Made by a program: the position numbers and the translations under genes
Notes under the pieces: generated by a model
Database searches by the model: none
Told to the model about the DNA's origin: nothing
The model's input: the letters and a program-made list of their open reading frames with translations, nothing else
Shown: in pieces, positions 1 through 64,000 of the stretch
How the letters are laid out: the number at the start of each line of letters is the position of its first letter
How positions within the stretch are numbered: the stretch's first letter is position 1
Origin: Agromyces aureus
Lineage (GTDB): Bacteria; Actinomycetota; Actinomycetes; Actinomycetales; Microbacteriaceae
Reading direction: 5' to 3'
NCBI RefSeq assembly: GCF_001660485.1
Contig: NZ_CP013979.1
Location: forward strand, 496,001 to 560,000
Length of the DNA stretch: 64,000 nucleotides

Positions 1-526
1 GGACAAGCAGAGTCGCGGCAAGGATGAGGAACGTCGCCCGCCAGTCCACGATCGTCAGCAGGCCGGCGACGACCGGGGCGAACACGGTGGAGGCGAGCCC
101 GCCGGCGAGGGTCAGGATCGTCATCGCACCCCTCCGGGCATCGCCGTGGCGGCGGGCGATGATGGTGAACGCGGCTTGGTAGAGCACCGCCGATTGGGCG
201 AGCCCGCAGACGATCCAGCCGAGCGTGAAGATCACGAGATTTGGTGCGGCGCTCACGATGACCAGGCCGAGCGTGCCGATCATGGCGCCGAGGGTCATGA
301 TCAGTCGAGGCCCGCGGTCGTCGAGCCACCGGCCGACGATGATGCCGGCGGCAGCGGAGACGATGAGCCCGCCCGAGAAGCAGAGCGTGATGGTCGCGAC
401 GCTCCAGCCGGTCTCATCCGCGATCGCGGGCGCGGCGATGATCAGCGCGTAATAGAGGATGCCCCAGCTGATGACCTGCCCGACCGAAAGCGCGGCAAGG
501 CGCACCCCGAGCGGATACTTCGACAC
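1..526 (-). CDS. MFS transporter, partial (C-terminus beyond window)
   Basis: About 175 N-terminal residues are visible, reading right to left off the left edge. They contain alternating hydrophobic helices and the classical MFS loop signature GRWLDDRGPR between helices 2 and 3, so this is a major facilitator superfamily permease. The likely start is GTG (protein VSKYPLGVRLA), 20 bp after the stop of the ArsR repressor on the same strand, which makes an arsR-MFS operon likely. The position beside an arsenic cluster suggests export of an arsenical or another toxic compound, but nothing in the visible part defines the substrate. The family call is firm; the role is inference. Confidence 0.85.
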   Translation of the reverse strand, partial: MSKYPLGVRLAALSVGQVISWGILYYALIIAAPAIADETGWSVATITLCFSGGLIVSAAAGIIVGRWLDDRGPRLIMTLGAMIGTLGLVIVSAAPNLVIFTLGWIVCGLAQSAVLYQAAFTIIARRHGDARRGAMTILTLAGGLASTVFAPVVAGLLTIVDWRATFLILAATLLV

Positions 527-545
527 GGCCAGCGGCGGGCCGAGC

Positions 546-917
546 TCAGCGGGATGCGGTGACGTCGAGCAGCTGGGACAGCTCGCCGAGCGCTCCCGGG
601 ACGAGCTTGTAGTACGCCCAGGTGCCGCGCTTGCTGCGGCTCAGGAAGCCGGCCTCCATGAGGATCTTCAGGTGGTGCGAGACGGTCGGTTGGCTGAGGC
701 CGACGGGTTCAATGAGGTCGCAGACGCACGCCTCCGTGCCCTCGGACGCTGCGACGATCGACACCAGCCGGAGCCGGGTCGGGTCGGCCAGGGCCTTCAG
801 CTTCTTCGCGAGGGTGTCAGCGCGCTCCGCGTCCATGGCCTCGCTGGTCAGCGGCGTGCAGCACACGGCAGCGTCGGGCTGGATCACAGGCAGCAGCGTG
901 GTGGACATGTCGACCAT
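546..917 (-). CDS. arsR: ArsR-family metalloid-responsive repressor
   Basis: A 123-residue winged-helix protein. The recognition helix region reads LSQPTVSHHLKIL, followed by the wing SKRGTWAYYKLV, both typical of ArsR/SmtB. Candidate arsenite thiol ligands are a CC pair near the N-terminus and the pair in ACVCDL just before the recognition helix, resembling corynebacterial ArsR. I chose the ATG at 917 because GGAG lies 5 bases upstream; an ATG at 908 is possible, and a longer in-frame ATG at 974 would run through the repeats 925-979. It is divergent from the monooxygenase and precedes the MFS gene, so it probably controls both directions from the shared 80-bp gap. Confidence 0.9.
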   Translation of the reverse strand: MVDMSTTLLPVIQPDAAVCCTPLTSEAMDAERADTLAKKLKALADPTRLRLVSIVAASEGTEACVCDLIEPVGLSQPTVSHHLKILMEAGFLSRSKRGTWAYYKLVPGALGELSQLLDVTASR

Positions 918-924
918 TGTACTC

Positions 925-979
925 CAATATTGACAAACATCGATGGAGTGGGCACACTCAATATCGAAGTTCATCGATG
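925..979. promoter_or_regulatory. Pair of 21-bp direct repeats, candidate ArsR operator
   Basis: Two near-identical 21-bp units start at 925 and 959. Each begins CAATAT(T/C)GA and ends CATCGATG, with only the four or five central bases differing. They sit in the divergent gap between arsR and the monooxygenase, start-to-start 34 bp apart. Their placement over both promoters fits an autoregulatory ArsR site; binding is inferred. Confidence 0.6.
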
Positions 980-997
980 CCTTAGGAGGCGCCCATC

Positions 998-2359
998 ATG
1001 ACGTTGATCGATCTCACCGTCCCGAGTCTGCAGCAGCGCAGCCTCGACACCCTGCCGGTCGCGATCATCGGCGCCGGGCCGGTCGGCCTCGCGGCCGCGG
1101 CGAACCTCGTCGAGCGCGGCATCGACTTCGTCATCTACGAGTCCGGTGACCAGATCGGTTCCAGCATCCGGCAGTGGGGCCACACGCGCCTGTTCTCGCC
1201 GTGGAAGCACGTCGTCGACCCGGCCTCGCGTCGCCTGCTCGAAGCGACCGGATGGCAGCTCCCGGCTCCCGAGAGCCTCCCCACGGGCACCGAGCTCGTT
1301 GAGCAGTACCTCGAGCCGCTCGCGGCGCTCGACGAGATCGCCGGCCGCATTCGCACCGATGTCCGCGTGGAGGCCGTGACCCGTCAGGGCATGGACCGTA
1401 CTCGGACCGCGCGCCGCGCGGCGACGCCGTTCCTGCTCCGCGCACACACCGTCGACGGCATCGAGGAGTTCACCGCGCGCGCCGTGATCGACACCTCCGG
1501 AACCTACTCGCACCCCAACAGCCTCGCCTCATCCGGTCTGGACCCGCTCGGCCTGGCCGACGTGGCGGACCGGGTCAGCCATGCCCTCCCCGATGTCCTC
1601 GGCCGCGAACGAGGACGCTTCGCCGGCCGGCACGTAACCGTTGTCGGCGCCGGACACTCCGCCGCGAACACGCTCCTGGCCCTGGCAGAGCTCGCCGAAC
1701 AGGAGTCCGACACCCGTATCACCTGGCTGATCCGCAACGCGAGTGCCGTCCGTGTCACGACGTCGGATGATGACGGGCTCGCGGCGCGCGCGTCGATCGG
1801 GCGCCGTGTCGACGCGCTCGTCGCCGCCGGCCGCATCACGGTGCTTGACCGCTTCGAAATCGTGCGGCTCGGCCGTACCGACGACGGCGTTCGCCTGATC
1901 GGCGCGCGGGCCGGCGAGCTCGTCGAGCACGACACTGACCTCGTCGTCAGCGCCACGGGCTTCCGCCCCGACCTCGACATGCTCCGCGAGATCCGCCTCG
2001 AGCTCGACGAGATTGTCGAGGCCCCGAAGCGCCTCGCGCCGCTGATCGATCCGAACGTGCACACCTGCGGCACGGTCGAGCCGCACGGGTTCGCCGAGCT
2101 CACGCACCCCGAGCCTGGGTTCTTCCTCGCCGGGATGAAGAGCTACGGTCGCGCGCCGACCTTCCTCCTCGCGACCGGGTACGAGCAGGTCCGCTCGATC
2201 ACGGCATGGCTCGCGGGCGACCTCGCCGCGGCCAGCAACGTCGAGCTCGTGCTGCCCGAGACCGGTGTCTGCTCGACGAGCCTCGCTCCCGACGGATCTT
2301 CCTGCGGCACGAGCGACGCAGCGAGTGGCGCCTCGAGCGCTTCGAGCTGCTGCTCGTGA
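998..2359 (+). CDS. ArsO-like flavin-dependent monooxygenase
   Basis: A 453-residue flavoprotein with an N-terminal FAD-binding GAGPVG at residues 25-30 and a second dinucleotide-binding motif, GAGHSAAN, near residue 218, the layout of single-component NAD(P)H/FAD monooxygenases. An ATGFRPD motif follows near residue 320. The C-terminal 30 residues are rich in Ser, Gly and Cys and end CCS, which could bind metalloid or redox partners. The start has AGGAGG at 984-989. It lies in an arsenic cluster next to arsR and arsN, as ArsO-type proteins do; such enzymes are associated with organoarsenical handling, but the reaction is not established from sequence. It ends overlapping the next gene (GTGA). 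Confidence 0.8.
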   Translation: MTLIDLTVPSLQQRSLDTLPVAIIGAGPVGLAAAANLVERGIDFVIYESGDQIGSSIRQWGHTRLFSPWKHVVDPASRRLLEATGWQLPAPESLPTGTELVEQYLEPLAALDEIAGRIRTDVRVEAVTRQGMDRTRTARRAATPFLLRAHTVDGIEEFTARAVIDTSGTYSHPNSLASSGLDPLGLADVADRVSHALPDVLGRERGRFAGRHVTVVGAGHSAANTLLALAELAEQESDTRITWLIRNASAVRVTTSDDDGLAARASIGRRVDALVAAGRITVLDRFEIVRLGRTDDGVRLIGARAGELVEHDTDLVVSATGFRPDLDMLREIRLELDEIVEAPKRLAPLIDPNVHTCGTVEPHGFAELTHPEPGFFLAGMKSYGRAPTFLLATGYEQVRSITAWLAGDLAAASNVELVLPETGVCSTSLAPDGSSCGTSDAASGASSASSCCS

Positions 2360-2886
2360 CCACCGTCCGGCCGATGGAGGCATCGGACTGGCCGGCCGTG
2401 CAGGCGATCTACGCCGCGGGCATCGCGACCGGCAACGCCACATTCGAGGCAGAACCCCCGAGCTGGCACGCCTTCGACCAATCCCGAGTGCCCGATGCCC
2501 GGCTCGTCGCGTGCGACGCGGACGGCAACGTGATCGGGTGGGCAGCGGCATCCAAAGTCTCCGCGCGCGAGGTGTACCGCGGCGTGCTCGAGCACTCAAT
2601 CTACGTCGACCCCGCCGCGCAAGGAACCGGTGCCGGACGGCAGTTGCTCACCGCATTCATCGACACGACGAACACGGCCGGCTACTGGATGATCCAGTCC
2701 TCGATCTTCCCCGAGAACGTCGCAAGCCTCACCCTCCACGAACGCGCCGGCTTCCGCACCGTCGGCCGACGCGAACGCATCGCACGCATGGGCTACGGCC
2801 CCCACGCCGGCAAATGGCGGGACACGATCCTGATCGAACTCCGCCGCGCTGACCACACTGAGACCAGTGAGGCGCCGCTGAGCTGA
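2356..2886 (+). CDS. ArsN-like GNAT N-acetyltransferase
   Basis: A 176-residue GNAT protein. The acetyl-CoA loop is in AQGTGAGRQLL, and the LHERAGFRTVGRRERIAR segment is typical of phosphinothricin acetyltransferases. ArsN enzymes of this group N-acetylate arsinothricin or phosphinothricin; position after an ArsO-like monooxygenase in an ars cluster supports that role. The GTG start overlaps the monooxygenase stop (GTGA), so translation is probably coupled. An upstream in-frame extension exists but lies within the preceding gene and has no homology-like character. Confidence 0.8.
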   Translation: MTTVRPMEASDWPAVQAIYAAGIATGNATFEAEPPSWHAFDQSRVPDARLVACDADGNVIGWAAASKVSAREVYRGVLEHSIYVDPAAQGTGAGRQLLTAFIDTTNTAGYWMIQSSIFPENVASLTLHERAGFRTVGRRERIARMGYGPHAGKWRDTILIELRRADHTETSEAPLS

Positions 2887-2912
2887 GCATCCTCGCGCCG
2901 GCACCCGATCGT

Positions 2913-2931
2913 TAGATAGACTTTGGTCTAT
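2913..2931 (+). promoter_or_regulatory. Palindromic operator overlapping arsR-arsC start
   Basis: ATAGAC-TTTG-GTCTAT (2916-2931) is a perfect 6-bp inverted repeat. The start codon ATG begins at 2930, inside the right arm, and a -10-like TAGATA lies at 2913-2918; no Shine-Dalgarno is seen. A near-identical site lies at 4586-4601. This suggests autoregulation of a leaderless or nearly leaderless transcript. Confidence 0.65.
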
Positions 2932-3814
2932 GGATGCTTCGGTGGACTCTGCTCGCGAGTTGCGTCTCGTCGCCGACCCGACGCGGGCCCACATCCTGCG
3001 CAGCATCCTCGAAGCCCCCGACGGCCGGGTGCTCGTGGGGCGCCTCGCCGAGGAACTCGGGTTGCGCCAACCCACGGTGAGCCACCATATGAAGGCCCTG
3101 CTTGACGAGGGTCTGGTGCAGCGGCAGCCCGACGGACGACGCACCTGGTACTCGCTGGCCGACGAGCACGCGGACCGGTTGGCTGAGATCCTTCGCGCCC
3201 AAGAACCGTCAGTGCCGGTTGATCCGGTACTGGAGCGGGTGATGCGCGATCTCAGCGACCGGTACCGCGGGACCTTCAGCCCGGAGACGGTCGAGCGGTA
3301 CGTGCGCGAGAGCTACGACCTCCTCGCCGAACGCCCCGCGCCAGGCCGGCGCCTCCCGTCGCTCGCTGCGCAATTCGCGGCCGACCGGCTCGATGCCCTC
3401 GCCCGGGTGGCGCCGGCATCGAGCCCAGTCCCTGAGGTGCTGTTCGTGTGCGTCCAGAACGCGGGAAGGTCGCAGATGGCCTCCGCGATCCTCCGCCACC
3501 TCGCCGGCGACCGGGTACACGTGCGAACGGCCGGCTCGGACCCGGCCGGTGAGGTGCGCAGCTCCGTCCTGACCGCGCTGGACGAGATCGGCGTCCCGCT
3601 GGCCGGCGAATACCCCAAGCCCCTGACGGATGAGGTCGTTCGGGCTGCGGATGTCGTGATCACGATGGGCTGCGGTGACGCATGCCCGATCTACCCCGGC
3701 CGCCGCTACCTCGACTGGGACCTCCCCGACCCGGTGGGTAAGCCCATCACCGAGGTGCGGGAGATCCGCGACGACATCGAGCGCCGCATCCGCGAACTGC
3801 TCGCCACCCTCTAA
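2930..3814 (+). CDS. ArsR-ArsC fusion: winged-helix domain + arsenate reductase
   Basis: A 294-residue three-part protein. Residues 1-90 are an ArsR winged helix (GLRQPTVSHHMKALL, then QPDGRRTWYSL). Residues about 98-165 are the helical extension also found at the N-terminus of the 5,058-5,708 reductase (shared [20 protein letters not shown] and LPSLA..FA.DRL). Residues 168-294 are a low-molecular-weight phosphatase-fold ArsC with the P-loop CVQNAGRS (nucleophile Cys174, Arg180), MGCGDACP near 245-252 and the general-acid loop DLPDP. There is no cysteine before residue 174, so the DNA-binding part lacks the thiols by which ArsR normally senses As(III). Catalytic residues look intact. It is the first gene of the second arsenic transcript. 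Confidence 0.9.
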   Translation: MDASVDSARELRLVADPTRAHILRSILEAPDGRVLVGRLAEELGLRQPTVSHHMKALLDEGLVQRQPDGRRTWYSLADEHADRLAEILRAQEPSVPVDPVLERVMRDLSDRYRGTFSPETVERYVRESYDLLAERPAPGRRLPSLAAQFAADRLDALARVAPASSPVPEVLFVCVQNAGRSQMASAILRHLAGDRVHVRTAGSDPAGEVRSSVLTALDEIGVPLAGEYPKPLTDEVVRAADVVITMGCGDACPIYPGRRYLDWDLPDPVGKPITEVREIRDDIERRIRELLATL

Positions 3815-3830
3815 TCGATCGACAGGACCG

Positions 3831-4586
3831 ATGACCGACGAGTCACCCCAGCCCAGCCCTGCCCCGCTCGCCCGCCGCCTCGTCGCCGAATTCCTCGGAA
3901 CCGGGCTGCTCGTCGCGATCGTCGTCGGATCCGGGATCGCCGCATCCCAGCTTTCCCCGGAGGACGTCGGCCTGCAGTTGCTGGAGAACAGCCTCGCCAC
4001 CACACTCGGCCTGGCCGTCCTGATCGCGGTCTTCGCGCCGCTCTCGGGTGCGCACTTCAACCCCGTCGTCTCGCTCGCCGACTGGTGGCTCTCCCGCAGG
4101 AGTGGCGATCCCGGCTTCGCCGTCCGCGACGTCGCACCCTACGCCGCCGCGCAGGTGCTCGGCGCGATCGCGGGCGCAGTGCTCGCGAACGCGATGTTCG
4201 ACGTGCCCGCCGCGATCGCCACCACGATGCGTGCGACACCGTCGACACTGCTCGCCGAGGTCGTCGCGACCGCCGGACTCGTGCTTGTGATCTTCGCCCT
4301 CGTGCGCAGCGGAAACGCCCGGATCATCCCTGCCGCGGTCGGCGCGTACATCGGAGCGGCGTACTGGTTCACCAGCTCCACCTCGTTCGCCAACCCTGCC
4401 GTGACGATCGGGCGCATCTTCTCCGACACGTTCGCCGGCATCGCCCCGGCCTCAGTCCTCCCATTCCTTGTCGCACAGCTCGTCGGCGCAGTCATCGGCG
4501 TCGTGCTGGTCAGCTTCCTCTTCCCGGTCCACGCCGCAGCGACGGAGCGAGACTGGAGCAAGGTTCCCGCCGAAGTAGCCAAATGA
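3831..4586 (+). CDS. MIP-family aquaporin/aquaglyceroporin in ars operon
   Basis: A 251-residue membrane channel with six hydrophobic segments and the two half-helix signatures HFNPVVS (first NPV instead of NPA) and FANPAVTIGR (second NPA, with the filter Arg). The start is ATG at 3831, 16 bp after the fusion stop, with GGACC just upstream. Located between arsenate reductase genes it most resembles the AqpS arrangement of Sinorhizobium, where arsenite made by ArsC leaves through an aquaglyceroporin; that role is inferred. No Acr3 or ArsB gene is present in the window. The last codons contain the operator for the next arsC. Confidence 0.88.
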   Translation: MTDESPQPSPAPLARRLVAEFLGTGLLVAIVVGSGIAASQLSPEDVGLQLLENSLATTLGLAVLIAVFAPLSGAHFNPVVSLADWWLSRRSGDPGFAVRDVAPYAAAQVLGAIAGAVLANAMFDVPAAIATTMRATPSTLLAEVVATAGLVLVIFALVRSGNARIIPAAVGAYIGAAYWFTSSTSFANPAVTIGRIFSDTFAGIAPASVLPFLVAQLVGAVIGVVLVSFLFPVHAAATERDWSKVPAEVAK

Positions 4587-4604
4587 TAGATGACGGTCTA
4601 TCAT
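4583..4604 (+). promoter_or_regulatory. Palindromic operator and -10 element before arsC
   Basis: ATGATAGA-TGACGG-TCTATCAT is an 8-bp perfect inverted repeat spanning the aquaporin stop codon. Its core ATAGATGACGGTCTAT (4586-4601) matches the site at 2916-2931 in 12 of 16 positions. TATCAT (4599-4604) is a good -10 element exactly six bases before the ATG at 4611, so repressor and RNA polymerase would compete and the mRNA would be leaderless. Confidence 0.65.
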
Positions 4605-4610
4605 TCAAGT

Positions 4611-5030
4611 ATGAGCACTGAGAAGCCTTCCGTCCTGTTCGTCTGCGTCCACAATGCCGGCCGCTCCCAGATGGCCGCCGGGTACCTTCGCGAGCTCGGC
4701 GGGGACCGCGTCGAGGTCCGCTCGGCCGGGTCCGAGCCGAAGGACCAAATCAACCCGATCGCCGTCGAAGCGATGTCCGAAGAGGGCATCGACATCACCG
4801 GCAACACCCCGAAGATCCTCACCGTCGACGCGGTGAAAGAATCCGACGTCGTCATCACCATGGGCTGCGGCGACGCCTGCCCAATCTTCCCCGGCAAGCG
4901 CTACGAGGACTGGGAACTCGAAGACCCGGCCGGCCAGGGCATCGAGGCCGTCCGCCCCATCCGCGACGAGATCCGCCGCCGCGTCGAAGAGCTCATCAGC
5001 GAACTCCTTCCCGCGCCCGCCACCGCCTGA
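4611..5030 (+). CDS. arsC: Arsenate reductase ArsC (LMW phosphatase fold)
   Basis: A 139-residue stand-alone ArsC with the catalytic P-loop CVHNAGRSQM near residues 13-22, MGCGDACP near residues 83-90 and the acid loop ELEDPAG. It reduces arsenate to arsenite using a low-molecular-weight thiol or thioredoxin; the sequence does not decide between mycothiol and thioredoxin. I prefer the ATG at 4611 (MSTEKPSV) to the in-frame ATG at 4590, because the latter lies inside the operator and a -10 element precedes 4611 at leaderless distance. Second of three ArsC domains in 3 kb. Confidence 0.9.
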   Translation: MSTEKPSVLFVCVHNAGRSQMAAGYLRELGGDRVEVRSAGSEPKDQINPIAVEAMSEEGIDITGNTPKILTVDAVKESDVVITMGCGDACPIFPGKRYEDWELEDPAGQGIEAVRPIRDEIRRRVEELISELLPAPATA

Positions 5031-5057
5031 CCCGCCGCGACGAAACCGGCCAGGACC

Positions 5058-5708
5058 ATGAACCGCACCGAGCAGCCACCGCTCCTCACGCCCGACTCCG
5101 TGCTGCACCGGGCCAGCGAACGCCTCGCCGCCCGCTTCGACGGGATCTTCAGCGAAGAGACCGTTGAACGGGTGGTCTTCGAGTCGTACACCGCGCTCGC
5201 ACGCACGGCGAAGGTCAATACCCATCTGCCCAGCCTTGCCACGCGATTCGCGCAGGACCGGCTGACCGCGCTCGCGCAGTCGAAGGGCGCGATCGCGAAG
5301 CCGGTGCCCGAGGTGCTGTTCGTGTGCGTGCAGAACGCCGGCCGATCGCAGATGGCTGCCGCGTACCTCCGGGAACTCGGCGGCGACCGCATCCACGTCC
5401 GGTCGGCAGGATCCCAGCCCGCCTCCGACCTGGGAACGTCCGTCGTCCAGGTCATGACCGAGGCCGGCATCGACCTCGCCCAGGAGTTCCCGAAGCCGCT
5501 CACCGACGACGTCGTCCGCGCCGCGGACGTCGTGATCACGATGGGCTGCGGCGACGCCTGCCCCGTCTACCCCGGCAAGCAATACCTCGACTGGCACCTC
5601 GACGACCCCGACGAGCTCACCCTCGACGAGGTCCGCCGAGTCCGCGACCAGATCCGAACCAACGTCGAACAGCTGCTGCACACCCTGGAGGCCGCACCCC
5701 ATGACTGA
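5058..5708 (+). CDS. arsC: Arsenate reductase ArsC with N-terminal helical domain
   Basis: A 216-residue protein: a helical N-terminal domain (about 10-75) followed by an ArsC domain with [10 protein letters not shown] near residues 93-102 and [12 protein letters not shown] near 162-173. The two-domain form matches the ArsC1'-type enzymes of corynebacteria as I recall them. The N-terminal domain is clearly homologous to the linker of the 2,930-3,814 fusion, so the fusion looks like this protein with an ArsR domain added. The gene overlaps trxB by 8 bp, which supports thioredoxin as the electron donor. Confidence 0.9.
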
Positions 5709-6687
5709 GAACCCCATCGAAAACGTCGTCGTCATCGGCTCGGGCCCCTCCGGCTACACCGCCGCCGTGTACTTGGCCCGCGCCGGCCTGGCACCGGTCG
5801 TGCTCGCAAGCTCAGTCGAAGCGGGCGGCGCCCTGGTCACCACGACCGAGGTCGAGAACTATCCCGGCTTCTCCACGGGCATCATGGGCCCCGAACTCAT
5901 GGACCAGATGCGCGAACAGGCCGAACGCTTCGGCGCCCGCATCGTCTACGACGACGCCACCGAAGTCGAACTCACCAGCGCAGTCAAGACAATCCGCACC
6001 ATCAACGGCGTCGAATACCGCGCCCACACCGTCGTGCTCGCGATGGGCTCGGCCTACCGCAAGCTCGGCATCGAGGGCGAGGAACGACTGACCGGCCGAG
6101 GCGTGTCCTGGTGCGCGACCTGCGACGGGTTCTTCTTCAAAGGCAAAGACATCGCCGTCGTCGGCGGCGGCGACTCCGCACTCGAGGAAGCCATGTTCCT
6201 CACCCGCTTCGCCGACTCGGTCACCCTCGTGCACCGCCGCGACTCACTCCGCGGCTCCCGCATCATGCAAGAACGAGCATTCGCCAACCCGAAGATCCGC
6301 CCCTACTGGAACGCCGAAGTCATCGCCGTCGAAGGCAACGACGGACTCGAGCGACTCCGACTCCGCGACACCACGACCGGAGCAGGCGCCGCACTCGACG
6401 CGACCGGACTCTTCATCGCGATCGGCCACGACCCACGCAGTGACCTCGTTGCCGGCCAGATCGACCTAGACGACGACGGCTACGTCAAGGTCGCGCACCC
6501 CTCGACGCGGACCAACCTCGACGGGGTCTTCGCCTGCGGCGACCTCGTCGACAAGCGCTACCGCCAAGCCATCACCGCCGCGGGGACAGGATGCGCGGCC
6601 GCGCTCGACGCCGAGCACTACCTCGCAGCCCACGGCCTCGCCGATCCAGTGGAGGAACAGCCCGCGGTCATTCTCGAAACGACCTGA
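5701..6687 (+). CDS. trxB: Thioredoxin-disulfide reductase
   Basis: A 328-residue flavoenzyme with FAD motif [10 protein letters not shown] near residue 13, redox-active CATC at residues 138-141, NADPH motif [10 protein letters not shown] and the C-terminal FAD motif GVFACGDL. Length and motif order are those of bacterial TrxB. It transfers electrons from NADPH to thioredoxin and so could recycle the two thioredoxin-type arsenate reductases upstream. The start overlaps the arsC stop (ATGACTGA). No thioredoxin gene is visible nearby, so a chromosomal thioredoxin would be used. Last gene before a convergent hairpin. Confidence 0.95.
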
Positions 6688-6809
6688 TCCTCCTGCTACC
6701 TCCCGCGGCTCGATCGCTGGTCAGTATTTGGGCAGCCCGGGAAGACGGATCCGATTGGGGCCGCAGCTCGACGGGCGCTCATAGGTGATCTGCGCAGGGG
6801 ATGCGCGTC

Positions 6810-6847
6810 GCGGACGGGGCAGCCTTTCAGTGACGTGCCCCGTCCGC
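6810..6847. terminator. Bidirectional terminator-like hairpin
   Basis: A perfect 12-bp stem (6810-6821 with 6836-6847, arms GCGGACGGGGCA and its complement) with a 14-base loop lies between the convergent trxB and DUF305 genes. It has no long T-run, as usual in high-GC actinobacteria. Confidence 0.65.
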
Positions 6848-6885
6848 TCATCGGGCCTGATGCCCAGATGTTGTCTTGGTGCGGA

Positions 6886-7494
6886 TCAGCTGGACGCGAG
6901 CAGGTCGCGCATTTGCTGGATCTCGGCAGATTGATCGTCGATGATCTTCTCAGCGAGCGCGATCGCGTCCGGGTTCTGCCCTTCTGCGACCTGTGTTTCG
7001 GCCATGTCGATGGCTCCCTCGTGATGGATGATCATCTGTTCGAGGAACAGCGCTGATGCTTCTGCGCCCGTCGCGGATTCAAGTGCCGCCATGTCGTCCT
7101 CGGACATCATCATCCCGTCGTGGTCCATGCCGTCCATTCCAGAGGAGTCCATCGGCTGGCCCCAGTCATCGAGCCATTGCGTCATGGTGTCGATCTCAGG
7201 CTGTTGGGCGTCTTTGATGGTCTCTGCGAGCTCGGCGACGTCGGGATCGACGCCGTCCTTCTCGAGCAGCACATCGGACATCTCGATGGCTTGCTGATGG
7301 TGGACGATCATGCTCATCGCAAACGCGACATCTGCGTCATTGAAATCGGCGGCCGGGTCGCTGTCGGACGTCGCGGATGGCGAGCCATGGTCCATGCCGG
7401 ACATTTCACCTGACGGGCCGGTGCTGGTGCAGCCGGCGAGAAGGATGGTGGCCATGAGCCCAATGGCGGGGAGCGCCGTAGTGCGGAGTTTCAT
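6886..7494 (-). CDS. DUF305 family lipoprotein
   Basis: A 202-residue exported protein. The lipobox LLAGC puts the lipidated Cys at residue 22. The mature part contains the DUF305 signature MIVHHQQAIEMS and its repeat MIIHHEGAIDMAE, plus a Met/His/Asp-rich stretch (SSGMDGMDHDGMMM) that could bind copper. DUF305 proteins are often linked to copper homeostasis; this one is distal in the copper operon. The ATG at 7494 follows a GAGAG-type ribosome site; an upstream in-frame ATG lacks signal-peptide logic. Confidence 0.88.
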   Translation of the reverse strand: MKLRTTALPAIGLMATILLAGCTSTGPSGEMSGMDHGSPSATSDSDPAADFNDADVAFAMSMIVHHQQAIEMSDVLLEKDGVDPDVAELAETIKDAQQPEIDTMTQWLDDWGQPMDSSGMDGMDHDGMMMSEDDMAALESATGAEASALFLEQMIIHHEGAIDMAETQVAEGQNPDAIALAEKIIDDQSAEIQQMRDLLASS

Positions 7495-7591
7495 GAGAAT
7501 TCTCTCTGTTCGAATCGGTCGATGATGAGCCGTTCGAGCGCGGGGGCCGAACGGCAATGCGTGGTGTGGGGCGCCGTGTTGGGCGCACTTC

Positions 7592-8041
7592 TCACGTACG
7601 ACTGATTGAGAGAGCTATTAGCGATGGAGGGCTGGGTTGAGCCGGCGCTGATAGGAAGACCCCGAGGAAGCGGATCGGGCGGAGCGTCCAGGTGCCACGG
7701 TGAACCTGTGCGGCTGCGAGCAGCGTCAGTGCGCCGACCAGCAGGGCAAGCAGGCACGCCATGGTGAGCATTCCATGCTCCTGCTCACATGCGGGGCCGC
7801 AGGCCGCCGACGCAGCCTCCGCCGATGCCGCATGGCTTGCAGCGTTCGTGGGGCCTTCGTGGTGGCTCTCGTCGCTGGCGGCAACGACGGCAATGTTGTG
7901 GTGGGTGGCAGCACTTGGCTGGCTGGCTGTACCCGAGAGGACGTGCATGGCCAGGAGGCCGATCAGGATGCTGGGGACCGCGAGAGCGATCAGGAGCAGT
8001 CGTGCGTCAGTACTGGCCGCGAGGCGCAAGTGCATCAGCAT
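7592..8041 (-). CDS. DUF6153-like membrane protein in copper operon
   Basis: A 149-residue protein with one N-terminal transmembrane helix (about 15-35), an Ala/His/Cys-containing middle (THHNIAVV, ESHHEGP, ACGPACEQEHGM) and a second helix (about 92-112), then a basic tail. The layout resembles DUF6153 proteins that accompany copper genes in actinobacteria; the family name is from memory. AGGAG precedes the ATG at 8041. The His/Cys middle segment suggests metal binding outside the membrane. Confidence 0.65.
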   Translation of the reverse strand: MLMHLRLAASTDARLLLIALAVPSILIGLLAMHVLSGTASQPSAATHHNIAVVAASDESHHEGPTNAASHAASAEAASAACGPACEQEHGMLTMACLLALLVGALTLLAAAQVHRGTWTLRPIRFLGVFLSAPAQPSPPSLIALSISRT

Positions 8042-8104
8042 GGTCGTCTCCTGGGGGTTCCGTTCAGGGTAACTGGGCTCGTCGGCGCACGGTTGGAGCG
8101 GTTC

Positions 8105-8413
8105 TTAGGATCGCACCAGCCGGGCGATCGCTTCGGAGGCTTCCTTGATCTTCTCGTCGGCTTCGGCGCCGCCGCGGACGGCCGCGCCGACGACGCAGTG
8201 CTTGAGGTGGTCGTCCAGGAGTCCGAGTGCGACGGATTCGAGCGCCGAGGTGAGTGCGGAGATCTGGGTCAGGATGTCGATGCAGTACTTCTCCTCATCG
8301 ACCATCCGGTGGATCCCGCGGGTCTGGCCTTCGATGCGGCGGAGCCGGGCCAGGTACTTGTCCTTGTCGGTGATGTACCCGTGCGACTCATGGGTGTGGG
8401 AGGTGTCGGTCAT
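8105..8413 (-). CDS. csoR: CsoR copper-sensing repressor
   Basis: A 102-residue all-helical regulator of the CsoR/RcnR family (YLARLRRIEGQTRGIHRMV). The Cu(I) ligand triad is visible as Cys44 (KYC), His69 and Cys73 (DDHLKHC). A short His-containing N-terminus (SHTHESHG) precedes it. CsoR leaves DNA when it binds Cu(I). It lies inside the copZ-copB operon; its likely operators are the GTATACC-type boxes at 11,243-11,287. Confidence 0.93.
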   Translation of the reverse strand: MTDTSHTHESHGYITDKDKYLARLRRIEGQTRGIHRMVDEEKYCIDILTQISALTSALESVALGLLDDHLKHCVVGAAVRGGAEADEKIKEASEAIARLVRS

Positions 8414-8439
8414 GATGTGCTCATCTCGGTGAGGTGGGG

Positions 8440-10623
8440 TCAGGCCCGCGCGTGGTCCGGTTCCTTCACGGTTGCTTCTCCGAGTGTGCCTGCCCGGTCG
8501 CCGAGGAGGGCCCTGGTGCTGGCCTCGGGACGGAGATCGAGTCGGCGCAGGAGCTGCGCGTTCAGGGCCACGATGATCGTCGAAAGCGACATCAGGATCG
8601 CGCCGACGGACATGGGGAGCACGAATCCGATGGGTGCGAGCACCCCGGCGGCGAGCGGGACCGAGATGAGGTTGTAGCCGGCGGCCCACCAGAGGTTCTG
8701 CTTCATCTTGCGGTAGCTCGCTCGGGACAGCTGGATCACCGAGAGGACCGAGCGGGGGTCATCGCTGGCGAGGATCACCCCGGCCGACGCGATCGCGACG
8801 TCGGTGCCGGCACCGATCGCGAGGCCCACATCGGCCTGAGCGAGTGCCGGGGCGTCGTTGACGCCGTCCCCGACCATGGCGACCTTCCGGCCCTCGCCCT
8901 GCAGCTCCTTGACCTTCGCGGACTTGTCCTCGGGTCGCACTCCGGCGAAGTACCGGTCGATGCCGAGTTCGGTCGCGACCGAGTGCGCGACCGCGTCAGC
9001 ATCGCCGGTGATCATGACCACCTGCACACCGAGCTCGTGAAGCGCCGCGACGGCTTCACGGGACTCGTCACGGATCGCGTCGGCGAGCTTGAGTGCCCCG
9101 ATCACTCGACCGTTCTGGAGGACGTGCAAGATGATCGCGCCGTCCTGTCGCCAATGGTCGGCGATCGGCAGTTCGGTGACGTTCTCCTCGGACAGCAGGT
9201 GCGGGCCGCCGACGCGAATCTGGGCTGATTCGACCGTCGCGGTCACCCCGACGGCGGGTGCGGAATCAAAGTCGGTGGCTCGAGGAACGGTGATTCCTCG
9301 CTCGTTCGCGGTCGCGACGATCGCGCGGGCAAGCGGGTGCTCGGAGTCGGCCTCGGCGGCGGCGGCCAGAGCGAGGACCTGGTCGGCGTCCCACCCCTCC
9401 ACCGTCTCGATGCTGCTGACAGTGGGTTCGCCCTTGGTGAGCGTGCCGGTCTTGTCGAACAGGACGGTGTCCACGGTGCGCATGCTCTCGAGCGCGAGGC
9501 GGTCCTTGATCAGCACGCCACCACGGGCGGCGCGCTCCGTCGCGATTGAGACGACGAGAGGGATTGCAAGTCCCAAGGCGTGGGGGCAGGCGATCACGAG
9601 GACGGTGATGGTGCGGACGACTGCTTCGTCGGGGTTGCCGACGACAAGCGTCCAGACGATGGCGGTGAGAACCGCGGCCCCGAGTGCGAACCAGAACAGC
9701 GCCGCAGCGGCTTTGTCGGCGATCCGCTGGGCACGCGATGAGGAGTTCTGCGCGTCGGTGACGAGTCGTTGGATGCCAGCCAGTGCGGTGTCGTCACCGA
9801 CGGCGGTGACTTCGACGCGAATGCCGGAATCCGTCGCGACGGTCCCGGCGACGACCGGGTCACCTTCGCTGCGGCGAACCGGCTTGGACTCGCCGGTGAT
9901 CATCGACTCATCCACACTCGCCGACCCGCTCACCACCCGCCCATCGGCGGGAACGCGCCCGCCGGGGCGTACGACGACGACGTCGCCCACGCGAAGGTCG
10001 CCGGGTGGCACGGTGACGGTCGTGTCGCCATCGACGCGTTCAGCCTCATCGGGCAGGAGCGCGGCGAGGGAGTCCAGCGCCGAGGTGGTCTGCGCGAGGG
10101 AGCGCATCTCGACCCAGTGGCCGAGGAGCATGATCACGATCAGTAGCGCGAGCTCCCACCAGAAGTCGAGCTCGTGATCCAGCAGTCCAAGGCTCGCACC
10201 CCACGATGCGAGGAACGCGACCGTAATCGCCAGCCCGATCAGGAGCATCATGCCGGGCTTGAGCGCGCGGATCTCTGAGACAGCGCCGGTGAGGAACGGG
10301 CGGCCGCCCCACACATACATGACGGTTCCCAGGACCGGCGAGATCCAGGCGAGCCACGGTTGGTCTGGCAGTTCGTAGCCGATCACCATGGCGAACATCG
10401 GCGAGAACGCGATGACCGGGACCGCGAGGATCAGGTTGATCCAGAACAGCCGGCGGAACTGCCCGACGTGATCGCCGTGTCCGGAGTGCCCGCCATGGTC
10501 GGAGTGTCCGGCGTCGTGGCCGGTGTGCTCGTGCTCCGTGTGCGTGGCGATCGGCTGTGATTCTGTGGTTCGGGCAGCGGCAGCCGAGGCCTGATCACTG
10601 TGGTGCTGGTGCTGGTCGTTCAT
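8440..10623 (-). CDS. copB: CopB-type copper-translocating P1B ATPase (CPH motif)
   Basis: A 727-residue P-type ATPase with a His-rich N-terminus (residues about 2-55) in place of CxxC domains. Motifs in order are actuator TGES, membrane CPH ([10 protein letters not shown]), phosphorylation DKTGTLT, SEHPLA and hinge [12 protein letters not shown] instead of CPC assigns it to the P1B-3/CopB group, reported for Cu(II), Ag(I) or Cu(I) export. The ATG at 10623 gives the His-rich start; a longer in-frame start would be arginine-rich, GC-driven sequence. Lies 47 bp after the YHS gene and 27 bp before csoR. Confidence 0.95.
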
Positions 10624-10669
10624 AGTTCGGCCTTCTCTCAAACGCGAGCGGCGAGGTGGGTGGCGCCGG

Positions 10670-10921
10670 CTATGCGGCGATGTACGCGGCCGGATCCGCG
10701 TCGAACTTCGGTCCGCAGCCAGCGCAGCAGAACCAATAGCGGACGCCGTCGACGTCACGGTACAGACCGGCAGCCTCCGCCTTGGATTTGACCACGGTGC
10801 TGCCCTTCATGACCGGGCACTCGGCGAGGTCTTCCGGGGTGTCCTGGCCGAGCAGATTTGGTGCATGGTCGGGCATGGCGGCAAGAGACGGAGCAGGGAT
10901 ACTGCAGCAGCTGTCGTTCAT
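10670..10921 (-). CDS. YHS-domain metal-binding protein
   Basis: An 83-residue soluble protein. The N-terminus has a CC pair (NDSCCS), and the YHS/TRASH-like domain shows AECPVMKG and [18 protein letters not shown], with cysteines placed for metal binding. Such domains are found fused to or beside heavy-metal ATPases. Located between copZ and the copper ATPase, it is probably a copper donor or buffer for the pump. No membrane segment. Confidence 0.85.
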
Positions 10922-11016
10922 GGTGGTGAATCCTTCAATGGTCGGACGAACTATCGGTCATCAATTTGCACGGGTGGCTCGTCATGCGTGCGTGCGGCGT
11001 AAGCGGAGACCCAGAG

Positions 11017-11226
11017 TCAGGCCCGGGCCGCCTGATAGCCGGCTTCCTTGACCGCTGCCAGCACTGCCAAATCATCGATCGGCTGCTCTCCCGACACGAG
11101 CAGGCGCCCGTTCGCGGCCGACACGTCGATCGTGGACACCCCCGCCACCTGCTGCACCTCTTCGCGCACTGACATCTCACAGTGACCGCAGGTCATGCCA
11201 GTCACCGTGTACTCAATCGTGGCCAT
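11017..11226 (-). CDS. copZ: Copper chaperone CopZ (HMA domain)
   Basis: A 69-residue heavy-metal-associated domain with GMTCGHC (Cys13, Cys16), the expected beta-alpha-beta layout, and near full-family length. It carries Cu(I) in the cytosol to the export ATPase or CsoR. ATG at 11226 follows GAGGAG. First gene of the leftward copper operon, directly downstream of candidate CsoR sites. Confidence 0.92.
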   Translation of the reverse strand: MATIEYTVTGMTCGHCEMSVREEVQQVAGVSTIDVSAANGRLLVSGEQPIDDLAVLAAVKEAGYQAARA

Positions 11227-11242
11227 CACACTCTCCTCATCG

Positions 11243-11287
11243 ATACCACCGGGGGGTATATTGGTGGCAACGCTATACCCCCTATGC
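11243..11287 (-). promoter_or_regulatory. copZ promoter with two CsoR-like boxes
   Basis: Reading leftward, TTGCCA (complement of 11265-11270) and TGGTAT (complement of 11243-11248) form -35 and -10 elements 16 bp apart. Between and over them lies ATACCACCGGGGGGTAT (11243-11259), a G-tract palindrome of CsoR type; a second half-like box CTATACCCCC lies at 11273-11282. This fits copper-responsive control of the operon. Confidence 0.7.
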
Positions 11288-11375
11288 GTATTCCGCAACG
11301 GGACCGCCGGGAGGTCGGAAGGTGACTGAGCACAGCCGCAAGCCGCACTGATCGGCCCTAAGGCGAGTCCGGCGA

Positions 11376-11407
11376 TACAGCATCTCGTTTATTCACGGAT
11401 TGCTGTA
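11376..11407. promoter_or_regulatory. Inverted repeat upstream of cmtR-like gene
   Basis: TACAGCA (11376-11382) and TGCTGTA (11401-11407) form a 7-bp inverted repeat with an 18-bp spacer, 11 bp before the start of the CmtR-like repressor. It is a candidate autoregulatory operator; the long spacer makes this tentative. Confidence 0.4.
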
Positions 11408-11418
11408 CGGTCGATCCC

Positions 11419-11757
11419 ATGTCGACCGCCACCGCGTCCGTGACGCACACCGCAGCGCTCGCCCGACTCGGGTACGCGCTCTCGGACGCGACCCGCACGG
11501 GAGTCCTACTCGCGCTTCGTGAGGCTCCGGCGTATCCGTCCGATCTGGCGGATGCGCTCGGCGTGTCCCGTCAGGTCATGTCAAACCAGCTGGCCTGCCT
11601 GCGCGGGTGCGGACTCGTTGAGGCGGTGCCGGACGGGCGCCGCACTTGGTATCGCCTCGCCGACCCGCACCTCGCACCTGCGCTCAACGAGCTGCTGCAG
11701 GTCGTGCTCTTCGTCGATCCCGGCTGCTGCGCTGGAGATAGCTGCACCTGCGCATGA
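11419..11757 (+). CDS. CmtR-like ArsR-family Cd/Pb-sensing repressor
   Basis: A 112-residue ArsR-family winged helix (VSRQVMSNQLACLRGCGLV). Cys60 and Cys64 lie in the recognition helix and a Cys cluster (CC at 103-104, then CTC) ends the protein. This matches the Cys57/Cys61/Cys102 arrangement by which mycobacterial CmtR binds Cd(II)/Pb(II). The stop overlaps the start of the cation transporter (ATGA), the expected efflux partner. Metal identity is inferred from ligand placement. Confidence 0.85.
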   Translation: MSTATASVTHTAALARLGYALSDATRTGVLLALREAPAYPSDLADALGVSRQVMSNQLACLRGCGLVEAVPDGRRTWYRLADPHLAPALNELLQVVLFVDPGCCAGDSCTCA

Positions 11758-12419
11758 GCGTCCACACGCCCTCGCTCTCCGATGAGCGGAAGCACACGCT
11801 GCAGCGCCGGATCCGCTGGATCGTCACGGCGACGATCGCGTACAACCTGATCGAAGCTGTGGTCGCGATCACGGCCGGCACGATCGCGTCCTCATCCGCG
11901 TTGATCGCGTTCGGACTCGACTCCACCATCGAGGTGCTCTCCGCAGCCGCGGTCGCCTGGCAATTCACGCGCCGCGACCCCGAGCGCTGGGAGAAGGGCA
12001 CCCTCCGCGTCATCGCGGTCGCCTTCTTCGCCCTCGCCGCCTACGTGACGGCCTCCTCGCTGCTCGCGCTGATCCTGCAAGCCGACGTCGAGCACAGCAC
12101 CCTCGGCCTGGTCATCACCGCGCTCAGCGTTCTTGTCATGCCCTTCCTCTCGCTCGCGGAGCGCCGGGCCGGTCGCGAACTCGGCTCAGCGACCGCCGTC
12201 GCAGACTCGAAGCAGACCCTGATCTGCACCTACCTCTCCGCGGCTGTGCTGGTCGGCCTCGTCCTGAACAGCATGTTCGGATGGTGGTGGGCAGATGCGA
12301 TCGCCGGCCTCGTCATCGCCGGATTCGCCGTGCGTGAAGGCATCGAAGCGTGGCGCGGCGACGCATGCGCAACCTCGGTAGGCATGCTCCTCGAGGACGA
12401 CGAGGACGAGCACTCATGA
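11754..12419 (+). CDS. Cation diffusion facilitator-like transporter
   Basis: A 221-residue membrane protein with about six hydrophobic helices. Acidic transmembrane residues occur in ALIAFGLDSTIEVLS and WWADAIAGLVIAG, the paired metal-site positions of CDF proteins. It lacks the long cytosolic C-terminal domain of typical CDF exporters and ends in an acidic tail, EDDEDEHS. Coupled to a CmtR-like repressor, it probably exports cadmium, lead or zinc. Shorter than most CDF proteins (about 300 residues), as known for several actinobacterial ars/cad-linked members. Confidence 0.85.
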   Translation: MSVHTPSLSDERKHTLQRRIRWIVTATIAYNLIEAVVAITAGTIASSSALIAFGLDSTIEVLSAAAVAWQFTRRDPERWEKGTLRVIAVAFFALAAYVTASSLLALILQADVEHSTLGLVITALSVLVMPFLSLAERRAGRELGSATAVADSKQTLICTYLSAAVLVGLVLNSMFGWWWADAIAGLVIAGFAVREGIEAWRGDACATSVGMLLEDDEDEHS

Positions 12420-12464
12420 TGGGTCCCGATTCGATCGGCCAACGACCCTGACACAAGGAATCCA

Positions 12465-13115
12465 TTGAAACGAAGCACGAAGATTCAGGCCGGCATCCTC
12501 GCTGGTGTCCTCCTCGTTGGCGGAGCCGGCATCGTCGCGATCGCGCTCAACCAGCCCGGTGTTGTGCAGAGTGCGCCAGCGACCTCGACGGTCGTCGCTG
12601 AGAACAGTCACCGATTGGACGTCGCTGAGAACAGCAACGTCACGTTCACCGAGTTTCTCGACTTCGAATGTGAAGTGTGCGGTGCCGTCTACCCGGTCGT
12701 CGAGGAACTCCGCGAGGAGTACGCCGGCCGTGTCACCTTCGTAACCCGCTACTTTCCCCTGCCAGGGCACTTCAACTCACGTACCGCGGCCATAGCTGTG
12801 GAAGCCGCCGCGCAGCAGGGCAAGTTCGAGGAGATGTACCACCGCATGTTCGAGACCCAGGGCGAGTGGGGCGAACAGCAAGTATCCGCGGCTGATCGGT
12901 TCCGCGAGTTCGCGCAGGAACTCGACCTCGACCTCGCCGCCTACGACGATGCCGTTGCCGACCCGGCCACCGAAGCCAGAGTCCAGCAGGACTACGACGC
13001 CGCGAGCGCGCTTGGCGCCACCGGCACTCCGACGATCTTCGTCAACGACGAGTACATCCCACTCACCTCGCCCGACGACCTCCGCAAGGCGCTCGACGCC
13101 GCACTGGAGGAGTAG
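12465..13115 (+). CDS. Membrane-anchored DsbA-family thiol oxidoreductase
   Basis: A 216-residue protein with an N-terminal transmembrane anchor (about 8-30) and an extracellular thioredoxin-fold domain. The active site is CEVC (Cys69, Cys72) and the cis-Pro loop is in ATGTPTIFVN. DsbA-type proteins make or isomerise disulfides in exported proteins. The start is TTG at 12465 with AAGGAA five bases upstream; no ATG fits. It follows the CmtR/CDF pair and probably belongs to the same island cargo, perhaps protecting exported thiols from metals. Confidence 0.88.
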   Translation: MKRSTKIQAGILAGVLLVGGAGIVAIALNQPGVVQSAPATSTVVAENSHRLDVAENSNVTFTEFLDFECEVCGAVYPVVEELREEYAGRVTFVTRYFPLPGHFNSRTAAIAVEAAAQQGKFEEMYHRMFETQGEWGEQQVSAADRFREFAQELDLDLAAYDDAVADPATEARVQQDYDAASALGATGTPTIFVNDEYIPLTSPDDLRKALDAALEE

Positions 13116-13286
13116 TCGAACCGAACCGGCTCGGTCTTACGAACGAAGCAGGGCACGCAGTCCGAGAGAGTCCGCTAGTTGGTTTTTCAGCGACGCTCGC
13201 GCTCAAAGCGGACAACTAGAGCTCGGAAGGCAGTCTCATCGACGGCGAGCGGGAGCGGCCAACTCTGTTCCGACGCTTTGGGCAGG

Positions 13287-13625
13287 TCAGGACGAGGTTG
13301 AGCTTCCGCCCGGTAGCCTGCGCACCGCGCTCGCCCAGACCCACGTGAGTCGTTCGTGCGTGTCGTCAGATGCACGCCACCGAACAAGCACCGCACCGTC
13401 GGTCCAAGCGATCGCTTCACCGCTCACAACGCGGGGTTCCTCGTAGACAACTCGGTATCGGACCCAAGCTTCGACCTGAATCGGTTCCCGCGCTTCAATT
13501 CGCCGCCCGGTACCTACGAGTTCCTCTGTCGAAAGAGATATTGGCGTCCCGCGGAGTTCGTCGGCTCGAAGAGCTCGCTCGATGTTGCGATCGAGAGGGG
13601 AGCGATATCGGCGATTCTGAGTCAT
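13287..13625 (-). CDS. Conserved-looking hypothetical protein, 112 aa
   Basis: A soluble, charged protein beginning MTQNRRYRSPLDRNIERALR, with a later WTDGAVLVRWRAS and TWVWASAVRR. No signal peptide, membrane segment or known motif. The acidic/basic balance and non-repetitive composition look protein-like, and the pattern of an N-terminal helix followed by a tryptophan-rich beta region resembles small hypothetical proteins of Microbacteriaceae plasmids and islands. Function unknown; coding status moderately sure. Confidence 0.5.
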   Translation of the reverse strand: MTQNRRYRSPLDRNIERALRADELRGTPISLSTEELVGTGRRIEAREPIQVEAWVRYRVVYEEPRVVSGEAIAWTDGAVLVRWRASDDTHERLTWVWASAVRRLPGGSSTSS

Positions 13626-13956
13626 GGCGTCAGCCGATCGCGTGCTTGCCCAGATGCGGTTGCCGCAAGATCAGCGCCTGCGGGCTTCAAGATGGACTCC
13701 CAACATGGCCTACTTTCGAACGTGTATTCGAATAGTAGTCCAGCCTCGGAGATCGGGAGTTCGAAAGAACGTTGTGCCAATGGTGCCGCCGCACCGCCAG
13801 CGCAATGGCCCACAGCTTTGTCGTCTGGTGCTTGCTGACCACATTCTGACCACACTCGAAGTCAAAATGGGTGAATATCGAGCATCTGCCGTGATCATCG
13901 AAGCGCACCGAAGAGCGGATTTCCTGCCAGAACGGCCAAGGCAGGCAGAACCGATA
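13626..13956. other. Non-coding island edge
   Basis: About 330 bp between the hypothetical gene and the tRNA fragment. I see no convincing gene: frames here have mixed, lower-GC codon use and no ribosome sites. It is the outermost part of the left island and may carry the recombinase recognition arm sites. Confidence 0.4.
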
Positions 13957-14009
13957 CGAGCACACGGCTCATAATCGTGGTGTCGCGGGTTCGAGTCCCG
14001 CCCTCGCTA
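13957..14009 (+). tRNA. tRNA-Met(CAU) 3' fragment, putative island attachment site
   Basis: The sequence contains an intact anticodon arm (stem CACGG/TCGTG, loop CTCATAA with CAT at 13970-13972), a five-base variable loop, a perfect T arm (GCGGG TTCGAGT CCCGC) and the 3' acceptor strand CCTCGCT plus discriminator A. The matching 5' acceptor strand AGCGAGG and a D arm are absent upstream. Homology starts at about GAGCA (13957). A 3'-terminal tRNA remnant like this is what integration of an island into tRNA-Met leaves at the far end; the complete tRNA would lie left of the window. Confidence 0.75.
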
Positions 14010-14020
14010 CAACAGTCACC

Positions 14021-14056
14021 AGCCCTGGATCCTCGAGATCCGGGGCTCTCGTGTTT
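14021..14056 (+). terminator. Intrinsic terminator after tRNA remnant
   Basis: AGCCCTGGATC (14021-14031) pairs with GATCCGGGGCT (14037-14047), one G-T pair, loop of five, followed by a T-containing tail to 14056. It looks like the original terminator of the tRNA-Met gene, supporting that DNA to the right is native chromosome. Confidence 0.65.
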
Positions 14057-14194
14057 CTCGGGGTCGTTCCGGAGCCGCGACCCTCGACCCGCGAACGTTC
14101 CGGCTCGTCTGGGGCGCGTCAGGTTCGCCGCGCGACCCGTTCGGGATCCGTATGGACGGGCGGCGGATGTCGCGCGCGGGCGTAGACCGGATGC

Positions 14195-14704
14195 ATGACG
14201 CTCACCAGCATCCTCCCGTCCATGCGCCGCCTGGTTCCCGACCCGATCGTGGCCCGCCACTGGCCGGCGAACACGGTCGCCGGACTCGACGACGTCGTGA
14301 TCGCCGCGGTCTCGCTGCACCGGCTCGCCGAAGTGTGCGGCACCCCGTGCGTGCACACGGCCGCGGCCGTCGAGCCAGGCACCGGCGGGCGCGCCTCGCA
14401 CGAGGAGACCGTGTCGGTCGTGGTCGCCCGCGTGACCCGGGTGGACGACCGCTCGGGGAACCGGCTCGTGCAGCTCGACGCCGACCTGGCGAACGTCGAA
14501 GCACTGCCGATGGACACGCGACTCATCGCGCGGATCTCGACCGCGCACGAGACCCCGGCGCTGCTCGGAGCACCGGATCGACCGACGCTGCTGCCCGCCG
14601 ACCTCGTGGTGGGCGACCTGCTCGCCATCCCGTGCCGGGACGCCGCCTCGCTCCACGACGTGCGGCCGAATCTCGGCGAGCCCTACGGCCGGTGCGGGCG
14701 GTGA
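14195..14704 (+). CDS. Unknown protein A of a tandem paralogous pair
   Basis: A 169-residue protein of no family I recognise. It has a core VVIAAVSLHRLAEVCGTPCV followed by a beta-rich VVVARV segment, and a later LLPADLVVGDLLAIPC. The same order of motifs recurs in the next gene, so the two are duplicates. Hydrophobic strands suggest a beta-barrel or beta-sandwich fold; two Cys (GTPC and AIPC) are conserved between the copies. No signal peptide. The stop overlaps the next start (TGATG), implying coupled translation. Ribosome site weak. Confidence 0.6.
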   Translation: MTLTSILPSMRRLVPDPIVARHWPANTVAGLDDVVIAAVSLHRLAEVCGTPCVHTAAAVEPGTGGRASHEETVSVVVARVTRVDDRSGNRLVQLDADLANVEALPMDTRLIARISTAHETPALLGAPDRPTLLPADLVVGDLLAIPCRDAASLHDVRPNLGEPYGRCGR

Positions 14705-15183
14705 TGCACTCCGTGCAGTGGCACCGCAACCAGCTGCGCAGCGCCGCAGCGCGTCGGGCGTGGCCGCATCGCACGGCGTTCCGTGGAACGGATGTCGTCG
14801 TCGGCGAGGTCTCGATGCTTCGCGCCGCCGAACAGCACGGCACGCCGTGCGTGCGCAACGCGGAGGCCGACCACGGCATGGCCTCGGTCATCGTCGCCAG
14901 GGTGGATGCGATCCTGCGGAACCCCGACGGGCGCATCGAGGTGTGGGTGGACGCCGAGCTGCACCGCGCCGAGCCGGTCGCGGAGCGCGCACGACTCCTC
15001 GGGCGCCTCGGCAGGGCCCGGCGCCGCTGGGTCGAGCTCCGGCCACACGGCTCCGCGACGCTCCGCGCGCACCTCCCGGCCGACGTCGAGCCCGGCGACC
15101 TGATCGCCATTCCGTGCTCGAAGCCGATCGCGCTGGCGAACCTCAGACGGTCGTCGCGGCATCCCGAGCGCATGGAGGCGTGA
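14704..15183 (+). CDS. Unknown protein B of a tandem paralogous pair
   Basis: A 159-residue protein sharing VVVGEVSMLRAAEQHGTPCV, SVIVARV and HLPADVEPGDLIAIPC with the preceding protein. The N-terminal 25 residues and the tail are basic (RRSSRHPERMEA). Overlaps the upstream stop by one base (TGATG). Its 3' end abuts the remnant of an oxidoreductase gene on the other strand, so this end of the pair marks a rearrangement. Function unknown. Confidence 0.6.
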   Translation: MHSVQWHRNQLRSAAARRAWPHRTAFRGTDVVVGEVSMLRAAEQHGTPCVRNAEADHGMASVIVARVDAILRNPDGRIEVWVDAELHRAEPVAERARLLGRLGRARRRWVELRPHGSATLRAHLPADVEPGDLIAIPCSKPIALANLRRSSRHPERMEA

Positions 15184-15204
15184 GCTGCGGAGCGCGGCAC
15201 GGGC

Positions 15205-15317
15205 ACGCAGGCCCTGACCGCGGTGACGACCGGTTCGCCGCGCTCGACCAGGTGGTCGACGACCGCGGAGCCGACGATGCCGGTCGCGCCCGTGACGAAG
15301 ACGGCTGGCGGGGTCAT
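15205..15317 (-). pseudogene. N-terminal remnant of an NAD(P)-binding epimerase/NmrA-type gene
   Basis: From an ATG at 15317 with GAGG upstream, about 36 codons encode a perfect Rossmann start: PPAVFVTGATGIVGSAVVDH and LVERGEPVVTAV. After that the frame runs into the antisense of protein B and stops resembling any enzyme. A full protein of this family needs about 250-300 residues, so this is the stump of a truncated SDR/NmrA gene. Confidence 0.7.
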
Positions 15318-15349
15318 GGTTCCTCGGCTCTCGAGAGTGTGCTCGGGAG

Positions 15350-16165
15350 TCAGAGCCGCTGCAGCTGCCCGCGGACGATCGAGTCGCCCGAGTGGGTCGG
15401 GTTGCCGTCGGACGGCTCGGCCGAGAGGTCGACGACCGAGAACTCCGAGAGGTCGAGGTCGTCGGGCAGGGCGAACCTGGCGCTTCGGCCGTCGAGCAGC
15501 CCGAGGCTCACGAGCCCGATCGGCTCCTCGCGCAGCAGCCACACCTCGGTGAGTCCGTCGACATCGACATCGCCGTCGAGCTCGATGAGCATCGAGTAGC
15601 GGCCGTCGCGGTCCTGCTCGAGGAAGGCACGCCCGTCGGCGTTCCAGCCGGGGAACGGTTCGAGCCTGGCCTCGGCGATGACTTTCTCGGATCCCGACGA
15701 TCCCGAGCCGATCACGTTCGCGCCGATGGCGATGCCCGCGACGAGGCCGATGACCGCGGCCGCTGCGGCGACAGCCGGCCACCAGCGTCGCACTCCCCGG
15801 CGAGGGCCGCCCGCGGCATCCGCTGGCCTGATCGGGACGGCTGCGCGCATCGGTGCGTCGGACGCGGCAGAGGCAGCGGGTGCGGACGCCGTCTCCGACG
15901 CCGTCGAAGCTGAAGCTGAAGCCAGCGGGTCCGCTGCGTACCGGGCGTCGAGCCCGAGCTCGCCGTGGACGCCCTCCCAGACCGAGGCAGGCGGGGCCTC
16001 GAGGCCGAGGTCGCCGACGGACGCCAGGGCCTGGACCGAGGCCTCCACGTAGGCCTCGAACTCCGACCGGCAGGGCTCGCACGACCGCAGGTGCTCGGCG
16101 ATCGCACCGCTCGGCTCGGCGCCGTCGGCTGCGAGCGCGGCGAGGTCCTCAGGTTCCGGGTGCAT
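15350..16165 (-). CDS. RskA-like anti-sigma factor
   Basis: A 271-residue protein. Residues 1-60 form an anti-sigma zinc-finger-like region (IAEHLRSCEPCRSEF: His-x3-Cys-x2-Cys). An Ala/Ser linker leads to one transmembrane helix (about 131-153), and the extracellular part matches the RskA C-terminal domain (GLTEVWLL, PIGLVSLGLLDG). It would hold the sigma factor inactive at the membrane until proteolysis. Starts 17 bp inside the sigma gene, on a GGAGG site, giving fixed stoichiometry. Confidence 0.88.
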   Translation of the reverse strand: MHPEPEDLAALAADGAEPSGAIAEHLRSCEPCRSEFEAYVEASVQALASVGDLGLEAPPASVWEGVHGELGLDARYAADPLASASASTASETASAPAASAASDAPMRAAVPIRPADAAGGPRRGVRRWWPAVAAAAAVIGLVAGIAIGANVIGSGSSGSEKVIAEARLEPFPGWNADGRAFLEQDRDGRYSMLIELDGDVDVDGLTEVWLLREEPIGLVSLGLLDGRSARFALPDDLDLSEFSVVDLSAEPSDGNPTHSGDSIVRGQLQRL

Positions 16166-16880
16166 CCTCCACCTCCCATCGCTCTCGGATCCGGGCGAGG
16201 CTGCGCCGGATGTGGCTCTTCACGGTACCCACGGGAAGGTCGAGTCGCTCGGCGATCTGCGAGTGCGTCATCCGTTCGTAGAAGGCGAGGTGCATGACCC
16301 GCCTCGGCGTGGGGGGCAGCCCGTTGAGCGCCTCGGACACCATGGCGCGCTCGGCCAGGTCTTCGTCGAAGACCCCGCCGTCGACCTCGGCCACGCCGAC
16401 GAGCTCGGCCTCGATGCGCCCGGCGCGGGTGCGGGCCTCGTGGGCGTCGGCGATGCGGTGCTTGGTGATGCCGACGAGCCACGACTGGAGGGTCGCCCGG
16501 CTCGGGTCGAAGTGCTCGCGGCTCCGCCAGGCCGAGATGAAGACCTGCTGCGCCACATCTTCCGCATCGGTGCGATTGCCGAGCGAGCGCACCGCGAGCG
16601 TGAAGACGAGCGGCGACCATCGCGCATAGGCGTCGCGGAGTGCCGCCTCGTCGCCCCGCGCGAACCCCGCGGCGATCGCCGCATGCGCTTCGCCGGCCGC
16701 GCCTGCGCCCGCCGCCGCGCCCGCACCCGCCCCGGTGCCAGCGCCCATGTCACCCGTGGCGCCTTCGGCGGAGGACGGCGCACTCATCGACCCGAACCCG
16801 CCCCTTCGCTCGTTTGCGTGGCGATCGCGGATCACGTCCGTCGCCGCAACGTCACCCGCGCTCACCGTGCCGCCCAGCAT
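16149..16880 (-). CDS. ECF sigma factor, SigK-like
   Basis: A 243-residue sigma-70 family protein. Region 2 is present (YARWSPLVFTLAVRSLGN, DAEDVAQQVFISAWRS) and region 4 ends with YERMTHSQIAERLDLPVGTVKSHIRRS. The first 70 residues are a low-complexity Gly/Ala extension. The ATG at 16880 has GGGGA six bases upstream and sits 12 bp after the sortase stop; an internal ATG at 16787 is an alternative start. Overlap with the RskA-like gene and a fasciclin gene nearby parallels the mycobacterial SigK system. Confidence 0.88.
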   Translation of the reverse strand: MLGGTVSAGDVAATDVIRDRHANERRGGFGSMSAPSSAEGATGDMGAGTGAGAGAAAGAGAAGEAHAAIAAGFARGDEAALRDAYARWSPLVFTLAVRSLGNRTDAEDVAQQVFISAWRSREHFDPSRATLQSWLVGITKHRIADAHEARTRAGRIEAELVGVAEVDGGVFDEDLAERAMVSEALNGLPPTPRRVMHLAFYERMTHSQIAERLDLPVGTVKSHIRRSLARIRERWEVEDAPGT

Positions 16881-16892
16881 AGTGATCCCCGC

Positions 16893-17594
16893 TCATCCGG
16901 TCGCCTGTGCCGTGACGATCACGGAGCTCAGGTACCGGCGCGCGCTCCAGTCGAACTCGCCTCCGCAGGTCACGAGCGTGAGCACCGGCGCCCCGTCGCG
17001 GCGGAACACGCTCGACCAGTCGACCGTGCCCTTGAGCACGGTGTCGATCGAGTCGAGCGCGAATCGGCGAACGGTGCCGTCGGCCGAGGTCACGTCGATG
17101 AGGGTTCCGGATGGCGCGCCCGCGAGTCGCGAGAACGGACCGATGTCGTACTCGATCGAGTCGACGTGGGCGGCGATGACCGCCGATCCGCTCGGGTCGC
17201 CGGGGGCGACGCCGTACGCGTACCAGGCGGCGGTCGCCGGATTCGCCGGCAGCCCCATGCGCCCCTCGTCGTCGAGTCCGACCGGCTCGATCGGCACGTC
17301 GATGCCGAGATCGGGCACGCTGAGTCGCACCGGTGGTTGCCCGTTCAGCGGCGGCCGATCCTCGAGCGCGGCCGAGACCATCGGGATGGCCGGTGCCGCC
17401 GCAGGCTGCGGTGGGGTCGGACGGACGGTCCGCGGCTCGGTCGCCGATGGGGCGACGGATGCCTGTGGCGCGCCGGGTGCGGCGGCGTTCGAGTCGGCAC
17501 CGCACCCCGTGAGCAGCACGGCGAGCAGCGCGAAGACCGCGACCGGGGCATGGACACCCCGGATCGCGGCCTTCGCCGTGCGCTTCTGGCTCAA
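16893..17594 (-). CDS. Class F-type sortase
   Basis: A 233-residue sortase-fold protein. A lipobox-like N-terminus (AVLLTGC, Cys31) is followed by a Pro/Ala linker. The catalytic set is visible: His in VIAAHVDS, Cys in TLVTCGGEF and Arg in SARRYLSS. Class F sortases are actinobacterial housekeeping-type transpeptidases of uncertain substrate. The start is most likely TTG at 17594, 5 bp after the DUF4397 gene. A lipoprotein-like anchor rather than a plain transmembrane helix is unusual for a sortase. Confidence 0.87.
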   Translation of the reverse strand: MSQKRTAKAAIRGVHAPVAVFALLAVLLTGCGADSNAAAPGAPQASVAPSATEPRTVRPTPPQPAAAPAIPMVSAALEDRPPLNGQPPVRLSVPDLGIDVPIEPVGLDDEGRMGLPANPATAAWYAYGVAPGDPSGSAVIAAHVDSIEYDIGPFSRLAGAPSGTLIDVTSADGTVRRFALDSIDTVLKGTVDWSSVFRRDGAPVLTLVTCGGEFDWSARRYLSSVIVTAQATG

Positions 17595-17599
17595 TCGGG

Positions 17600-18427
17600 C
17601 TACCGAGCGCCGGCTCCGCGCCGGAGCACGACGAGCGTCGCCGCGGCGATGAACAGGAGCAGTGCGGCGCCGCCGGCGATCCAGACGACCGTCGCGGGTT
17701 CGTTCGCGTTCGTCGCCACGAGGCCGGCCGAGCCCGCTGGCACATCGCCGGGAGCGGTGGACATGCCGGTCACGGTCTGGATCGCGAGGGCCAGGTTGTC
17801 GTCCTCGAGGCTGCCCCACGCGTAGACGATCGTGTTGGCGCCCTCGGCGACGGCGACGTCGGCCGGGCCGATGACCGGGTCGGTCGTGCCGGTTGCGGCG
17901 ACCGACGCCGAGATCGTGCCGGCGGGGAGGTCGAGCTTGGACTCGTTCGGATTCGCCAGGTTCGAGATGACGGCCGTTCCGCCCGCGAGCACGTCGACGG
18001 CGGGTGCCGCGGCGACGTGTCGCACCGTGAGTCGGCCCTGGCCCGCTGCGGTCGGCGCCGTGTCGTTCGTGAAGAGCGTCGCGGTCGGCTCTCCGGCCGC
18101 GGTCAGGTGCGCGACGGCCGTGTAGTTCATGCCGGCGGCCAGATTCAGGTCGATTGGTCCGATGGCCGGCGCCGAGGCATCCGCCGCGTCCGCCGCCGTG
18201 ATCGCGACGGAGTAGGTGCCGGCCGGCAGTTCGAGCGGGCCGGCCAGCGAGCCCGGCGTGAAGTCGTCGAGCGTGAGCTCGTCGTTCACGTAGACGTCGA
18301 CCGTGAGGTCGGGCACGCCGTGCAGCACGGACAGCATGGCGGGGCTCTCGGCCGCCTGGGCCGGGGTGAGGCCGAGGAGGCCGATGGCGGCGCCGGCGAC
18401 GGCGCCGACGATGGCGATGCGCTTCAT
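17600..18427 (-). CDS. DUF4397 exported, membrane-anchored protein
   Basis: A 275-residue protein with a cleavable signal (AIGLLGLTPAQAAES), two DUF4397-like beta repeats (LSVLHGVPDLTVDVYVND and LTVRHVAAAPAVDVLAGG), a linker and a C-terminal helix (about 247-268) ending in RRGAGAR. No LPxTG is seen before the helix. First gene of an operon with the sortase, sigma and anti-sigma genes; GGAGG precedes the ATG. Probably a cell-surface stalk protein; ligand unknown. Confidence 0.88.
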   Translation of the reverse strand: MKRIAIVGAVAGAAIGLLGLTPAQAAESPAMLSVLHGVPDLTVDVYVNDELTLDDFTPGSLAGPLELPAGTYSVAITAADAADASAPAIGPIDLNLAAGMNYTAVAHLTAAGEPTATLFTNDTAPTAAGQGRLTVRHVAAAPAVDVLAGGTAVISNLANPNESKLDLPAGTISASVAATGTTDPVIGPADVAVAEGANTIVYAWGSLEDDNLALAIQTVTGMSTAPGDVPAGSAGLVATNANEPATVVWIAGGAALLLFIAAATLVVLRRGAGAR

Positions 18428-18672
18428 GATCCCTCCAGATCGTTGGTGGTGCTGGTTCGGGGTGATGCTCCGTACTGACGTCGGTTCGGTGGCATCGGTC
18501 CGGATGGTGCCGTTCACCGAGGTCTTCTCCCTCGAAGGGGCGATCGGATGCAGCGGGCTCGAAGTTCGTCGCACCTGCATCCGTTCAGGCCTTGTCGCCG
18601 GAACACCCTGATGGCGGCTCCGCGATCTGCCGAGGCGTCGCATCATCCGAATCGACAGAAGGATGTGAAGTG

Positions 18673-19266
18673 ATGATCAAGAAGGTCATGGCTGCGCTCA
18701 TCGCCGCAGCCGCGCTCGTCGCGGTCTCGGCCGCACCGGCGTACGCGACGGGGGGATCGACGCCGCCCGGCACCATCGTCGACGTCGCGGTCGCCGCATC
18801 GGGCGGCGGCACGCCCGACAACGATCCGCGCGACTACGACCTGCTCGTGCAGGCGCTCGTCGCCACGGGACTCGCCTCGACGTTGGCGGACACGTCGACG
18901 AAGTTCACCGTGTTCGCCCCGAACGACCGAGCCTTCCTGCGGCTGGTGCAGGACCTCACCGGTACCGCCCCGGCGAGCGAGGCCGACGCGCTCACGACGA
19001 TCACCACCGCGCTCACGGCCGAGCAGATCACGAACGTGCTGCTCTACCACGTGGTGCCCGGCCAGCAGCTCGGGCCGATCCGCGTCGTGCTCTCCAAGTC
19101 GCTCACGATGGCCAACGGCGGCATCGTGAAGCCGCGGCTGCTCACGCTGCGCGATGAGAACCCCGCGTTCACCGACCCGCGCCTGGTGGTCTCGGCCATC
19201 AACATCAAGGCTTCCAACGGCGTGATCCACACGATCGATCGGGTGCTCGTTCCCGGCGTGCTCTGA
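18673..19266 (+). CDS. Secreted fasciclin (FAS1) domain protein
   Basis: A 197-residue protein: signal peptide (about 1-28, ending PAYA), then one FAS1 domain with FTVFAPNDRAFLRLVQDL, LLYHVVPGQQL and the closing GVIHTIDRVLVP. It resembles mycobacterial MPT70/MPT83, whose expression depends on SigK, and here lies divergent from the SigK-like operon. Start ATG at 18673 with AAGGATG upstream. Probably cell-surface or secreted adhesion protein. Confidence 0.92.
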   Translation: MIKKVMAALIAAAALVAVSAAPAYATGGSTPPGTIVDVAVAASGGGTPDNDPRDYDLLVQALVATGLASTLADTSTKFTVFAPNDRAFLRLVQDLTGTAPASEADALTTITTALTAEQITNVLLYHVVPGQQLGPIRVVLSKSLTMANGGIVKPRLLTLRDENPAFTDPRLVVSAINIKASNGVIHTIDRVLVPGVL

Positions 19267-19424
19267 GCGACGTGCCCTCGAACCGCCCTCGTCACGACAC
19301 CGTGGCGGGGGCGGTTCGTGCCGTTGGCGGTCGGCTCGTACGGATCGGCCCGTACGGATCGGCGAGCACCGCCCCGAGTCGTGGTGAGATGGAAGCGACC
19401 CCGAATCGCACAAGGAGCACCCCC

Positions 19425-20231
19425 ATGCCGACCACCCGTCTCGTCGTGACCGGCACCTCGTGGGTCACGCCCTCCCTGCGCCGCGTGCACCTGCGCAGCG
19501 ACGACCTCTCGGCCTTCGACGGGAGCGGGTTCACCGACCGCTACCTCAAGCTCGTGTTCCCGAAGCCGGGGGTGACGCTGCCCGAGAACATCGACGTGCG
19601 GGAGCTCCGCGCAACTCTGGCGGCCGAGGACCTGCCCGTCGTCCGCACGTACACGGCACTGCATCCCGATGTCGCGGCCGGCACGCTCGACATCGACTTC
19701 GTGGTGCACGGCGACGAGGGGGTTGCGGGGCCCTGGGCGGCGAACGCGCAGGCCGGCGACATCCTGCTCGCCAACGGCCCCGGCGGGGCGTACCGACCGG
19801 ATCCCGAAGCCGACTGGCACCTGCTCGCCGGTGACGAGTCGGCGGTGCCCGCGATCGCGGCGGCGCTCGAGGTGCTGCCCACCAACGCCGTGGCCAGGGT
19901 CGTGGTGGTCGTCGAGTCCGAGGCGTACGAACCGCGGTTCCAGCTGCCCGGTGCGGCGCACGTCACCTTCGTGCATCGCGCCGGCGCCACCGGCGCCGGC
20001 CTTCTCACCGAGGCGGTGCGGCGGGTCGACTGGCTCGACGGCCGCGTGCACGCCTTCGTGCACGGCGAGGCCGAGGAGGTCATGCGCGGCGTGCGCCCCT
20101 ACCTGCGGTCGGAGCGCGGCCTCGCCCGCGAGCAGCTCTCGATCTCGGGGTACTGGCGGCGCGGGCGCTCCGAAGACGGCTTCCGTCAGTGGAAGGCGGA
20201 CTTCGCGCGCGCCGAGGGCGACGAGGGGTAG
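19425..20231 (+). CDS. Siderophore-interacting protein (FAD-binding ferric reductase)
   Basis: A 268-residue SIP/ViuB-like flavoprotein. The FAD-binding part has VRTYTALHPD (RxYT motif) and GPGGAYRPD; the NAD-binding part has LLAGDESAVPAIAAALE; the C-terminal SIP signature is YWRRGRSEDGFRQW. Such proteins reduce ferric siderophores in the cytosol to release iron. ATG at 19425 follows AAGGAG. No siderophore transporter is adjacent. Confidence 0.9.
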   Translation: MPTTRLVVTGTSWVTPSLRRVHLRSDDLSAFDGSGFTDRYLKLVFPKPGVTLPENIDVRELRATLAAEDLPVVRTYTALHPDVAAGTLDIDFVVHGDEGVAGPWAANAQAGDILLANGPGGAYRPDPEADWHLLAGDESAVPAIAAALEVLPTNAVARVVVVVESEAYEPRFQLPGAAHVTFVHRAGATGAGLLTEAVRRVDWLDGRVHAFVHGEAEEVMRGVRPYLRSERGLAREQLSISGYWRRGRSEDGFRQWKADFARAEGDEG

Positions 20232-20317
20232 CGACGACGGGCCGCGGCATCCGCTCGGCTCACCTCGCCCCCGGTCCGGCAGGGCGGTGGGCGCTCGCCG
20301 GAAGACGAAGCCGATCC

Positions 20318-20345
20318 GGCGACGCTGAAACGGCGACGCTGAAAC
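20318..20345. repeat. Tandem 14-bp duplication
   Basis: GGCGACGCTGAAAC occurs twice head to tail (20318-20331, 20332-20345) in the convergent gap just before a terminator hairpin. Probably replication slippage. Confidence 0.8.
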
Positions 20346-20346
20346 G

Positions 20347-20387
20347 GCCCGACGACCCGCTCACACGAGGGTGACGGATCGTCGGGC
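20347..20387. terminator. Hairpin between convergent SIP and DivIVA-like genes
   Basis: GCCCGACGA (20347-20355) pairs perfectly with TCGTCGGGC (20379-20387) around a 23-base loop, between two converging operons. Likely transcription terminator. Confidence 0.55.
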
Positions 20388-20398
20388 GGTTCGACGTG

Positions 20399-21169
20399 TC
20401 AGGGACTGACGTACGACTGCCGCCCCTTCGTCGGTTGCGGAGGCACGGCGGGCAGCCAGTCGGGTTCCTCGTCGGGGACCTCGTCTTCGGCGACCACGGT
20501 GACGGCCTCGACCGGCTCGGGCTGCGGCAGCGTGCCGAGGCGATCGACCTGCTCGGTGAGCGCGTCGAGCACCGAGCGCAACTGCACCTGCGCGACCTGC
20601 GCGTAGGTGCGCACGAACTCGATCTCGGGCAGCGACGGTAGCGAGATCGACCCTGTGGCCGTGCTCGGCTCGGAGGAGCCGGCGGCCCCGCCGACGCCCG
20701 ACCCCGAGCCGGTACCCGCCGGTGCGGAGGCCGCGGCCTCGGCGGCGTTGCGCTCCTGCGCCTCGCGGTACTGCGTGCGCGCCGTGAGCACGAGATCGCG
20801 GGCGTACGCCTCGGCGTCGGCGACCGCCTTGTCGGCGATCATCTGCGCCTGCGAGAGCAGGCCGACCGCGCCGAGCGTGACCTCGTGCTCGAGGTCGGCG
20901 TTGTCGGAGCTCCGGAGCTTCGTGTTCTCGGCCCGGAGCTCGGCGAGCTCGTGGCGGTCCTCGTCGAGGGCGGCCCAGACCGCGGCCACCGTCTCGCCGA
21001 GGTCGTCGACGAATGCGTCGACCTCGGCGCGGTCGTAGCCGCCGAGTGGCCGCGGGGCGAACTTCACGTCACCCGCCGAAGGCAGCCGCGAGACGGCGGC
21101 GACGAGGCCGCCTTCGGGTGCGGGAGGTCGGGGGATCGGGAGTTCCTCTTCGTCGTCCCAGATGGTCAT
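20399..21169 (-). CDS. DivIVA-domain protein
   Basis: A 256-residue protein. A short N-terminal DivIVA-like motif (FAPRPLGGYDRAEVDAFVDDL) is followed by a predicted coiled coil (about 55-135) and a Gly/Ser linker, then a helical C-terminal segment (FVRTYAQVAQVQLRSVLDAL) and a Pro/Glu-rich tail. DivIVA proteins mark curved membrane at poles and septa. This one is not in a cell-division cluster: its ATG overlaps the flavohaemoglobin stop (ATGA), so it is co-translated with NO/oxygen genes. Confidence 0.8.
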   Translation of the reverse strand: MTIWDDEEELPIPRPPAPEGGLVAAVSRLPSAGDVKFAPRPLGGYDRAEVDAFVDDLGETVAAVWAALDEDRHELAELRAENTKLRSSDNADLEHEVTLGAVGLLSQAQMIADKAVADAEAYARDLVLTARTQYREAQERNAAEAAASAPAGTGSGSGVGGAAGSSEPSTATGSISLPSLPEIEFVRTYAQVAQVQLRSVLDALTEQVDRLGTLPQPEPVEAVTVVAEDEVPDEEPDWLPAVPPQPTKGRQSYVSP

Positions 21170-22359
21170 CGGGCACTTCCCATCGGTTGTTCGGCGAGCT
21201 GCGGCGACTGCGGGTCGCGGGGCTCGCGATCGTCTTCGAGTCGGGCGAACAGTTCGAAACGGATATCGGGGGAGGGCACGCCGAGATCGCGCAGGCGGGC
21301 GGCCGTGTGGCGAACCATCGACTGCGACCCGCACACCATCGCGAGCGCACCGGGGATGACCCCGGACTCGGCGACCGCCTCGCTCACCAGACCCCGGCGG
21401 CCGGGGTAGCTGGCGTCGTCGGAGACGACGGGCGTGTAGTCGAACCAGGGCCGACCGGCCAGGCTCTGCAGCAGCCGGTGCTCGTACAGGTTCCACGGCA
21501 CCCTGGCTCCGTGGAACAGGTGCACGCGCGGGGCGTCGCCGGTCGCCTGCCACTGCAGGTCGATGCGCTCGAGGTGCGAACGCAGCGGTGCCAGGCCGGT
21601 TCCGCCGGCGACCATGACGAGATCACGACCGCGGTCGGCCTCGTCGAAGGTCAGCTCCTGGCCGACCGCCGAGCCAAGCCGCAGCACGTCGTCGACCTTC
21701 AGTCGGCGCGCGATGGCGCCGGACACCGGCCCGCCCGGCACCAACTGCACGTGGAACTCGATCGTGCCGTCGGCGCGCGGCGCGTTGGCCGGGCTGTAGT
21801 ACCGCCACATGCGCGGCGTGTACGGCGTCTCGACCGCGAACGACTGCCCCGGCTCGAACACCAGCTCGGGTTCGGGGCGCACGTGCACGACCGCGATGTC
21901 CATGCTCCGGCGCTCGACGCCGATGACATGGCCCGCCCAGGACGGCGGGCTGCTCAGCTCCGCCTCTTCGGCGGCCTGCACCATCGCGGTGGCGATGACG
22001 CCGTACGCGGCGGCCCAGTCCGCGGCGAGCTCCTCGGTCCAGAGCTCGCCGAGGAAGTGCTTGAGCGTGGTCAGCAACGATAGGCCGACCGCGTCGTAGT
22101 GCTCGGCGACCACTTCGAACCGTCGGTGGTCACGGCCGAGCTGCTGGATGAACGCCGTCACCTCGTCGAGCTGGTCGACGTTGGAGACGATGCGTCCGAG
22201 CGCGCCGACGAGCCGGTCGCGCTGGGTGGCCATCGCGACCGGGAACATCGCCCGCAGCTCGGGGTGGGTGTAGAAGAGGTGCGAGTAGAAGAAGAGCGGC
22301 ACCTCGTCGCCGAGCGTCTCCGCCAGCGACCAGGTGTGCTTCAGCGCGGCGGTGTCCAC
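21166..22359 (-). CDS. Flavohaemoglobin-like globin/FAD/NAD oxidoreductase
   Basis: A 397-residue protein, the usual Hmp length. Residues 1-135 are a globin (proximal haem His in VAEHYDAVG). Then come an FAD domain with RYYSPAN and an NAD domain with VMVAGGTGLAPL and AMVCGSQSMV. Flavohaemoglobins convert NO and oxygen to nitrate. Start is GTG four bases after the truncated haemoglobin stop. The FAD motif RYYS differs from the common RQYS. Second gene of a three-gene NO-related operon. Confidence 0.88.
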   Translation of the reverse strand: MDTAALKHTWSLAETLGDEVPLFFYSHLFYTHPELRAMFPVAMATQRDRLVGALGRIVSNVDQLDEVTAFIQQLGRDHRRFEVVAEHYDAVGLSLLTTLKHFLGELWTEELAADWAAAYGVIATAMVQAAEEAELSSPPSWAGHVIGVERRSMDIAVVHVRPEPELVFEPGQSFAVETPYTPRMWRYYSPANAPRADGTIEFHVQLVPGGPVSGAIARRLKVDDVLRLGSAVGQELTFDEADRGRDLVMVAGGTGLAPLRSHLERIDLQWQATGDAPRVHLFHGARVPWNLYEHRLLQSLAGRPWFDYTPVVSDDASYPGRRGLVSEAVAESGVIPGALAMVCGSQSMVRHTAARLRDLGVPSPDIRFELFARLEDDREPRDPQSPQLAEQPMGSAR

Positions 22360-22363
22360 GCCG

Positions 22364-22768
22364 TCAGTCCTGGGCCGCGGCGACCTCGACGATGTCGGGC
22401 TGGGTCGCGGCGACGGCGCCCACGGTGCGGTCGATGATCTCCGACGGCACGCCGGCCTCGGTCAGCGCGGTGATGAGGTGGCCGGCGACGGCGCCGAACT
22501 CCTCGGCCGTGATGCCCAGGTTCGCGTGGGCCGCGCGCAGCTCGCGTCCTTCGTACTCGACGGGCCCGCCCATGACCTGGGAGACCAGCGCGACCTGGTG
22601 CCGCTTGAGGCGAGCCATCTCGGTGCCTTCGAAGTGCTTGGCGAGCAGGTCGTCACCCAGCACGAGCTCGTAGAACCGGTTGACGACCGCGGTGATCGCG
22701 GGCGCTCCGCCGACGGCGGCGTAGTCGCTCTGGGCTGCGGATTCGGTCTGCAGGTCGAGGGAGGTCAT
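22364..22768 (-). CDS. glbN: Truncated haemoglobin, group I type
   Basis: A 134-residue 2-on-2 globin. Features are YAAVGGAPAITAVVNRFYE, the proximal-side HQVALVSQVMGGPVEYEGR and AHANLGITAEEFGAVAGHL. Group I truncated haemoglobins (GlbN) of actinobacteria detoxify NO. It is followed after four bases by a flavohaemoglobin, giving two NO-active proteins in one operon. Confidence 0.9.
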   Translation of the reverse strand: MTSLDLQTESAAQSDYAAVGGAPAITAVVNRFYELVLGDDLLAKHFEGTEMARLKRHQVALVSQVMGGPVEYEGRELRAAHANLGITAEEFGAVAGHLITALTEAGVPSEIIDRTVGAVAATQPDIVEVAAAQD

Positions 22769-22787
22769 ATCGGGTGTCCATTCAGTA

Positions 22788-22806
22788 GGGGGGTTTGGGA
22801 CCCCCC
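22788..22806 (-). promoter_or_regulatory. GC hairpin in glbN leader
   Basis: GGGGGG-TTTGGGA-CCCCCC is a six-pair hairpin 20 bp before the glbN start, in its 5' leader. It may affect mRNA stability or translation, or be a repressor site; no known NsrR motif is evident. Confidence 0.4.
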
Positions 22807-22944
22807 TTTCCTAGCAGAAGGGAATCGACCAGATCAAAGGCTTTTCGAATGTCACAGTGTCCCCCAAGCGGGGGACCATGCTCCGGGCCGGCGACATGGG
22901 GTGCTCCGGGCCGTGCTCCACGGGGTCGACGGTAGGCTGACGGG

Positions 22945-23178
22945 GTGGAACCCGGCCTGATCTTCGCCCTCGCGTGGGCCGTGCTCGCGCTCGTCGGCGG
23001 TGTCGCGCTGATCGTTCGACGGCGTTGGCTCGCCGACACCATCACGGCCGAGCGTCAGTCGAACGTGGCTCGCGCCGACGCGCGCGGCCCGAGCGCGAAC
23101 GTGTTCCTGATCGTCGGCGTCGTGTTCGTCGCGATGGGCCTGTTCATCATCGTCTGGTGGGCGTCGGCCTCGTTCTGA
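22945..23178 (+). CDS. Small two-helix membrane protein
   Basis: A 77-residue protein with transmembrane helices at about 4-24 and 53-73 and a basic, polar loop between (RRRWLADTITAERQSNVARAD). The GTG start is six bases after a -10 element TAGGCT (22933-22938), so a leaderless transcript is likely. No known family that I can name. Its last base overlaps a possible ATG of the next reading frame. Confidence 0.7.
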   Translation: MEPGLIFALAWAVLALVGGVALIVRRRWLADTITAERQSNVARADARGPSANVFLIVGVVFVAMGLFIIVWWASASF

Positions 23179-23273
23179 TGACGGATGCCGCAGCACCCCG
23201 CCGCCCGATCGGCGGCCGTTCGCCCGCGCGGCCGTCGGTTACGCTCGGGTTCGACAGCGAGCGGGGGTGGCAC

Positions 23274-24353
23274 ATGCAGGCATCCGGCACCGAGCGCGCT
23301 CCCGACGGGCCCGAGGCGCTCGCCTCGACGCGTGCGGTCGGCGTGCGCGACGTCGCCGTGCTCGCGGGCGTCTCGCGTCAGACGGTGTCGCGCGTGCTGA
23401 ACGAGCATCCGCAGATCAAGGAGTCCACGCGGCGCAGGGTCATGGACGCGATCGCCGAGCTGCAGTACACGCCGAACTTCGCTGCGCGGGCGCTCGGCAC
23501 GAAGCGGTCACGCACGATCGGCGTGCTCGCGTCGGACTCGCGCAACTACGGACCGTCGACGAGCATCGCGGCCCTCGAGGCCGCTGCGCGCGCCGCGGGC
23601 CACTGGGTGAGCACCGCCTACGTCGACTCCGAGGACCTCGGGTCGGTCTCCGCGGGCATCGCGCACCTGCGCGGGCAGGCCGTCGACGGCATCGTCGTGG
23701 TCGCACCGCACGTGCGGGTGCTCGAGGCGCTCGACGAGCTGCGCGTCGACGTGCCCGTCGTGACGCTGCTCGCGGGCGGTCGTGGCGACCGCAGTCCCGC
23801 CGTCGACCAGGTCGAGGGGGCGCGCATCGCGACCCGGCACCTCGTCGAGCTCGGGCACACTCGCATCGCGCACCTCGCCGGACCGTCGGACTGGCTGGAG
23901 TCGAGCTCGCGCGAGCACGGCCTCGACCTCGAACTCGCAGCGCACGGCCTCGAGCCGGTCGCGGTGGTGCGCGGCGACTGGTCGGCCAGATCGGGCTACG
24001 ACGCCGGGGAGGCCCTGCTGGCGCACGACACGACCGCCGTCTTCGCCGCCAATGACCAGATGGCGCTCGGCCTCATGCGCTTCGTCCGCGAGCGCGGCGG
24101 CGAGGTTCCGGGCTCGCTCAGCCTCGTCGGCTTCGACGACATCCCCGATGCCGAGTTCTTCTGGCCGCCGCTCACGACCGTGCGGCAGGACTTCGACGAG
24201 CTCGCACGTCGCGCGGTCGCGGCGCTCATCGAACGGCCCGACGGTGTCGGTGGCGGCGAGGGGGCAGATGGTGCAGATCGTGCGGATGCCGCGGCGAACC
24301 GTCCGATGCTCGTGCCCGAGCTGATCGTCCGGGCATCGACGGCCCGGCACTGA
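23274..24353 (+). CDS. LacI-family transcriptional regulator of the ara genes
   Basis: A 359-residue LacI/GalR protein. The HTH is VRDVAVLAGVSRQTVSRVLN, followed by hinge LQYTPNFAARALGT and a periplasmic-binding-like effector domain (MALGLMRFV, LVGFDDIPDA). I chose ATG 23274 because GGGGGTGG precedes it; an in-frame ATG at 23178 would add 32 unrelated residues. It lies directly upstream of araDBA, with a perfect palindrome at 24,444-24,457 between, so it probably represses arabinose use until the sugar or a derivative binds. Confidence 0.9.
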   Translation: MQASGTERAPDGPEALASTRAVGVRDVAVLAGVSRQTVSRVLNEHPQIKESTRRRVMDAIAELQYTPNFAARALGTKRSRTIGVLASDSRNYGPSTSIAALEAAARAAGHWVSTAYVDSEDLGSVSAGIAHLRGQAVDGIVVVAPHVRVLEALDELRVDVPVVTLLAGGRGDRSPAVDQVEGARIATRHLVELGHTRIAHLAGPSDWLESSSREHGLDLELAAHGLEPVAVVRGDWSARSGYDAGEALLAHDTTAVFAANDQMALGLMRFVRERGGEVPGSLSLVGFDDIPDAEFFWPPLTTVRQDFDELARRAVAALIERPDGVGGGEGADGADRADAAANRPMLVPELIVRASTARH

Positions 24354-24443
24354 CATCGCCGGCTCGTCAGCCTTCGAGCCCCTGCGGCCGGCAACCTGGA
24401 CGGTCCCCGGCGCGATTGACACCCGCATCCGTCTGCGTCAGAA

Positions 24444-24457
24444 TGTGACCGGTCACA
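24444..24457 (+). promoter_or_regulatory. Perfect 14-bp palindrome, LacI operator for araDBA
   Basis: TGTGACCGGTCACA is a perfect even palindrome with a central CG, the form typical of LacI-family operators. It is 29 bp before the araD start and close to the expected transcription start. I saw no second copy in the window. Confidence 0.75.
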
Positions 24458-24485
24458 GTGGCCCGATCGCGATGGAGGAAGCCCC

Positions 24486-25205
24486 GTGAGTGCAACACCC
24501 CAGAAGTTCGGGGCCGACGTCGAGACGGCGATCGCGCGGGTTCGTACCGAGGTTGCGAAGTTGCATGCGGAGTTGACGCGGTACGGCCTGGTGGTGTGGA
24601 CGGGTGGCAACGTGTCTGGTCGGGTTCCGGGTGCCGACCTGTTCGTGATCAAGCCGTCGGGGGTCAGTTATGACGACCTGGCGCCGGAGAACATGATCCT
24701 GTGCGATCTCGACGGCCAGGTGATCGAGGGCACCCCCGGTGCCGAGCGCAGCCCTTCGAGTGATACCGCGGCGCATGCGTACGTGTACCGGAACATGCCC
24801 GAGGTCGGTGGGGTGGTGCACACGCATTCGACGTATGCGGTGGCGTGGGCGGCCCGGAACGAGCCGATCCCGTGTGTGATCACGGCGATGGCGGACGAGT
24901 TCGGTGGTCCGATTCCGGTGGGTCCGTTCGCGATCATCGGGGACGACTCGATCGGTCGTGGCATCGTGGACACGTTGACTGGTCACCGGTCTCGTGCGGT
25001 GTTGATGGCCAATCACGGCCCGTTCACGATCGGCACGAGCGCGAAGGATGCGGTCAAGGCCGCGGTCATGGTCGAGGACGTCGCCCGCACGGTGCACCTG
25101 GCGCGTGAGGCCGGCCCGTTGATCCCGATCCCGCAGGAAGCGATCGACCGGCTGTACGACCGATACCAGAACGTCTACGGACAGAGCGGAGATGCCCGAC
25201 GATGA
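24486..25205 (+). CDS. araD: L-ribulose-5-phosphate 4-epimerase
   Basis: A 239-residue class II aldolase-fold enzyme. GNVSGRVPG and KPSGVSYDDL bind substrate phosphate, and the zinc ligands are in VVHTHSTYAVAWA plus the His of ANHGPFTIG. It converts L-ribulose 5-phosphate to D-xylulose 5-phosphate, the last step of arabinose entry. GTG start with GAGGAA upstream. Codon use is odd: many third-position G/T choices (GGT, TTG, CGG, GTG) compared with the strongly C-biased araB and araA, which hints at a different origin. Confidence 0.93.
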   Translation: MSATPQKFGADVETAIARVRTEVAKLHAELTRYGLVVWTGGNVSGRVPGADLFVIKPSGVSYDDLAPENMILCDLDGQVIEGTPGAERSPSSDTAAHAYVYRNMPEVGGVVHTHSTYAVAWAARNEPIPCVITAMADEFGGPIPVGPFAIIGDDSIGRGIVDTLTGHRSRAVLMANHGPFTIGTSAKDAVKAAVMVEDVARTVHLAREAGPLIPIPQEAIDRLYDRYQNVYGQSGDARR

Positions 25206-26857
25206 GCACCGAACCCCAGAGCACCCCCCAGGGCGCGTCCCAGAGCAGCGAAGCGGATGCCGCGCGCGTCGCGATCCTCGAGGGCCGCACGTCGCTCGGC
25301 ATCGAGCTCGGCTCGACCCGCATCAAGGCCTGCCTCGTGGATGCCGAAGACCCGACCCGCGTGCTCGCCGTCGGCAGCCACGAGTGGGAGAACGAGTTCA
25401 CCGCTGACCGCCGATGGAGCTACTCGCTCGACGCCGTCTGGTCGGGCCTGCAGGCCTCGTACGCCGACCTCGTCGCCGACGTGCGACGCCGCTACGACGC
25501 CACGCCCCAGACGTTCGGCGCGATCGGCGTCTCGGCGATGATGCACGGCTACCTCGCGTTCGACGAGCGGGGCGACCTGCTCGTGCCGTTCCGCACCTGG
25601 CGCAACACCTCGACCGGTGCGGCCTCCGCCGAGCTCAGCGAGCGCTTCGGCGTCAACATCCCGCTGCGATGGTCGATCGCCCACCTGCACCAGGCGGTGC
25701 TCGACGCCGAGGCGCACGTTCCCGACATCCGCTTCGTGACGACCCTCGCGGGCTACGTGCACTGGAAGTTGACCGATCGCAAGGTGCTGGGCGTCGGCGA
25801 CGCCTCGGGCATGTTTCCGATCGACGCCGCGACGCACGACTACGACGCCGCGCTCGTCGCCTCGTACGACGCACTCGTGGGCGATCGCCTGCCGAAGCCC
25901 CTCGTCGAGCTGCTGCCGCAGTCGCTCGAGGCGGGCGTTCCGGCCGGCGTGCTCACCGCGGCCGGCGCTGCCCTGCTCGACCCGACCGGCGGCCTGCAGC
26001 CGGGCGCCCTGCTCTGCCCGCCCGAGGGCGACGCCGGCACGGGCATGGTCGCGACGAACTCGGTCGCCCCGCGCACGGGCAACGTGAGCGCCGGCACGAG
26101 CATCTTCGCGATGGTCGTGCTCGAGCGTCCGCTCGAGCACGCGCACCACGAGCTCGACCTCGTGACCACGCCCGCGGGCGACCCGGTCGCGATGGTGCAC
26201 TGCAACAACGGCGCCAGCGAGCTCGCGGCGTGGGCGGGCGTGTTCGGGCAGTTCGCCGCGGCATCCGGAACCCCGATCGATTCCGACGCCGTGTTCGAGG
26301 CGCTGTTCGCGGCCGCGCTCGAGGGCGAGGCCGACGCCGGCGGACTGCTGGCCTACAACCACCTCGCGGGCGAACCCATCGCGGGCCTCACCGAGGGCCG
26401 GCCGCTCGTCGTGCGCACGCCCGACAGCCGCCTCACGCTGCCGAACTTCATGCGCGCGCAGCTCTACGGCGTGTTCGGCACGCTCGCGCTCGGCATGCGC
26501 GTGCTCGACGGCGAGGGCGTCGAGCTCGATCGCATGTTCGCCCACGGTGGCATGTTCCGCACCGCCGGCGTCGCCCAGCGGTTCCTCGCGGGCGCGCTCG
26601 ACGCGCCGGTCGCCGTCGGCGAGACCGCCTCGGAGGGCGGCGCCTGGGGCATCGCGGTGCTCGCGTCGTACCTCACGGCCGCGTCGGCGCACGACGGCCC
26701 GACCGACCTCGGCACCTACCTGAACGACCGCGTCTTCGCCGACGCCGGGTTCACGACAGCGGATCCCGACCCGGCGGATGTCGCCGGCTTCGCCGCCTAC
26801 CTCGACCGCTACCGCGCCGGCCTCGCCGCCGAGGCTGCGGCCGTCGACGCACTCTGA
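25202..26857 (+). CDS. araB: FGGY-family L-ribulokinase
   Basis: A 551-residue sugar kinase of the FGGY family. The phosphate-binding start is [16 protein letters not shown], with [14 protein letters not shown] and the ATP-site [12 protein letters not shown] and AHGGMF motifs following. Placed between araD and araA it is the ribulokinase that phosphorylates L-ribulose. Overlaps araD (ATGA). It belongs to the actinobacterial group often labelled xylulokinase-like rather than the E. coli AraB group, so the name rests on context. Confidence 0.88.
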
Positions 26858-26886
26858 CCTCCACCTCCCACCAGAAGGACACGAAC

Positions 26887-28410
26887 ATGACCCGCACGCC
26901 CCTCACCACCTCGCTCGACCAGTACGAGGTCTGGTTCCTCACCGGCAGCCAGCACCTCTACGGGCCCGAGACCCTCGCACAGGTCGCCGAGCAGTCGGAG
27001 GCCATCGCCGCGACGCTCGACGCGGCATCCGACGTGCCCGTGAAGATCGTCTGGCTGCCCGTGCTCACCGACTCGGCCGCGATCAAGAAGGTCGCGCTCG
27101 AGGCCAACGCCGCGCCGAACGTGATCGGCCTCGTCGCCTGGATGCACACGTTCAGCCCCGCGAAGATGTGGATCGCCGGCCTCGACGCCCTGCAGAAGCC
27201 GCTCGCGCACCTGCACACGCAGGCCAACGTCGAGCTGCCGTGGGCCGACATCGACTTCGACTTCATGAACCTGAACCAGGCCGCGCACGGCGACCGCGAG
27301 TTCGGCTACATCCAGACCCGCCTCGGCGTGCCCCGCAAGACGATCGTCGGCCACGCGAGCGACCCCGTCGTGCAGCAGCAGCTCGGCACCTGGCAGCGCG
27401 CCGCCGCCGGCCTGGCCGCGAGCCGCGACCTCAAGCTCGCCCGCTTCGGCGACAACATGCGCTACGTCGCCGTCACCGAGGGCGACAAGACCGAGGCCGA
27501 GCTTCGTCTCGGCGTGCAGGTCAACACGTGGGGCGTCAACGAGCTCGCCGAGGCGGTCGCCGCGGCATCCGAGGCCGAGATCGACGAGCTCGTGGCGGTC
27601 TACGAGAACGAGTACGACGTCGTGCCCGAGCTGCGCAAGGGCGCCGAGCGCCACCAGTCGCTGCGCGACGGCGCCGCGATCGAGATCGGCCTGCGCTCGT
27701 TCCTCGAGGAGGGCGGCTTCGGCGCCTTCACCACCTCGTTCGAGGACCTCGGCGAGCTGAAGCAGCTGCCCGGCCTCGCCGTGCAGCGCCTCATGGCCGA
27801 GGGCTACGGCTTCGGCGCCGAGGGCGACTGGAAGACCGCGATCCTCGTGCGCATCGCGAACGTCATGGGTGCCGGCCTGCCCGGCGGTGCGAGCCTCATG
27901 GAGGACTACACCTACGACATGACCCCCGGCGACGAGCTGATCCTCGGCGCGCACATGCTCGAGGTCTCGCCCTCGCTGTCGAGCGCGAAGCCCACGCTCG
28001 AGGTGCACCCGCTCGGCATCGGCGGCAAGGACGACCCCGTGCGCCTCGTCTTCACCGCCGACCCCGGCCCCGCCGTGGTCGTCGCGATGAGCGATATGCG
28101 CGACCGGTTCCGCCTCACCGCGAACGTCGTCGAGAACGTGGCGCCGCGCGAGTCGCTGCCGAACCTGCCCGTCGGCCGTGCCGTCTGGAAGCCCGCCCCC
28201 GACTTCCGCACCTCGGCCGCGGCCTGGCTCACGGCCGGCGCCGCGCACCACACGGTCATGTCGACCGCGGTCGGCATCGACGTGTTCCGCGACTTCGCCG
28301 AGATGGCGGAGCTCGAGCTGCTCGTCATCGACGAGGACACCACGCTGCCCGGGTTCAAGCACGAGGTGCGCTGGAACCAGGCGTACTACCGTCTCGCGCA
28401 GGGCCTGTAA
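26887..28410 (+). CDS. araA: L-arabinose isomerase
   Basis: A 507-residue protein, normal length. It starts [18 protein letters not shown], contains [15 protein letters not shown], the metal-site Glu region [16 protein letters not shown] and ends ALGL-like [10 protein letters not shown]. It interconverts L-arabinose and L-ribulose using Mn(II). AGAAGGA ribosome site 8 bases upstream. Completes the araDBA pathway together with an epimerase downstream. Confidence 0.96.
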
Positions 28411-29340
28411 GTGGGGGCCGAACTCGCACTTTCGGGGTACCAGCACACCATCGCGGGTCACGGCTACGAGGCGAGCATCGCGAGCATCGGGGCGTCGCTG
28501 CGCTCGCTGACGTTCGAGGGCCGCGACCTGGTCGTGCCGTTCGCGGCCGACGAGGTGCGCCCGGCCTACCGCGGCGTGACGCTCGTGCCGTGGCCGAACC
28601 GCGTCACCGACGGGCGCTACCGCTTCGGCGGAATCGACGAGCAGTTGCCGCTCACCGAGCCCGACCGCGGCCACGCGCTGCACGGGCTCGCGGCGTGGCT
28701 CGACTTCACGCCCACGCTCCGCGAGAGCGCGCGCGTCGTGCTGACGGCCACGATCGAGGCGCAGGCGGGCTACCCGCACCGCGTCGAGATCTCGGTCGAC
28801 TTCCGCATCGACGCCGGCGGGTTGCACACCACGGTCACGGCGAAGAACCTCGGTCCGGATGCCGCGCCCTACGGCACGGGTCCGCACCCGTATCTCGTGG
28901 CCGGCGACGGGCTGGTCGACGACTGGACGCTGACGATGCCCGCGGCCGAGGTGCTCGAGGTGACGCCCGACCGGCTCATCCCGACAGGCCTGGCGTCGGT
29001 CGACGCGCCACGTGACGGTGATTCGTTCGACTTCCGGATGCCGCGGCGCATCGCCTCGACCGAGATCGACCACGCCTTCACGCGCCTGGCGTACGACGCC
29101 GACGGGCCCGAGGGCGCCGTGCAGGTGACGCTGGTCGATGCGAGCGGACGCGGCGTCGGCATGGCGTGGGGTCGGGAGTGCCCGTGGGTGCAGATCCACA
29201 CGGCCGACGGCAGCGGCCGCACCGGACTCGCGGTCGAGCCGATGACCTGCCCGCCCGACGCCTTCAACTCGGGCACCGACCTCATCGTGCTCGAACCGGG
29301 CACCTCGACGTCGGCGCACTGGACGATCTTCGGCATCTGA
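28411..29340 (+). CDS. Aldose 1-epimerase (mutarotase)
   Basis: A 309-residue GalM-fold enzyme. Features are VTLVPWPNRVTDGRY, the substrate His in GHALHGLAAW and GTGPHPYLVAG, and the late EPMTCPPDAFNSG region. It speeds anomer exchange of aldoses, here presumably arabinose. The GTG start follows the araA stop directly, so it is the fourth gene of the operon. Confidence 0.9.
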   Translation: MGAELALSGYQHTIAGHGYEASIASIGASLRSLTFEGRDLVVPFAADEVRPAYRGVTLVPWPNRVTDGRYRFGGIDEQLPLTEPDRGHALHGLAAWLDFTPTLRESARVVLTATIEAQAGYPHRVEISVDFRIDAGGLHTTVTAKNLGPDAAPYGTGPHPYLVAGDGLVDDWTLTMPAAEVLEVTPDRLIPTGLASVDAPRDGDSFDFRMPRRIASTEIDHAFTRLAYDADGPEGAVQVTLVDASGRGVGMAWGRECPWVQIHTADGSGRTGLAVEPMTCPPDAFNSGTDLIVLEPGTSTSAHWTIFGI

Positions 29341-29501
29341 CGCGCTCGTCGCGACTCGTCGACACACGACCCGGCCCGGCTGGGGCTCGGTCGGTCACTA
29401 CCCTTCGACGGGGGTGGTGGTCGGCCCGGCTCCAGCCGGGCCGTTCGCGTCGCATCCGCCGGTCGGGCATCATCGCCGGTCGAGGAGCGCCGCCGAAGGC
29501 G

Positions 29502-29546
29502 ACGCGTCTCGAGACCCGCCAGAGCGGACGCGGTCTCGAGACGCGT
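29502..29546. repeat. REP-like long palindrome
   Basis: A perfect 15-bp inverted repeat, arms ACGCGTCTCGAGACC (29502-29516) and its complement (29532-29546), loop of 15. It lies between the ara operon and a convergent gene, followed by GCTGCGCTCGCTACTCGACC, a phrase typical of intergenic repeats in Microbacteriaceae. Likely REP element and bidirectional terminator. Confidence 0.7.
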
Positions 29547-29556
29547 GCTGCGCTCG

Positions 29557-29844
29557 CTACTCGACCGGGGCAGCGGCGGCGGGCGGGCAGTGCACCTGCG
29601 TGCGCTCGCCCGAGCGATCGATGTCGTGCGCGGCCATCAGTCCGCCGCAGAGCGGGCAGCGGGGGTCGGCCGGCGGCACGTACGGCGCCTCGGGGCGGCC
29701 GATGCCGACCTGCGCGGGGCCCGTGAACCGGAAGATCATGCGGTTGAAGGCGTTGTAGAAGCCGGGCTTGCCGATGAACGGGTTCAGCGGATTGAGGCCG
29801 CGCTCGGGCGTCCAGTTCTCCGGGTCCTCATTCGTTCGTGCCAT
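29557..29844 (-). CDS. Small zinc-ribbon-like conserved hypothetical
   Basis: A 95-residue soluble protein: ARTNEDPENWTPERGLNPLN at the N-terminus, a hydrophobic/aromatic middle (FYNAFNRMIFRFTGPAQVG) and a C-terminal CPLCGGLMAAHDI with a later HCP, a possible Cys3His zinc site. Divergent from the MarR-type gene with a shared palindrome, so it is probably controlled by that regulator. No family name known to me. Confidence 0.75.
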   Translation of the reverse strand: MARTNEDPENWTPERGLNPLNPFIGKPGFYNAFNRMIFRFTGPAQVGIGRPEAPYVPPADPRCPLCGGLMAAHDIDRSGERTQVHCPPAAAAPVE

Positions 29845-29848
29845 AACA

Positions 29849-29862
29849 GTTAGTATACTAAC
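29849..29862. promoter_or_regulatory. Perfect palindromic operator in divergent gap
   Basis: GTTAGTATACTAAC is a perfect 14-bp palindrome centred between the divergent 95-aa gene and the MarR-type regulator (starts at 29844 and 29867, only 22 bp apart). It must overlap both promoters; AT-rich in a 70% GC context. Confidence 0.75.
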
Positions 29863-29866
29863 GAAT

Positions 29867-30382
29867 ATGGATGCCGCCGCCACCGTCGATGAGGTCGACC
29901 CGCTCGCGCTCGACCGCCAGCTCTGCTTCGCGCTCGCCGTCGCCTCCCGGCTCGTGATCGGCACGTACAAGCCGATCCTCGAGCCTATGGGGCTCACGCA
30001 TCCGCAGTACCTCGTGATGCTCGCCCTGTGGGAGCACGAGCCGCTCGCGCTCTCCGAGATCGCCGCGCTCGTGCGCCTCGAGCCCGCGACCCTGTCACCG
30101 CTCGTCAAGCGACTCGAGGCCGCCGGGCTCGTGACCCGCGAGCGCTCGCCGCACGACGAGCGGCAGCTCGCACTGCGGCTCACCGACGCCGGCCGCCGCC
30201 TGCGCGACCAGGCCGAACGCGTGCCCGAGCAGGTCGTCGCCTCGCTCGGCGTCGAGGTCGACGACCTCGTGCGGCTGCACGCCGAACTCTCCACGCTGAT
30301 CCAGCGCATCAGCCCCGGCCCGGCCGCCCCGGCTCGGGCCCAGGTCGTCGCGGCCGCCGGTGCCGTGCGAGACGCCGACTAG
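29867..30382 (+). CDS. MarR/OhrR-family regulator
   Basis: A 171-residue MarR winged-helix protein. LDRQLCFALAVASRL at the N-terminus has a Cys at the position of the OhrR peroxide-sensing cysteine; the HTH is LSEIAALVRLEPATLSPLVKRLEAAGLV with wing RSPHDERQLAL. OhrR proteins sense organic peroxides. No ohr gene is adjacent; its obvious target is the divergent zinc-ribbon gene and itself. The stop overlaps that of poxB on the other strand by three bases. Confidence 0.87.
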   Translation: MDAAATVDEVDPLALDRQLCFALAVASRLVIGTYKPILEPMGLTHPQYLVMLALWEHEPLALSEIAALVRLEPATLSPLVKRLEAAGLVTRERSPHDERQLALRLTDAGRRLRDQAERVPEQVVASLGVEVDDLVRLHAELSTLIQRISPGPAAPARAQVVAAAGAVRDAD

Positions 30383-32112
30383 CCGAAGATACGCCGCCAC
30401 ACGTTCGTGTCGGCGAGGTCGAGCAACTCGTCGCCGCGGCCCGACAAGACGGTGCGCATGGCGTAGAGCGCGAACCCCTTCGTCTGCGCGGCCGTGATCG
30501 ACGGCGGGATCGAGAGCTCCTGGCGCGCGACGACCACGTCGACGAGCGCGGCGCCCGGCTCGGCGAACGCGCGGGTCAGCGCGGCCTCGAGGTCGGCCCC
30601 GCGCTCGACCCGGATGCCCGTGATGCCGACCGACTCGGCGACCGCGGCGAAGTCGGGGTTCACGAGCTCCGTGCCGAAGTTCACGATGCCGGCCGCCTTC
30701 ATCTCGACCTCGACGAAGTTCAGCGACGAGTTGTTGAAGACGACGATCTTGATGGGCAGGTCGTTCTGCCGGATCGAGAGCAGGTCGCCCATGAGCATCG
30801 AGAGGCCGCCGTCGCCGGCGAGCGCGATGACCTGGCGTCCGGGGGCCGCGCCTTGCGCGCCGAGCGCGTGCGGCATCGCGTTGGCCATCGACCCGTGCGT
30901 GAAGGAGCCGATCAGTCGGCGGTCGCGCGTCAGGTGCAGGTACCTCGCCGTCCAGACGACGGGCGAACCGACATCCGCCGTGAAGATCGCATCGGAGTCG
31001 GCCAGCCGGTCGATGAGCTTCGCGACGTACTCGGGGTGGATCGGCTCCTTGCCGTCGTCGTTCGCGAGTCCGTCGAGTTCCTTCCGCGTCTTCTCGTAGT
31101 GCTTCAGGCTCGACTCGAGGTGCTTGGGGCTGCGCCCGTCGGCGATGAGCGGCAGCAGGGCGGTCGCCGTCTCGCGCGCGTCGCCGACGAGCCCGACGTC
31201 TATGGGCGTGCGGCGCCCGAGCTGTTCGCCGCGCACGTCGACCTGCACGATCTTCGCCTTCGACGGGTAGAACTGGCGGTACGGAAAATCGCTGCCGAGA
31301 ATGAGCAGCGCGTCGCACTTCTCCATGGCGCGATACCCCGACGCGAAGCCGAGCAGCCCGGTCATGCCGACGTCGTAGGGGTTGTCGTACTCGATGTGCT
31401 CCTTGCCGCGGAACGCGTGCACGATGGGCGCCTGCAGGCGTTCGGCGAGCGCGAGCACCTCGTCGTGCGCGCCGGCCACGCCCGCTCCCGCGAGGATGGT
31501 GACGGATGCCGCGGCGTTCAGCACCCCGGCGGCTTCGGCGAGTTCGTCGGGGGAGGGCACGATCCGCGGGCTGGCGGCGCGGATGGGGGCGCCGGGCCGG
31601 CGCTCGGGCGCGTCGGCGAAGAACACGTCTCCGGGAACGACCACGACGGCCACGCCCTGCTGCTCGACGGCCGTGCGCATCGCGATCTCGAGCACCCACG
31701 GCAGCTGCGACGGGTCGCCGACGAGTTCGCTGTACACGCTGCACTCGCGGAACAGCTCCTGCGGATGCGTCTCCTGGAAGTAGCCGCTGCCGATCTCCGA
31801 CGACGGGATCTGCGAGGCGATCGCCAGCACGGGCACCCGGCTGCGCTGCGCGTCGAAGAGTCCGTTGATGAAGTGCAGGTTGCCCGGCCCGCAGCTTCCC
31901 GCGACGACGGCGAGCTCGCCCGTGACGGCGGCATCCGCGGCAGCGGCGAAGGCCGCGGTCTCCTCGTGCCGTACATGCAGCCAGCGGATGCCGCCGTCAC
32001 GGCGCAGTGCGTCGGTGAACGCGTTGAGCGAATCGCCCGGCAGGCCCCAGACCCGGCTCACCCCCGCCCGCTTCAGCGTCTCCACGAACAGTTCGGCGAT
32101 GGTCTGCGACAT
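30379..32112 (-). CDS. poxB: Pyruvate oxidase/dehydrogenase (quinone-type), TPP-dependent
   Basis: A 577-residue ThDP enzyme with the catalytic Glu in VRHEETAAFAAAADA, the central FAD-binding region (DALLILGSDFPYRQ) and the ThDP/Mg motif GDGGLSMLMGDL...NNSSLNF. Length and motifs match PoxB, which decarboxylates pyruvate to acetate and CO2 and passes electrons to quinone. Monocistronic, convergent with the MarR gene. A two-domain acetolactate synthase is less likely because of the SFTHGSMANAMPHA motif. Confidence 0.9.
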   Translation of the reverse strand: MSQTIAELFVETLKRAGVSRVWGLPGDSLNAFTDALRRDGGIRWLHVRHEETAAFAAAADAAVTGELAVVAGSCGPGNLHFINGLFDAQRSRVPVLAIASQIPSSEIGSGYFQETHPQELFRECSVYSELVGDPSQLPWVLEIAMRTAVEQQGVAVVVVPGDVFFADAPERRPGAPIRAASPRIVPSPDELAEAAGVLNAAASVTILAGAGVAGAHDEVLALAERLQAPIVHAFRGKEHIEYDNPYDVGMTGLLGFASGYRAMEKCDALLILGSDFPYRQFYPSKAKIVQVDVRGEQLGRRTPIDVGLVGDARETATALLPLIADGRSPKHLESSLKHYEKTRKELDGLANDDGKEPIHPEYVAKLIDRLADSDAIFTADVGSPVVWTARYLHLTRDRRLIGSFTHGSMANAMPHALGAQGAAPGRQVIALAGDGGLSMLMGDLLSIRQNDLPIKIVVFNNSSLNFVEVEMKAAGIVNFGTELVNPDFAAVAESVGITGIRVERGADLEAALTRAFAEPGAALVDVVVARQELSIPPSITAAQTKGFALYAMRTVLSGRGDELLDLADTNVWRRIFG

Positions 32113-32274
32113 GCGTCATCCCCCCGGATGGTGTGCGGGCGCCTTGCGACGCGGTGTCTCCACCGTACGTCGCGCAGGGGCCGTCCCGCCGGGCGAGGCG
32201 AATTCGCCGCGGACTGCGTATCGTGAGTCATGTTCGATCTTGAGAACGCACAAACTCACACATCTGGAGGCCCG

Positions 32275-33363
32275 ATGGTCGCCGTCGCACGTCATGACGC
32301 CATCCTGCGGGAGCTCGAGCTTCGAGGCTCGCTCGCCATCACGCAGCTCTCGAAACGGCTCGACGTCTCGGCGATGACCCTGCGCCGCGACCTCGCGGAG
32401 CTCGAGTCCCGCGGCCTCCTCGTGCGCGTGCACGGCGGCGCGGTCTCGACGGCGGTCGCGAAGCAGCAGGAGCGGGGCTCCGGTTCGGGCGGCGCGATGG
32501 CGCGGCGCCCGGTCGCGACGATCGGCATGATCGCGCCGACCGCGAACTACTACTTCCCGCAGGTCATCCGCGGGGCGAGCGACGCCGCGCGCGAGCTCAA
32601 CTGCCGGCTCGTGCTCGGCACCACGAACTACTCCGAACGCGAGGAGCTGCGCCAGGCCGAGCGCCTCATCGCGAGCGGCGTCGACGGGCTGATGATCACG
32701 CCGCACAACGGGCTCGTCGAGGGATCCCCGCTGCACGAGCTGCTGATCGAGGCACCCGTGCCGGTCGTGATCGTCGAGCGGGGGGTCGACGAGCGCATCG
32801 CCGGCCGCATCGAGTCCGTGCGGAGCGACCACGCCTACGGGGCCGAGCTCGCGGTGCGGCACCTCGTCGAGCACGGGCATCGCCGCATCGCGTTGGCGGC
32901 GCGCGAGGCGGCGACCACGTCCTGGCTGCTCGACGGGTACGAACGCACCATGGCGCGACTCGGGCTGGCCGAGCACGTGCGCTTCCGCTCGCTGCCGACG
33001 CCGGCCGTCGGCGCGGATTCGGCCATCGATGCGCTCGAGCGGTTCTACGACGAGTGCGTGCAGCACGAGGTGACGGCGGCGCTGATGCTGGGCGACGTGG
33101 ACTCCATGGCCTTCGCCGACCTCGTGGTCGAGCGCGGCCTGCGCATCCCCGAGGACTTCGCGCTCGTCGCCTACGACGACGAGTTCTCGGCCTTCGCCGC
33201 GGTGCCGCTGACCGCGGTCGCCCCGCCGAAGCACGACCTCGGGTACGCGGCCCTGCGCCTCTGCTTCGACCGCATCCGCCAGCACGAGCGCACCGGCCAC
33301 GCCGTCACGCGGATGTCGCTCCTGCCGACGCTCGTCGAACGGGAGTCCACGCGGTCCGCGTGA
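32275..33363 (+). CDS. DeoR-HTH / LacI-sensor chimeric regulator
   Basis: A 362-residue regulator. Residues 1-60 are a DeoR-type HTH (ITQLSKRLDVSAMTLRRDL, then VRVHGGA), whereas residues about 85-350 are a LacI-like periplasmic-binding sensor (IGMIAPTANYYFPQVIRGA, VAYDDEFSAF) instead of the usual DeoR sugar-phosphate domain. ATG 32275 follows CTGGAGG. It lies just upstream of a carbohydrate ABC operon, so it probably controls it and binds a free sugar or derivative rather than a phosphate. Confidence 0.9.
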   Translation: MVAVARHDAILRELELRGSLAITQLSKRLDVSAMTLRRDLAELESRGLLVRVHGGAVSTAVAKQQERGSGSGGAMARRPVATIGMIAPTANYYFPQVIRGASDAARELNCRLVLGTTNYSEREELRQAERLIASGVDGLMITPHNGLVEGSPLHELLIEAPVPVVIVERGVDERIAGRIESVRSDHAYGAELAVRHLVEHGHRRIALAAREAATTSWLLDGYERTMARLGLAEHVRFRSLPTPAVGADSAIDALERFYDECVQHEVTAALMLGDVDSMAFADLVVERGLRIPEDFALVAYDDEFSAFAAVPLTAVAPPKHDLGYAALRLCFDRIRQHERTGHAVTRMSLLPTLVERESTRSA

Positions 33364-33398
33364 CCGCCACCGCCCGCGTCATCCCCAACCCAGGCGCC

Positions 33399-33417
33399 GA
33401 AATGTTCTGAAATGTTC
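33399..33417 (+). promoter_or_regulatory. Phased direct repeats before the sugar operon
   Basis: GAAATGTTC occurs at 33399-33407 and 33409-33417, ten bases (one helical turn) apart, in an AT-rich patch 85 bp before the binding-protein gene. A related ATGTTC lies at 32229-32234 before the regulator. Candidate operator or promoter region for the DeoR/LacI chimera. Confidence 0.5.
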
Positions 33418-33500
33418 GTTTTGTGCTTCATTGCTTGCGGCGATGCCCCGAGTCGACTTCAGTGGCCCGTGCACGCTTCACATTCAAAGGAGAATCCGTC

Positions 33501-34805
33501 ATGAACCTGCGTCGCACTTCCCTCACCGCCGCGGCGATGCTGGCCGCAGGCGTCCTCTTCGCGGGGTGCTCGTCCGCCGCCTCGGCGCCGTCCGGCGACA
33601 CCGGCAGCGGAGCGACCCCCACGGGCGAGATCACGTTCTGGTCCTCCCTCAGCGGCATGGCCGACGTCGCCGCAGCCTTCAACGCGAGCCAGGACGACAT
33701 CACCGTGAACTTCGAGGAGATCGCGAACGGCGCGAACGGCGGCTACACGAAGCTCGCCGCCGCGATCGAGTCGGGCACCGGCCCCGACGTCGTCGGCATC
33801 GAGTACTACCGGCTCCCCGGCTTCGTCGGATCCGGTCAGGTCGCACCGCTCGACGACCTCGTGCCGAGCGGCACGCTCGACGAGTACAGCGACCAGGTGC
33901 GCGGCCTCGTCGACTTCGAGGGATCGACCTACGGCATGCCCTACGACGCCCCGCCGCTCGTCATGTGGTACCGCCAGGACGTGCTCGACGCCGCGGGCGT
34001 CGAGGTGCCCAAGACCTGGGACGAGTTCGAGGCGGCCGCCCGTGCGGTGCACACCGCGAACCCCGAGGCCTACCTCACGAGCTTCTTCACGAACGAGCCC
34101 CAGCTCGCCCCGCTCTCGTGGCAGGCGGGCTCGACCTGGTTCGGCGTCGACGACGACCACTGGAAGGTCTCGATCGACGACGACGCCTCGACGAAGGTGG
34201 CCGACTACTGGCAGAAGCTCATCGACGAGGACCTCGTGAAGCCGCAGCTCGGCTTCAGCGACGAGTGGACCGCCGATCTCAACAGCGGCGTCGTCAACGG
34301 CTGGGTCGGAGGCTCGTGGAGCGCGTCCGGCCTGATGACCCGCACCGAGGCGAGCGGTCAGGACGGCAAGTGGATCGCCGCGGTGCCGCCGTCGTGGGAC
34401 GGCGAGCCGAGCGGCGCGCTGAGCGGCGGCACGAGCTTCGCGGTCACCGAGAACTCGAAGAACTCCGCCGCCGCAGCGGCCTTCCTCACCTGGCTCACGA
34501 CCGATCCGGCCGCCGTCGAGGCGCGCGGCGCGGTCGGCACGGCCTACCTCGCCTACCCGGGCCTGAACGAGACCGCCGAGAAGGTCGCCCCGGTCGACTA
34601 CTACGGCAACGACATCTACGCCGTCTTCGACGAGGCGTCCGCGTCGGTCGTCGGCGGATGGTCGTGGGGCCCGAACTACGACATCACCAACACGGCGCTC
34701 ACCGACGCGGTGACCACGGCACCCACGCTCGGCGATGCGATCGAGCAGACGCAGGACGAGACCGTGGACGGGCTCGAGCAGCTCGGACTCGAGATCTCCG
34801 AATAG
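33501..34805 (+). CDS. Carbohydrate ABC transporter substrate-binding lipoprotein
   Basis: A 434-residue family 1 solute-binding protein. The lipobox LFAGC puts lipid on Cys23, followed by a Ser/Gly linker and a fold with ITFWSSLSGMADVAAAFN, YGMPYDAPPLVMWYRQDVL and a late GGTSFAVTENSKN. It captures a sugar or sugar derivative outside the cell for the two permeases that follow. AAAGGAG ribosome site. First gene of a six-gene operon. Confidence 0.92.
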   Translation: MNLRRTSLTAAAMLAAGVLFAGCSSAASAPSGDTGSGATPTGEITFWSSLSGMADVAAAFNASQDDITVNFEEIANGANGGYTKLAAAIESGTGPDVVGIEYYRLPGFVGSGQVAPLDDLVPSGTLDEYSDQVRGLVDFEGSTYGMPYDAPPLVMWYRQDVLDAAGVEVPKTWDEFEAAARAVHTANPEAYLTSFFTNEPQLAPLSWQAGSTWFGVDDDHWKVSIDDDASTKVADYWQKLIDEDLVKPQLGFSDEWTADLNSGVVNGWVGGSWSASGLMTRTEASGQDGKWIAAVPPSWDGEPSGALSGGTSFAVTENSKNSAAAAAFLTWLTTDPAAVEARGAVGTAYLAYPGLNETAEKVAPVDYYGNDIYAVFDEASASVVGGWSWGPNYDITNTALTDAVTTAPTLGDAIEQTQDETVDGLEQLGLEISE

Positions 34806-34863
34806 GACCGGAGCGGTGCCGGCGGCGAACCCCGCCGGCACCGCCGCACCGAAGGGCAACACC

Positions 34864-35793
34864 ATGAGCGTCAGACTCGCTGATCGGGCACCGCGCACCA
34901 CGCGGCATCCGATCGCCGGCACCGGCGGCCGCACCGCCGCCATCTTCCTCACGCCGTTCTTCGTGCTCTTCCTGGTCGCGATGATCGCGCCGGTCGTCTA
35001 CGCGATCGGCATGAGCCTCTTCGCCGAGCGGCGCAGCGGCCTCGGGTTCGGCGGCACCGAGACCGAGTTCGTCGGCTTCGGCAACTACGTCGACGTGCTC
35101 TCGAGCGAGACCTTCGTGGCCGGGTTCGGGCGGCTGGCGCTCTACTGCTTGCTCTACATCCCGGTGCTGCTCGGCACCGCGCTGCTGTTCGCCCTGTTGC
35201 TCGACGCCGCGGTCGCGAAGGCGAAGCGCGCGCTCCAGCTGCTGCTGTTCCTGCCGCACGCGGTGCCCGGCGTCATCGCGGCGCTCATCTGGGCGTACCT
35301 CTACACGCCGGGCGTCAGCCCGTTCGTCTCCGCGCTCGAGTCGGGCGGCATCCAGATCGACTTCCTGTCGGTGCACATGGTGCTCCCGTCGATGGTGAAC
35401 ATCGCCGTCTGGGAGTGGGCGGGCTACAACATGATCATCCTCTTCACCGCCCTGCAGGCCGTGCCGCGCGAGGTGCTCGAGGCCGCGAGGGTCGACGGCG
35501 CGGGGGAGATCCGCACCGCGCTCTGGATCAAGACGCCGCTGATCGCGCCCTCGCTCGGCATCGCCCTGCTGTTCACGGTGATCGGCTCGCTGCAGCTCTT
35601 CACCGAGCCGACGATCCTCTCGTCGGCGACGACCGCGGTCACGAGCACGTGGGTGCCGAACATGTGGGCCTACGACGCGGCGTTCAACCGCAACAACCTC
35701 CCGCAGGCGGCGGCCGCGTCGATCATCCTCGCCCTCGTGGCCGGGGTGCTCTCGTGGGTCGTCACCCGCTTCGCCTCGAAGGGACGTGCATGA
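34864..35793 (+). CDS. Sugar ABC transporter permease (MalF-like)
   Basis: A 309-residue inner-membrane permease with six helices and the ATPase-contact loop EAARVDGAGEIRTALWIKTP. Paired with the next gene, as MalF with MalG. Its stop overlaps the next start (ATGATGA). No ATPase gene is in the operon, so a shared MsiK-type ATPase is presumably used, which is common in actinobacteria. Confidence 0.92.
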   Translation: MSVRLADRAPRTTRHPIAGTGGRTAAIFLTPFFVLFLVAMIAPVVYAIGMSLFAERRSGLGFGGTETEFVGFGNYVDVLSSETFVAGFGRLALYCLLYIPVLLGTALLFALLLDAAVAKAKRALQLLLFLPHAVPGVIAALIWAYLYTPGVSPFVSALESGGIQIDFLSVHMVLPSMVNIAVWEWAGYNMIILFTALQAVPREVLEAARVDGAGEIRTALWIKTPLIAPSLGIALLFTVIGSLQLFTEPTILSSATTAVTSTWVPNMWAYDAAFNRNNLPQAAAASIILALVAGVLSWVVTRFASKGRA

Positions 35794-36749
35794 TGATCGC
35801 GACCACCGCCGCGCCGTCGCGGCCCGCGCCCGACCTCCCCGAGGGCCCGTCCCGCGTGCCCGGACTCCCGCCGCGCGAGCCGGCCGACCACCGTCGCAGC
35901 CGCAACCGCCGCTCGGCCGGTCGCCCCGGGGCGAGCCTCGCCGTGAACGGCATCCTGCTCCTCGGCGTCGCCTACATGGTGCTGCCGTTGCTCTGGCTCC
36001 TCTTCGCGGTCACGAAGGACGCGAAGGGGCTCTACGGCTCGAGCGCGTTCTCGCCGGGCGGGGCGTTCGTCGAGAACCTCCAGCAGCTGATGACCCAGGA
36101 CGGCGGCATCTTCTGGCGCTGGCTCGGCAACAGCGTGCTCTACGCCGGCATCGGCGCGCTCGTCTGCGGCTTCGTGGCCCTCATGGCGGGCTACGCGTTC
36201 GACAAGTTCAGCTTCCGCGGCAAGAACGGGCTCTACGGGTTCGTGCTCGTCGGCGTGCTCATCCCGAACACCGCGACCGTCATCCCGCTCTACCTGCTCG
36301 CCGCATCCGTCGGCGCGACGAACACGATCTGGGCCGTGCTCATCCCGGCGTTCTGCAACCCGTTCAGCGTCTACCTGGCGCGCGTGTTCAGCGCCGGATA
36401 CCTGCCAGACGAGACCCTCGAGGCCGCCCGCGTCGACGGGGCCGGGCCGATCCGCAGCTTCTTCAGCATCGGCCTGCCCATGCTCGTGCCGGGCTTCGTC
36501 ACGATCGTGCTCTTCCAGTTCGTGGCGATCTGGAACAACTTCATGCTGCCGCTCATCATGCTGCAGGACCGCGACCTCTTCCCGTCGAGCGTGGGCATCG
36601 CGCTCTGGCAGAGCCAGGTGCAGCAGAACCCCGAATTCTCGACCCTCGTGATCGCGGGCTCCTTCGTGTCGATCCTGCCGCTGGTGCTCGCCTTCATCGG
36701 CCTGCAGCGCTTCTGGCGCTCCGGCCTGTCCGCCGGGAGCGTCAAGTGA
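35790..36749 (+). CDS. Sugar ABC transporter permease (MalG-like)
   Basis: A 319-residue permease. After a proline/arginine-rich cytosolic N-terminus of about 45 residues come six helices and the loop EAARVDGAGPIRSFFSIGLP that docks on the ATPase. The start overlaps the upstream stop, and its own stop overlaps the dehydrogenase start (GTGA), so the three genes are translationally coupled. Confidence 0.92.
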   Translation: MMIATTAAPSRPAPDLPEGPSRVPGLPPREPADHRRSRNRRSAGRPGASLAVNGILLLGVAYMVLPLLWLLFAVTKDAKGLYGSSAFSPGGAFVENLQQLMTQDGGIFWRWLGNSVLYAGIGALVCGFVALMAGYAFDKFSFRGKNGLYGFVLVGVLIPNTATVIPLYLLAASVGATNTIWAVLIPAFCNPFSVYLARVFSAGYLPDETLEAARVDGAGPIRSFFSIGLPMLVPGFVTIVLFQFVAIWNNFMLPLIMLQDRDLFPSSVGIALWQSQVQQNPEFSTLVIAGSFVSILPLVLAFIGLQRFWRSGLSAGSVK

Positions 36750-37753
36750 GCGCCGAGCGTCTGCGCGTGACCTTCGCGATGGGCGACGACGTGCGCGAAC
36801 GCATCTTCCCGGCCGAGCAGGTCGCCCGGTTCGAGCAGGTCGCCGACGTCGCCGGCATCCTGACCGAGTTCGAATCGGATGCCGCGAAGCGGGCGCTGCT
36901 CGAGACCGACGTGCTCGTCACGGGCTGGGGTGCGCCGTTCATCGACGCGGGCGTGCTCGACCTCGCGCCGGCGCTCCGAGCGGTCCTGCACTCGGCCGGC
37001 ACGGTGAAGCCGTACGTGTCGGAGGACGTGCTCGAACGCGGCATCCGCGTGAGCACGGCGGCGACTGCGAACGCGGCCCCCGTGGCCGAGTACACCGTCG
37101 CGATGATCGTGCTGGCCAACAAGAAGGTGCTGCCCATCGCGGCGCGGTACCGGATGCTGCGCGAGGAGTTCGACGTCGAGCAGGCGTTCCCCGGGCTGGG
37201 CAACTTCGGCAAGCGCGTCGGCATCGTCGGGGCGTCGAAGATCGGACGCCGGGTCATCGAGCTGCTGCGCGGCTACGACCTCGACGTCGTCGTCTACGAC
37301 CCGTTCCTGTCGGCATCCGAAGCCCTGAGCCTCGGCGTGGAGTCCGTCGCGCTCGACGACCTGCTCGCCACCTCCGACGTCGTGTCGATCCACGCCCCGT
37401 CGCTGCCGTCGACGCACGATCTCGTCGACGCGCGCGGCATCGGGCTGATGCGGCACGGCGCGACCCTCGTGAACACGGCCCGCGGCGAGATCATCGACCA
37501 GGCGGCGCTGACCGCCCGGGTCACCGCGGGGGAGCTGTTCGCGATCCTCGACGTCACCTCGCCGTGGGTGCTCGAGCACGAGCATCCGCTCTACGGCCAC
37601 GACCATGCCCTGCTCACGCCGCACATCGCGGGGTCCCTCGGCGGGGAACTCGGCCGCCTGGCCGACGTCGTGCTCGACGAGCTGCGACGGTTCTCGCAGG
37701 GGCTGCCGCTCGCCCACGAGGTCGATGCCGAACTGCTCGCCATCACGGCCTGA
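36746..37753 (+). CDS. D-isomer-specific 2-hydroxyacid dehydrogenase family protein
   Basis: A 335-residue NAD-dependent dehydrogenase. The nucleotide motif is in GKRVGIVGASKIGRRVIELL, the catalytic Arg region is NTARGEIIDQAAL, and a His lies in LLTPHIAGSLGGE. Residue roles follow the 2-hydroxyacid dehydrogenase family, whose members interconvert 2-hydroxy and 2-keto acids. Within a sugar-uptake operon it may oxidise or reduce a sugar-acid. GTG start coupled to the permease. Confidence 0.9.
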   Translation: MSAERLRVTFAMGDDVRERIFPAEQVARFEQVADVAGILTEFESDAAKRALLETDVLVTGWGAPFIDAGVLDLAPALRAVLHSAGTVKPYVSEDVLERGIRVSTAATANAAPVAEYTVAMIVLANKKVLPIAARYRMLREEFDVEQAFPGLGNFGKRVGIVGASKIGRRVIELLRGYDLDVVVYDPFLSASEALSLGVESVALDDLLATSDVVSIHAPSLPSTHDLVDARGIGLMRHGATLVNTARGEIIDQAALTARVTAGELFAILDVTSPWVLEHEHPLYGHDHALLTPHIAGSLGGELGRLADVVLDELRRFSQGLPLAHEVDAELLAITA

Positions 37754-37788
37754 CACTCCATCTCCACCCTACGAACGAAGGAGTTCCG

Positions 37789-39828
37789 ATGTCCGAATCC
37801 CCGACGCTCTCCCGACGCGTGGTGCTGCAGGCGGGCGGTGCTGCCGGCCTGTCCGCGCTCGCCGCGCTCGTCGCCGCCGACCCGGCCGCCGCGGCCGCGC
37901 TCGCCGCGGGCCGGCCGACCGGCCCGACGATCACCGACCTCGGCCCCGCCGTCAGCCAGTACGGCCTGATGAGCGCCCTGCTCGTCGGCGACACCGTCTA
38001 CATCGGCTCGCGCAACATCGAGCCGACCGGCGTCATCGGGTTCCACCTGCCGACGCGCACGGTGACTGTGAGCACCGAGGTCACGACCGGCTACGCCATC
38101 CAGGCGCTGGCGGCCGACGTGAGCGGCCGCTACCTGTACATCGGCATCCTGCAGAAGTCGGGCGGGCCGCAGGCCAACCTGCACCGGTGGGACCTGCAGA
38201 CGCCCGAGCTGCCCGCCGTGCCGATCGGCGCGATCGGCGACCGCGACGTGCGCGACCTCGCCGTCGCACCCGACGGCACGCTCTTCGCGGTCGGCGGCGG
38301 CAGCACGACGGCGCCGGCGCTCTGGCAGTTCGACCCGGCATCCGGGCAGGTCACGAGCCTCGGCATCCCCGATGCGACCTCGACGCTCGCCCGGGCGGTG
38401 GCCGCCACCGACGAGGCCGTCTTCTTCGGCGCAGGCAGCACCCTCGGCGGCGGCGGCAGCGCCGGCCGGGCGACCCTGTTCGCCTACGATCGGGCGGCCG
38501 CGACGTTCTCGTCGATCGCGCCGCCCGAGTTCGCCGCCGACCCGAGCGTGCGCGAGCTGGCGATCGTGGGCGACCGGCTCGTCGCGTCGACGGCGGCCTC
38601 GACGGAGGCGTCGAAGGTCGCCGTGATCGACCTGGCCGACCTCTCGTCGTACACGCTCGCGACCTCGATCGGCAAGACGGCGAAGAACATCGCGGCCATC
38701 GGCGACCACCTCTACCTCGCGAACGAGACCGGGCTGCTCGACTTCTCGACGGCGACCGGCACGATCACCCAGCTCGACGTCGGCGACCTCGACTTGGGCG
38801 AGATCTGGGGCGTCGACGCGCACGGGGGCACGCTCGCGGTCGTCTCCGCCTACGGCTTCGTGGCCGAGGTCGACCCGGCGACGGGCACGTCGACGGTCAC
38901 CGACCTCGCCGAGGCCGGCGCTCCGGTGAGCCCGCAGACCTGCATGGGCCTGGCCGCCGGCGGCGGCTACGTGTACGTCGGCGGCAACGGCGCCATCGCG
39001 CGGCACTCGCTGAAGACGGGCGAGGTGGTCAACCTGCGCGCACCAGGCGAGGCGAAGGACGCCGAGGTGATCGGCGGTGTGCTCTACACCGGGCAGTACA
39101 ACTCGCAGGGCATCTGGTCGTACGACCCGAAGCGCGGCGAGCCGATCCACCAGGTCGCCGCCTTCGCCGGCGAGCAGAACCGTCCGCTCGACACGACCTG
39201 GGACCCGGTGCACCGCAGGCTCCTCGTCGCGGTGCAGTCCGACACCGAGGGCGGCGGGTCGATCTGGACCTACGACCCCCGCACGTCGACGTCGACCATC
39301 GCGGTGAACCCGATCGACGACGTGCAGCTCGTGCGCGCGGTCGCGACGACCCGCGGGGTCGCGTACCTCGGCGGCGACAACGCGCAGAAGACGGGCCCCC
39401 GGGGCACCGTGATCGCGTGGAACCCGATCGCGCAGCGCGAGCTGTGGCGCATCGAGACCGGGCTGCCGAACGGCATCGCCGCGCTCGCGATCCAGGGGCG
39501 CCATCTCTACGCGCTCACGATCAAGGGCGGGTTCGTCGTGATCGACCTGCTGCAGCGCAGCATCGTGCACACGGCCGACCATCGCCCGCTCTGCCCCGGA
39601 TTCGCGGCGATGGTCGAGAACCGGGGTGTGGTCTACGCGGTGTCGGACACGACGCTGTGGCGCTTCGACCCGAAGACGTTCGCCGTGACCGTCGTCGTCT
39701 CCGAGATCAACGGCGCCTGGTACAGCGGCTCGCACCTGAACGTCGACGAGCGCGGCCGCATCTACACGCTGCGGGGTCGCAACCTCGTGCAGGTCGTCGA
39801 CCGGCCCCGCGCCTCGGGCGGCCACTGA
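37789..39828 (+). CDS. Tat-exported beta-propeller (PQQ/YVTN-like) protein
   Basis: A 679-residue protein. The N-terminus SRRVVLQAGGAAG followed by an Ala-rich hydrophobic stretch is a Tat signal, so it is exported folded. The rest is a string of beta-blade repeats (for example GGYVYVGGNGAIARHS, GVLYTGQYNSQGIWSYDP, GRHLYALTIKGGFVVIDL), resembling quinoprotein or YVTN propellers. No clear PQQ or calcium catalytic residues stand out to me. AAGGAG site. Possibly an exported lyase, dehydrogenase or binding protein acting on the substrate before uptake. Confidence 0.8.
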   Translation: MSESPTLSRRVVLQAGGAAGLSALAALVAADPAAAAALAAGRPTGPTITDLGPAVSQYGLMSALLVGDTVYIGSRNIEPTGVIGFHLPTRTVTVSTEVTTGYAIQALAADVSGRYLYIGILQKSGGPQANLHRWDLQTPELPAVPIGAIGDRDVRDLAVAPDGTLFAVGGGSTTAPALWQFDPASGQVTSLGIPDATSTLARAVAATDEAVFFGAGSTLGGGGSAGRATLFAYDRAAATFSSIAPPEFAADPSVRELAIVGDRLVASTAASTEASKVAVIDLADLSSYTLATSIGKTAKNIAAIGDHLYLANETGLLDFSTATGTITQLDVGDLDLGEIWGVDAHGGTLAVVSAYGFVAEVDPATGTSTVTDLAEAGAPVSPQTCMGLAAGGGYVYVGGNGAIARHSLKTGEVVNLRAPGEAKDAEVIGGVLYTGQYNSQGIWSYDPKRGEPIHQVAAFAGEQNRPLDTTWDPVHRRLLVAVQSDTEGGGSIWTYDPRTSTSTIAVNPIDDVQLVRAVATTRGVAYLGGDNAQKTGPRGTVIAWNPIAQRELWRIETGLPNGIAALAIQGRHLYALTIKGGFVVIDLLQRSIVHTADHRPLCPGFAAMVENRGVVYAVSDTTLWRFDPKTFAVTVVVSEINGAWYSGSHLNVDERGRIYTLRGRNLVQVVDRPRASGGH

Positions 39829-40493
39829 TGCCCGACGCCGTCATCCTCAGCGGGGGCGGCCGCTACGCCGACCCGTGGCATCCGTTCGCCGAGACGAGCG
39901 ACGCGCTCGCCGAACTCGTGCGCGGGGCCGGGCTCACGGTCGAGATCGACGACGATCCGGATGCCGCGCTCGCGGCGCTCGGCGACGACGTGCGTCTCCT
40001 CGTGGTGAACGCGGGCGACCCCGGCGATGCGCCTGCGCCCTCGCAGGCCGCCGCCGCGGCATCCGCCCTCGACCGGGCACTGGAACGGGGGATCGGCCTG
40101 CTCGCGATGCACGCCGCGGCGGCGAGCCTGCGGGCGTACCCCGCGTACGAACGGCTGCTCGGCGGTCGGTGGGTTCGGGATGTCTCGTGGCATCCGCCGT
40201 TCGGCGAGGCACGGGTGCACGTCGTGGGCGACCACGCCGTCGCCGAGGGGCTCGCCGACTTCACCGTGCTCGACGAGCGGTACACGGGCCTGCAGGTGCT
40301 CGGCGAGATCGAGCCGATCGCCGAGCACGAGGAGGGCGGCTCGCGGCATCCGCTCGTCTGGGCGCGCCGGGTCGGCCGGTCGAGGCTCGTCTACGACGCG
40401 CTCGGGCACGATGCCCGGTCGTACGATTCGGTCGAGCACCGTGCGCTCATCGCCGGCGCGCTCCGGTGGCTCACCGCGGTCGACGCGCCCTGA
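39828..40493 (+). CDS. ThuA-like (trehalose-utilisation family) protein
   Basis: A 221-residue protein with the class I amidotransferase-like fold of ThuA: AVILSGGGRYADPWHPF at the start, LLVVNAGD, GLLAMHAAAASL, then the late GRSRLVYDALGHDARSY and HRALIAGALRWLT. ThuA proteins occur in operons for oxidised disaccharides (3-keto sugars). ATG overlaps the propeller stop (TGATG). Last gene of the operon; two bases later dinB ends on the other strand. Confidence 0.88.
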   Translation: MPDAVILSGGGRYADPWHPFAETSDALAELVRGAGLTVEIDDDPDAALAALGDDVRLLVVNAGDPGDAPAPSQAAAAASALDRALERGIGLLAMHAAAASLRAYPAYERLLGGRWVRDVSWHPPFGEARVHVVGDHAVAEGLADFTVLDERYTGLQVLGEIEPIAEHEEGGSRHPLVWARRVGRSRLVYDALGHDARSYDSVEHRALIAGALRWLTAVDAP

Positions 40494-40494
40494 C

Positions 40495-41565
40495 TCACCA
40501 CCCGCTGCGCGTCGGCGTGTGCCCCTCGCGGGCGTCGTCGGGCATCGGCATCTCGGCGCGGAGGCCGAGCAGCCGGATCGGTCGGCCCGGCTCGATGCGG
40601 TCGGCCGCGAACCGGCTCACGTGCGCGAGCACCTCGTCACGATCGGCGGTCTCGGCGACCTTGCGGCTGAACGTCTTGGTGAGGAACGGCGCGTAGCGCA
40701 CCTTGAGGGTGAGCCGCATCACCGGTCGACCCTCGGCCGCGATGTCGTCGAGCACCGCCGCGGCGAGGGTTCGCAGCGCGGCCTCGATCTCGGCGGGCTC
40801 GACGAGGTCGGCCTGGTAGGTGGTCTCCCGACTGTGGCCCCTGGCGACCCACTCGGTGTCGTCGACGACCCGGGAGCCCTCGCCGCGACCGAGCTCGCGG
40901 AACCAGGGCCCCATGCGCGGGCCGAACTCGGCGACGAGCAGGTCGACGTCGGCGGCGGCGAGCTCGGCCACCGTCGAGATGCCGAGGGCGGCGAGCCGTT
41001 TCGAGATCTTCGAGCCGACGCCCCAGAGCTCGATCGTCGCGCGATGGCCCATCACCTCGAGCCAGTTCCCGGCCGTCAGCCGGAACATCCCCTGCGGCTT
41101 GCCGAACCCGGTCGCGACCTTGGCACGCACGAGCGTGTCGCCGATGCCGACACTGCAGTGCAGGCGCGTGCGCTCGAGCACCGCGCGTCGCAGGTCGATC
41201 GCGTACGCCTCGGGGTCGTCGGTGTCGACGCCGACGAAGGCCTCGTCCCACCCGAGCACCTGCACGGTCGCGCCCGGCTGTTCGCGCAGGGTCGCCATGA
41301 CGGCGACGGATGCCTCGGTGTAGGCCTCGTGGTCGACCGGGAGGATCACCGCATCGGGTGCCTTGCGCGCGGCGATGCGCAGCGGCATCCCGGAACCGAC
41401 GCCGAACGCGCGGGCCTCGTACGACGCCGTCGACACGACCGCGCGTTCGGTCGGGTCGCCGCGACCGCCCACGATCACCGGAAGACCGGCCAGCTCGGGG
41501 CGCCGCAGCACCTCGACCGCAGCGATGAACTGGTCGAGATCCACGTGCAGCACCCAGGCGGCCAC
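40495..41565 (-). CDS. dinB: DNA polymerase IV (Y-family)
   Basis: A 356-residue Y-family polymerase. VLHVDLDQFIAAVE holds the first catalytic Asp, with ASYEARAFGVGSGMPL (fingers), LGWDEAFVGVD (variant of the SIDE/D motif) and SVGIGDTLVRAKVATGFGKPQG following. It copies damaged DNA with low fidelity. The motif GWDEAF instead of SIDEAF marks the actinobacterial DinB subgroup. GTG at 41565 is the only start that leaves a typical N-terminus. No SOS box noticed. Confidence 0.92.
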   Translation of the reverse strand: MAAWVLHVDLDQFIAAVEVLRRPELAGLPVIVGGRGDPTERAVVSTASYEARAFGVGSGMPLRIAARKAPDAVILPVDHEAYTEASVAVMATLREQPGATVQVLGWDEAFVGVDTDDPEAYAIDLRRAVLERTRLHCSVGIGDTLVRAKVATGFGKPQGMFRLTAGNWLEVMGHRATIELWGVGSKISKRLAALGISTVAELAAADVDLLVAEFGPRMGPWFRELGRGEGSRVVDDTEWVARGHSRETTYQADLVEPAEIEAALRTLAAAVLDDIAAEGRPVMRLTLKVRYAPFLTKTFSRKVAETADRDEVLAHVSRFAADRIEPGRPIRLLGLRAEMPMPDDAREGHTPTRSGW

Positions 41566-41614
41566 GCGTCCAGTCTGCCGTGCCGAAGGCGGGAGTGCGC
41601 TGCCTCGGGCCGCT

Positions 41615-42184
41615 TCAGCCGAGCACGGCGTCGACGAGCTGCCCGGCCGCACCGGGCTCGGCCGGTCCGTCGGCCAGGGCGAGGAGCACGATCGCGCCCA
41701 CGAGGGCGCGTGCGAACGACTGCGTGGGCCGCGTCGGCGAGAACTGACCGGCGTCGATCGCGGATTCGAGCCGCGCGTTCAGCAGGTGGTTGATGCCGAG
41801 CGCCTCGCCGAGGCGGTCGCCGATGCTCGGCTGGTCGATGGCCGCCGCGACGAGCGACTTCACGAGGGAGGCGCCGCCGTGCTCGAGGAAGGTCAGGATG
41901 CCGTCGACCCAGGCCGTGAGATCGACGCGCAGGTCGCCCGTGTCGGGCGGCGACATGTACTCGCGGAGCAGCAGGCCCTCGACCATGCAGTCGGCGACGA
42001 CCGCGCTCTTCGAGGGCCACCAGCGGTAGATGGTCTGCTTGCCCACGTGGGCCTCGGCGGCGATGCCCTCCATGGTGAGCTGGTCGTAGCCGCGGGTCTC
42101 GAACAGGCGGGCGGTGGCCTCGAGAATGGCGATCCGCGCGGCTTCGCTGCGGACCGGACCACGGCGATGCTCGGACACCTGCAC
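41615..42184 (-). CDS. TetR-family repressor of the MMPL transporter
   Basis: A 189-residue TetR protein; HTH region LTMEGIAAEAHVGKQTIYRWW in the first 55 residues, then an all-helical ligand domain. Divergent from the MmpL-type transporter with a perfect palindrome in the 85-bp gap, so it most likely represses the transporter and itself until a toxic or lipidic ligand binds. GTG start at 42184. Confidence 0.9.
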   Translation of the reverse strand: MQVSEHRRGPVRSEAARIAILEATARLFETRGYDQLTMEGIAAEAHVGKQTIYRWWPSKSAVVADCMVEGLLLREYMSPPDTGDLRVDLTAWVDGILTFLEHGGASLVKSLVAAAIDQPSIGDRLGEALGINHLLNARLESAIDAGQFSPTRPTQSFARALVGAIVLLALADGPAEPGAAGQLVDAVLG

Positions 42185-42201
42185 ATGCTACTCACAGAAA
42201 G

Positions 42202-42220
42202 ACGAGACGGTCCGTCTCGT
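42202..42220. promoter_or_regulatory. TetR operator palindrome
   Basis: ACGAGACGG-T-CCGTCTCGT, a perfect 9-bp inverted repeat around one base, in the TetR/MMPL divergent gap. A -10-like TATACT follows at 42220-42225 for the transporter. ACGAGACGG is close to the ACGAGAC-type half sites seen for other actinobacterial TetR regulators. Confidence 0.75.
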
Positions 42221-42269
42221 ATACTCGACCGGTCGATCGCATGCGCGATCGCGATCGGGAGGAATGCAC

Positions 42270-44897
42270 GTGGCTGAGCTGTTGTACCGACTGGGCAAGT
42301 TCTCGGCCCGACGCGCCTGGGTCGTCATCGGCGCCTGGCTCGTCGTGCTCGCGATCGCGGTCGGCGGTTTCCTCGTCGGCTTCAAGGGCCTCACCACGAG
42401 CTTCGACGTGCCGAACACGGCATCGGGCGACGTCATCGCCGAACTGCAGGAGCAGCTGCCCGAGTACAGCGGCGCCTCCGGAACCGTGGTCTTCACCACC
42501 GACGACGGGTCGGCCTTCACCGCCGAGCAGCAGGCCGAGATCAGCGCGCTCGTCGCGGATCAGAGCGACCTCGTCGACGTCGAAGACGTGATCGACCCGT
42601 TCGCGTCGCAGCAGCAGCTCGAGGACCAGCGGCAGCAGCTCGACGACGCCCAGGCGAAGATCGACGACGGCACCGCACAGCTCGAAGCCGGCCAGCAGCA
42701 GCTCGACGCCGGCAAGGCCCAGCTCGAGGCGGGTCAGGCCCAGCTCGACGCGGGCCAGGCGCAGCTCGACGCCGCCCGTCAGCAGGCCGAGGCCGCGGGC
42801 GCTCCGGCCGACATGCTCGCCGCACTCGACGAGCAGCAGGCGCAGCTCGACGCCCAGCAGGCCCAGATCGACGCACAGCGCGACGCACTCGCGACCGAGC
42901 AGGCGAAGATCGACGACGGAACCGACGAGCTCGAGATCAACGCCGAGCAGCTCGAGATCGGCACCCAGCTGCTCGGCTACGCCGACGGCATCCGCCTCGT
43001 CTCCGAAGACGGCTCGACCGCGATCGCGAACGTCGCGTTCACGGTGCCCCGCCTCGAACTCTCGGAAGACGCCAAGCAGTCGGTCGTCGACCACTTCACC
43101 GCCGAGCCCATCGAGGGCGTCTCGGTCTCGTTCTCGACCGAGATCTCGCAGGGCGTGCCCGAGCTCTTCGGCATCGGCGAGGCGATCGGCCTGATCATCG
43201 CGGCCATCGTGCTGCTCGTCATGCTCGGCTCGGTCATCGCGGCCTCCCTCCCGCTCGTGACCGCGATCTTCGGCGTCGCGATCGCGATCCTCGGCTCGCT
43301 CGCGTTCTCGGGCGTCGTCGACATGGCCTCGGTCACGCCGATGCTCGCCGTCATGCTCGGCCTCGCGGTCGGCATCGACTACTCGCTGTTCGTCGTGAAC
43401 CGGCATCGCAAGCAACTGCTGCAGGGCACGGAGGTCGAGGAGTCGATCGGCCTCGCGAACGGCACCTCGGGCAACGCCGTCGTGTTCGCCGGCACCACCG
43501 TGATCGTGGCGCTGCTCGCCCTGAACATCACGGGCGTGCCCTTCCTCGGGCTGATGGGCACGGTCGGGGCGATCGCCGTGGCCGTCGCCGTGCTCATCTC
43601 GACGAGCCTCACCCCCGCGCTGCTCGGCCTGCTCGGCATGCGCATCCTCCGCCGCAAGGTGCGCGCCCACCTCGGCGAGGGCAATCGCCACGAACCGCCG
43701 GTGGTGAAGGCGATGCCGACCTGGCGCGCGATCCTCGTGGGCGTGGTCAGCATCGCGGCCCTGCTCGTCGTCGCGATCCCGTCGCTGTCGATGCGCGTCG
43801 GCCTGCCCGACGGCTCGACCGAGCCGCACGACTCGCCGGCGTACGAGGCGTTCATGGTCACCGAGCAGCAGTTCGGCGCCGGTGCCAACAGCCCGCTCCT
43901 CGTCACGGCCGAGCTCCCCGAGGGCACGACCGACGAAGACGTGCTCGGCCTCCAGGCCGACGTCGCGGCGACCCTCGCCGCGCAGGACGACGTCGTCGCG
44001 GTCGCCGCGATCGACGTCTCCGACGACAACTCGCTCGCCGTGTTCCAGGTCGTCCCGGCCGAAGGCCCCAACTCGGTGTCGACCGAGCAGCTCGTGCGCG
44101 ACCTGCGCGAGCTGCCGCCCGTGAACGGCGACATCCCGCTCGGCGTCGCAGGCCAGGCCGCGATCAACATCGACGTCTCCGAGAGCCTCGCGGCCGTGCT
44201 GCCGCTCTACCTCGTGGTCGTCGTGGGCATCTCGCTGCTCATCATGATCCTCGTGTTCCGTTCGCTGCTCGTGCCGATCATCGCGACGGGCGGGTTCATC
44301 CTGTCGCTCTTCGCGACGTACGGCGCACTCACCGCGGTGTTCCAGTGGGGCTGGTTCGCCGAGCCGCTCGGCATCAGCACGGGCCCGATCCTGAGCTTCC
44401 TGCCGGTGATCCTCGTGGGCATCCTGTTCGGGCTCGCGATGGACTACCAACTGTTCCTCGCGACCGGCATGCGCGAGGCCTACGTGCACGGGTCTCCCGC
44501 GCGACTCGCCGTGGCGCAGGGCTTCCGGGCCGGTCGGTCGGTCGTCATCGCGGCCGGGCTCATCATGATCTCGGTCTTCGGCGGGTTCATCTTCTCGGAG
44601 TCCACGATGATCCGCTCGGTCGGGTTCGGCCTCGCCTTCGGCGTGCTCGTCGACGCGTTCGTCGTGCGCATGCTGCTGATGCCCGCGGTCATGACCCTGC
44701 TCGGCCGGTCGGCCTGGTGGATCCCCAAGTGGCTCGACCGCATCATGCCCGACGTCGACGTCGAGGGGGCCGCGCTCGAGCGGCGCCACCACCTCGTCAC
44801 GACCGAGGACGGGGCGGATGCCGCGGGCGGCCCGACGCTCGTCACCGGCCCGGCCGACGACGCGACGTCCGAGACCGCGGCCTCGCCGACGCACTGA
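42270..44897 (+). CDS. MmpL/RND-superfamily transporter with periplasmic coiled coil
   Basis: An 875-residue MMPL protein. One N-terminal helix, an external domain, then helices in two groups: GLAVGIDYSLFVVNRHR and LFGLAMDYQLFLATGMRE carry the paired Asp-Tyr motifs used for proton relay. Residues about 112-236 contain heptad-like repeats (QLDAGQAQLEAG type), a long coiled coil unusual in mycobacterial MmpL but known in Gram-positive members. I favour GTG 42270 (GGGAGG seven bases upstream) over ATG 42264. Substrate, lipid or drug, unknown. Confidence 0.92.
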   Translation: MAELLYRLGKFSARRAWVVIGAWLVVLAIAVGGFLVGFKGLTTSFDVPNTASGDVIAELQEQLPEYSGASGTVVFTTDDGSAFTAEQQAEISALVADQSDLVDVEDVIDPFASQQQLEDQRQQLDDAQAKIDDGTAQLEAGQQQLDAGKAQLEAGQAQLDAGQAQLDAARQQAEAAGAPADMLAALDEQQAQLDAQQAQIDAQRDALATEQAKIDDGTDELEINAEQLEIGTQLLGYADGIRLVSEDGSTAIANVAFTVPRLELSEDAKQSVVDHFTAEPIEGVSVSFSTEISQGVPELFGIGEAIGLIIAAIVLLVMLGSVIAASLPLVTAIFGVAIAILGSLAFSGVVDMASVTPMLAVMLGLAVGIDYSLFVVNRHRKQLLQGTEVEESIGLANGTSGNAVVFAGTTVIVALLALNITGVPFLGLMGTVGAIAVAVAVLISTSLTPALLGLLGMRILRRKVRAHLGEGNRHEPPVVKAMPTWRAILVGVVSIAALLVVAIPSLSMRVGLPDGSTEPHDSPAYEAFMVTEQQFGAGANSPLLVTAELPEGTTDEDVLGLQADVAATLAAQDDVVAVAAIDVSDDNSLAVFQVVPAEGPNSVSTEQLVRDLRELPPVNGDIPLGVAGQAAINIDVSESLAAVLPLYLVVVVGISLLIMILVFRSLLVPIIATGGFILSLFATYGALTAVFQWGWFAEPLGISTGPILSFLPVILVGILFGLAMDYQLFLATGMREAYVHGSPARLAVAQGFRAGRSVVIAAGLIMISVFGGFIFSESTMIRSVGFGLAFGVLVDAFVVRMLLMPAVMTLLGRSAWWIPKWLDRIMPDVDVEGAALERRHHLVTTEDGADAAGGPTLVTGPADDATSETAASPTH

Positions 44898-44970
44898 CGG
44901 CTGCCCGATCGGGCCTCCCCGCTCGTCCGCCCCGGCGTTAGCATGACGCCGTGGCGGATGAGCGGGATCG

Positions 44971-46035
44971 ATGACCTCACCCGATCGGGTCGACACCCGC
45001 CGCGGCACCGTCGGCGTCGTGGCGTTCATCGCCGCGCTCCACCTGCTGGGATGGGGCGTGCTGCTCGTCGCCGTGGTACCGGCGCGCATCCCGCTCGGGG
45101 CCGGTGACGGCACCGCGCTCGTGACGCTCGGCGTCGGACTCGCCGCGTACACGCTCGGCCTCCGCCACGCATTCGACGCCGACCACATCGCGGCCATCGA
45201 CAACACGACCCGACGCCTCGCCGAGCGCGGACGCCCGGCGAGCACCGTGGGGTTCTGGTTCTCGCTCGGGCACTCGACGATCGTGCTCGTGCTCTGCGTG
45301 CTGCTCACCTTCGGCGTCGCGGCGATCAGCGCGTCGCTCGCCGACGACTCGTCGGCGCTGCACACCTGGACGGGCGTGATCGGGCCGACCGTGTCGGGCG
45401 TCTTCCTGCTGGCGATCGCGGCGGTCAACATCTCGTCGCTGCGGGCGCGCGCCCGCGTCCGCAGCGGCTCTGAGGCGCGTCACGACGACCACCACCACGG
45501 CGGCCCGGTGCTGCGCCTGCTTGGCCCGTTCGAGCGTGCGGTCGACCGGCCGTCGCGCATGTACGGGGTCGGCCTGCTGTTCGGACTCGGCTTCGACACG
45601 GCGACCGAGATCGGCCTGCTCGCCCTCGCCGGCGCCTCGACGCTGGCCGCCGTGCCCTGGTGGGCGGTGCTCACCCTTCCCGTGCTCTTCGCGGCGGGCA
45701 TGAGCGCCTTCGACACCGCACAGGGCGCCGTGATGCGCCGGGCCTACGCGTGGCAGCCGGATGCAGGTGAATCGGGTGGCCGCGGCATCCGGAACCGCGA
45801 TGTGGGCGCGGTCTACGGCGTCGCGATGACCGTGCTCTCGGTGGTGGCCGCGGTCGTCATCGCCCTCGTGCAACTCTCGGGCGTGCTGGTCGAGAACCTC
45901 GGTCTCGGCGACCCGTTCGCCTGGATCGCATCCATCGGCGTCGACGACCTCGGGCTCCTCCTCACGGCGCTGCTGCTCGCCACGTGGGCGATGGTGCTCA
46001 TCGCGACGCGACGCCCGCGTTCGGTGTCGGCCTGA
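44971..46035 (+). CDS. NiCoT-family nickel/cobalt transporter
   Basis: A 354-residue membrane protein with the family signature RHAFDADHIAAIDNTTR in helix II, GFWFSLGHSTIV and LFGLGFDTATEIGLL. A His-rich cytosolic loop (RHDDHHHGG) lies between helices. HoxN/NixA-type carriers take up Ni(II) or Co(II). No urease, hydrogenase or cobalamin gene is nearby and no riboswitch is seen, so the metal is not decided. Confidence 0.93.
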   Translation: MTSPDRVDTRRGTVGVVAFIAALHLLGWGVLLVAVVPARIPLGAGDGTALVTLGVGLAAYTLGLRHAFDADHIAAIDNTTRRLAERGRPASTVGFWFSLGHSTIVLVLCVLLTFGVAAISASLADDSSALHTWTGVIGPTVSGVFLLAIAAVNISSLRARARVRSGSEARHDDHHHGGPVLRLLGPFERAVDRPSRMYGVGLLFGLGFDTATEIGLLALAGASTLAAVPWWAVLTLPVLFAAGMSAFDTAQGAVMRRAYAWQPDAGESGGRGIRNRDVGAVYGVAMTVLSVVAAVVIALVQLSGVLVENLGLGDPFAWIASIGVDDLGLLLTALLLATWAMVLIATRRPRSVSA

Positions 46036-46081
46036 CCGCGACCGATGGCCCGCTGACGCCTCGAGGCGACGGATCGACCGG

Positions 46082-47146
46082 TCACCAGCGGTTGCGCACC
46101 TCCTCGGCCCAACCGAGCAGGCCGTCGACCGCGATGCGCTCGCCCCCGGCAGCCACCCACCCGGAGTAGTGGCCGAAGCACTGGTGGCCGTGCGAGCCGA
46201 ACACGAGCAGCTCGGTCGAGCTCACGCGGTCCCAGAACGGCTCGAAGCGCAGGTCGACGGATGCCCCGTGGATGCGCCACGGCGCGAGCCAGTCGTGCTC
46301 GTCGTACGCCCACTCGAGCTCGTCGCCGATCTTGTGCAGGCGTCCGTCGACGAGCACCGCGTTCTCGGTCGAGCCGGTGCCGTCGGTCCACTTGCCGCCG
46401 AGCTGGAGGCCGATCGTGCGGCCGTCGGCGGCCGGGCCCGACGCGGCGCCCCAGTTCCAGGTCATGCGGTACGGCCAGCGCCCGCGTCCGTGGTCGAGCA
46501 CCGCCCAGCTCTCGCCCGCCGGCAGGTCGATGCGCTCGCCGGCGACCTCGAGCCATCCGCTCGCCGGCCTCGCGACATCCTTCACCGTGTACTGGAACCG
46601 CGTCGCCGACCAGGGCACGACGACGCCCAGGCTCTCGTGGGCGACCGGCCGATGAGCCAGGATGTCGAGCCGCACGTCGCCTGACGTCGCTCGAAGCCGT
46701 GTGCCACCGTCGACCTCGTCGAGGTCGATCGAGATCGTGCGCGTGACCGCACGGGCCGGGCCGTCGCCGAGCGAGGCCGGCAGCACGGCGCTCGAACCGA
46801 GCGGGGCGATCGCCGACCGGTCGATCGTCGCCCCGGTGCGACGGTCATGCACGAGCACGGCGTGCACCGCGGCGTAGTCGAGCGACGACACGGTGAGGGC
46901 GATCACGTGGGTCGGGGTGGTGACGGCCCAGTACTCCCAGCGCTTGTTGCGTCCCCAGGCGTGTCGTCCGTCGATGCCCGACGTGTCGTGCAGGGGCATG
47001 CGCGTCCAGCCGACGGCCTCGGGGTTCAGTCGGCCGTCGGCGCCCACGAGGGCGACGGGTCCGGTGAGCTCGCGCTCGACGGTGGTGCGGGGCATCCGGG
47101 TCCGATCTCGCGGGGTCGAGGTGATGATGCGTCGCCGATCGGGCAT
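46082..47146 (-). CDS. DUF2804 family protein
   Basis: A 354-residue soluble protein matching DUF2804 by its tryptophan-rich strands: KRWEYWAVTTPTHVIALTV, the central RGRWPYRMTWNWGAASG and late GHQCFGHYSGWV. DUF2804 has a lipocalin-like double barrel related to carotenoid hydratases and tocopherol cyclases. Function unknown. Divergent from a tocopherol-cyclase-like gene only 71 bp away. Confidence 0.85.
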   Translation of the reverse strand: MPDRRRIITSTPRDRTRMPRTTVERELTGPVALVGADGRLNPEAVGWTRMPLHDTSGIDGRHAWGRNKRWEYWAVTTPTHVIALTVSSLDYAAVHAVLVHDRRTGATIDRSAIAPLGSSAVLPASLGDGPARAVTRTISIDLDEVDGGTRLRATSGDVRLDILAHRPVAHESLGVVVPWSATRFQYTVKDVARPASGWLEVAGERIDLPAGESWAVLDHGRGRWPYRMTWNWGAASGPAADGRTIGLQLGGKWTDGTGSTENAVLVDGRLHKIGDELEWAYDEHDWLAPWRIHGASVDLRFEPFWDRVSSTELLVFGSHGHQCFGHYSGWVAAGGERIAVDGLLGWAEEVRNRW

Positions 47147-47205
47147 GTTCGGCGCTGAATCCGCAGCGAGCGTAGCAGCGGATGCCCCGCGGGCCCGCCG
47201 CCCCC

Positions 47206-47211
47206 TAGGGT
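47206..47211 (+). promoter_or_regulatory. -10 element of a leaderless transcript
   Basis: TAGGGT ends six bases before the ATG at 47218, the spacing at which transcription would start on the start codon. No ribosome site is present. The same arrangement is seen before 4611 and 22945. Confidence 0.5.
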
Positions 47212-47217
47212 TGGCGC

Positions 47218-48237
47218 ATGCGAACCCCGGCGGCGTATGTGCGAGGAGTGCGGCATCCAGAGGCCTTCCACGGCGACGGCGTGACCAAGGGGTACTTCGA
47301 GGGCTGGTACAACAAGGTCGTCTCGGCCGATCGGATGCAGCGGTGGGCCGTGATCCCGGGGGTGTTCCGCGGGCTCGGCGGTGCGGTTGGCGGAGACGGG
47401 CGCACGACCGACGAGGCGTTCGTGCAGGTGCTCGACGGGCTCACCGGGCGCAGCTGGTACCACCGGTACGAGGTCGGCGAGTTCGCGGCATCCGACCGGG
47501 AGTTCGACGTGCGCGTCGGGCCGAACCGGTTCTCGCCCGCGGGCATGACCCTCGACCTGCCGCAGCTCCGCGGCGAGATCGCCTACTCCACACCGCTCGA
47601 ACCGTGGCCCGTGACGGCGCGCGAGCCCGGCATCATGGGCTGGTACGGCCTCGTACCGGCCATGGAGTGCTTCCACGGCATCGTCTCGTTCGGCCACGGC
47701 CTCGCCGGCGAGATCGAGGTCGAGGGCCGCCCCACGAGCTTCGACGGCGGGCGCGGCTACCTCGAGAAGGACTGGGGCAAGGCCTTCCCGGCCGGATACG
47801 TCTGGATGGCCAGCAACCACCTCGACACCGAGATCGGCGACGGAACGGATGCCTCGCTCATCGCCTCGATCGCGATCATCCCGTGGCTCGGGCGGGCGTT
47901 CCGCGGCTCGATCATCGGCCTGCGCCACGGCGGTCGACTGCACCGGTGGACCACGTACAACCGCTCGAAGGAGACCCGTCTCTCGATCGACGACACGCAT
48001 GTGCGGTGGAGCGTCACCGGCCCCGACGGCGTGCTCGAGCTCGACGCCGAGCGGGTGCGCGGCGGGCTGCTGCACGCACCGCTCCGCACCGCCATGCACC
48101 AGCGGGTCGAGGAGACGCTCGACGCGAGCATCGCGTTCCGGCACCTCGACCACGACGGCCGCGTGCTGCTCGCCGGCACCGCGGCCTGCGCCGGCCTCGA
48201 GGTCTTCGGCGACACCGAACGGCTGCTCGCCCTCTGA
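47218..48237 (+). CDS. Tocopherol cyclase-like protein
   Basis: A 339-residue protein of the tocopherol cyclase family (lipocalin-like). HGDGVTKGYFEGWYNKVV near the start and YLEKDWGKAFPAGYVWMASNH in the middle are family hallmarks, as is GIVSFGHGL. Bacterial members do not make tocopherol in actinobacteria, so the substrate is unknown, perhaps a lipid or isoprenoid. ATG 47218 is six bases after a -10 element. Confidence 0.85.
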   Translation: MRTPAAYVRGVRHPEAFHGDGVTKGYFEGWYNKVVSADRMQRWAVIPGVFRGLGGAVGGDGRTTDEAFVQVLDGLTGRSWYHRYEVGEFAASDREFDVRVGPNRFSPAGMTLDLPQLRGEIAYSTPLEPWPVTAREPGIMGWYGLVPAMECFHGIVSFGHGLAGEIEVEGRPTSFDGGRGYLEKDWGKAFPAGYVWMASNHLDTEIGDGTDASLIASIAIIPWLGRAFRGSIIGLRHGGRLHRWTTYNRSKETRLSIDDTHVRWSVTGPDGVLELDAERVRGGLLHAPLRTAMHQRVEETLDASIAFRHLDHDGRVLLAGTAACAGLEVFGDTERLLAL

Positions 48238-48271
48238 GGGACGGATGTCGCCCTGAGGGACGGATGTCGCC
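48234..48271. repeat. 19-bp tandem duplication over a stop codon
   Basis: CTGAGGGACGGATGTCGCC occurs twice in tandem (48234-48252, 48253-48271). The first copy contains the stop codon of the tocopherol-cyclase-like gene. Slippage duplication, no further role evident. Confidence 0.8.
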
Positions 48272-48362
48272 GGCGCCCGCCCGCGGCATCCGCTCGCCCT
48301 GCGTCGAAGTCGCCGGAAAAACGTACCCGGACGCCTCACAGGCGACAGGAGTAGGCTGAAAT

Positions 48363-50342
<1,980 letters not shown>

Positions 50343-50348
50343 CCGTTC

Positions 50349-50858
50349 GTGCGGCTGATCCTCGCCGCGACCGCTGCGGTCGTGCTGCTCGCGGGCCTCG
50401 TCCTGCAGCTGCTCGACCGCACGGTCGCGATCGACCTCGCCGGCAGCGCGCTCTACGCGTGCCTCGTCGGACTCGTCATCGCGATCGCGTGGCCGCGCCT
50501 GCCGTCGTGGGCGATCGCCCTGGCCGGCTTCGGCGTCTCGGCCGCCGTCGAGCTGCTGCAACTCAGCGGCATCCCGTCGCGCCTCGTCGAGGCCCTGCCG
50601 CCGTTGCGGCTCGTGTTCGGCAGCTCGTTCGACCCGCTCGACCTCGTCGGCTACGCGATCGGCGCGGTGCTGCTGCTCGGCCTGCACGCGGGGGCTCGGA
50701 GGGTCGTCGCCCGGCGCGTCGCCGCCCGGCGGTCGGCGTCGAACGGCGGCGAGGTCGCCGGCGTCGCCGCCCGGCGGTCGGCGTCGAACGGCGGCGAGGT
50801 CGCCGCGCCTCGAGCCCCGGCCGCGCCGCCATCGCCCGCAGCGCCCCCGGCCGACTGA
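50349..50858 (+). CDS. DUF2809 membrane protein
   Basis: A 169-residue protein with four hydrophobic helices and the DUF2809 phrases AVELLQLSGIPSRL and FGSSFDPLDLVGYAIGA. The C-terminal 50 residues are a tail with a 15-residue repeat encoded by a 45-bp tandem duplication. Six bases after the helicase stop, GTG start. Function unknown; possibly co-transcribed with the helicase. Confidence 0.85.
   Translation: MRLILAATAAVVLLAGLVLQLLDRTVAIDLAGSALYACLVGLVIAIAWPRLPSWAIALAGFGVSAAVELLQLSGIPSRLVEALPPLRLVFGSSFDPLDLVGYAIGAVLLLGLHAGARRVVARRVAARRSASNGGEVAGVAARRSASNGGEVAAPRAPAAPPSPAAPPAD
50716..50805. repeat. Perfect 45-bp tandem repeat within a gene
   Basis: Two identical 45-bp units (50716-50760, 50761-50805) in the tail of the DUF2809 gene, in frame, each encoding RRSASNGGEVAGVA-like residues. 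A recent slippage event, since no base differs. Confidence 0.85.
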
Positions 50859-50889
50859 GCCGAGCCGGGCGAGCCGCGACGACCACGTT

Positions 50890-52452
50890 TCACCCCGCGC
50901 GGCGGAGCACGCGCAGCACGCGGTTGACCCCGTGCACGATGTCGACCCCGATCGAACGCACGGGGCGCGGGAGCGGCAGTCGCGCTGCGACGCTTCGCGC
51001 GGCCCCGAACCGGCCCGTCCGCCGAAGCTCGCGCCGAGCTGCGCCGCGGCGGAGTTCGCGCGCCCAGATCCGGGTCACGCGCTGCTCGTCGAACCGGCGG
51101 GCGCTTCGCACCGCCGAGGCCCGCATCCGTGCGACGCGTCGCGGCGGCATCCGTTGCAGTCGGACGATCGCATCGGCGAGGGTGTCGACGTCGCCGGCCG
51201 GCACGAGGAATCCGTTCCGGCCGTCGCGGATGAGGTCGGCCGGACCGTAGGGCACGTCGTACGCGATGGGCAGGCAGCCCGCCGCCATCGCTTCGACGAG
51301 CACGAGCGGGAATCCCTCGGAGTGCGAGGTCAGCAGGAGGAACGAGGCATCGAGCAGGTGCCGTCGCGCGTCGGGTTCGAAGCCGTGGAGCTCGACCACC
51401 GTCGGGTCAGCGATCCGGCGCTCGAGGGCGGGCCGGCTCTCGCCGTCGCCGTAGACCACGAGGTGCAGGTGGGCACTCGTGCGAGCATCGGCCGCCTGCA
51501 CGGCGGCGATCGCGTGCGAGACCCGCTTGCGCCGAGTCAGGGCCGCGAGCACGATGCCGCGGGCGGGGTCGCGCCGGAGGCCGCTTCGGGCTTCGCGAGC
51601 CCCAGGCTCCGGCCGGGGCCGGACGTTCGGAATCGTCACGAGGTGATGCTGCCGTCCGACGATCCGCTGGAGGTCGGTGCGCTGCCGGTCCGAGAGCACG
51701 GCCACGACATCGAAGTCCGACACCTGCGTGAGCACGTCGCGTCGCGAGCGCCTGATGGGGTGGTCGTCCGACGCCGCGGATCGGTGCGACGCGTGCACGA
51801 CGTGGGCCGTGATGACGTTGGCGCGACGATACGTGAGCATGAACCGCGCGATCGACTTGCTGTCGACGATCATGAAACTCGGCTCGCCGCGCGTGAGGGC
51901 GTCGAGCCACGCCCGGTACAGGCTCCAGCGCCGCCGCCAGGAGCGAACGGGCCGGCCCTCGCCGTCGCACAGCACGATCGAGCGGCCGCCGGACACGCCG
52001 CGACGTCGCACATCGCTCCGGTCGCTGAGCAGCAGTGAGCCGTCGGCCCGGTAGTGATCGGTCTGCAGCGTCTCGCCGTTCGCGCCGAGTCGCGAGCGAC
52101 TCGTCACCAGCTCGCCACGCCGCCTCGTCTCGGTAGCGTCGGCCTCGGTGAGCGGGGTGAACTCGTCGGGTTCGAGGCGGAGCGAGCCGCCGGGCAGCTG
52201 GTGCGTGCGCAGCCAGTCGTACAGGTTCGTGATGCGAACCCCGGTCGGCAGGTCGCCCCGCCGACGGAGGGCGAGCTCGACCTCGGGCGTATCGGGTCGT
52301 GCGTCGAAGGTGAGCACGTCGACCTCGACGCCGCCGACGCGCAGGAACGCGGCCGACCTGCGCAGCAGGGCATCGGTCATGCCGCCGAATTCGTCGGGGA
52401 TGGACCAGGTGATGGCGAAGTGCCGGCCGTCGGGCAGCTGGTTCCGTCTCAT
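50890..52452 (-). CDS. Family 4 glycosyltransferase (TagE-like)
   Basis: A 520-residue GT-B enzyme. It opens FAITWSIPDEFGGMTDALLRR, has a central insert typical of poly(glycerol-phosphate) glucosyltransferases and ends with the GT4 donor-site SHSEGFPLVLVEAMAAGCLPIAYDV. The chosen ATG at 52452 starts MRRNQLPDG; the frame stays open further upstream but loses protein character. Probably decorates wall teichoic acid or another surface polymer. Monocistronic; the Stealth gene 2.5 kb away also concerns sugar-phosphate polymers. Confidence 0.85.
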   Translation of the reverse strand: MRRNQLPDGRHFAITWSIPDEFGGMTDALLRRSAAFLRVGGVEVDVLTFDARPDTPEVELALRRRGDLPTGVRITNLYDWLRTHQLPGGSLRLEPDEFTPLTEADATETRRRGELVTSRSRLGANGETLQTDHYRADGSLLLSDRSDVRRRGVSGGRSIVLCDGEGRPVRSWRRRWSLYRAWLDALTRGEPSFMIVDSKSIARFMLTYRRANVITAHVVHASHRSAASDDHPIRRSRRDVLTQVSDFDVVAVLSDRQRTDLQRIVGRQHHLVTIPNVRPRPEPGAREARSGLRRDPARGIVLAALTRRKRVSHAIAAVQAADARTSAHLHLVVYGDGESRPALERRIADPTVVELHGFEPDARRHLLDASFLLLTSHSEGFPLVLVEAMAAGCLPIAYDVPYGPADLIRDGRNGFLVPAGDVDTLADAIVRLQRMPPRRVARMRASAVRSARRFDEQRVTRIWARELRRGAARRELRRTGRFGAARSVAARLPLPRPVRSIGVDIVHGVNRVLRVLRRAG

Positions 52453-52691
52453 CACGGCCGCCGGGATCGCGAGGTGCAGACGGACATCCGTCGAGCCTAA
52501 CGCGCGCAGGCCGGGCCGGAGCGAAGCGCCTTCGCGGCGTGGCGAAGACGCCGTGAGCTGAACCTCGCACGCCGCGCAAGGTTTCGACTCGGCCACACTC
52601 CGCCTTCATGTGCCGTTCAGCTTCGCGTGGTCGGCTAGGTTGAGCGCGACGCCCGATGTCGTGCGTCACAGCCGATCGATGGGACACCCCC

Positions 52692-53636
52692 GTGAACACC
52701 CGGATCGCCGAATTTCCGCGCCCGTTGCACTTCCTGCTGCACATCAGCGACACCCACCTGCTCGCCGGTGGCGGCAGCCTCTACGATCGCGTGGCCAGCG
52801 AGCACCACCTGCGCACGCTCTTCGAGGAGTTCGAGGCCTCGGGCGGGCGGCCCGAGGCGATCGTCTTCACGGGCGACCTGGCCGACAAGGGCGAGGCCGA
52901 CGCGTACGATCGCATCCGCCGCATCGTCGACCCCGTGGCCGAGCGGCTCGGCTCGCAGGTGATCTGGGTCATGGGCAACCACGACGACCGGGCGGCGTTC
53001 CGTAAGGGCCTCCTCGACGACGAGGTCGGCGGGTACCGATCGGTCGACCGCGTCGACGACGTCAACGGCCTGCGCGTCATCACGCTCGACTCGACCGTGC
53101 CGGGGCACCACCACGGCGAGGTCACGACCGACCAGCTCGACTGGCTCGCCGAGGAGCTCTCGATCCCGGCGCCGCACGGCACGATCCTCGCCATGCACCA
53201 CCCGCCCGTGCCGAGCGTGCTCGACCTCGCGGTGTCGGTCGAGTTGCGCGAGCAGGCCGGGCTCGCCGAGGTCGTCGAGGGCAGCGACATCCGCTCGATC
53301 ATCGCGGGCCACCTGCACTACTCGTCGACGGCGATGTTCGCCGGGGTGCCCGTGTCGGTCGCGTCGGCCAGCTGCTACACGCAGGACCTGAACGTGCCCG
53401 TCGGCGGCACCCGCGGACGTGACGGCGCGCGCGCCTTCAACCTCGTGCACGTGTACCCGTCGACCGTGCTGCATTCGGTCGTGCCGCTCGGCACGACGCC
53501 GGCGCTCGACTGGATCGACGCCGCCGAGAGCGCCCGTCGCCTCGCGGCCGACGGCATCTCGATCGCGGATGTCGCAGCACCCCCGGTGCCGAAGGACCCG
53601 CCGTTCACGATGCCGATCCCGGTGCTCGCCGGCTGA
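52692..53636 (+). CDS. CpdA-like metallophosphoesterase
   Basis: A 314-residue calcineurin-like phosphoesterase with the five metal motifs in order: HISDTH, FTGDLADKG, MGNHDD, MHHPP and AGHLHY. This set matches class III cyclic nucleotide phosphodiesterases (CpdA, mycobacterial Rv0805). GTG start at 52692; an upstream in-frame ATG at 52656 is less likely. Hydrolyses cAMP or another phosphodiester in the cytosol; the exact substrate is open. Confidence 0.88.
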   Translation: MNTRIAEFPRPLHFLLHISDTHLLAGGGSLYDRVASEHHLRTLFEEFEASGGRPEAIVFTGDLADKGEADAYDRIRRIVDPVAERLGSQVIWVMGNHDDRAAFRKGLLDDEVGGYRSVDRVDDVNGLRVITLDSTVPGHHHGEVTTDQLDWLAEELSIPAPHGTILAMHHPPVPSVLDLAVSVELREQAGLAEVVEGSDIRSIIAGHLHYSSTAMFAGVPVSVASASCYTQDLNVPVGGTRGRDGARAFNLVHVYPSTVLHSVVPLGTTPALDWIDAAESARRLAADGISIADVAAPPVPKDPPFTMPIPVLAG

Positions 53637-53649
53637 CGCGCAGCGCGCA

Positions 53650-53711
53650 GGAATCCCGTTGTTGCGCAGGAATCCCGTCGGCGCGGGCTTCCACTGCCAC
53701 AACGGGATTCC
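53650..53711. repeat. REP-like palindrome, copy 1
   Basis: GGAATCCCGTTGTTGCG at 53650-53666 and a mirrored ACAACGGGATTCC at 53699-53711 pair over 13 bp; a further GGAATCCCGT occurs inside the loop at 53669. The same unit forms the palindrome at 54,885-54,946 on the other side of the AbiEi-like gene. Confidence 0.8.
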
Positions 53712-53738
53712 CACGCGAAGGTCTGTGGGGGGCGTCCG

Positions 53739-54758
53739 TCACATGAGGTGGGTGCGCCGGCGGGAACGCGGGACGCCGAGCCGCAGGAGCCGCTCCTCGA
53801 CCGGGCGCTTGCGGAGCATGTCGTCCCAGTCCCAGCGATCGAGCCCCTTCACACGCCGGCGGATCGCGTTCTCCCGGTCTTTCTCGGCTATCACCGCCGC
53901 CGTTGCGCGTCGGGCAGCCGCCTCTGCCGAACCACCCGCCGACGTGCCGCTCCGAGGCGACGTGCCGCGGTACTTGCCCCGTCCGTCGGCCTCGGCTCCG
54001 ACATCGACCTCGGGCCAGTAGAAATCAAGGCTCGCGAGCTTGCCGATCTCGGGAAGCCACAGCTCGTGCTGCAGCTCCGGCGCAGCGAACCCGAGTTCCT
54101 CGATCAGCAGTCTGCTGCCGGTCTCGAGGGGCGTCTCCGCGAGCGTCGTCGCCCGACGAATCACGGCCTCGCCACGACGGCTGCCCGGGTACGGCTTCAG
54201 TCGGTCGTGCTCCGCCCCGAGGAGTTCGACGGTCGTCATCGGCAGACGCCCGCCGAATCGGGAGACGTGGAGCGCGGCATCCATCGCTGTCGATGCAGCG
54301 ACGAGCGGAGCGTGCCGAGCGAGCTGGAGCAGCGAGAACTCGACGGAGGTCACGAGGCATCCTTCGGCCTCGACAGCGTCGACGGGTCGAGTGCGCGCGA
54401 CCTCGATCACGCCCGATCTGCGGCGTCCGTGGGGGCCGCGAGCCAGGATGAAGACCTCCGCAGGCCACGGACCGATGATCGGTAGGCCGAGGAGCGCGAT
54501 CGCCGAATAGCTCGTGAAGATGGGGGCGGCGAACGTGCGGGCGACGGCGTGCACGGCCGAGACGTACTCGAGCCGATGCTGCTCGGAACGGGTCAGCCGA
54601 TCGCCGGCGACGTGCTCAGGCGCTCGGAAGACTCCGCGTCGGATCGACACGAGCTCACCCCGGGCGACTGCGGCGCGGAGCTCGCTCTGACGGCCCTGGG
54701 CTCTGGCATCGGTGAATGTGACCAGACCGTGGTGGTCGGACGGGAGAGAGTGCGGCAT
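53739..54758 (-). CDS. AbiEi-like protein with C-terminal nuclease-like domain
   Basis: A 339-residue protein of the group annotated as type IV toxin-antitoxin AbiEi antitoxin-domain proteins in actinobacteria. The N-terminus has a winged-helix-like region (LRAAVARGELVSIRRGVFRAPEH), the middle AIALLGLPIIGPWPAEVFIL and SVEFSLLQLARH, and the C-terminal part resembles DUF559-type restriction-endonuclease folds (LASLDFYWPEVDVGAEADGRGKY with Asp/Glu/Lys). No AbiEii toxin gene is adjacent. Flanked by related palindromes. Confidence 0.7.
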   Translation of the reverse strand: MPHSLPSDHHGLVTFTDARAQGRQSELRAAVARGELVSIRRGVFRAPEHVAGDRLTRSEQHRLEYVSAVHAVARTFAAPIFTSYSAIALLGLPIIGPWPAEVFILARGPHGRRRSGVIEVARTRPVDAVEAEGCLVTSVEFSLLQLARHAPLVAASTAMDAALHVSRFGGRLPMTTVELLGAEHDRLKPYPGSRRGEAVIRRATTLAETPLETGSRLLIEELGFAAPELQHELWLPEIGKLASLDFYWPEVDVGAEADGRGKYRGTSPRSGTSAGGSAEAAARRATAAVIAEKDRENAIRRRVKGLDRWDWDDMLRKRPVEERLLRLGVPRSRRRTHLM

Positions 54759-54884
54759 GCCTCGAGCATCGCGGCGAGAGATGCCGACGATCCTGCGCCC
54801 GCTTCCCCAGTTGCGCGGATGCCGCGGCGAGGCACCTGGGGAGGAGCGCCCGTTTTGCCGTGATCCGGGCCTCATACTCGTGGC

Positions 54885-54946
54885 GGAATCCCGTTGTTGC
54901 GTGGGAATCCGTAGCGGAGGGGATTCGGACGCAACAACGGGATTCC
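54885..54946. repeat. REP-like palindrome, copy 2
   Basis: GGAATCCCGTTGTTGCG (54885-54901) pairs perfectly over 17 bp with 54930-54946; a shorter GGAATCC/GGATTC pair lies inside the loop. It repeats the unit at 53,650, bracketing the AbiEi-like gene. Confidence 0.85.
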
Positions 54947-54967
54947 GGTGCGACGGCGCAGCGCGGG

Positions 54968-56794
54968 TCAGGCGGTGAGGTCGGGGGCGGGCTCGAGGTC
55001 GGGGGCGGCGAGGGCGGACGGCGAGCCGGCCGACGTGGAGGCCGCGAGCAGGGCCGCGCCCGCGGCATCCGTCGCCTTCTCCCATGGGGCGGGGAATGGG
55101 AAGTAGTGCTCGAGGAACTCGGTGACCGCGGCGGTGCGCTCCTCGACCGAGATCTCGGGCTTGCTGCCGTCGTTGAGGCAGAACATGTCCTGGTCGCGTC
55201 GCTTCAGCAGTCGGCGCATCGCGGGCAGGGCGCGCTTCAGCGTGGTCTCGATGTACTTGACGCGCGCGTCGGTCTGTACGACCGCGCGCCCGGTGAGCAG
55301 CGAGAAGTAGTGGTAGAGCGAGTTCGTGACCGAGATGTCGGTCGCCGAGCGGAAACGGCTCGCGGCCGTGCGCCGGAACTCCTCGGGGAACGCGGCCTCG
55401 AGGTCGGCCATGCCCGACTTGCGGAGCGGCGCCGCGCAGTGCTCGAGGTGGCGCGTCGTGACCTTGCCGAACCGGTCGCGAAGCAGGGCGCGGTTGACGC
55501 GCGCGGCGTTCTCGAACCCGGAGCGCCCGGGGTGCGTGTCGCCCAGGCCGATGCGGGTCGCCGCCTCGACGAACTTCGTGATGCCGCCGGGCGAGAAGAA
55601 CAGGTCGGGCGAGACGGGGCGCCCGAAGAACATGTCGTCGTTGGAGTAGAGGAAGTGCTCGGCGAGGCCGTCGATGTAGTGCAGCTGGCTCTCGACGGCG
55701 TGCGAGTTGTGCGTGGGCAGCACCGACGGGTCGGCGAACATCTCCTCGCTGCGCACGATGGTGACCTTCGGATGCCGCGCAAGCCACTCGGGCGCGGGCG
55801 AGTCGGTCGCGATGAAGATGCGCCTGATCCACGGGGCGAACAGGTGCACCGAGCGGAGGGCGTACTTGAGCTCGTCGATCTGCCGGTAGCGGGCCTCGGA
55901 CTCGTCGCCGTCGCCGACGACGTAGCTGGCCATGCGCTTCGCGCGCTCGCGCACGAACTCGTCGCTCGAGCCGTCGACCCACGAGAAGACGAGGTCGATG
56001 TCGAAGTCGACGTCGCTCGCGAGCGGCGTGAACATGTGCTCGAGCGTGGGCCAGTCGCGGCCGTGCAGGTGCACGACGTCGTCGACCGCCTCGGAGCGGG
56101 GGAGCGTGCGGCGCATCAGCGCGTTCTCGCGAGGCGCCTCGATGGTGTCGTCGCCGAACCGCCAGAACTCCAACTGCACGCCCGTCTCTGCGCCGTAGCG
56201 CAGGCGGCCGACGGGCTCGACGCGCGGCCGGTGGACGCGCACGACCGTGGCCTTGCGGTGGCCCGACAGGTGTCCGTCGGCGAGCAGCACCGGGTAGGTC
56301 GCGCCGTCGCGGCGGGGCTCGACGGTCTCGGCGTAGAACGGCTCGGTCGCGAACGCCTCGGCCAGTGCGCGCGTCACGGCCTTGCGGTCGGCGCGGTCGA
56401 CGGCGATCACGAGGCGCTCGTCGTTGCCGCGCACGAGCAGGAAGCCGATGCCGGCCGAGTCGAGCGCCTTGCCGATCGCGCAGAGGTCTTCGATCATCGA
56501 CTCGCGGGGGGTCATATGTCCGTTGCGCAGCGCGTACTGGCCCTTGCGCATGACGATGTCGTCGCGGTCGAAGCGCGGGTCGCGCGGGGGCGAGGTCACG
56601 AGCACGAGCTCGGCTCCGTCGGACAGTCGCAGCGGGGGCTGGGTCGAGGGATCGGTGCGCGCGAAGGCGGCGGCGCGATCGGCGAGGCGATCGCGATCGC
56701 GCTTGCCCCCCGGCTTGCGGTCGGATCGGGGATCGAGGTCGTTCGTCGTCACGTAGCTGGACTCCTGAATGTCTGGGAGCCGCACGAAGCTCAT
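54968..56794 (-). CDS. Stealth-family sugar-phosphate transferase
   Basis: A 608-residue protein with the Stealth conserved regions: CR1 DIDLVFSWVDGSSDEF, CR2 QIDELKYALRSVHLFAPWIR, CR3 LYSNDDMFFGRPVSPDLFF and a CR4-like HYFSLLTGRAVVQ. Residues 1-320 are an extra N-terminal region. Stealth proteins (relatives of human GNPTAB) move hexose-1-phosphate onto surface polysaccharide. ATG 56794 begins MSFVRLPDIQ. Likely builds a capsule or wall phosphopolysaccharide at the membrane. Confidence 0.92.
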   Translation of the reverse strand: MSFVRLPDIQESSYVTTNDLDPRSDRKPGGKRDRDRLADRAAAFARTDPSTQPPLRLSDGAELVLVTSPPRDPRFDRDDIVMRKGQYALRNGHMTPRESMIEDLCAIGKALDSAGIGFLLVRGNDERLVIAVDRADRKAVTRALAEAFATEPFYAETVEPRRDGATYPVLLADGHLSGHRKATVVRVHRPRVEPVGRLRYGAETGVQLEFWRFGDDTIEAPRENALMRRTLPRSEAVDDVVHLHGRDWPTLEHMFTPLASDVDFDIDLVFSWVDGSSDEFVRERAKRMASYVVGDGDESEARYRQIDELKYALRSVHLFAPWIRRIFIATDSPAPEWLARHPKVTIVRSEEMFADPSVLPTHNSHAVESQLHYIDGLAEHFLYSNDDMFFGRPVSPDLFFSPGGITKFVEAATRIGLGDTHPGRSGFENAARVNRALLRDRFGKVTTRHLEHCAAPLRKSGMADLEAAFPEEFRRTAASRFRSATDISVTNSLYHYFSLLTGRAVVQTDARVKYIETTLKRALPAMRRLLKRRDQDMFCLNDGSKPEISVEERTAAVTEFLEHYFPFPAPWEKATDAAGAALLAASTSAGSPSALAAPDLEPAPDLTA

Positions 56795-57042
56795 CGGAAC
56801 CTCGATTCTACGTCCGCCGCCTGAACGACAGATATCGTCACGTGGATTGCGCCCCGTGACGCACCGGAACGCCGCCGAACGGCCAGAAACCGGCGGGAAC
56901 CGCCGCGGAACGCGCGAGCGTGACGGCCGGTGACGGTATCGGACACCGCGTGTCCACCGCGATTGCGGGCAGGGCGACCGCCTTCGTACGTTCGTGCACA
57001 CCCCGGGGACACCACTCCGGCCGACACGCGAAGGAGGCACCG

Positions 57043-57579
57043 ATGAGCGACACGATCGTGCGGTTCATCGCCGCGGACGACCCGCTGGCCAGACCACTGC
57101 TCGACGACCTCGAGCGCGAATACGATGCACGCTACGGCGACCTCTTCGGCGAGGTCGCCAAGGTGGAGATCAACCGCTACCCGGTGCAGGAGTTCTCGCT
57201 GCCGTCGGGCGCCTTCCTCGTGCTCGTCGAGTTCGTCGACGGGGTCGAGACACCGATCGCCGGTGGTGCCTTCCGCCGGTACGACGAGCGCACGGCCGAG
57301 CTCAAGCGCATCTGGACCCGCGCCGACCGCCGCGGTCGGGGCCTCGCCGGCCAGGTCGTCGCCGCGCTCGAGGCCGAGGCCCGTCGACTGGGCTACACCG
57401 ACATCTTCCTCACCACCGGTCCGCGCCAGCCCGAGGCCGTCTCGCTCTACCTGCGCGAGGGGTACGCGCCGCAGTTCGACACGGCGCTGCCGCCTGAAGA
57501 GGTCGGCATCCACGGGTTCCGCAAGCAGCTCGTCGGGCCCGCCGCGGCATCCGTCGTGCGCGAAGGAGCGATCGCGTGA
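57043..57579 (+). CDS. GNAT acetyltransferase in amino-acid ABC operon
   Basis: A 178-residue GNAT protein with the acetyl-CoA loop RADRRGRGLAGQVV and the closing LYLREGYAPQFDT. GGAGG nine bases upstream of ATG 57043. Its stop overlaps the permease start (GTGA), so it is part of the amino-acid transport operon; it may acetylate the imported amino acid or amine, or neutralise a toxic analogue. Confidence 0.88.
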   Translation: MSDTIVRFIAADDPLARPLLDDLEREYDARYGDLFGEVAKVEINRYPVQEFSLPSGAFLVLVEFVDGVETPIAGGAFRRYDERTAELKRIWTRADRRGRGLAGQVVAALEAEARRLGYTDIFLTTGPRQPEAVSLYLREGYAPQFDTALPPEEVGIHGFRKQLVGPAAASVVREGAIA

Positions 57580-58760
57580 GCGCGGCATCCGCAGACCAGC
57601 AGACCGCCCCCGGCCGCTCTACCGGCGAGATCGAGCACGGCCTCAAGGTCGTGCCGGTCAAGCACTGGGGCCGCTGGGTGCTGTCGGCGGTCGTCGCGTT
57701 CGTGATCCTGCAGTTCCTGTGGTCGCTCGCGAGCAACGAGAAGTGGCAGTGGGACGTCTTCGCCGAGTACTTCTTCGCACCCTCGGTGCTGCAGTCGCTC
57801 GTGCTCACGCTGCAGCTCACGGTCATCTCGGGGGTCATCGGCTTCGCGCTCGGCGCCGTGCTCGCGGTGTTCCGCCTGTCGAAGTCGCCGCTGCTGAACG
57901 CCGCGGCGTGGTGGTACATCTGGTTCTTCCGGTCGGTGCCGCTCGTCGTGCAGATCCTCGTCTGGTACAACCTCGGCTACCTGTATCCGACGCTCGGACT
58001 CGGCACCCCGTTCACCACCGACTTCTGGCTCGTGGAGTTCCCGACGACCACGATGATCTCGGCGTTCGCCGCCGCGACCATCGGCCTCTCGCTGCACCAG
58101 GCGGCCTACTCGGCCGAGATCATCCGCGCCGGCATCCTCTCGGTCGACCAGGGGCAGCTCGAGGCTGCGGCCTCGCTCGGCCTGCCGCGTCGCATCCGCT
58201 TCTTCCGCATCACGCTGCCGCAGGCGGCCCGGGCCATCGTGCCGAACGCGTTCAACGAGATCATCGGGCTCGTGAAGGGCACCTCGGTGGTGTTCATCGT
58301 CGCGCTTCCCGAGCTCTTCTACACGGTGCAGGTCATCTACAACCGCAACCAGCGGGTCATCCCGCTGCTGCTCGTGGCCGTCGTCTGGTACGCGATCATC
58401 ACGACCGTGCTCTCGGTCGCGCAGTACTACGTCGAGCGGCGATTCGCCCGCGGCGCGGTGCGCGAGCTGCCGCCCACGCCGATCCAGCGCTCGCGCCAGT
58501 GGATCTCCGAGCAGTGGTCGCGCCTCGGCGACAACCCGAATCAGGGCGGTGGGGCGGATGCCGCGGGCGAGCCGGATCGGCAACCCCGAGCCGTGTTCGT
58601 GGCGAACGACGAAGGGACGCACGCGGCATCCGTCACCGCTCCTGAAAACAAGGACGCGAGCGTGAACGCGACCGCCGACGCGAGCGTGAACGCGAAGGCT
58701 GACGCGATCGCCGATGCCCTCGCGACGACTGCCCACCACCGCACCGGAGGCACCCGATGA
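57576..58760 (+). CDS. Polar amino-acid ABC transporter permease
   Basis: A 394-residue HisMQ-type permease. The domain starts [35 protein letters not shown] and the ATPase loop [23 protein letters not shown] follow. The C-terminal 90 residues are a hydrophilic tail with repeated DASVNAT/DASVNAK units, an unusual extension. Only one permease gene is present, so it should act as a homodimer. Overlaps both neighbours. Confidence 0.92.
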
Positions 58761-59584
58761 GCCAGACCGCCCTCGCCCCGTCGTTCGACGGCAACGTTCC
58801 GCTCGCGCCCCGCCCGACGGCGACCGTCGGCCGCGTCGAGATCCGCGACGTCACGAAGTCCTACGGCACGAACACCGTGCTGCGCGACGTGACGCTGACC
58901 ATCGCGCCCGGCGAGGTCGTCGCGCTCATCGGCCCCTCGGGTTCGGGCAAGTCGACGCTGCTGCGCACGATCAACCACCTCGAGACCGTCGACCGCGGAT
59001 CGATCACGCTCGACGGGCAGTACATCGGCTACGAGGAGCGCGGCGGCAGGCTGCACGAGCTGCGAGAGGCCGAGATCCTGCGGCGACGCACGCAGTTCGG
59101 GCTCGTGTTCCAGAACTTCAACCTGTTCCCGCACCTCACGGCGATCGAGAACGTCGTCGAGGCGCCCATCGCCCTCAAGCGGCTCACGAAGCCCGAGGCC
59201 CGCGAGCTCGCCAAGGCGCTGCTCGCACGCGTCGGCCTCGCCGACAAGGTCGACCACTACCCGCGCCAGCTCTCGGGCGGGCAGCAGCAGCGCGTCGCGA
59301 TCGCACGCGCCCTCGCCCTCTCGCCGAAGGTGCTGCTCTTCGACGAGCCGACCAGCGCGCTCGACCCCGAACTCGTCGGCGAGGTGCTCGACGTGATCCG
59401 CGGACTCGCGCGCGACGGCACGACGCTCATCGTGGTCACGCACGAGATCGGCTTCGCCAGGGAGGTCGCCGACCGCGTCGTCTTCCTCGACGGCGGCGAG
59501 ATCGTCGAGCAGGGCACGCCCATTCAGGTGCTGCGCTCGCCGAAGCAGCAGCGCACCAAGGACTTCCTCGCGAAGGTGCTCTAG
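58757..59584 (+). CDS. Amino-acid ABC transporter ATP-binding protein
   Basis: A 275-residue GlnQ/HisP-type ATPase: Walker [10 protein letters not shown], signature [15 protein letters not shown], Walker [13 protein letters not shown] and switch His in VVTHEIGF. A 27-residue N-terminal extension precedes the domain. ATG overlaps the permease stop (ATGA). Powers uptake of a polar amino acid. Confidence 0.95.
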
Positions 59585-59638
59585 CACCGGGCACCGAGTC
59601 CGACCTCGTGTCGGGCGCGCATCGCGAGCAAGACAAGC

Positions 59639-59668
59639 CCCGGTGCGGCATGGCAGTGCCGCACCGGG
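59639..59668 (+). promoter_or_regulatory. Intercistronic stem-loop
   Basis: CCCGGTGCGGCA (59639-59650) pairs perfectly over 12 bp with 59657-59668, loop TGGCAG. It lies between the ATPase and binding-protein genes, without a T-run. Either a partial terminator or a stabilising 5' hairpin that raises binding-protein mRNA. Confidence 0.6.
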
Positions 59669-59722
59669 CGATCCGAGAAACCGTCCGGCCATCGGAACAG
59701 TTCGACACTAGGAGCATCCATC

Positions 59723-60751
59723 ATGGCGATCAACAAGAAGCAGGCGGGGGTGATCGTCGCGGGCGTCGCGGCGGTGGTCCTCATCGGCGGCGGCATCACG
59801 TGGGCCGTCCTGGCCGGCGCCGACAACTCGGCCGAGGCGGCCGACGGCGGCAGCAAGACCACCGAGGAGCAGGTCGAGGCCTCGACGCAGTTCGACCTCA
59901 CGTCGCAGAACGCGGCCGACCGTCCCTCGATCGAGCCGGTCGAGGCCGCCGTCGCAGCGCTCAAGGAAAGCGGCTTCGAGCCCGTCGAGGCCGGCAAGCT
60001 CACCGTCGCGGTCTCGCCGTACGCGGCCCCGCTCGGCGTGCTCGCATCCGACGACGACGCCACCATCATCGGCAGCGAGGCGGACTTCGGTGCGCTGATC
60101 GCCGACGGCCTCGACCTCGAGTACAACCCGGTCGCCGTGAACTGGGCCGACTGGCCCCTCGGCATCCAGTCGGGCAAGTACGACCTCATCGCCTCGAACG
60201 TCACCGTGACCGAGGAGCGCAAGGAGCTCTACGACTTCGCGAGCTACCGCCAGGACCTACTCGGCTTCTACGTGAAGGCCGACAGCAAGATCGACTCGAT
60301 CTCCGAGGCCGCCGACATCTCGGGCCTGTCGATCGTGGTCGGCTCGGGCACCAACCAGGAGAAGATCCTGCTCGCCTGGAACGAGGAGCTCGAGGCCGAC
60401 GGCGAAGCGCCTGCAGAACTCGTCTACTACGACGACCAGGCCGCGGCGACGCTCGCCCTCACCTCCGGGCGTATCGACGCGAGCTTCGGCCCCAACGCCA
60501 CCTCCGCCTACCAGGCGGCCACGACCGGTGAGACGAAGCTCGTCGGCACGATCAACGGCGGATGGCCCGAGACTGCGCCGATCGCCGCCGGCACCGCCAA
60601 GGGCAACGGCCTCATCGAGCCCGTGCAGCTCGTGCTCCAGTCGATCATCGACGACGGCACCTACGACGAGGTGCTCGACCGCTGGGCGCTGACCAGCGAG
60701 GCGCTCGACGCCTCCGAGATCAACCCTCCCGGGTTGCCGAAGTCCGAGTGA
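59723..60751 (+). CDS. Family 3 amino-acid binding protein, membrane-anchored
   Basis: A 342-residue solute-binding protein. The N-terminus has a transmembrane anchor (about 9-31) and no lipobox, so it is tethered by a helix rather than lipid. Family 3 features are GKLTVAVSPYAAPLGVLA, YDLIASNVTVTEERKELYDFA and RIDASFGPNATSAY. Last gene of the operon, separated from the ATPase by a 138-bp gap with a hairpin. Ligand probably a polar amino acid. Confidence 0.9.
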   Translation: MAINKKQAGVIVAGVAAVVLIGGGITWAVLAGADNSAEAADGGSKTTEEQVEASTQFDLTSQNAADRPSIEPVEAAVAALKESGFEPVEAGKLTVAVSPYAAPLGVLASDDDATIIGSEADFGALIADGLDLEYNPVAVNWADWPLGIQSGKYDLIASNVTVTEERKELYDFASYRQDLLGFYVKADSKIDSISEAADISGLSIVVGSGTNQEKILLAWNEELEADGEAPAELVYYDDQAAATLALTSGRIDASFGPNATSAYQAATTGETKLVGTINGGWPETAPIAAGTAKGNGLIEPVQLVLQSIIDDGTYDEVLDRWALTSEALDASEINPPGLPKSE

Positions 60752-60771
60752 GGCAGAAGCTCGGATGACGG

Positions 60772-60806
60772 CGGATGCCGCGTGGCGGGTGGCTGCGCGG
60801 CATCCG
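60772..60806 (+). terminator. Terminator of the amino-acid ABC operon
   Basis: CGGATGCCGCG (60772-60782) pairs perfectly with CGCGGCATCCG (60796-60806), followed by GTTTCT. The stem is built from the two orientations of the chromosome-signature nonamer GCGGCATCC. Confidence 0.75.
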
Positions 60807-60886
60807 GTTTCTCCGGGTGATGCTTCCTGTCGGCCGTGACGACCTCCTGAGCCGGTGCTCGTGACGGAGAGGTGGAGGTGAACTCG

Positions 60887-61159
60887 ATGAACGCCTTCGA
60901 TCGGTTCATGCTCGTGCTCGGAACGTGCGGGTACGGCGCTCCCTTCATGGTTCCGGCCGTCGGGCTCGTGCTGCATGGCGAGGCGCTCGACGCGGCGCAG
61001 GCGCCGCGCGACATCGAGTCGGCGCCGGCGTCGGGGACTTGTGGATCACGCGCCTGCCAGGGCGCTTCAGGGCGTTGCGATGCCGGGTGTCACCGGCTGA
61101 ACGATCGCCGCGTCACCCGGGCGTTCGCCCGCATCACCGCCGGCCTCGCCCCCAGCTGA
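60887..61159 (+). CDS. Doubtful small protein
   Basis: A possible 90-residue product beginning MNAFDRFMLVLGTCGYGAPF with GGAGG eight bases before the ATG. The first 35 residues form a plausible hydrophobic segment, but the rest is Arg/Cys-rich and looks like unselected GC-rich sequence, so it may be a degraded gene. It fills most of the 430-bp gap before the tRNA; otherwise the gap holds only the operon terminator. Confidence 0.25.
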   Translation: MNAFDRFMLVLGTCGYGAPFMVPAVGLVLHGEALDAAQAPRDIESAPASGTCGSRACQGASGRCDAGCHRLNDRRVTRAFARITAGLAPS

Positions 61160-61185
61160 ACCATCTCATCCGGACCGAACCCCAT

Positions 61186-61259
61186 CGCGGTGTACCCAAG
61201 CGGCCCAAGGGAGCGGACTCATATCCCGCTATTCGCAGGTTCGAATCCTGCCATCGCGT
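61186..61259 (+). tRNA. tRNA with CAU anticodon (Met/Ile2), atypical
   Basis: A full cloverleaf can be drawn: acceptor CGCGGTG/CATCGCG (one G-T pair), D stem CCC/GGG, anticodon stem GCGGA/CCCGC with an A-C mismatch at the last pair, loop CTCATAT with CAT at 61220-61222, variable loop TATTC, T arm GCAGG TTCGAAT CCTGC, discriminator T, no encoded CCA. It differs from usual actinobacterial Met tRNAs and may be element-derived or degenerate. Accessory DNA begins directly after it. Confidence 0.6.
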
Positions 61260-61262
61260 CAA

Positions 61263-61628
61263 AACCCGCTTCTGTGCCCGAGCGTGCTGCTGGCTCAAAC
61301 GGCACCGATCTGGTGACCATTCGATTTCAGTGAGCCTGGGTCGTTTTCGCTCAATTCTTATGGTCGCGATATCGCGCTGATCAGGGATTCTTTGAAACGG
61401 TCACGGTTGGTTCCAACTACTTTTCGCGCATTTAATGGCACAAGATCGGGCTGGCGGACCCGCGAGCCACGTCGTGAGAGACGCGCGTCAAATGTCGCGA
61501 CGCACGCTCGAGTGCGGGAGTTGCGATCGATTTCAGCACGGCACATCCACGCTACGCCGTCGCTCGACGGCGGTACCTCCGAGGCGTAGAGGGCTTCGCC
61601 CCGCTCGCGGCTAGATGCGGCAGCCGCC
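61263..61628. other. Non-coding stretch after the tRNA
   Basis: About 365 bp of lower-GC DNA with no convincing gene, repeats or promoter. Reading frames here are short and of mixed composition. Likely the boundary of the right-hand accessory region. Confidence 0.4.
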
Positions 61629-61832
61629 TTAACCCGCGTGCGTATGCCCGAATGCTCTCGCAATGTAGACACCGACGCGGGCGAGTTTCTTCCAGCCGGC
61701 CAATATGAGGAGCACGACAACAAGCGGACCGAACCACCAGTGCGCCGCGACGTTCAGGACGAAGGCGTTCCAGAGCAGCTCGAGTGCGGTCCAGCGGGCA
61801 TCCCAGATAAGTTGCTGCCAATCGATGTCCAA
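61629..61832 (-). CDS. Small membrane protein, 67 aa
   Basis: Begins MDIDWQQLIWDARWTALELL and has one or two hydrophobic stretches (WNAFVLNVAAHWWFGPLVVV, then LLILAGW), ending in a basic/His tail. Composition is protein-like and non-repetitive. No family recognised. On the same strand as the next two genes of the right-hand region. Confidence 0.6.
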   Translation of the reverse strand: MDIDWQQLIWDARWTALELLWNAFVLNVAAHWWFGPLVVVLLILAGWKKLARVGVYIARAFGHTHAG

Positions 61833-61973
61833 ACGTCGCCCCCTTGCTCGGTGAGCAAGACTGTAGGGGGTGCCTCAGACATGGAGTAGAACCAGGGGCG
61901 CTGAGTCGGCGTGTTCGACTGGCTCATCGTGCCCGACTGGAACCCTGACTGAGCCGAAAAGGTTGTACCCCGT

Positions 61974-62690
61974 TTAGCCGATTGCGGGCTTCCGGACATC
62001 CTCAGGTGGTGTGATCGGGTCGGCCTCAAGACCTGATGAGGCGCTCTTGGGCGGGCGACCCTCGCCTGGCACGGCAGACTCCCGTGCGACCTCTTCCTTG
62101 AGGCTTGCCATCGCCTTCTCGGCCATGTCGGGCAGCCAGCTGTGATCGGAGTCGCCTCGTTTGAGAGGCGCGAGGCGCCGTAGCTGGCGGAGGCGGCTCT
62201 CCAATGTTCGTATGGCCTCAAGTTGTTTCTGGAGAGCGAAGAGTTGCCCTTCGTTCTGAAACGGGGGCGTGATCACCATAGTGGTCCAGGCGACGACGGC
62301 CTGCAGGTCTTCTTCCCAATCCGATGGCATGACGAGCGCGACGCGCCGGCTCTTGAGCACGAGTTCCTCCGCAGCCGCCTTCCCTCTAGTAACGACAACC
62401 TGAGCAAACTGACTGGAGGTGCGATTCAGTGAGAGCAGTCCGAGGCTCCTGACGGTGTCTGCGGCGTCGAGCAGATGCGCGCCCCTATCCAGCAGGTCCT
62501 CCCTCCAAGTAGCTGCTTGCTCTCGCGCGGCCTTTCGGTCTTCATTGCTGCGGGTGAACAGGAACGTGAGGAAGCCACCAGTCAGGAGGAACACCCCAGC
62601 GATAACTGGCACACCCCACCAGGGTGGAGACCCCCCACCTCCCACTATCTCGACCAAAATCGGTACGGGGGTCGGTGTCGGCGACGGCAT
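61974..62690 (-). CDS. Single-pass membrane protein of unknown function, 238 aa
   Basis: A Pro/Thr-rich N-terminus (PSPTPTPVPILVEIV), a transmembrane helix at about 26-47 and a long helical cytosolic part with coiled-coil character (FALQKQLEAIRTLESRLRQLRRL). The tail is polar. No family that I know; the layout resembles membrane-anchored accessory proteins of defence or mobile loci. Codon use is less GC-biased than the chromosome. Confidence 0.65.
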   Translation of the reverse strand: MPSPTPTPVPILVEIVGGGGSPPWWGVPVIAGVFLLTGGFLTFLFTRSNEDRKAAREQAATWREDLLDRGAHLLDAADTVRSLGLLSLNRTSSQFAQVVVTRGKAAAEELVLKSRRVALVMPSDWEEDLQAVVAWTTMVITPPFQNEGQLFALQKQLEAIRTLESRLRQLRRLAPLKRGDSDHSWLPDMAEKAMASLKEEVARESAVPGEGRPPKSASSGLEADPITPPEDVRKPAIG

Positions 62691-63039
62691 TGCCGAACGC
62701 TATCAGCAGTGCGGAGGGTTGCTCGCTACACGGCGTCCGGCCGCTGCCGCTCTCGAGCCGATCCGCTTTTGGGCAAGCGGTCCTCCACGCGGTGTCGAGT
62801 CCGTGATCGATGGCCCCTTCCCTCGCGTGTGCCGCCATCACTGCGCGCCCCGAGACAATGGTGCGAGCCTTCGGGGGTTCCCATCTATGTTCACCGGCGG
62901 CGCCCATGCGCGAATGATCACAGCTTCAACCTTGGCCAATACGATGCTCGCTGGATCGTTCACCAAAGCTGAGAGTCGGAGGCTCTCGTGCATCAGTCGG
63001 TGAGCCTCGCACCTTACATTCGCAGATCGCTACTCGACT
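62691..63039. other. Gap without recognisable gene
   Basis: About 350 bp between two leftward genes. No frame shows coding character on either strand and I see no repeat. It should contain the promoter of the 238-aa gene. Confidence 0.4.
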
Positions 63040-64000
63040 CTAGAAACTGTCCTCGCTAGGTCGCCAGCCTCCCGCGTACTGCTCAGCCAGCTGAACTAGC
63101 TCGGTATCCCCATCAACCGCCTTCAACAGCTCGATGGCAGTCACGAGCGCGCTTTCGTCCCCGAAGATCTGAACTAGTGCCCCCCACCACAGCCGCCCTT
63201 CTTCGTGAACTGCTCGTGAGTCCCCCGATTGCCGCCTGGCCGTTGTCTTCGCTGAGAACAAGAGCGCCCTGACCTCAGTCGGGTCCACGAACTGGGGGGC
63301 CGTGTACTCGGTCGCAAGGCTCTCGGCAACGAGCCAGTGAACGCGTGCGAGATTCCACTCTGCCTGCGGTGCCGCTGAGTGGGGCGACTCGCGAATCTGT
63401 TGGATTAGCGTCTCTTCAAGTTCTGTGGCGACCTGCTCAGGCACGAGCCTGTGTCCGCTACCTTCTCGGTATCCCACCGTGCGGATGAGGTCCTCTCGCG
63501 CGGAGTATGTAATTAGGTCGGGCAGGATCGTGCGGACTGCCTGCTCGCGATCGACTGGGTCGTCGATGCGACTCAGCAACCGCAGCACCACTCGTCCAAC
63601 AACGATGTCGGGGCGCATTGGGTCGAAGAATGCCCTCGGGCGGTCGGGGATGAGATGGATGCGGTTCAACAGCGTGACGCATGCTGGCACGACGGCATCC
63701 GATGGGTACTCATCCTGATACGCCTCGAGTCCCGAGATTGCGTCCTCGAGCTCATCGATTGGGAGAGAGTCGAGGAATGCTCCGAGGGCGGTTGCGTCGT
63801 TTAAGAGCGTGCTTGCCCGCTCCGCATTCCGGAAGGACCTTAGGTCGCTCGGCGCAGCACGGCTGAAGTACAGGTCGAGGAATGAGATGTGAGCCACGCG
63901 ATGCTCACGCAGCCAGACTGCCTGGGAATTGCGACCGTACTGATTGTTTTCGATGTATCGGCGCGCGGCGGGAAACAATCGCCGAATCAATTGCCGCACA
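63040..64000 (-). CDS. C-terminal part of a probable KAP-family P-loop NTPase
   Basis: About 320 residues are visible; the frame is open to the right edge, so the N-terminus, including any P-loop, lies outside. The visible part starts RQLIRRLFPAARRYIENNQYG and REHRVAHISFLDLYFS, resembling the region following the ATPase core of KAP NTPases (LFP..., then a Tyr/Phe-rich line), and continues as helical repeats. A GTG at 63999 could be a start but is more likely internal. KAP ATPases are often membrane-linked and found in defence loci. Family call is tentative. Confidence 0.5.
   Translation of the reverse strand, partial: VRQLIRRLFPAARRYIENNQYGRNSQAVWLREHRVAHISFLDLYFSRAAPSDLRSFRNAERASTLLNDATALGAFLDSLPIDELEDAISGLEAYQDEYPSDAVVPACVTLLNRIHLIPDRPRAFFDPMRPDIVVGRVVLRLLSRIDDPVDREQAVRTILPDLITYSAREDLIRTVGYREGSGHRLVPEQVATELEETLIQQIRESPHSAAPQAEWNLARVHWLVAESLATEYTAPQFVDPTEVRALLFSAKTTARRQSGDSRAVHEEGRLWWGALVQIFGDESALVTAIELLKAVDGDTELVQLAEQYAGGWRPSEDSF

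Follow-up and report, generated by a model that had tools for sequence, protein, structure and literature searches.

A conserved cysteine-free ArsR–ArsC fusion with paired operators in Agromyces aureus, a candidate arsenate sensor

ArsR regulators are the textbook sensors of arsenite, and arsenate reductase is induced only once some arsenite has formed. In the accessible text on the arsenite-responsive repressors R773, AfArsR, CgArsR and ArArsR, three ArsR cysteines in each bind the arsenite (PMC11868830). The nearest report we found of an ArsR that prefers arsenate is, as far as its available text goes, that of TtSmtB from Thermus thermophilus, an ArsR-family repressor acting on an arsC gene with a better response to arsenate than to arsenite (PMC5658604). 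ArsR–ArsC fusions have themselves been described: the accessible parts of the reports place them in Actinobacteria as clusters C4 and C7 (PMC6514093), name them in L. ferriphilum, Microbacterium and Sinorhizobium (PMC6205960), and describe the arsRC gene of L. ferriphilum (PMC4443643). On the side of the enzyme the closest relative is Cg_ArsC1' of Corynebacterium glutamicum (PDB 3t38), a thioredoxin-dependent arsenate reductase.

The fusion analyzed here is encoded in the soil-type actinobacterium Agromyces aureus, within a stretch of 64,000 nucleotides that was analyzed whole and is called the window. The arsenic-related features of the window are as follows.

1–526, minus strand: MFS transporter gene, running off the window; its best NCBIfam match is ArsK at 132 bits against a cut-off of 400, and it is not certified as ArsK
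546–974, minus strand: stand-alone ArsR with EACVCDL cysteines, presumed arsenite sensor; best match the Rv2640c family, below cut-off
998–2359, plus strand: ArsO-like flavoprotein gene, divergent from the CVC ArsR; NF040505 at 59.8 bits (cut-off 425)
2206–2886, plus strand: GNAT acetyltransferase reading frame, ArsN1-like, with the CVC ArsR divergent from it; NF040503 at 121.6 bits (cut-off 170)
2916–2931: operator 1, ATAGACTTTGGTCTAT, which overlaps both the start codon and a -10-like TAGACT; putative repressor site of the fusion's own promoter
2930–3814, plus strand: arsRC fusion of 294 amino acids, a single reading frame with ArsR and ArsC domains
2960–3199, plus strand: cysteine-free ArsR/SmtB winged-helix domain of the fusion, about residues 11–90
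3230–3403, plus strand: PF21234 three-helix domain of the fusion, residues 101–158, as in Cg_ArsC1'
3437–3802, plus strand: arsenate reductase domain of LMW-phosphatase fold, residues 170–291, with Cys174/Cys248/Cys252, Arg180 and Asp267
3831–4586, plus strand: aquaporin (MIP family), between the two operators
4586–4601: operator 2, ATAGATGACGGTCTAT, preceding arsC; putative repressor site
4611–5030, plus strand: single-domain arsenate reductase arsC, behind operator 2
5058–5708, plus strand: second arsenate reductase, PF21234 plus LMWPc, resembling the fusion minus its HTH
5701–6687, plus strand: thioredoxin reductase, directly after the two arsC genes; TIGR01292 above cut-off

The fused architecture is the same as in the earlier reports (PMC6514093, PMC6205960), whose accessible text does not separate cysteine-free from CVC proteins and does not describe an operator pair. 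The ArsR–ArsC fusion type is already known, and the window protein is a real, conserved cysteine-free variant of it; neither cysteine-free ArsR–ArsC fusions nor their operator pair were reported in the literature searched, most subscription papers lying outside it. The fusion shares the wHTH family of R773, AfArsR, CgArsR and ArArsR but has none of the cysteines given in the accessible account of them. It differs likewise from TtSmtB, which in the available text is a stand-alone protein with Cys10, Cys62 and Cys64 and no fused reductase (PMC5658604), whereas the window fusion has no HTH cysteine at all. With Cg_ArsC1' it is 52% identical over 196 alignment columns, structural and sequence matches both giving the same PF21234 plus ArsC fold; unlike the window fusion, Cg_ArsC1' has no HTH domain.

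The Pfam matches on the fusion are all above cut-off: PF01022/PF12840 at residues 15–64, PF21234 at 101–158 and PF01451 (LMWPc) at 170–291. PF01022 scores 40.6 bits (cut-off 22) and the metalloregulator ArsR/SmtB model NF033788 70.3 bits (cut-off 55), so that the N-terminal part belongs to the ArsR/SmtB winged-helix family. The middle domain is also matched by NF046112, a ‘three-helix bundle dimerization domain’. The only cysteines are 174, 248 and 252, all inside the ArsC domain. The segment GRVLVGRLAEELG of the HTH aligns with EACVCDL of the canonical ArsR at 546–974, and residues 1–173 hold neither the CVC cysteines, nor an N-terminal cysteine, nor any other; when aligned, the window fusion lacks the thiol arsenite site of As(III)-responsive ArsR types. 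An alternative metal site is not apparent either: among His, Asp, Glu and Cys positions kept in ≥85% of 169 sequences of the window protein's clade (clade A below), only D16, H52 and H53 lie in the HTH, and H52 and H53 are the SHH of the recognition helix.

The reductase part contains Cys174, Asn177, Arg180, Ser181, Cys248, Cys252 and Asp267-Pro268. These are the P-loop cysteine and arginine, the two redox cysteines and the Asp-Pro loop that, with PF21234, mark a thioredoxin-type ArsC of the Cg_ArsC1' group; the NCBIfam ArsC models match below their cut-offs only. Among 338 fusions tabulated from an alignment of 340, Cys248 is present in 338, Cys252 in 334 and Asp267 in 337, Cys174, Asn177, Arg180 and Ser181 being conserved by construction since that motif was used to pick the sequences. 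C248, C252 and D267 are retained in the cysteine-free fusions, and the catalytic residues are kept in every class. A structure model of the protein P0001 has a mean pLDDT of 85.8; it is a monomer only with a pTM of 0.61, and its domain arrangement was therefore left out as evidence.

The window divides into two arms. The CVC ArsR and the adjoining ArsK-like MFS gene on the same strand form one, and the cysteine-free fusion with the aquaporin, two arsC genes and trxR forms the other. This neighborhood fits arsenate reduction with arsenite predicted to leave through a channel or an MFS carrier. An ACR3 query found no match in the organism's own genome; three matches to PF01758 that this query missed lie elsewhere in it, as does one weak ArsB-family match. 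Searching the genome with the fusion gave 14 matches at E≤0.001, of which two are full fusions. The second (L089:5385-6293) is 53% identical, has no cysteine before the catalytic one, carries the same operator pair, and is followed by an arsC.

Allowing at most one mismatch, the pattern ATAGAYNNNNRTCTAT occurs in the window at 2916–2931 and 4586–4601 only, where 100 shuffles averaged 0.00 occurrences, and at four places in the 4.37-Mb genome (4,373,124 bases), where a reversed control pattern gave 0. Those four places are the starts of the two cysteine-free fusions and the regions upstream of the arsC neighboring each. Because its start codon, the ATG at 2930, lies partly within the first operator, the fusion gene is possibly leaderless. 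The 43 first operators (42 from clade A loci and one from L117, a locus whose fusion has half of the cysteine motif) give the consensus ATAGACTNNNRTCTATG; for 40 of them the first in-frame start codon begins exactly 14 nt past the operator start, so that it spans the end of the operator. The consensus of 42 second operators runs on into TATGCTT. Both operators overlap -10-like boxes, TAGACT and TATGCT respectively, which by our own reading would fit actinobacterial -10 boxes; a repressor bound at the operator would cover the -10 box and the transcription start point. The initial annotation had proposed a cysteine-free DNA-binding part with Cys174 as the first cysteine, a reductase site that looks intact, and duplicate operators at 2916 and 4586. 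All of this stands: the cysteines and operator positions are exactly as given, and the catalytic residues and the operator pattern are conserved through the clade.

The operator is associated with the fusion across the family. In 199 family genomes counted by eye at a fusion threshold of E≤1e-75, an exact site is found in 26 of the 30 Microbacteriaceae genomes with a full-length fusion versus 21 of 169 others, which include at least one with a more distant fusion (G089); Fisher's test gives p = 8e-16, ignoring relatedness. One fusion-bearing genome (G139) has an extra operator before an arsC elsewhere (L145). In reduced-genome relatives with no fusion at E≤1e-75, ATAGAY-N4-RTCTAT operators stand beside stand-alone CxC ArsRs, between the ArsR and aquaporin-arsC (L126, L127) or acr3 (L140). 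In further Microbacteriaceae with no fusion at that threshold an operator lies right before trxR, at 1501–1516 in L128, L132, L133 and L142. Its presence at the stand-alone ArsRs and trxR of relatives makes it a wider ars site of the family, one that the fusions share.

How widespread is the cysteine-free state? The fusion set was drawn from database proteins and from genomes, and the two protein searches, each returning the best 120 of thousands, were seeded with the cysteine-free window protein and a CVC-less Promicromonospora protein, so the counts that follow are not unbiased. In the first set, among the matches listed, the catalytic cysteine is the earliest in all 121 proteins, one of which (P0072) is without an HTH. 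Near-copies were removed and 10 weak HTH matches (E>1e-8) dropped, and 340 fusion sequences were aligned; among the matches listed, the two CVC cysteines are both present in 87, only one of them in a single sequence, and neither in 252. In the P set, again among the matches listed, a cysteine within 60 residues before the CVC site is found in 33 of 38 CVC proteins vs none of 192 CVC-less ones. This nearly all-or-none pattern matches a three-thiol arsenite site (N-terminal Cys plus CxC) that goes missing as a whole. One or two other cysteines precede the catalytic one in 64 of the 192 CVC-less P-set proteins (among the matches listed), and at least those of the CVC-less Promicromonospora fusions lie in the three-helix domain. 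Of the 28 family-genome fusions L094–L121, 27 are free of cysteine over the 150 residues preceding the catalytic one; L117 has a single one there. As a control, CxC (CVC, CIC or CAC) is kept in 35 of 35 stand-alone ArsRs of the fusion loci that do not precede an ArsC; this was a hand count of 45 rows from a CVC ArsR query, and so leans towards CxC, with six duplicates or instances of the fusion itself and four cysteine-free ArsRs before ArsC dropped.

We built a tree of 118 representatives with the trait columns left out, by a quick method with SH-aLRT support only; it is unrooted, and 20 of its 115 inner branches are starred and 54 open. It separates the clade of the window protein (clade A), with 64 representatives of which 63 lack HTH cysteines and one has half the motif, from a sister clade B, where 41 of 54 have CVC and 13 are without. 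The trait changes six to seven times in total, six of them inside clade B, and the starred branches alone force three to four changes. Loss is favored over gain because stand-alone ArsRs and clade B have the same site. The question had been raised if fusions of this kind invariably lack HTH cysteines, and they do not: the 87 aligned fusions that keep CVC belong mostly to the sister clade. The opposite possibility raised by the initial annotation, that they were lost only here, does not apply, their absence being conserved clade-wide.

A local or chance loss is rejected by the second fusion in the genome and by the 64 clade A representatives; a single protein without an upstream cysteine would be unremarkable, and conservation through a clade is more than chance. 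A rule that fusion always means no HTH cysteine fails on the 41 CVC representatives of clade B, and on the distant L256 and L257, which have one cysteine in the HTH (LCVAHL). These two, from another actinobacterial family, have a further cysteine later on and are perhaps an independent fusion. A short linker cannot serve as the mark of cysteine loss: between HTH and helix its median length is 33 residues in clade A and 47 in clade B, and the CVC-less members of clade B retain a long one (median 46). Full-length fusions were found in six of 396 genomes of the phylum (G000, G142, G106, G164, G512, G526), four of them in the window's family, at E≤1e-80, a threshold that would miss more diverged fusions. 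In three proteobacterial plasmid loci (L152, L249, L250) arsR and arsC are separate genes.

The two clades differ in what surrounds the fusion. Our 110 non-redundant loci comprise 50 of clade A without cysteines, 49 of clade B with CVC and eight of clade B without, together with two ‘third type’ proteins and the clade A half-cysteine fusion of L117, which stand outside these counts. At no more than one mismatch, an operator is present at the fusion start in 42 of the 50 clade A loci; likewise in 42 one lies behind the fusion at a distance of up to 100 nt, and in 48 there is one anywhere near it. None was found nearby in L023 and L029. An ArsC match follows immediately downstream in 43 of the 50. 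Within 3 kb downstream (less where the locus is shorter) there are single-domain arsC in 46, PF21234-type ArsC in 12, an aquaporin in seven and TrxR in five. No acr3 was found anywhere in the 50 fetched loci by one ACR3 query at E≤1e-8, 26 loci reaching at least 3 kb upstream and 48 about 1.4 kb. In three Microbacterium loci a PstS-family gene (L013:6351-7295, L018:6337-7314, L027:6368-7339) overlaps the arsC located after the second operator or follows it at 19 nt.

In the CVC loci of clade B, acr3 lies directly upstream of the fusion in 37 of 49 and arsC immediately downstream in 41; the operator is absent from all 49, both at the start of the fusion and behind it. The eight clade B loci without cysteines have acr3 in two (L226, L231), arsC immediately downstream in five, and an operator near the fusion start in one (L040). 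A related site, e.g. ATAGACACATGTCGAT, is present upstream of the clade B acr3 in 24 of 37 loci at up to two mismatches, a count that carries no chance control, and is exact in L185. DNA recognition thus seems broadly kept, with a different gene regulated. Inside clade B the association of the cysteines with acr3 gives a Fisher p of 0.009, ignoring relatedness, and the independent-pair comparison rests on three pairs on starred branches, so that the link is not proven phylogenetically. Microbacterium sp. A33 is said to carry arsTX, arsRC2, ACR3 and arsC1, and its ArsRC2, a fusion of the same architecture, reportedly represses its own operon. In its gene set A33 would resemble clade B as laid out in L251 (trxB-trxA-acr3-arsRC-arsC), where the fusion carries CVC.

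What would such a protein do? Read from its sequence and setting, the fusion very probably represses its own gene as well as the arsenate reductase gene arsC through ATAGAY-N4-RTCTAT sites, and the leading reading is that arsenate is sensed through its own enzyme. In this scheme, of which DNA binding, repression, dimerization, allosteric coupling and the ligand are all inferred, the fusion would repress the arsenate-reduction arm of arsenic resistance by binding ATAGAY-N4-RTCTAT over its own promoter and that of arsC. A change in its ArsC domain, as the active site is occupied or turned over by arsenate, would release it from the DNA. The state read might be arsenate in the P-loop, a Cys174–arsenic adduct, or disulfide states of Cys174/Cys248/Cys252, and the signal would pass to the HTH via the PF21234 domain. 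Since the middle domain matches the dimerization model NF046112, a dimeric HTH could be linked to a pair of active sites. Arsenate would induce the reductase genes, as would a reductase that runs short of reductant, and arsenite would be sensed by a separate CVC-type ArsR where one is present.

There is no HTH thiol or other conserved metal-type cluster and C248, C252 and D267 are kept, so the ArsC domain is the only visible place where arsenic could act as input. That it is indeed a sensor of arsenate or of turnover we put at even odds. That the enzyme acts as sensor gains likelihood from the operators preceding arsenate reductases (with aquaporin, TrxR or PstS in some loci), and from acr3 in 0/50 clade A loci. 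We assign a probability of about 0.4 to the full reading, in which clade A ArsRC senses arsenate as a single protein: the fused reductase, by its catalytic cycle and not through repressor thiols, would set the DNA-binding state, and the reductase genes (in some loci TrxR, aquaporin or PstS genes too) would be induced apart from the arsenite response. If this is true, arsenate is sensed directly by its own enzyme and the cell measures arsenate by reducing it. Biosensors could then make use of a genetic switch that responds to arsenate as opposed to arsenite, and the CVC and cysteine-free fusions of one family would be a natural pair for studying a shift of sensing from ligand site to active site.

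The fusion might instead sense arsenite, with the As(III) product bound in a relocated arsenite site formed by two or all three of Cys174, Cys248 and Cys252 in the ArsC domain. These are the only thiols of the protein, their +74/+78 spacing from the catalytic cysteine is found in 121 of 121 close relatives (among the matches listed) and in nearly all others, and an ArsC–arsenite complex has been crystallized (1lju, according to the available part of the record). However, clade A loci have no acr3 in 50, and a tight hold on the product would presumably make the reductase self-inhibiting; we regard such a site as unlikely.

A repressor with no arsenic input, constitutive or autoregulatory, would use its HTH to set the dose of reductase by feedback. 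Two operators do make a closed feedback loop and the HTH shows no visible ligand site, but the catalytic residues are kept in every class and the arsenite site is missing repeatedly within fusions, both of which suggest a takeover of sensing and not its abandonment, so that we find this quite unlikely. A constitutive repressor may also be displaced by turnover.

Alternatively, the fusion could be a reductase with a DNA anchor, and sensing at these operators would fall to a CVC-type ArsR of the cell, acting by itself or in a heterodimer. The window has such an ArsR at 546–974, and an identical operator sequence stands beside the stand-alone CxC ArsRs of relatives. Because the operator also occurs at CxC ArsRs and acr3, another ArsR may cross-regulate in those 20 of the 30 fusion-bearing genomes that have an ArsR1-like protein. 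Against this, the operator pair tracks the fusion, and the other ten of these Microbacteriaceae genomes have no ArsR1-like protein besides the fusion at E≤1e-14. A further 19 ArsR-family matches in those ten (E≤1e-6) include none with CxC where CVC would stand; an ArsR-family protein of G082 and one of G197 carry CC closer to the C-terminal end, and a match in G189 (L310) has a single cysteine a few residues past the CVC position. Among the ten, the assemblies of G124, G189 and G147 comprise 290, 140 and 110 contigs and that of G039 reaches 83% completeness, and the absence is firmest in G074, G076, G116 and G139. Within reach of this search a CVC-type ArsR as a hidden sensor in some of these genomes is unlikely, and as a general account we hold the DNA-anchor explanation to be decidedly improbable.

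That the fusion reads the general thiol redox state or phosphate, not arsenic, is the least probable of these alternatives: TrxR and PstS genes occur in some target units and the LMW-phosphatase fold binds oxyanions, but it is an arsenate reductase that forms the core target at the second operator.

Four stand-alone ArsRs directly before a PF21234-type ArsC (L009, L063, L184, L201) have no CxC, and a fifth, on a Cellulosimicrobium plasmid (L251), has no cysteine at all. The pairs lie at L009:8610-10133, L063:4899-6192 and L251:4604-5891, and in L184 and L201. The N-terminal HTH of those ArsCs is weak in L009 and has no Pfam match in L063 and L251. They are possibly a split or parallel form of the cysteine-free fusion. 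The plasmid pair adjoins pst genes.

Two further observations concern the window itself. An ArsR-type HTH at 11476–11700 on the plus strand is 43% identical to that of the fusion. On the minus strand, 6886–10758 may be a metal cluster, with DUF305-like, small CsoR-like and P-type ATPase reading frames named by eye from the list of open reading frames.
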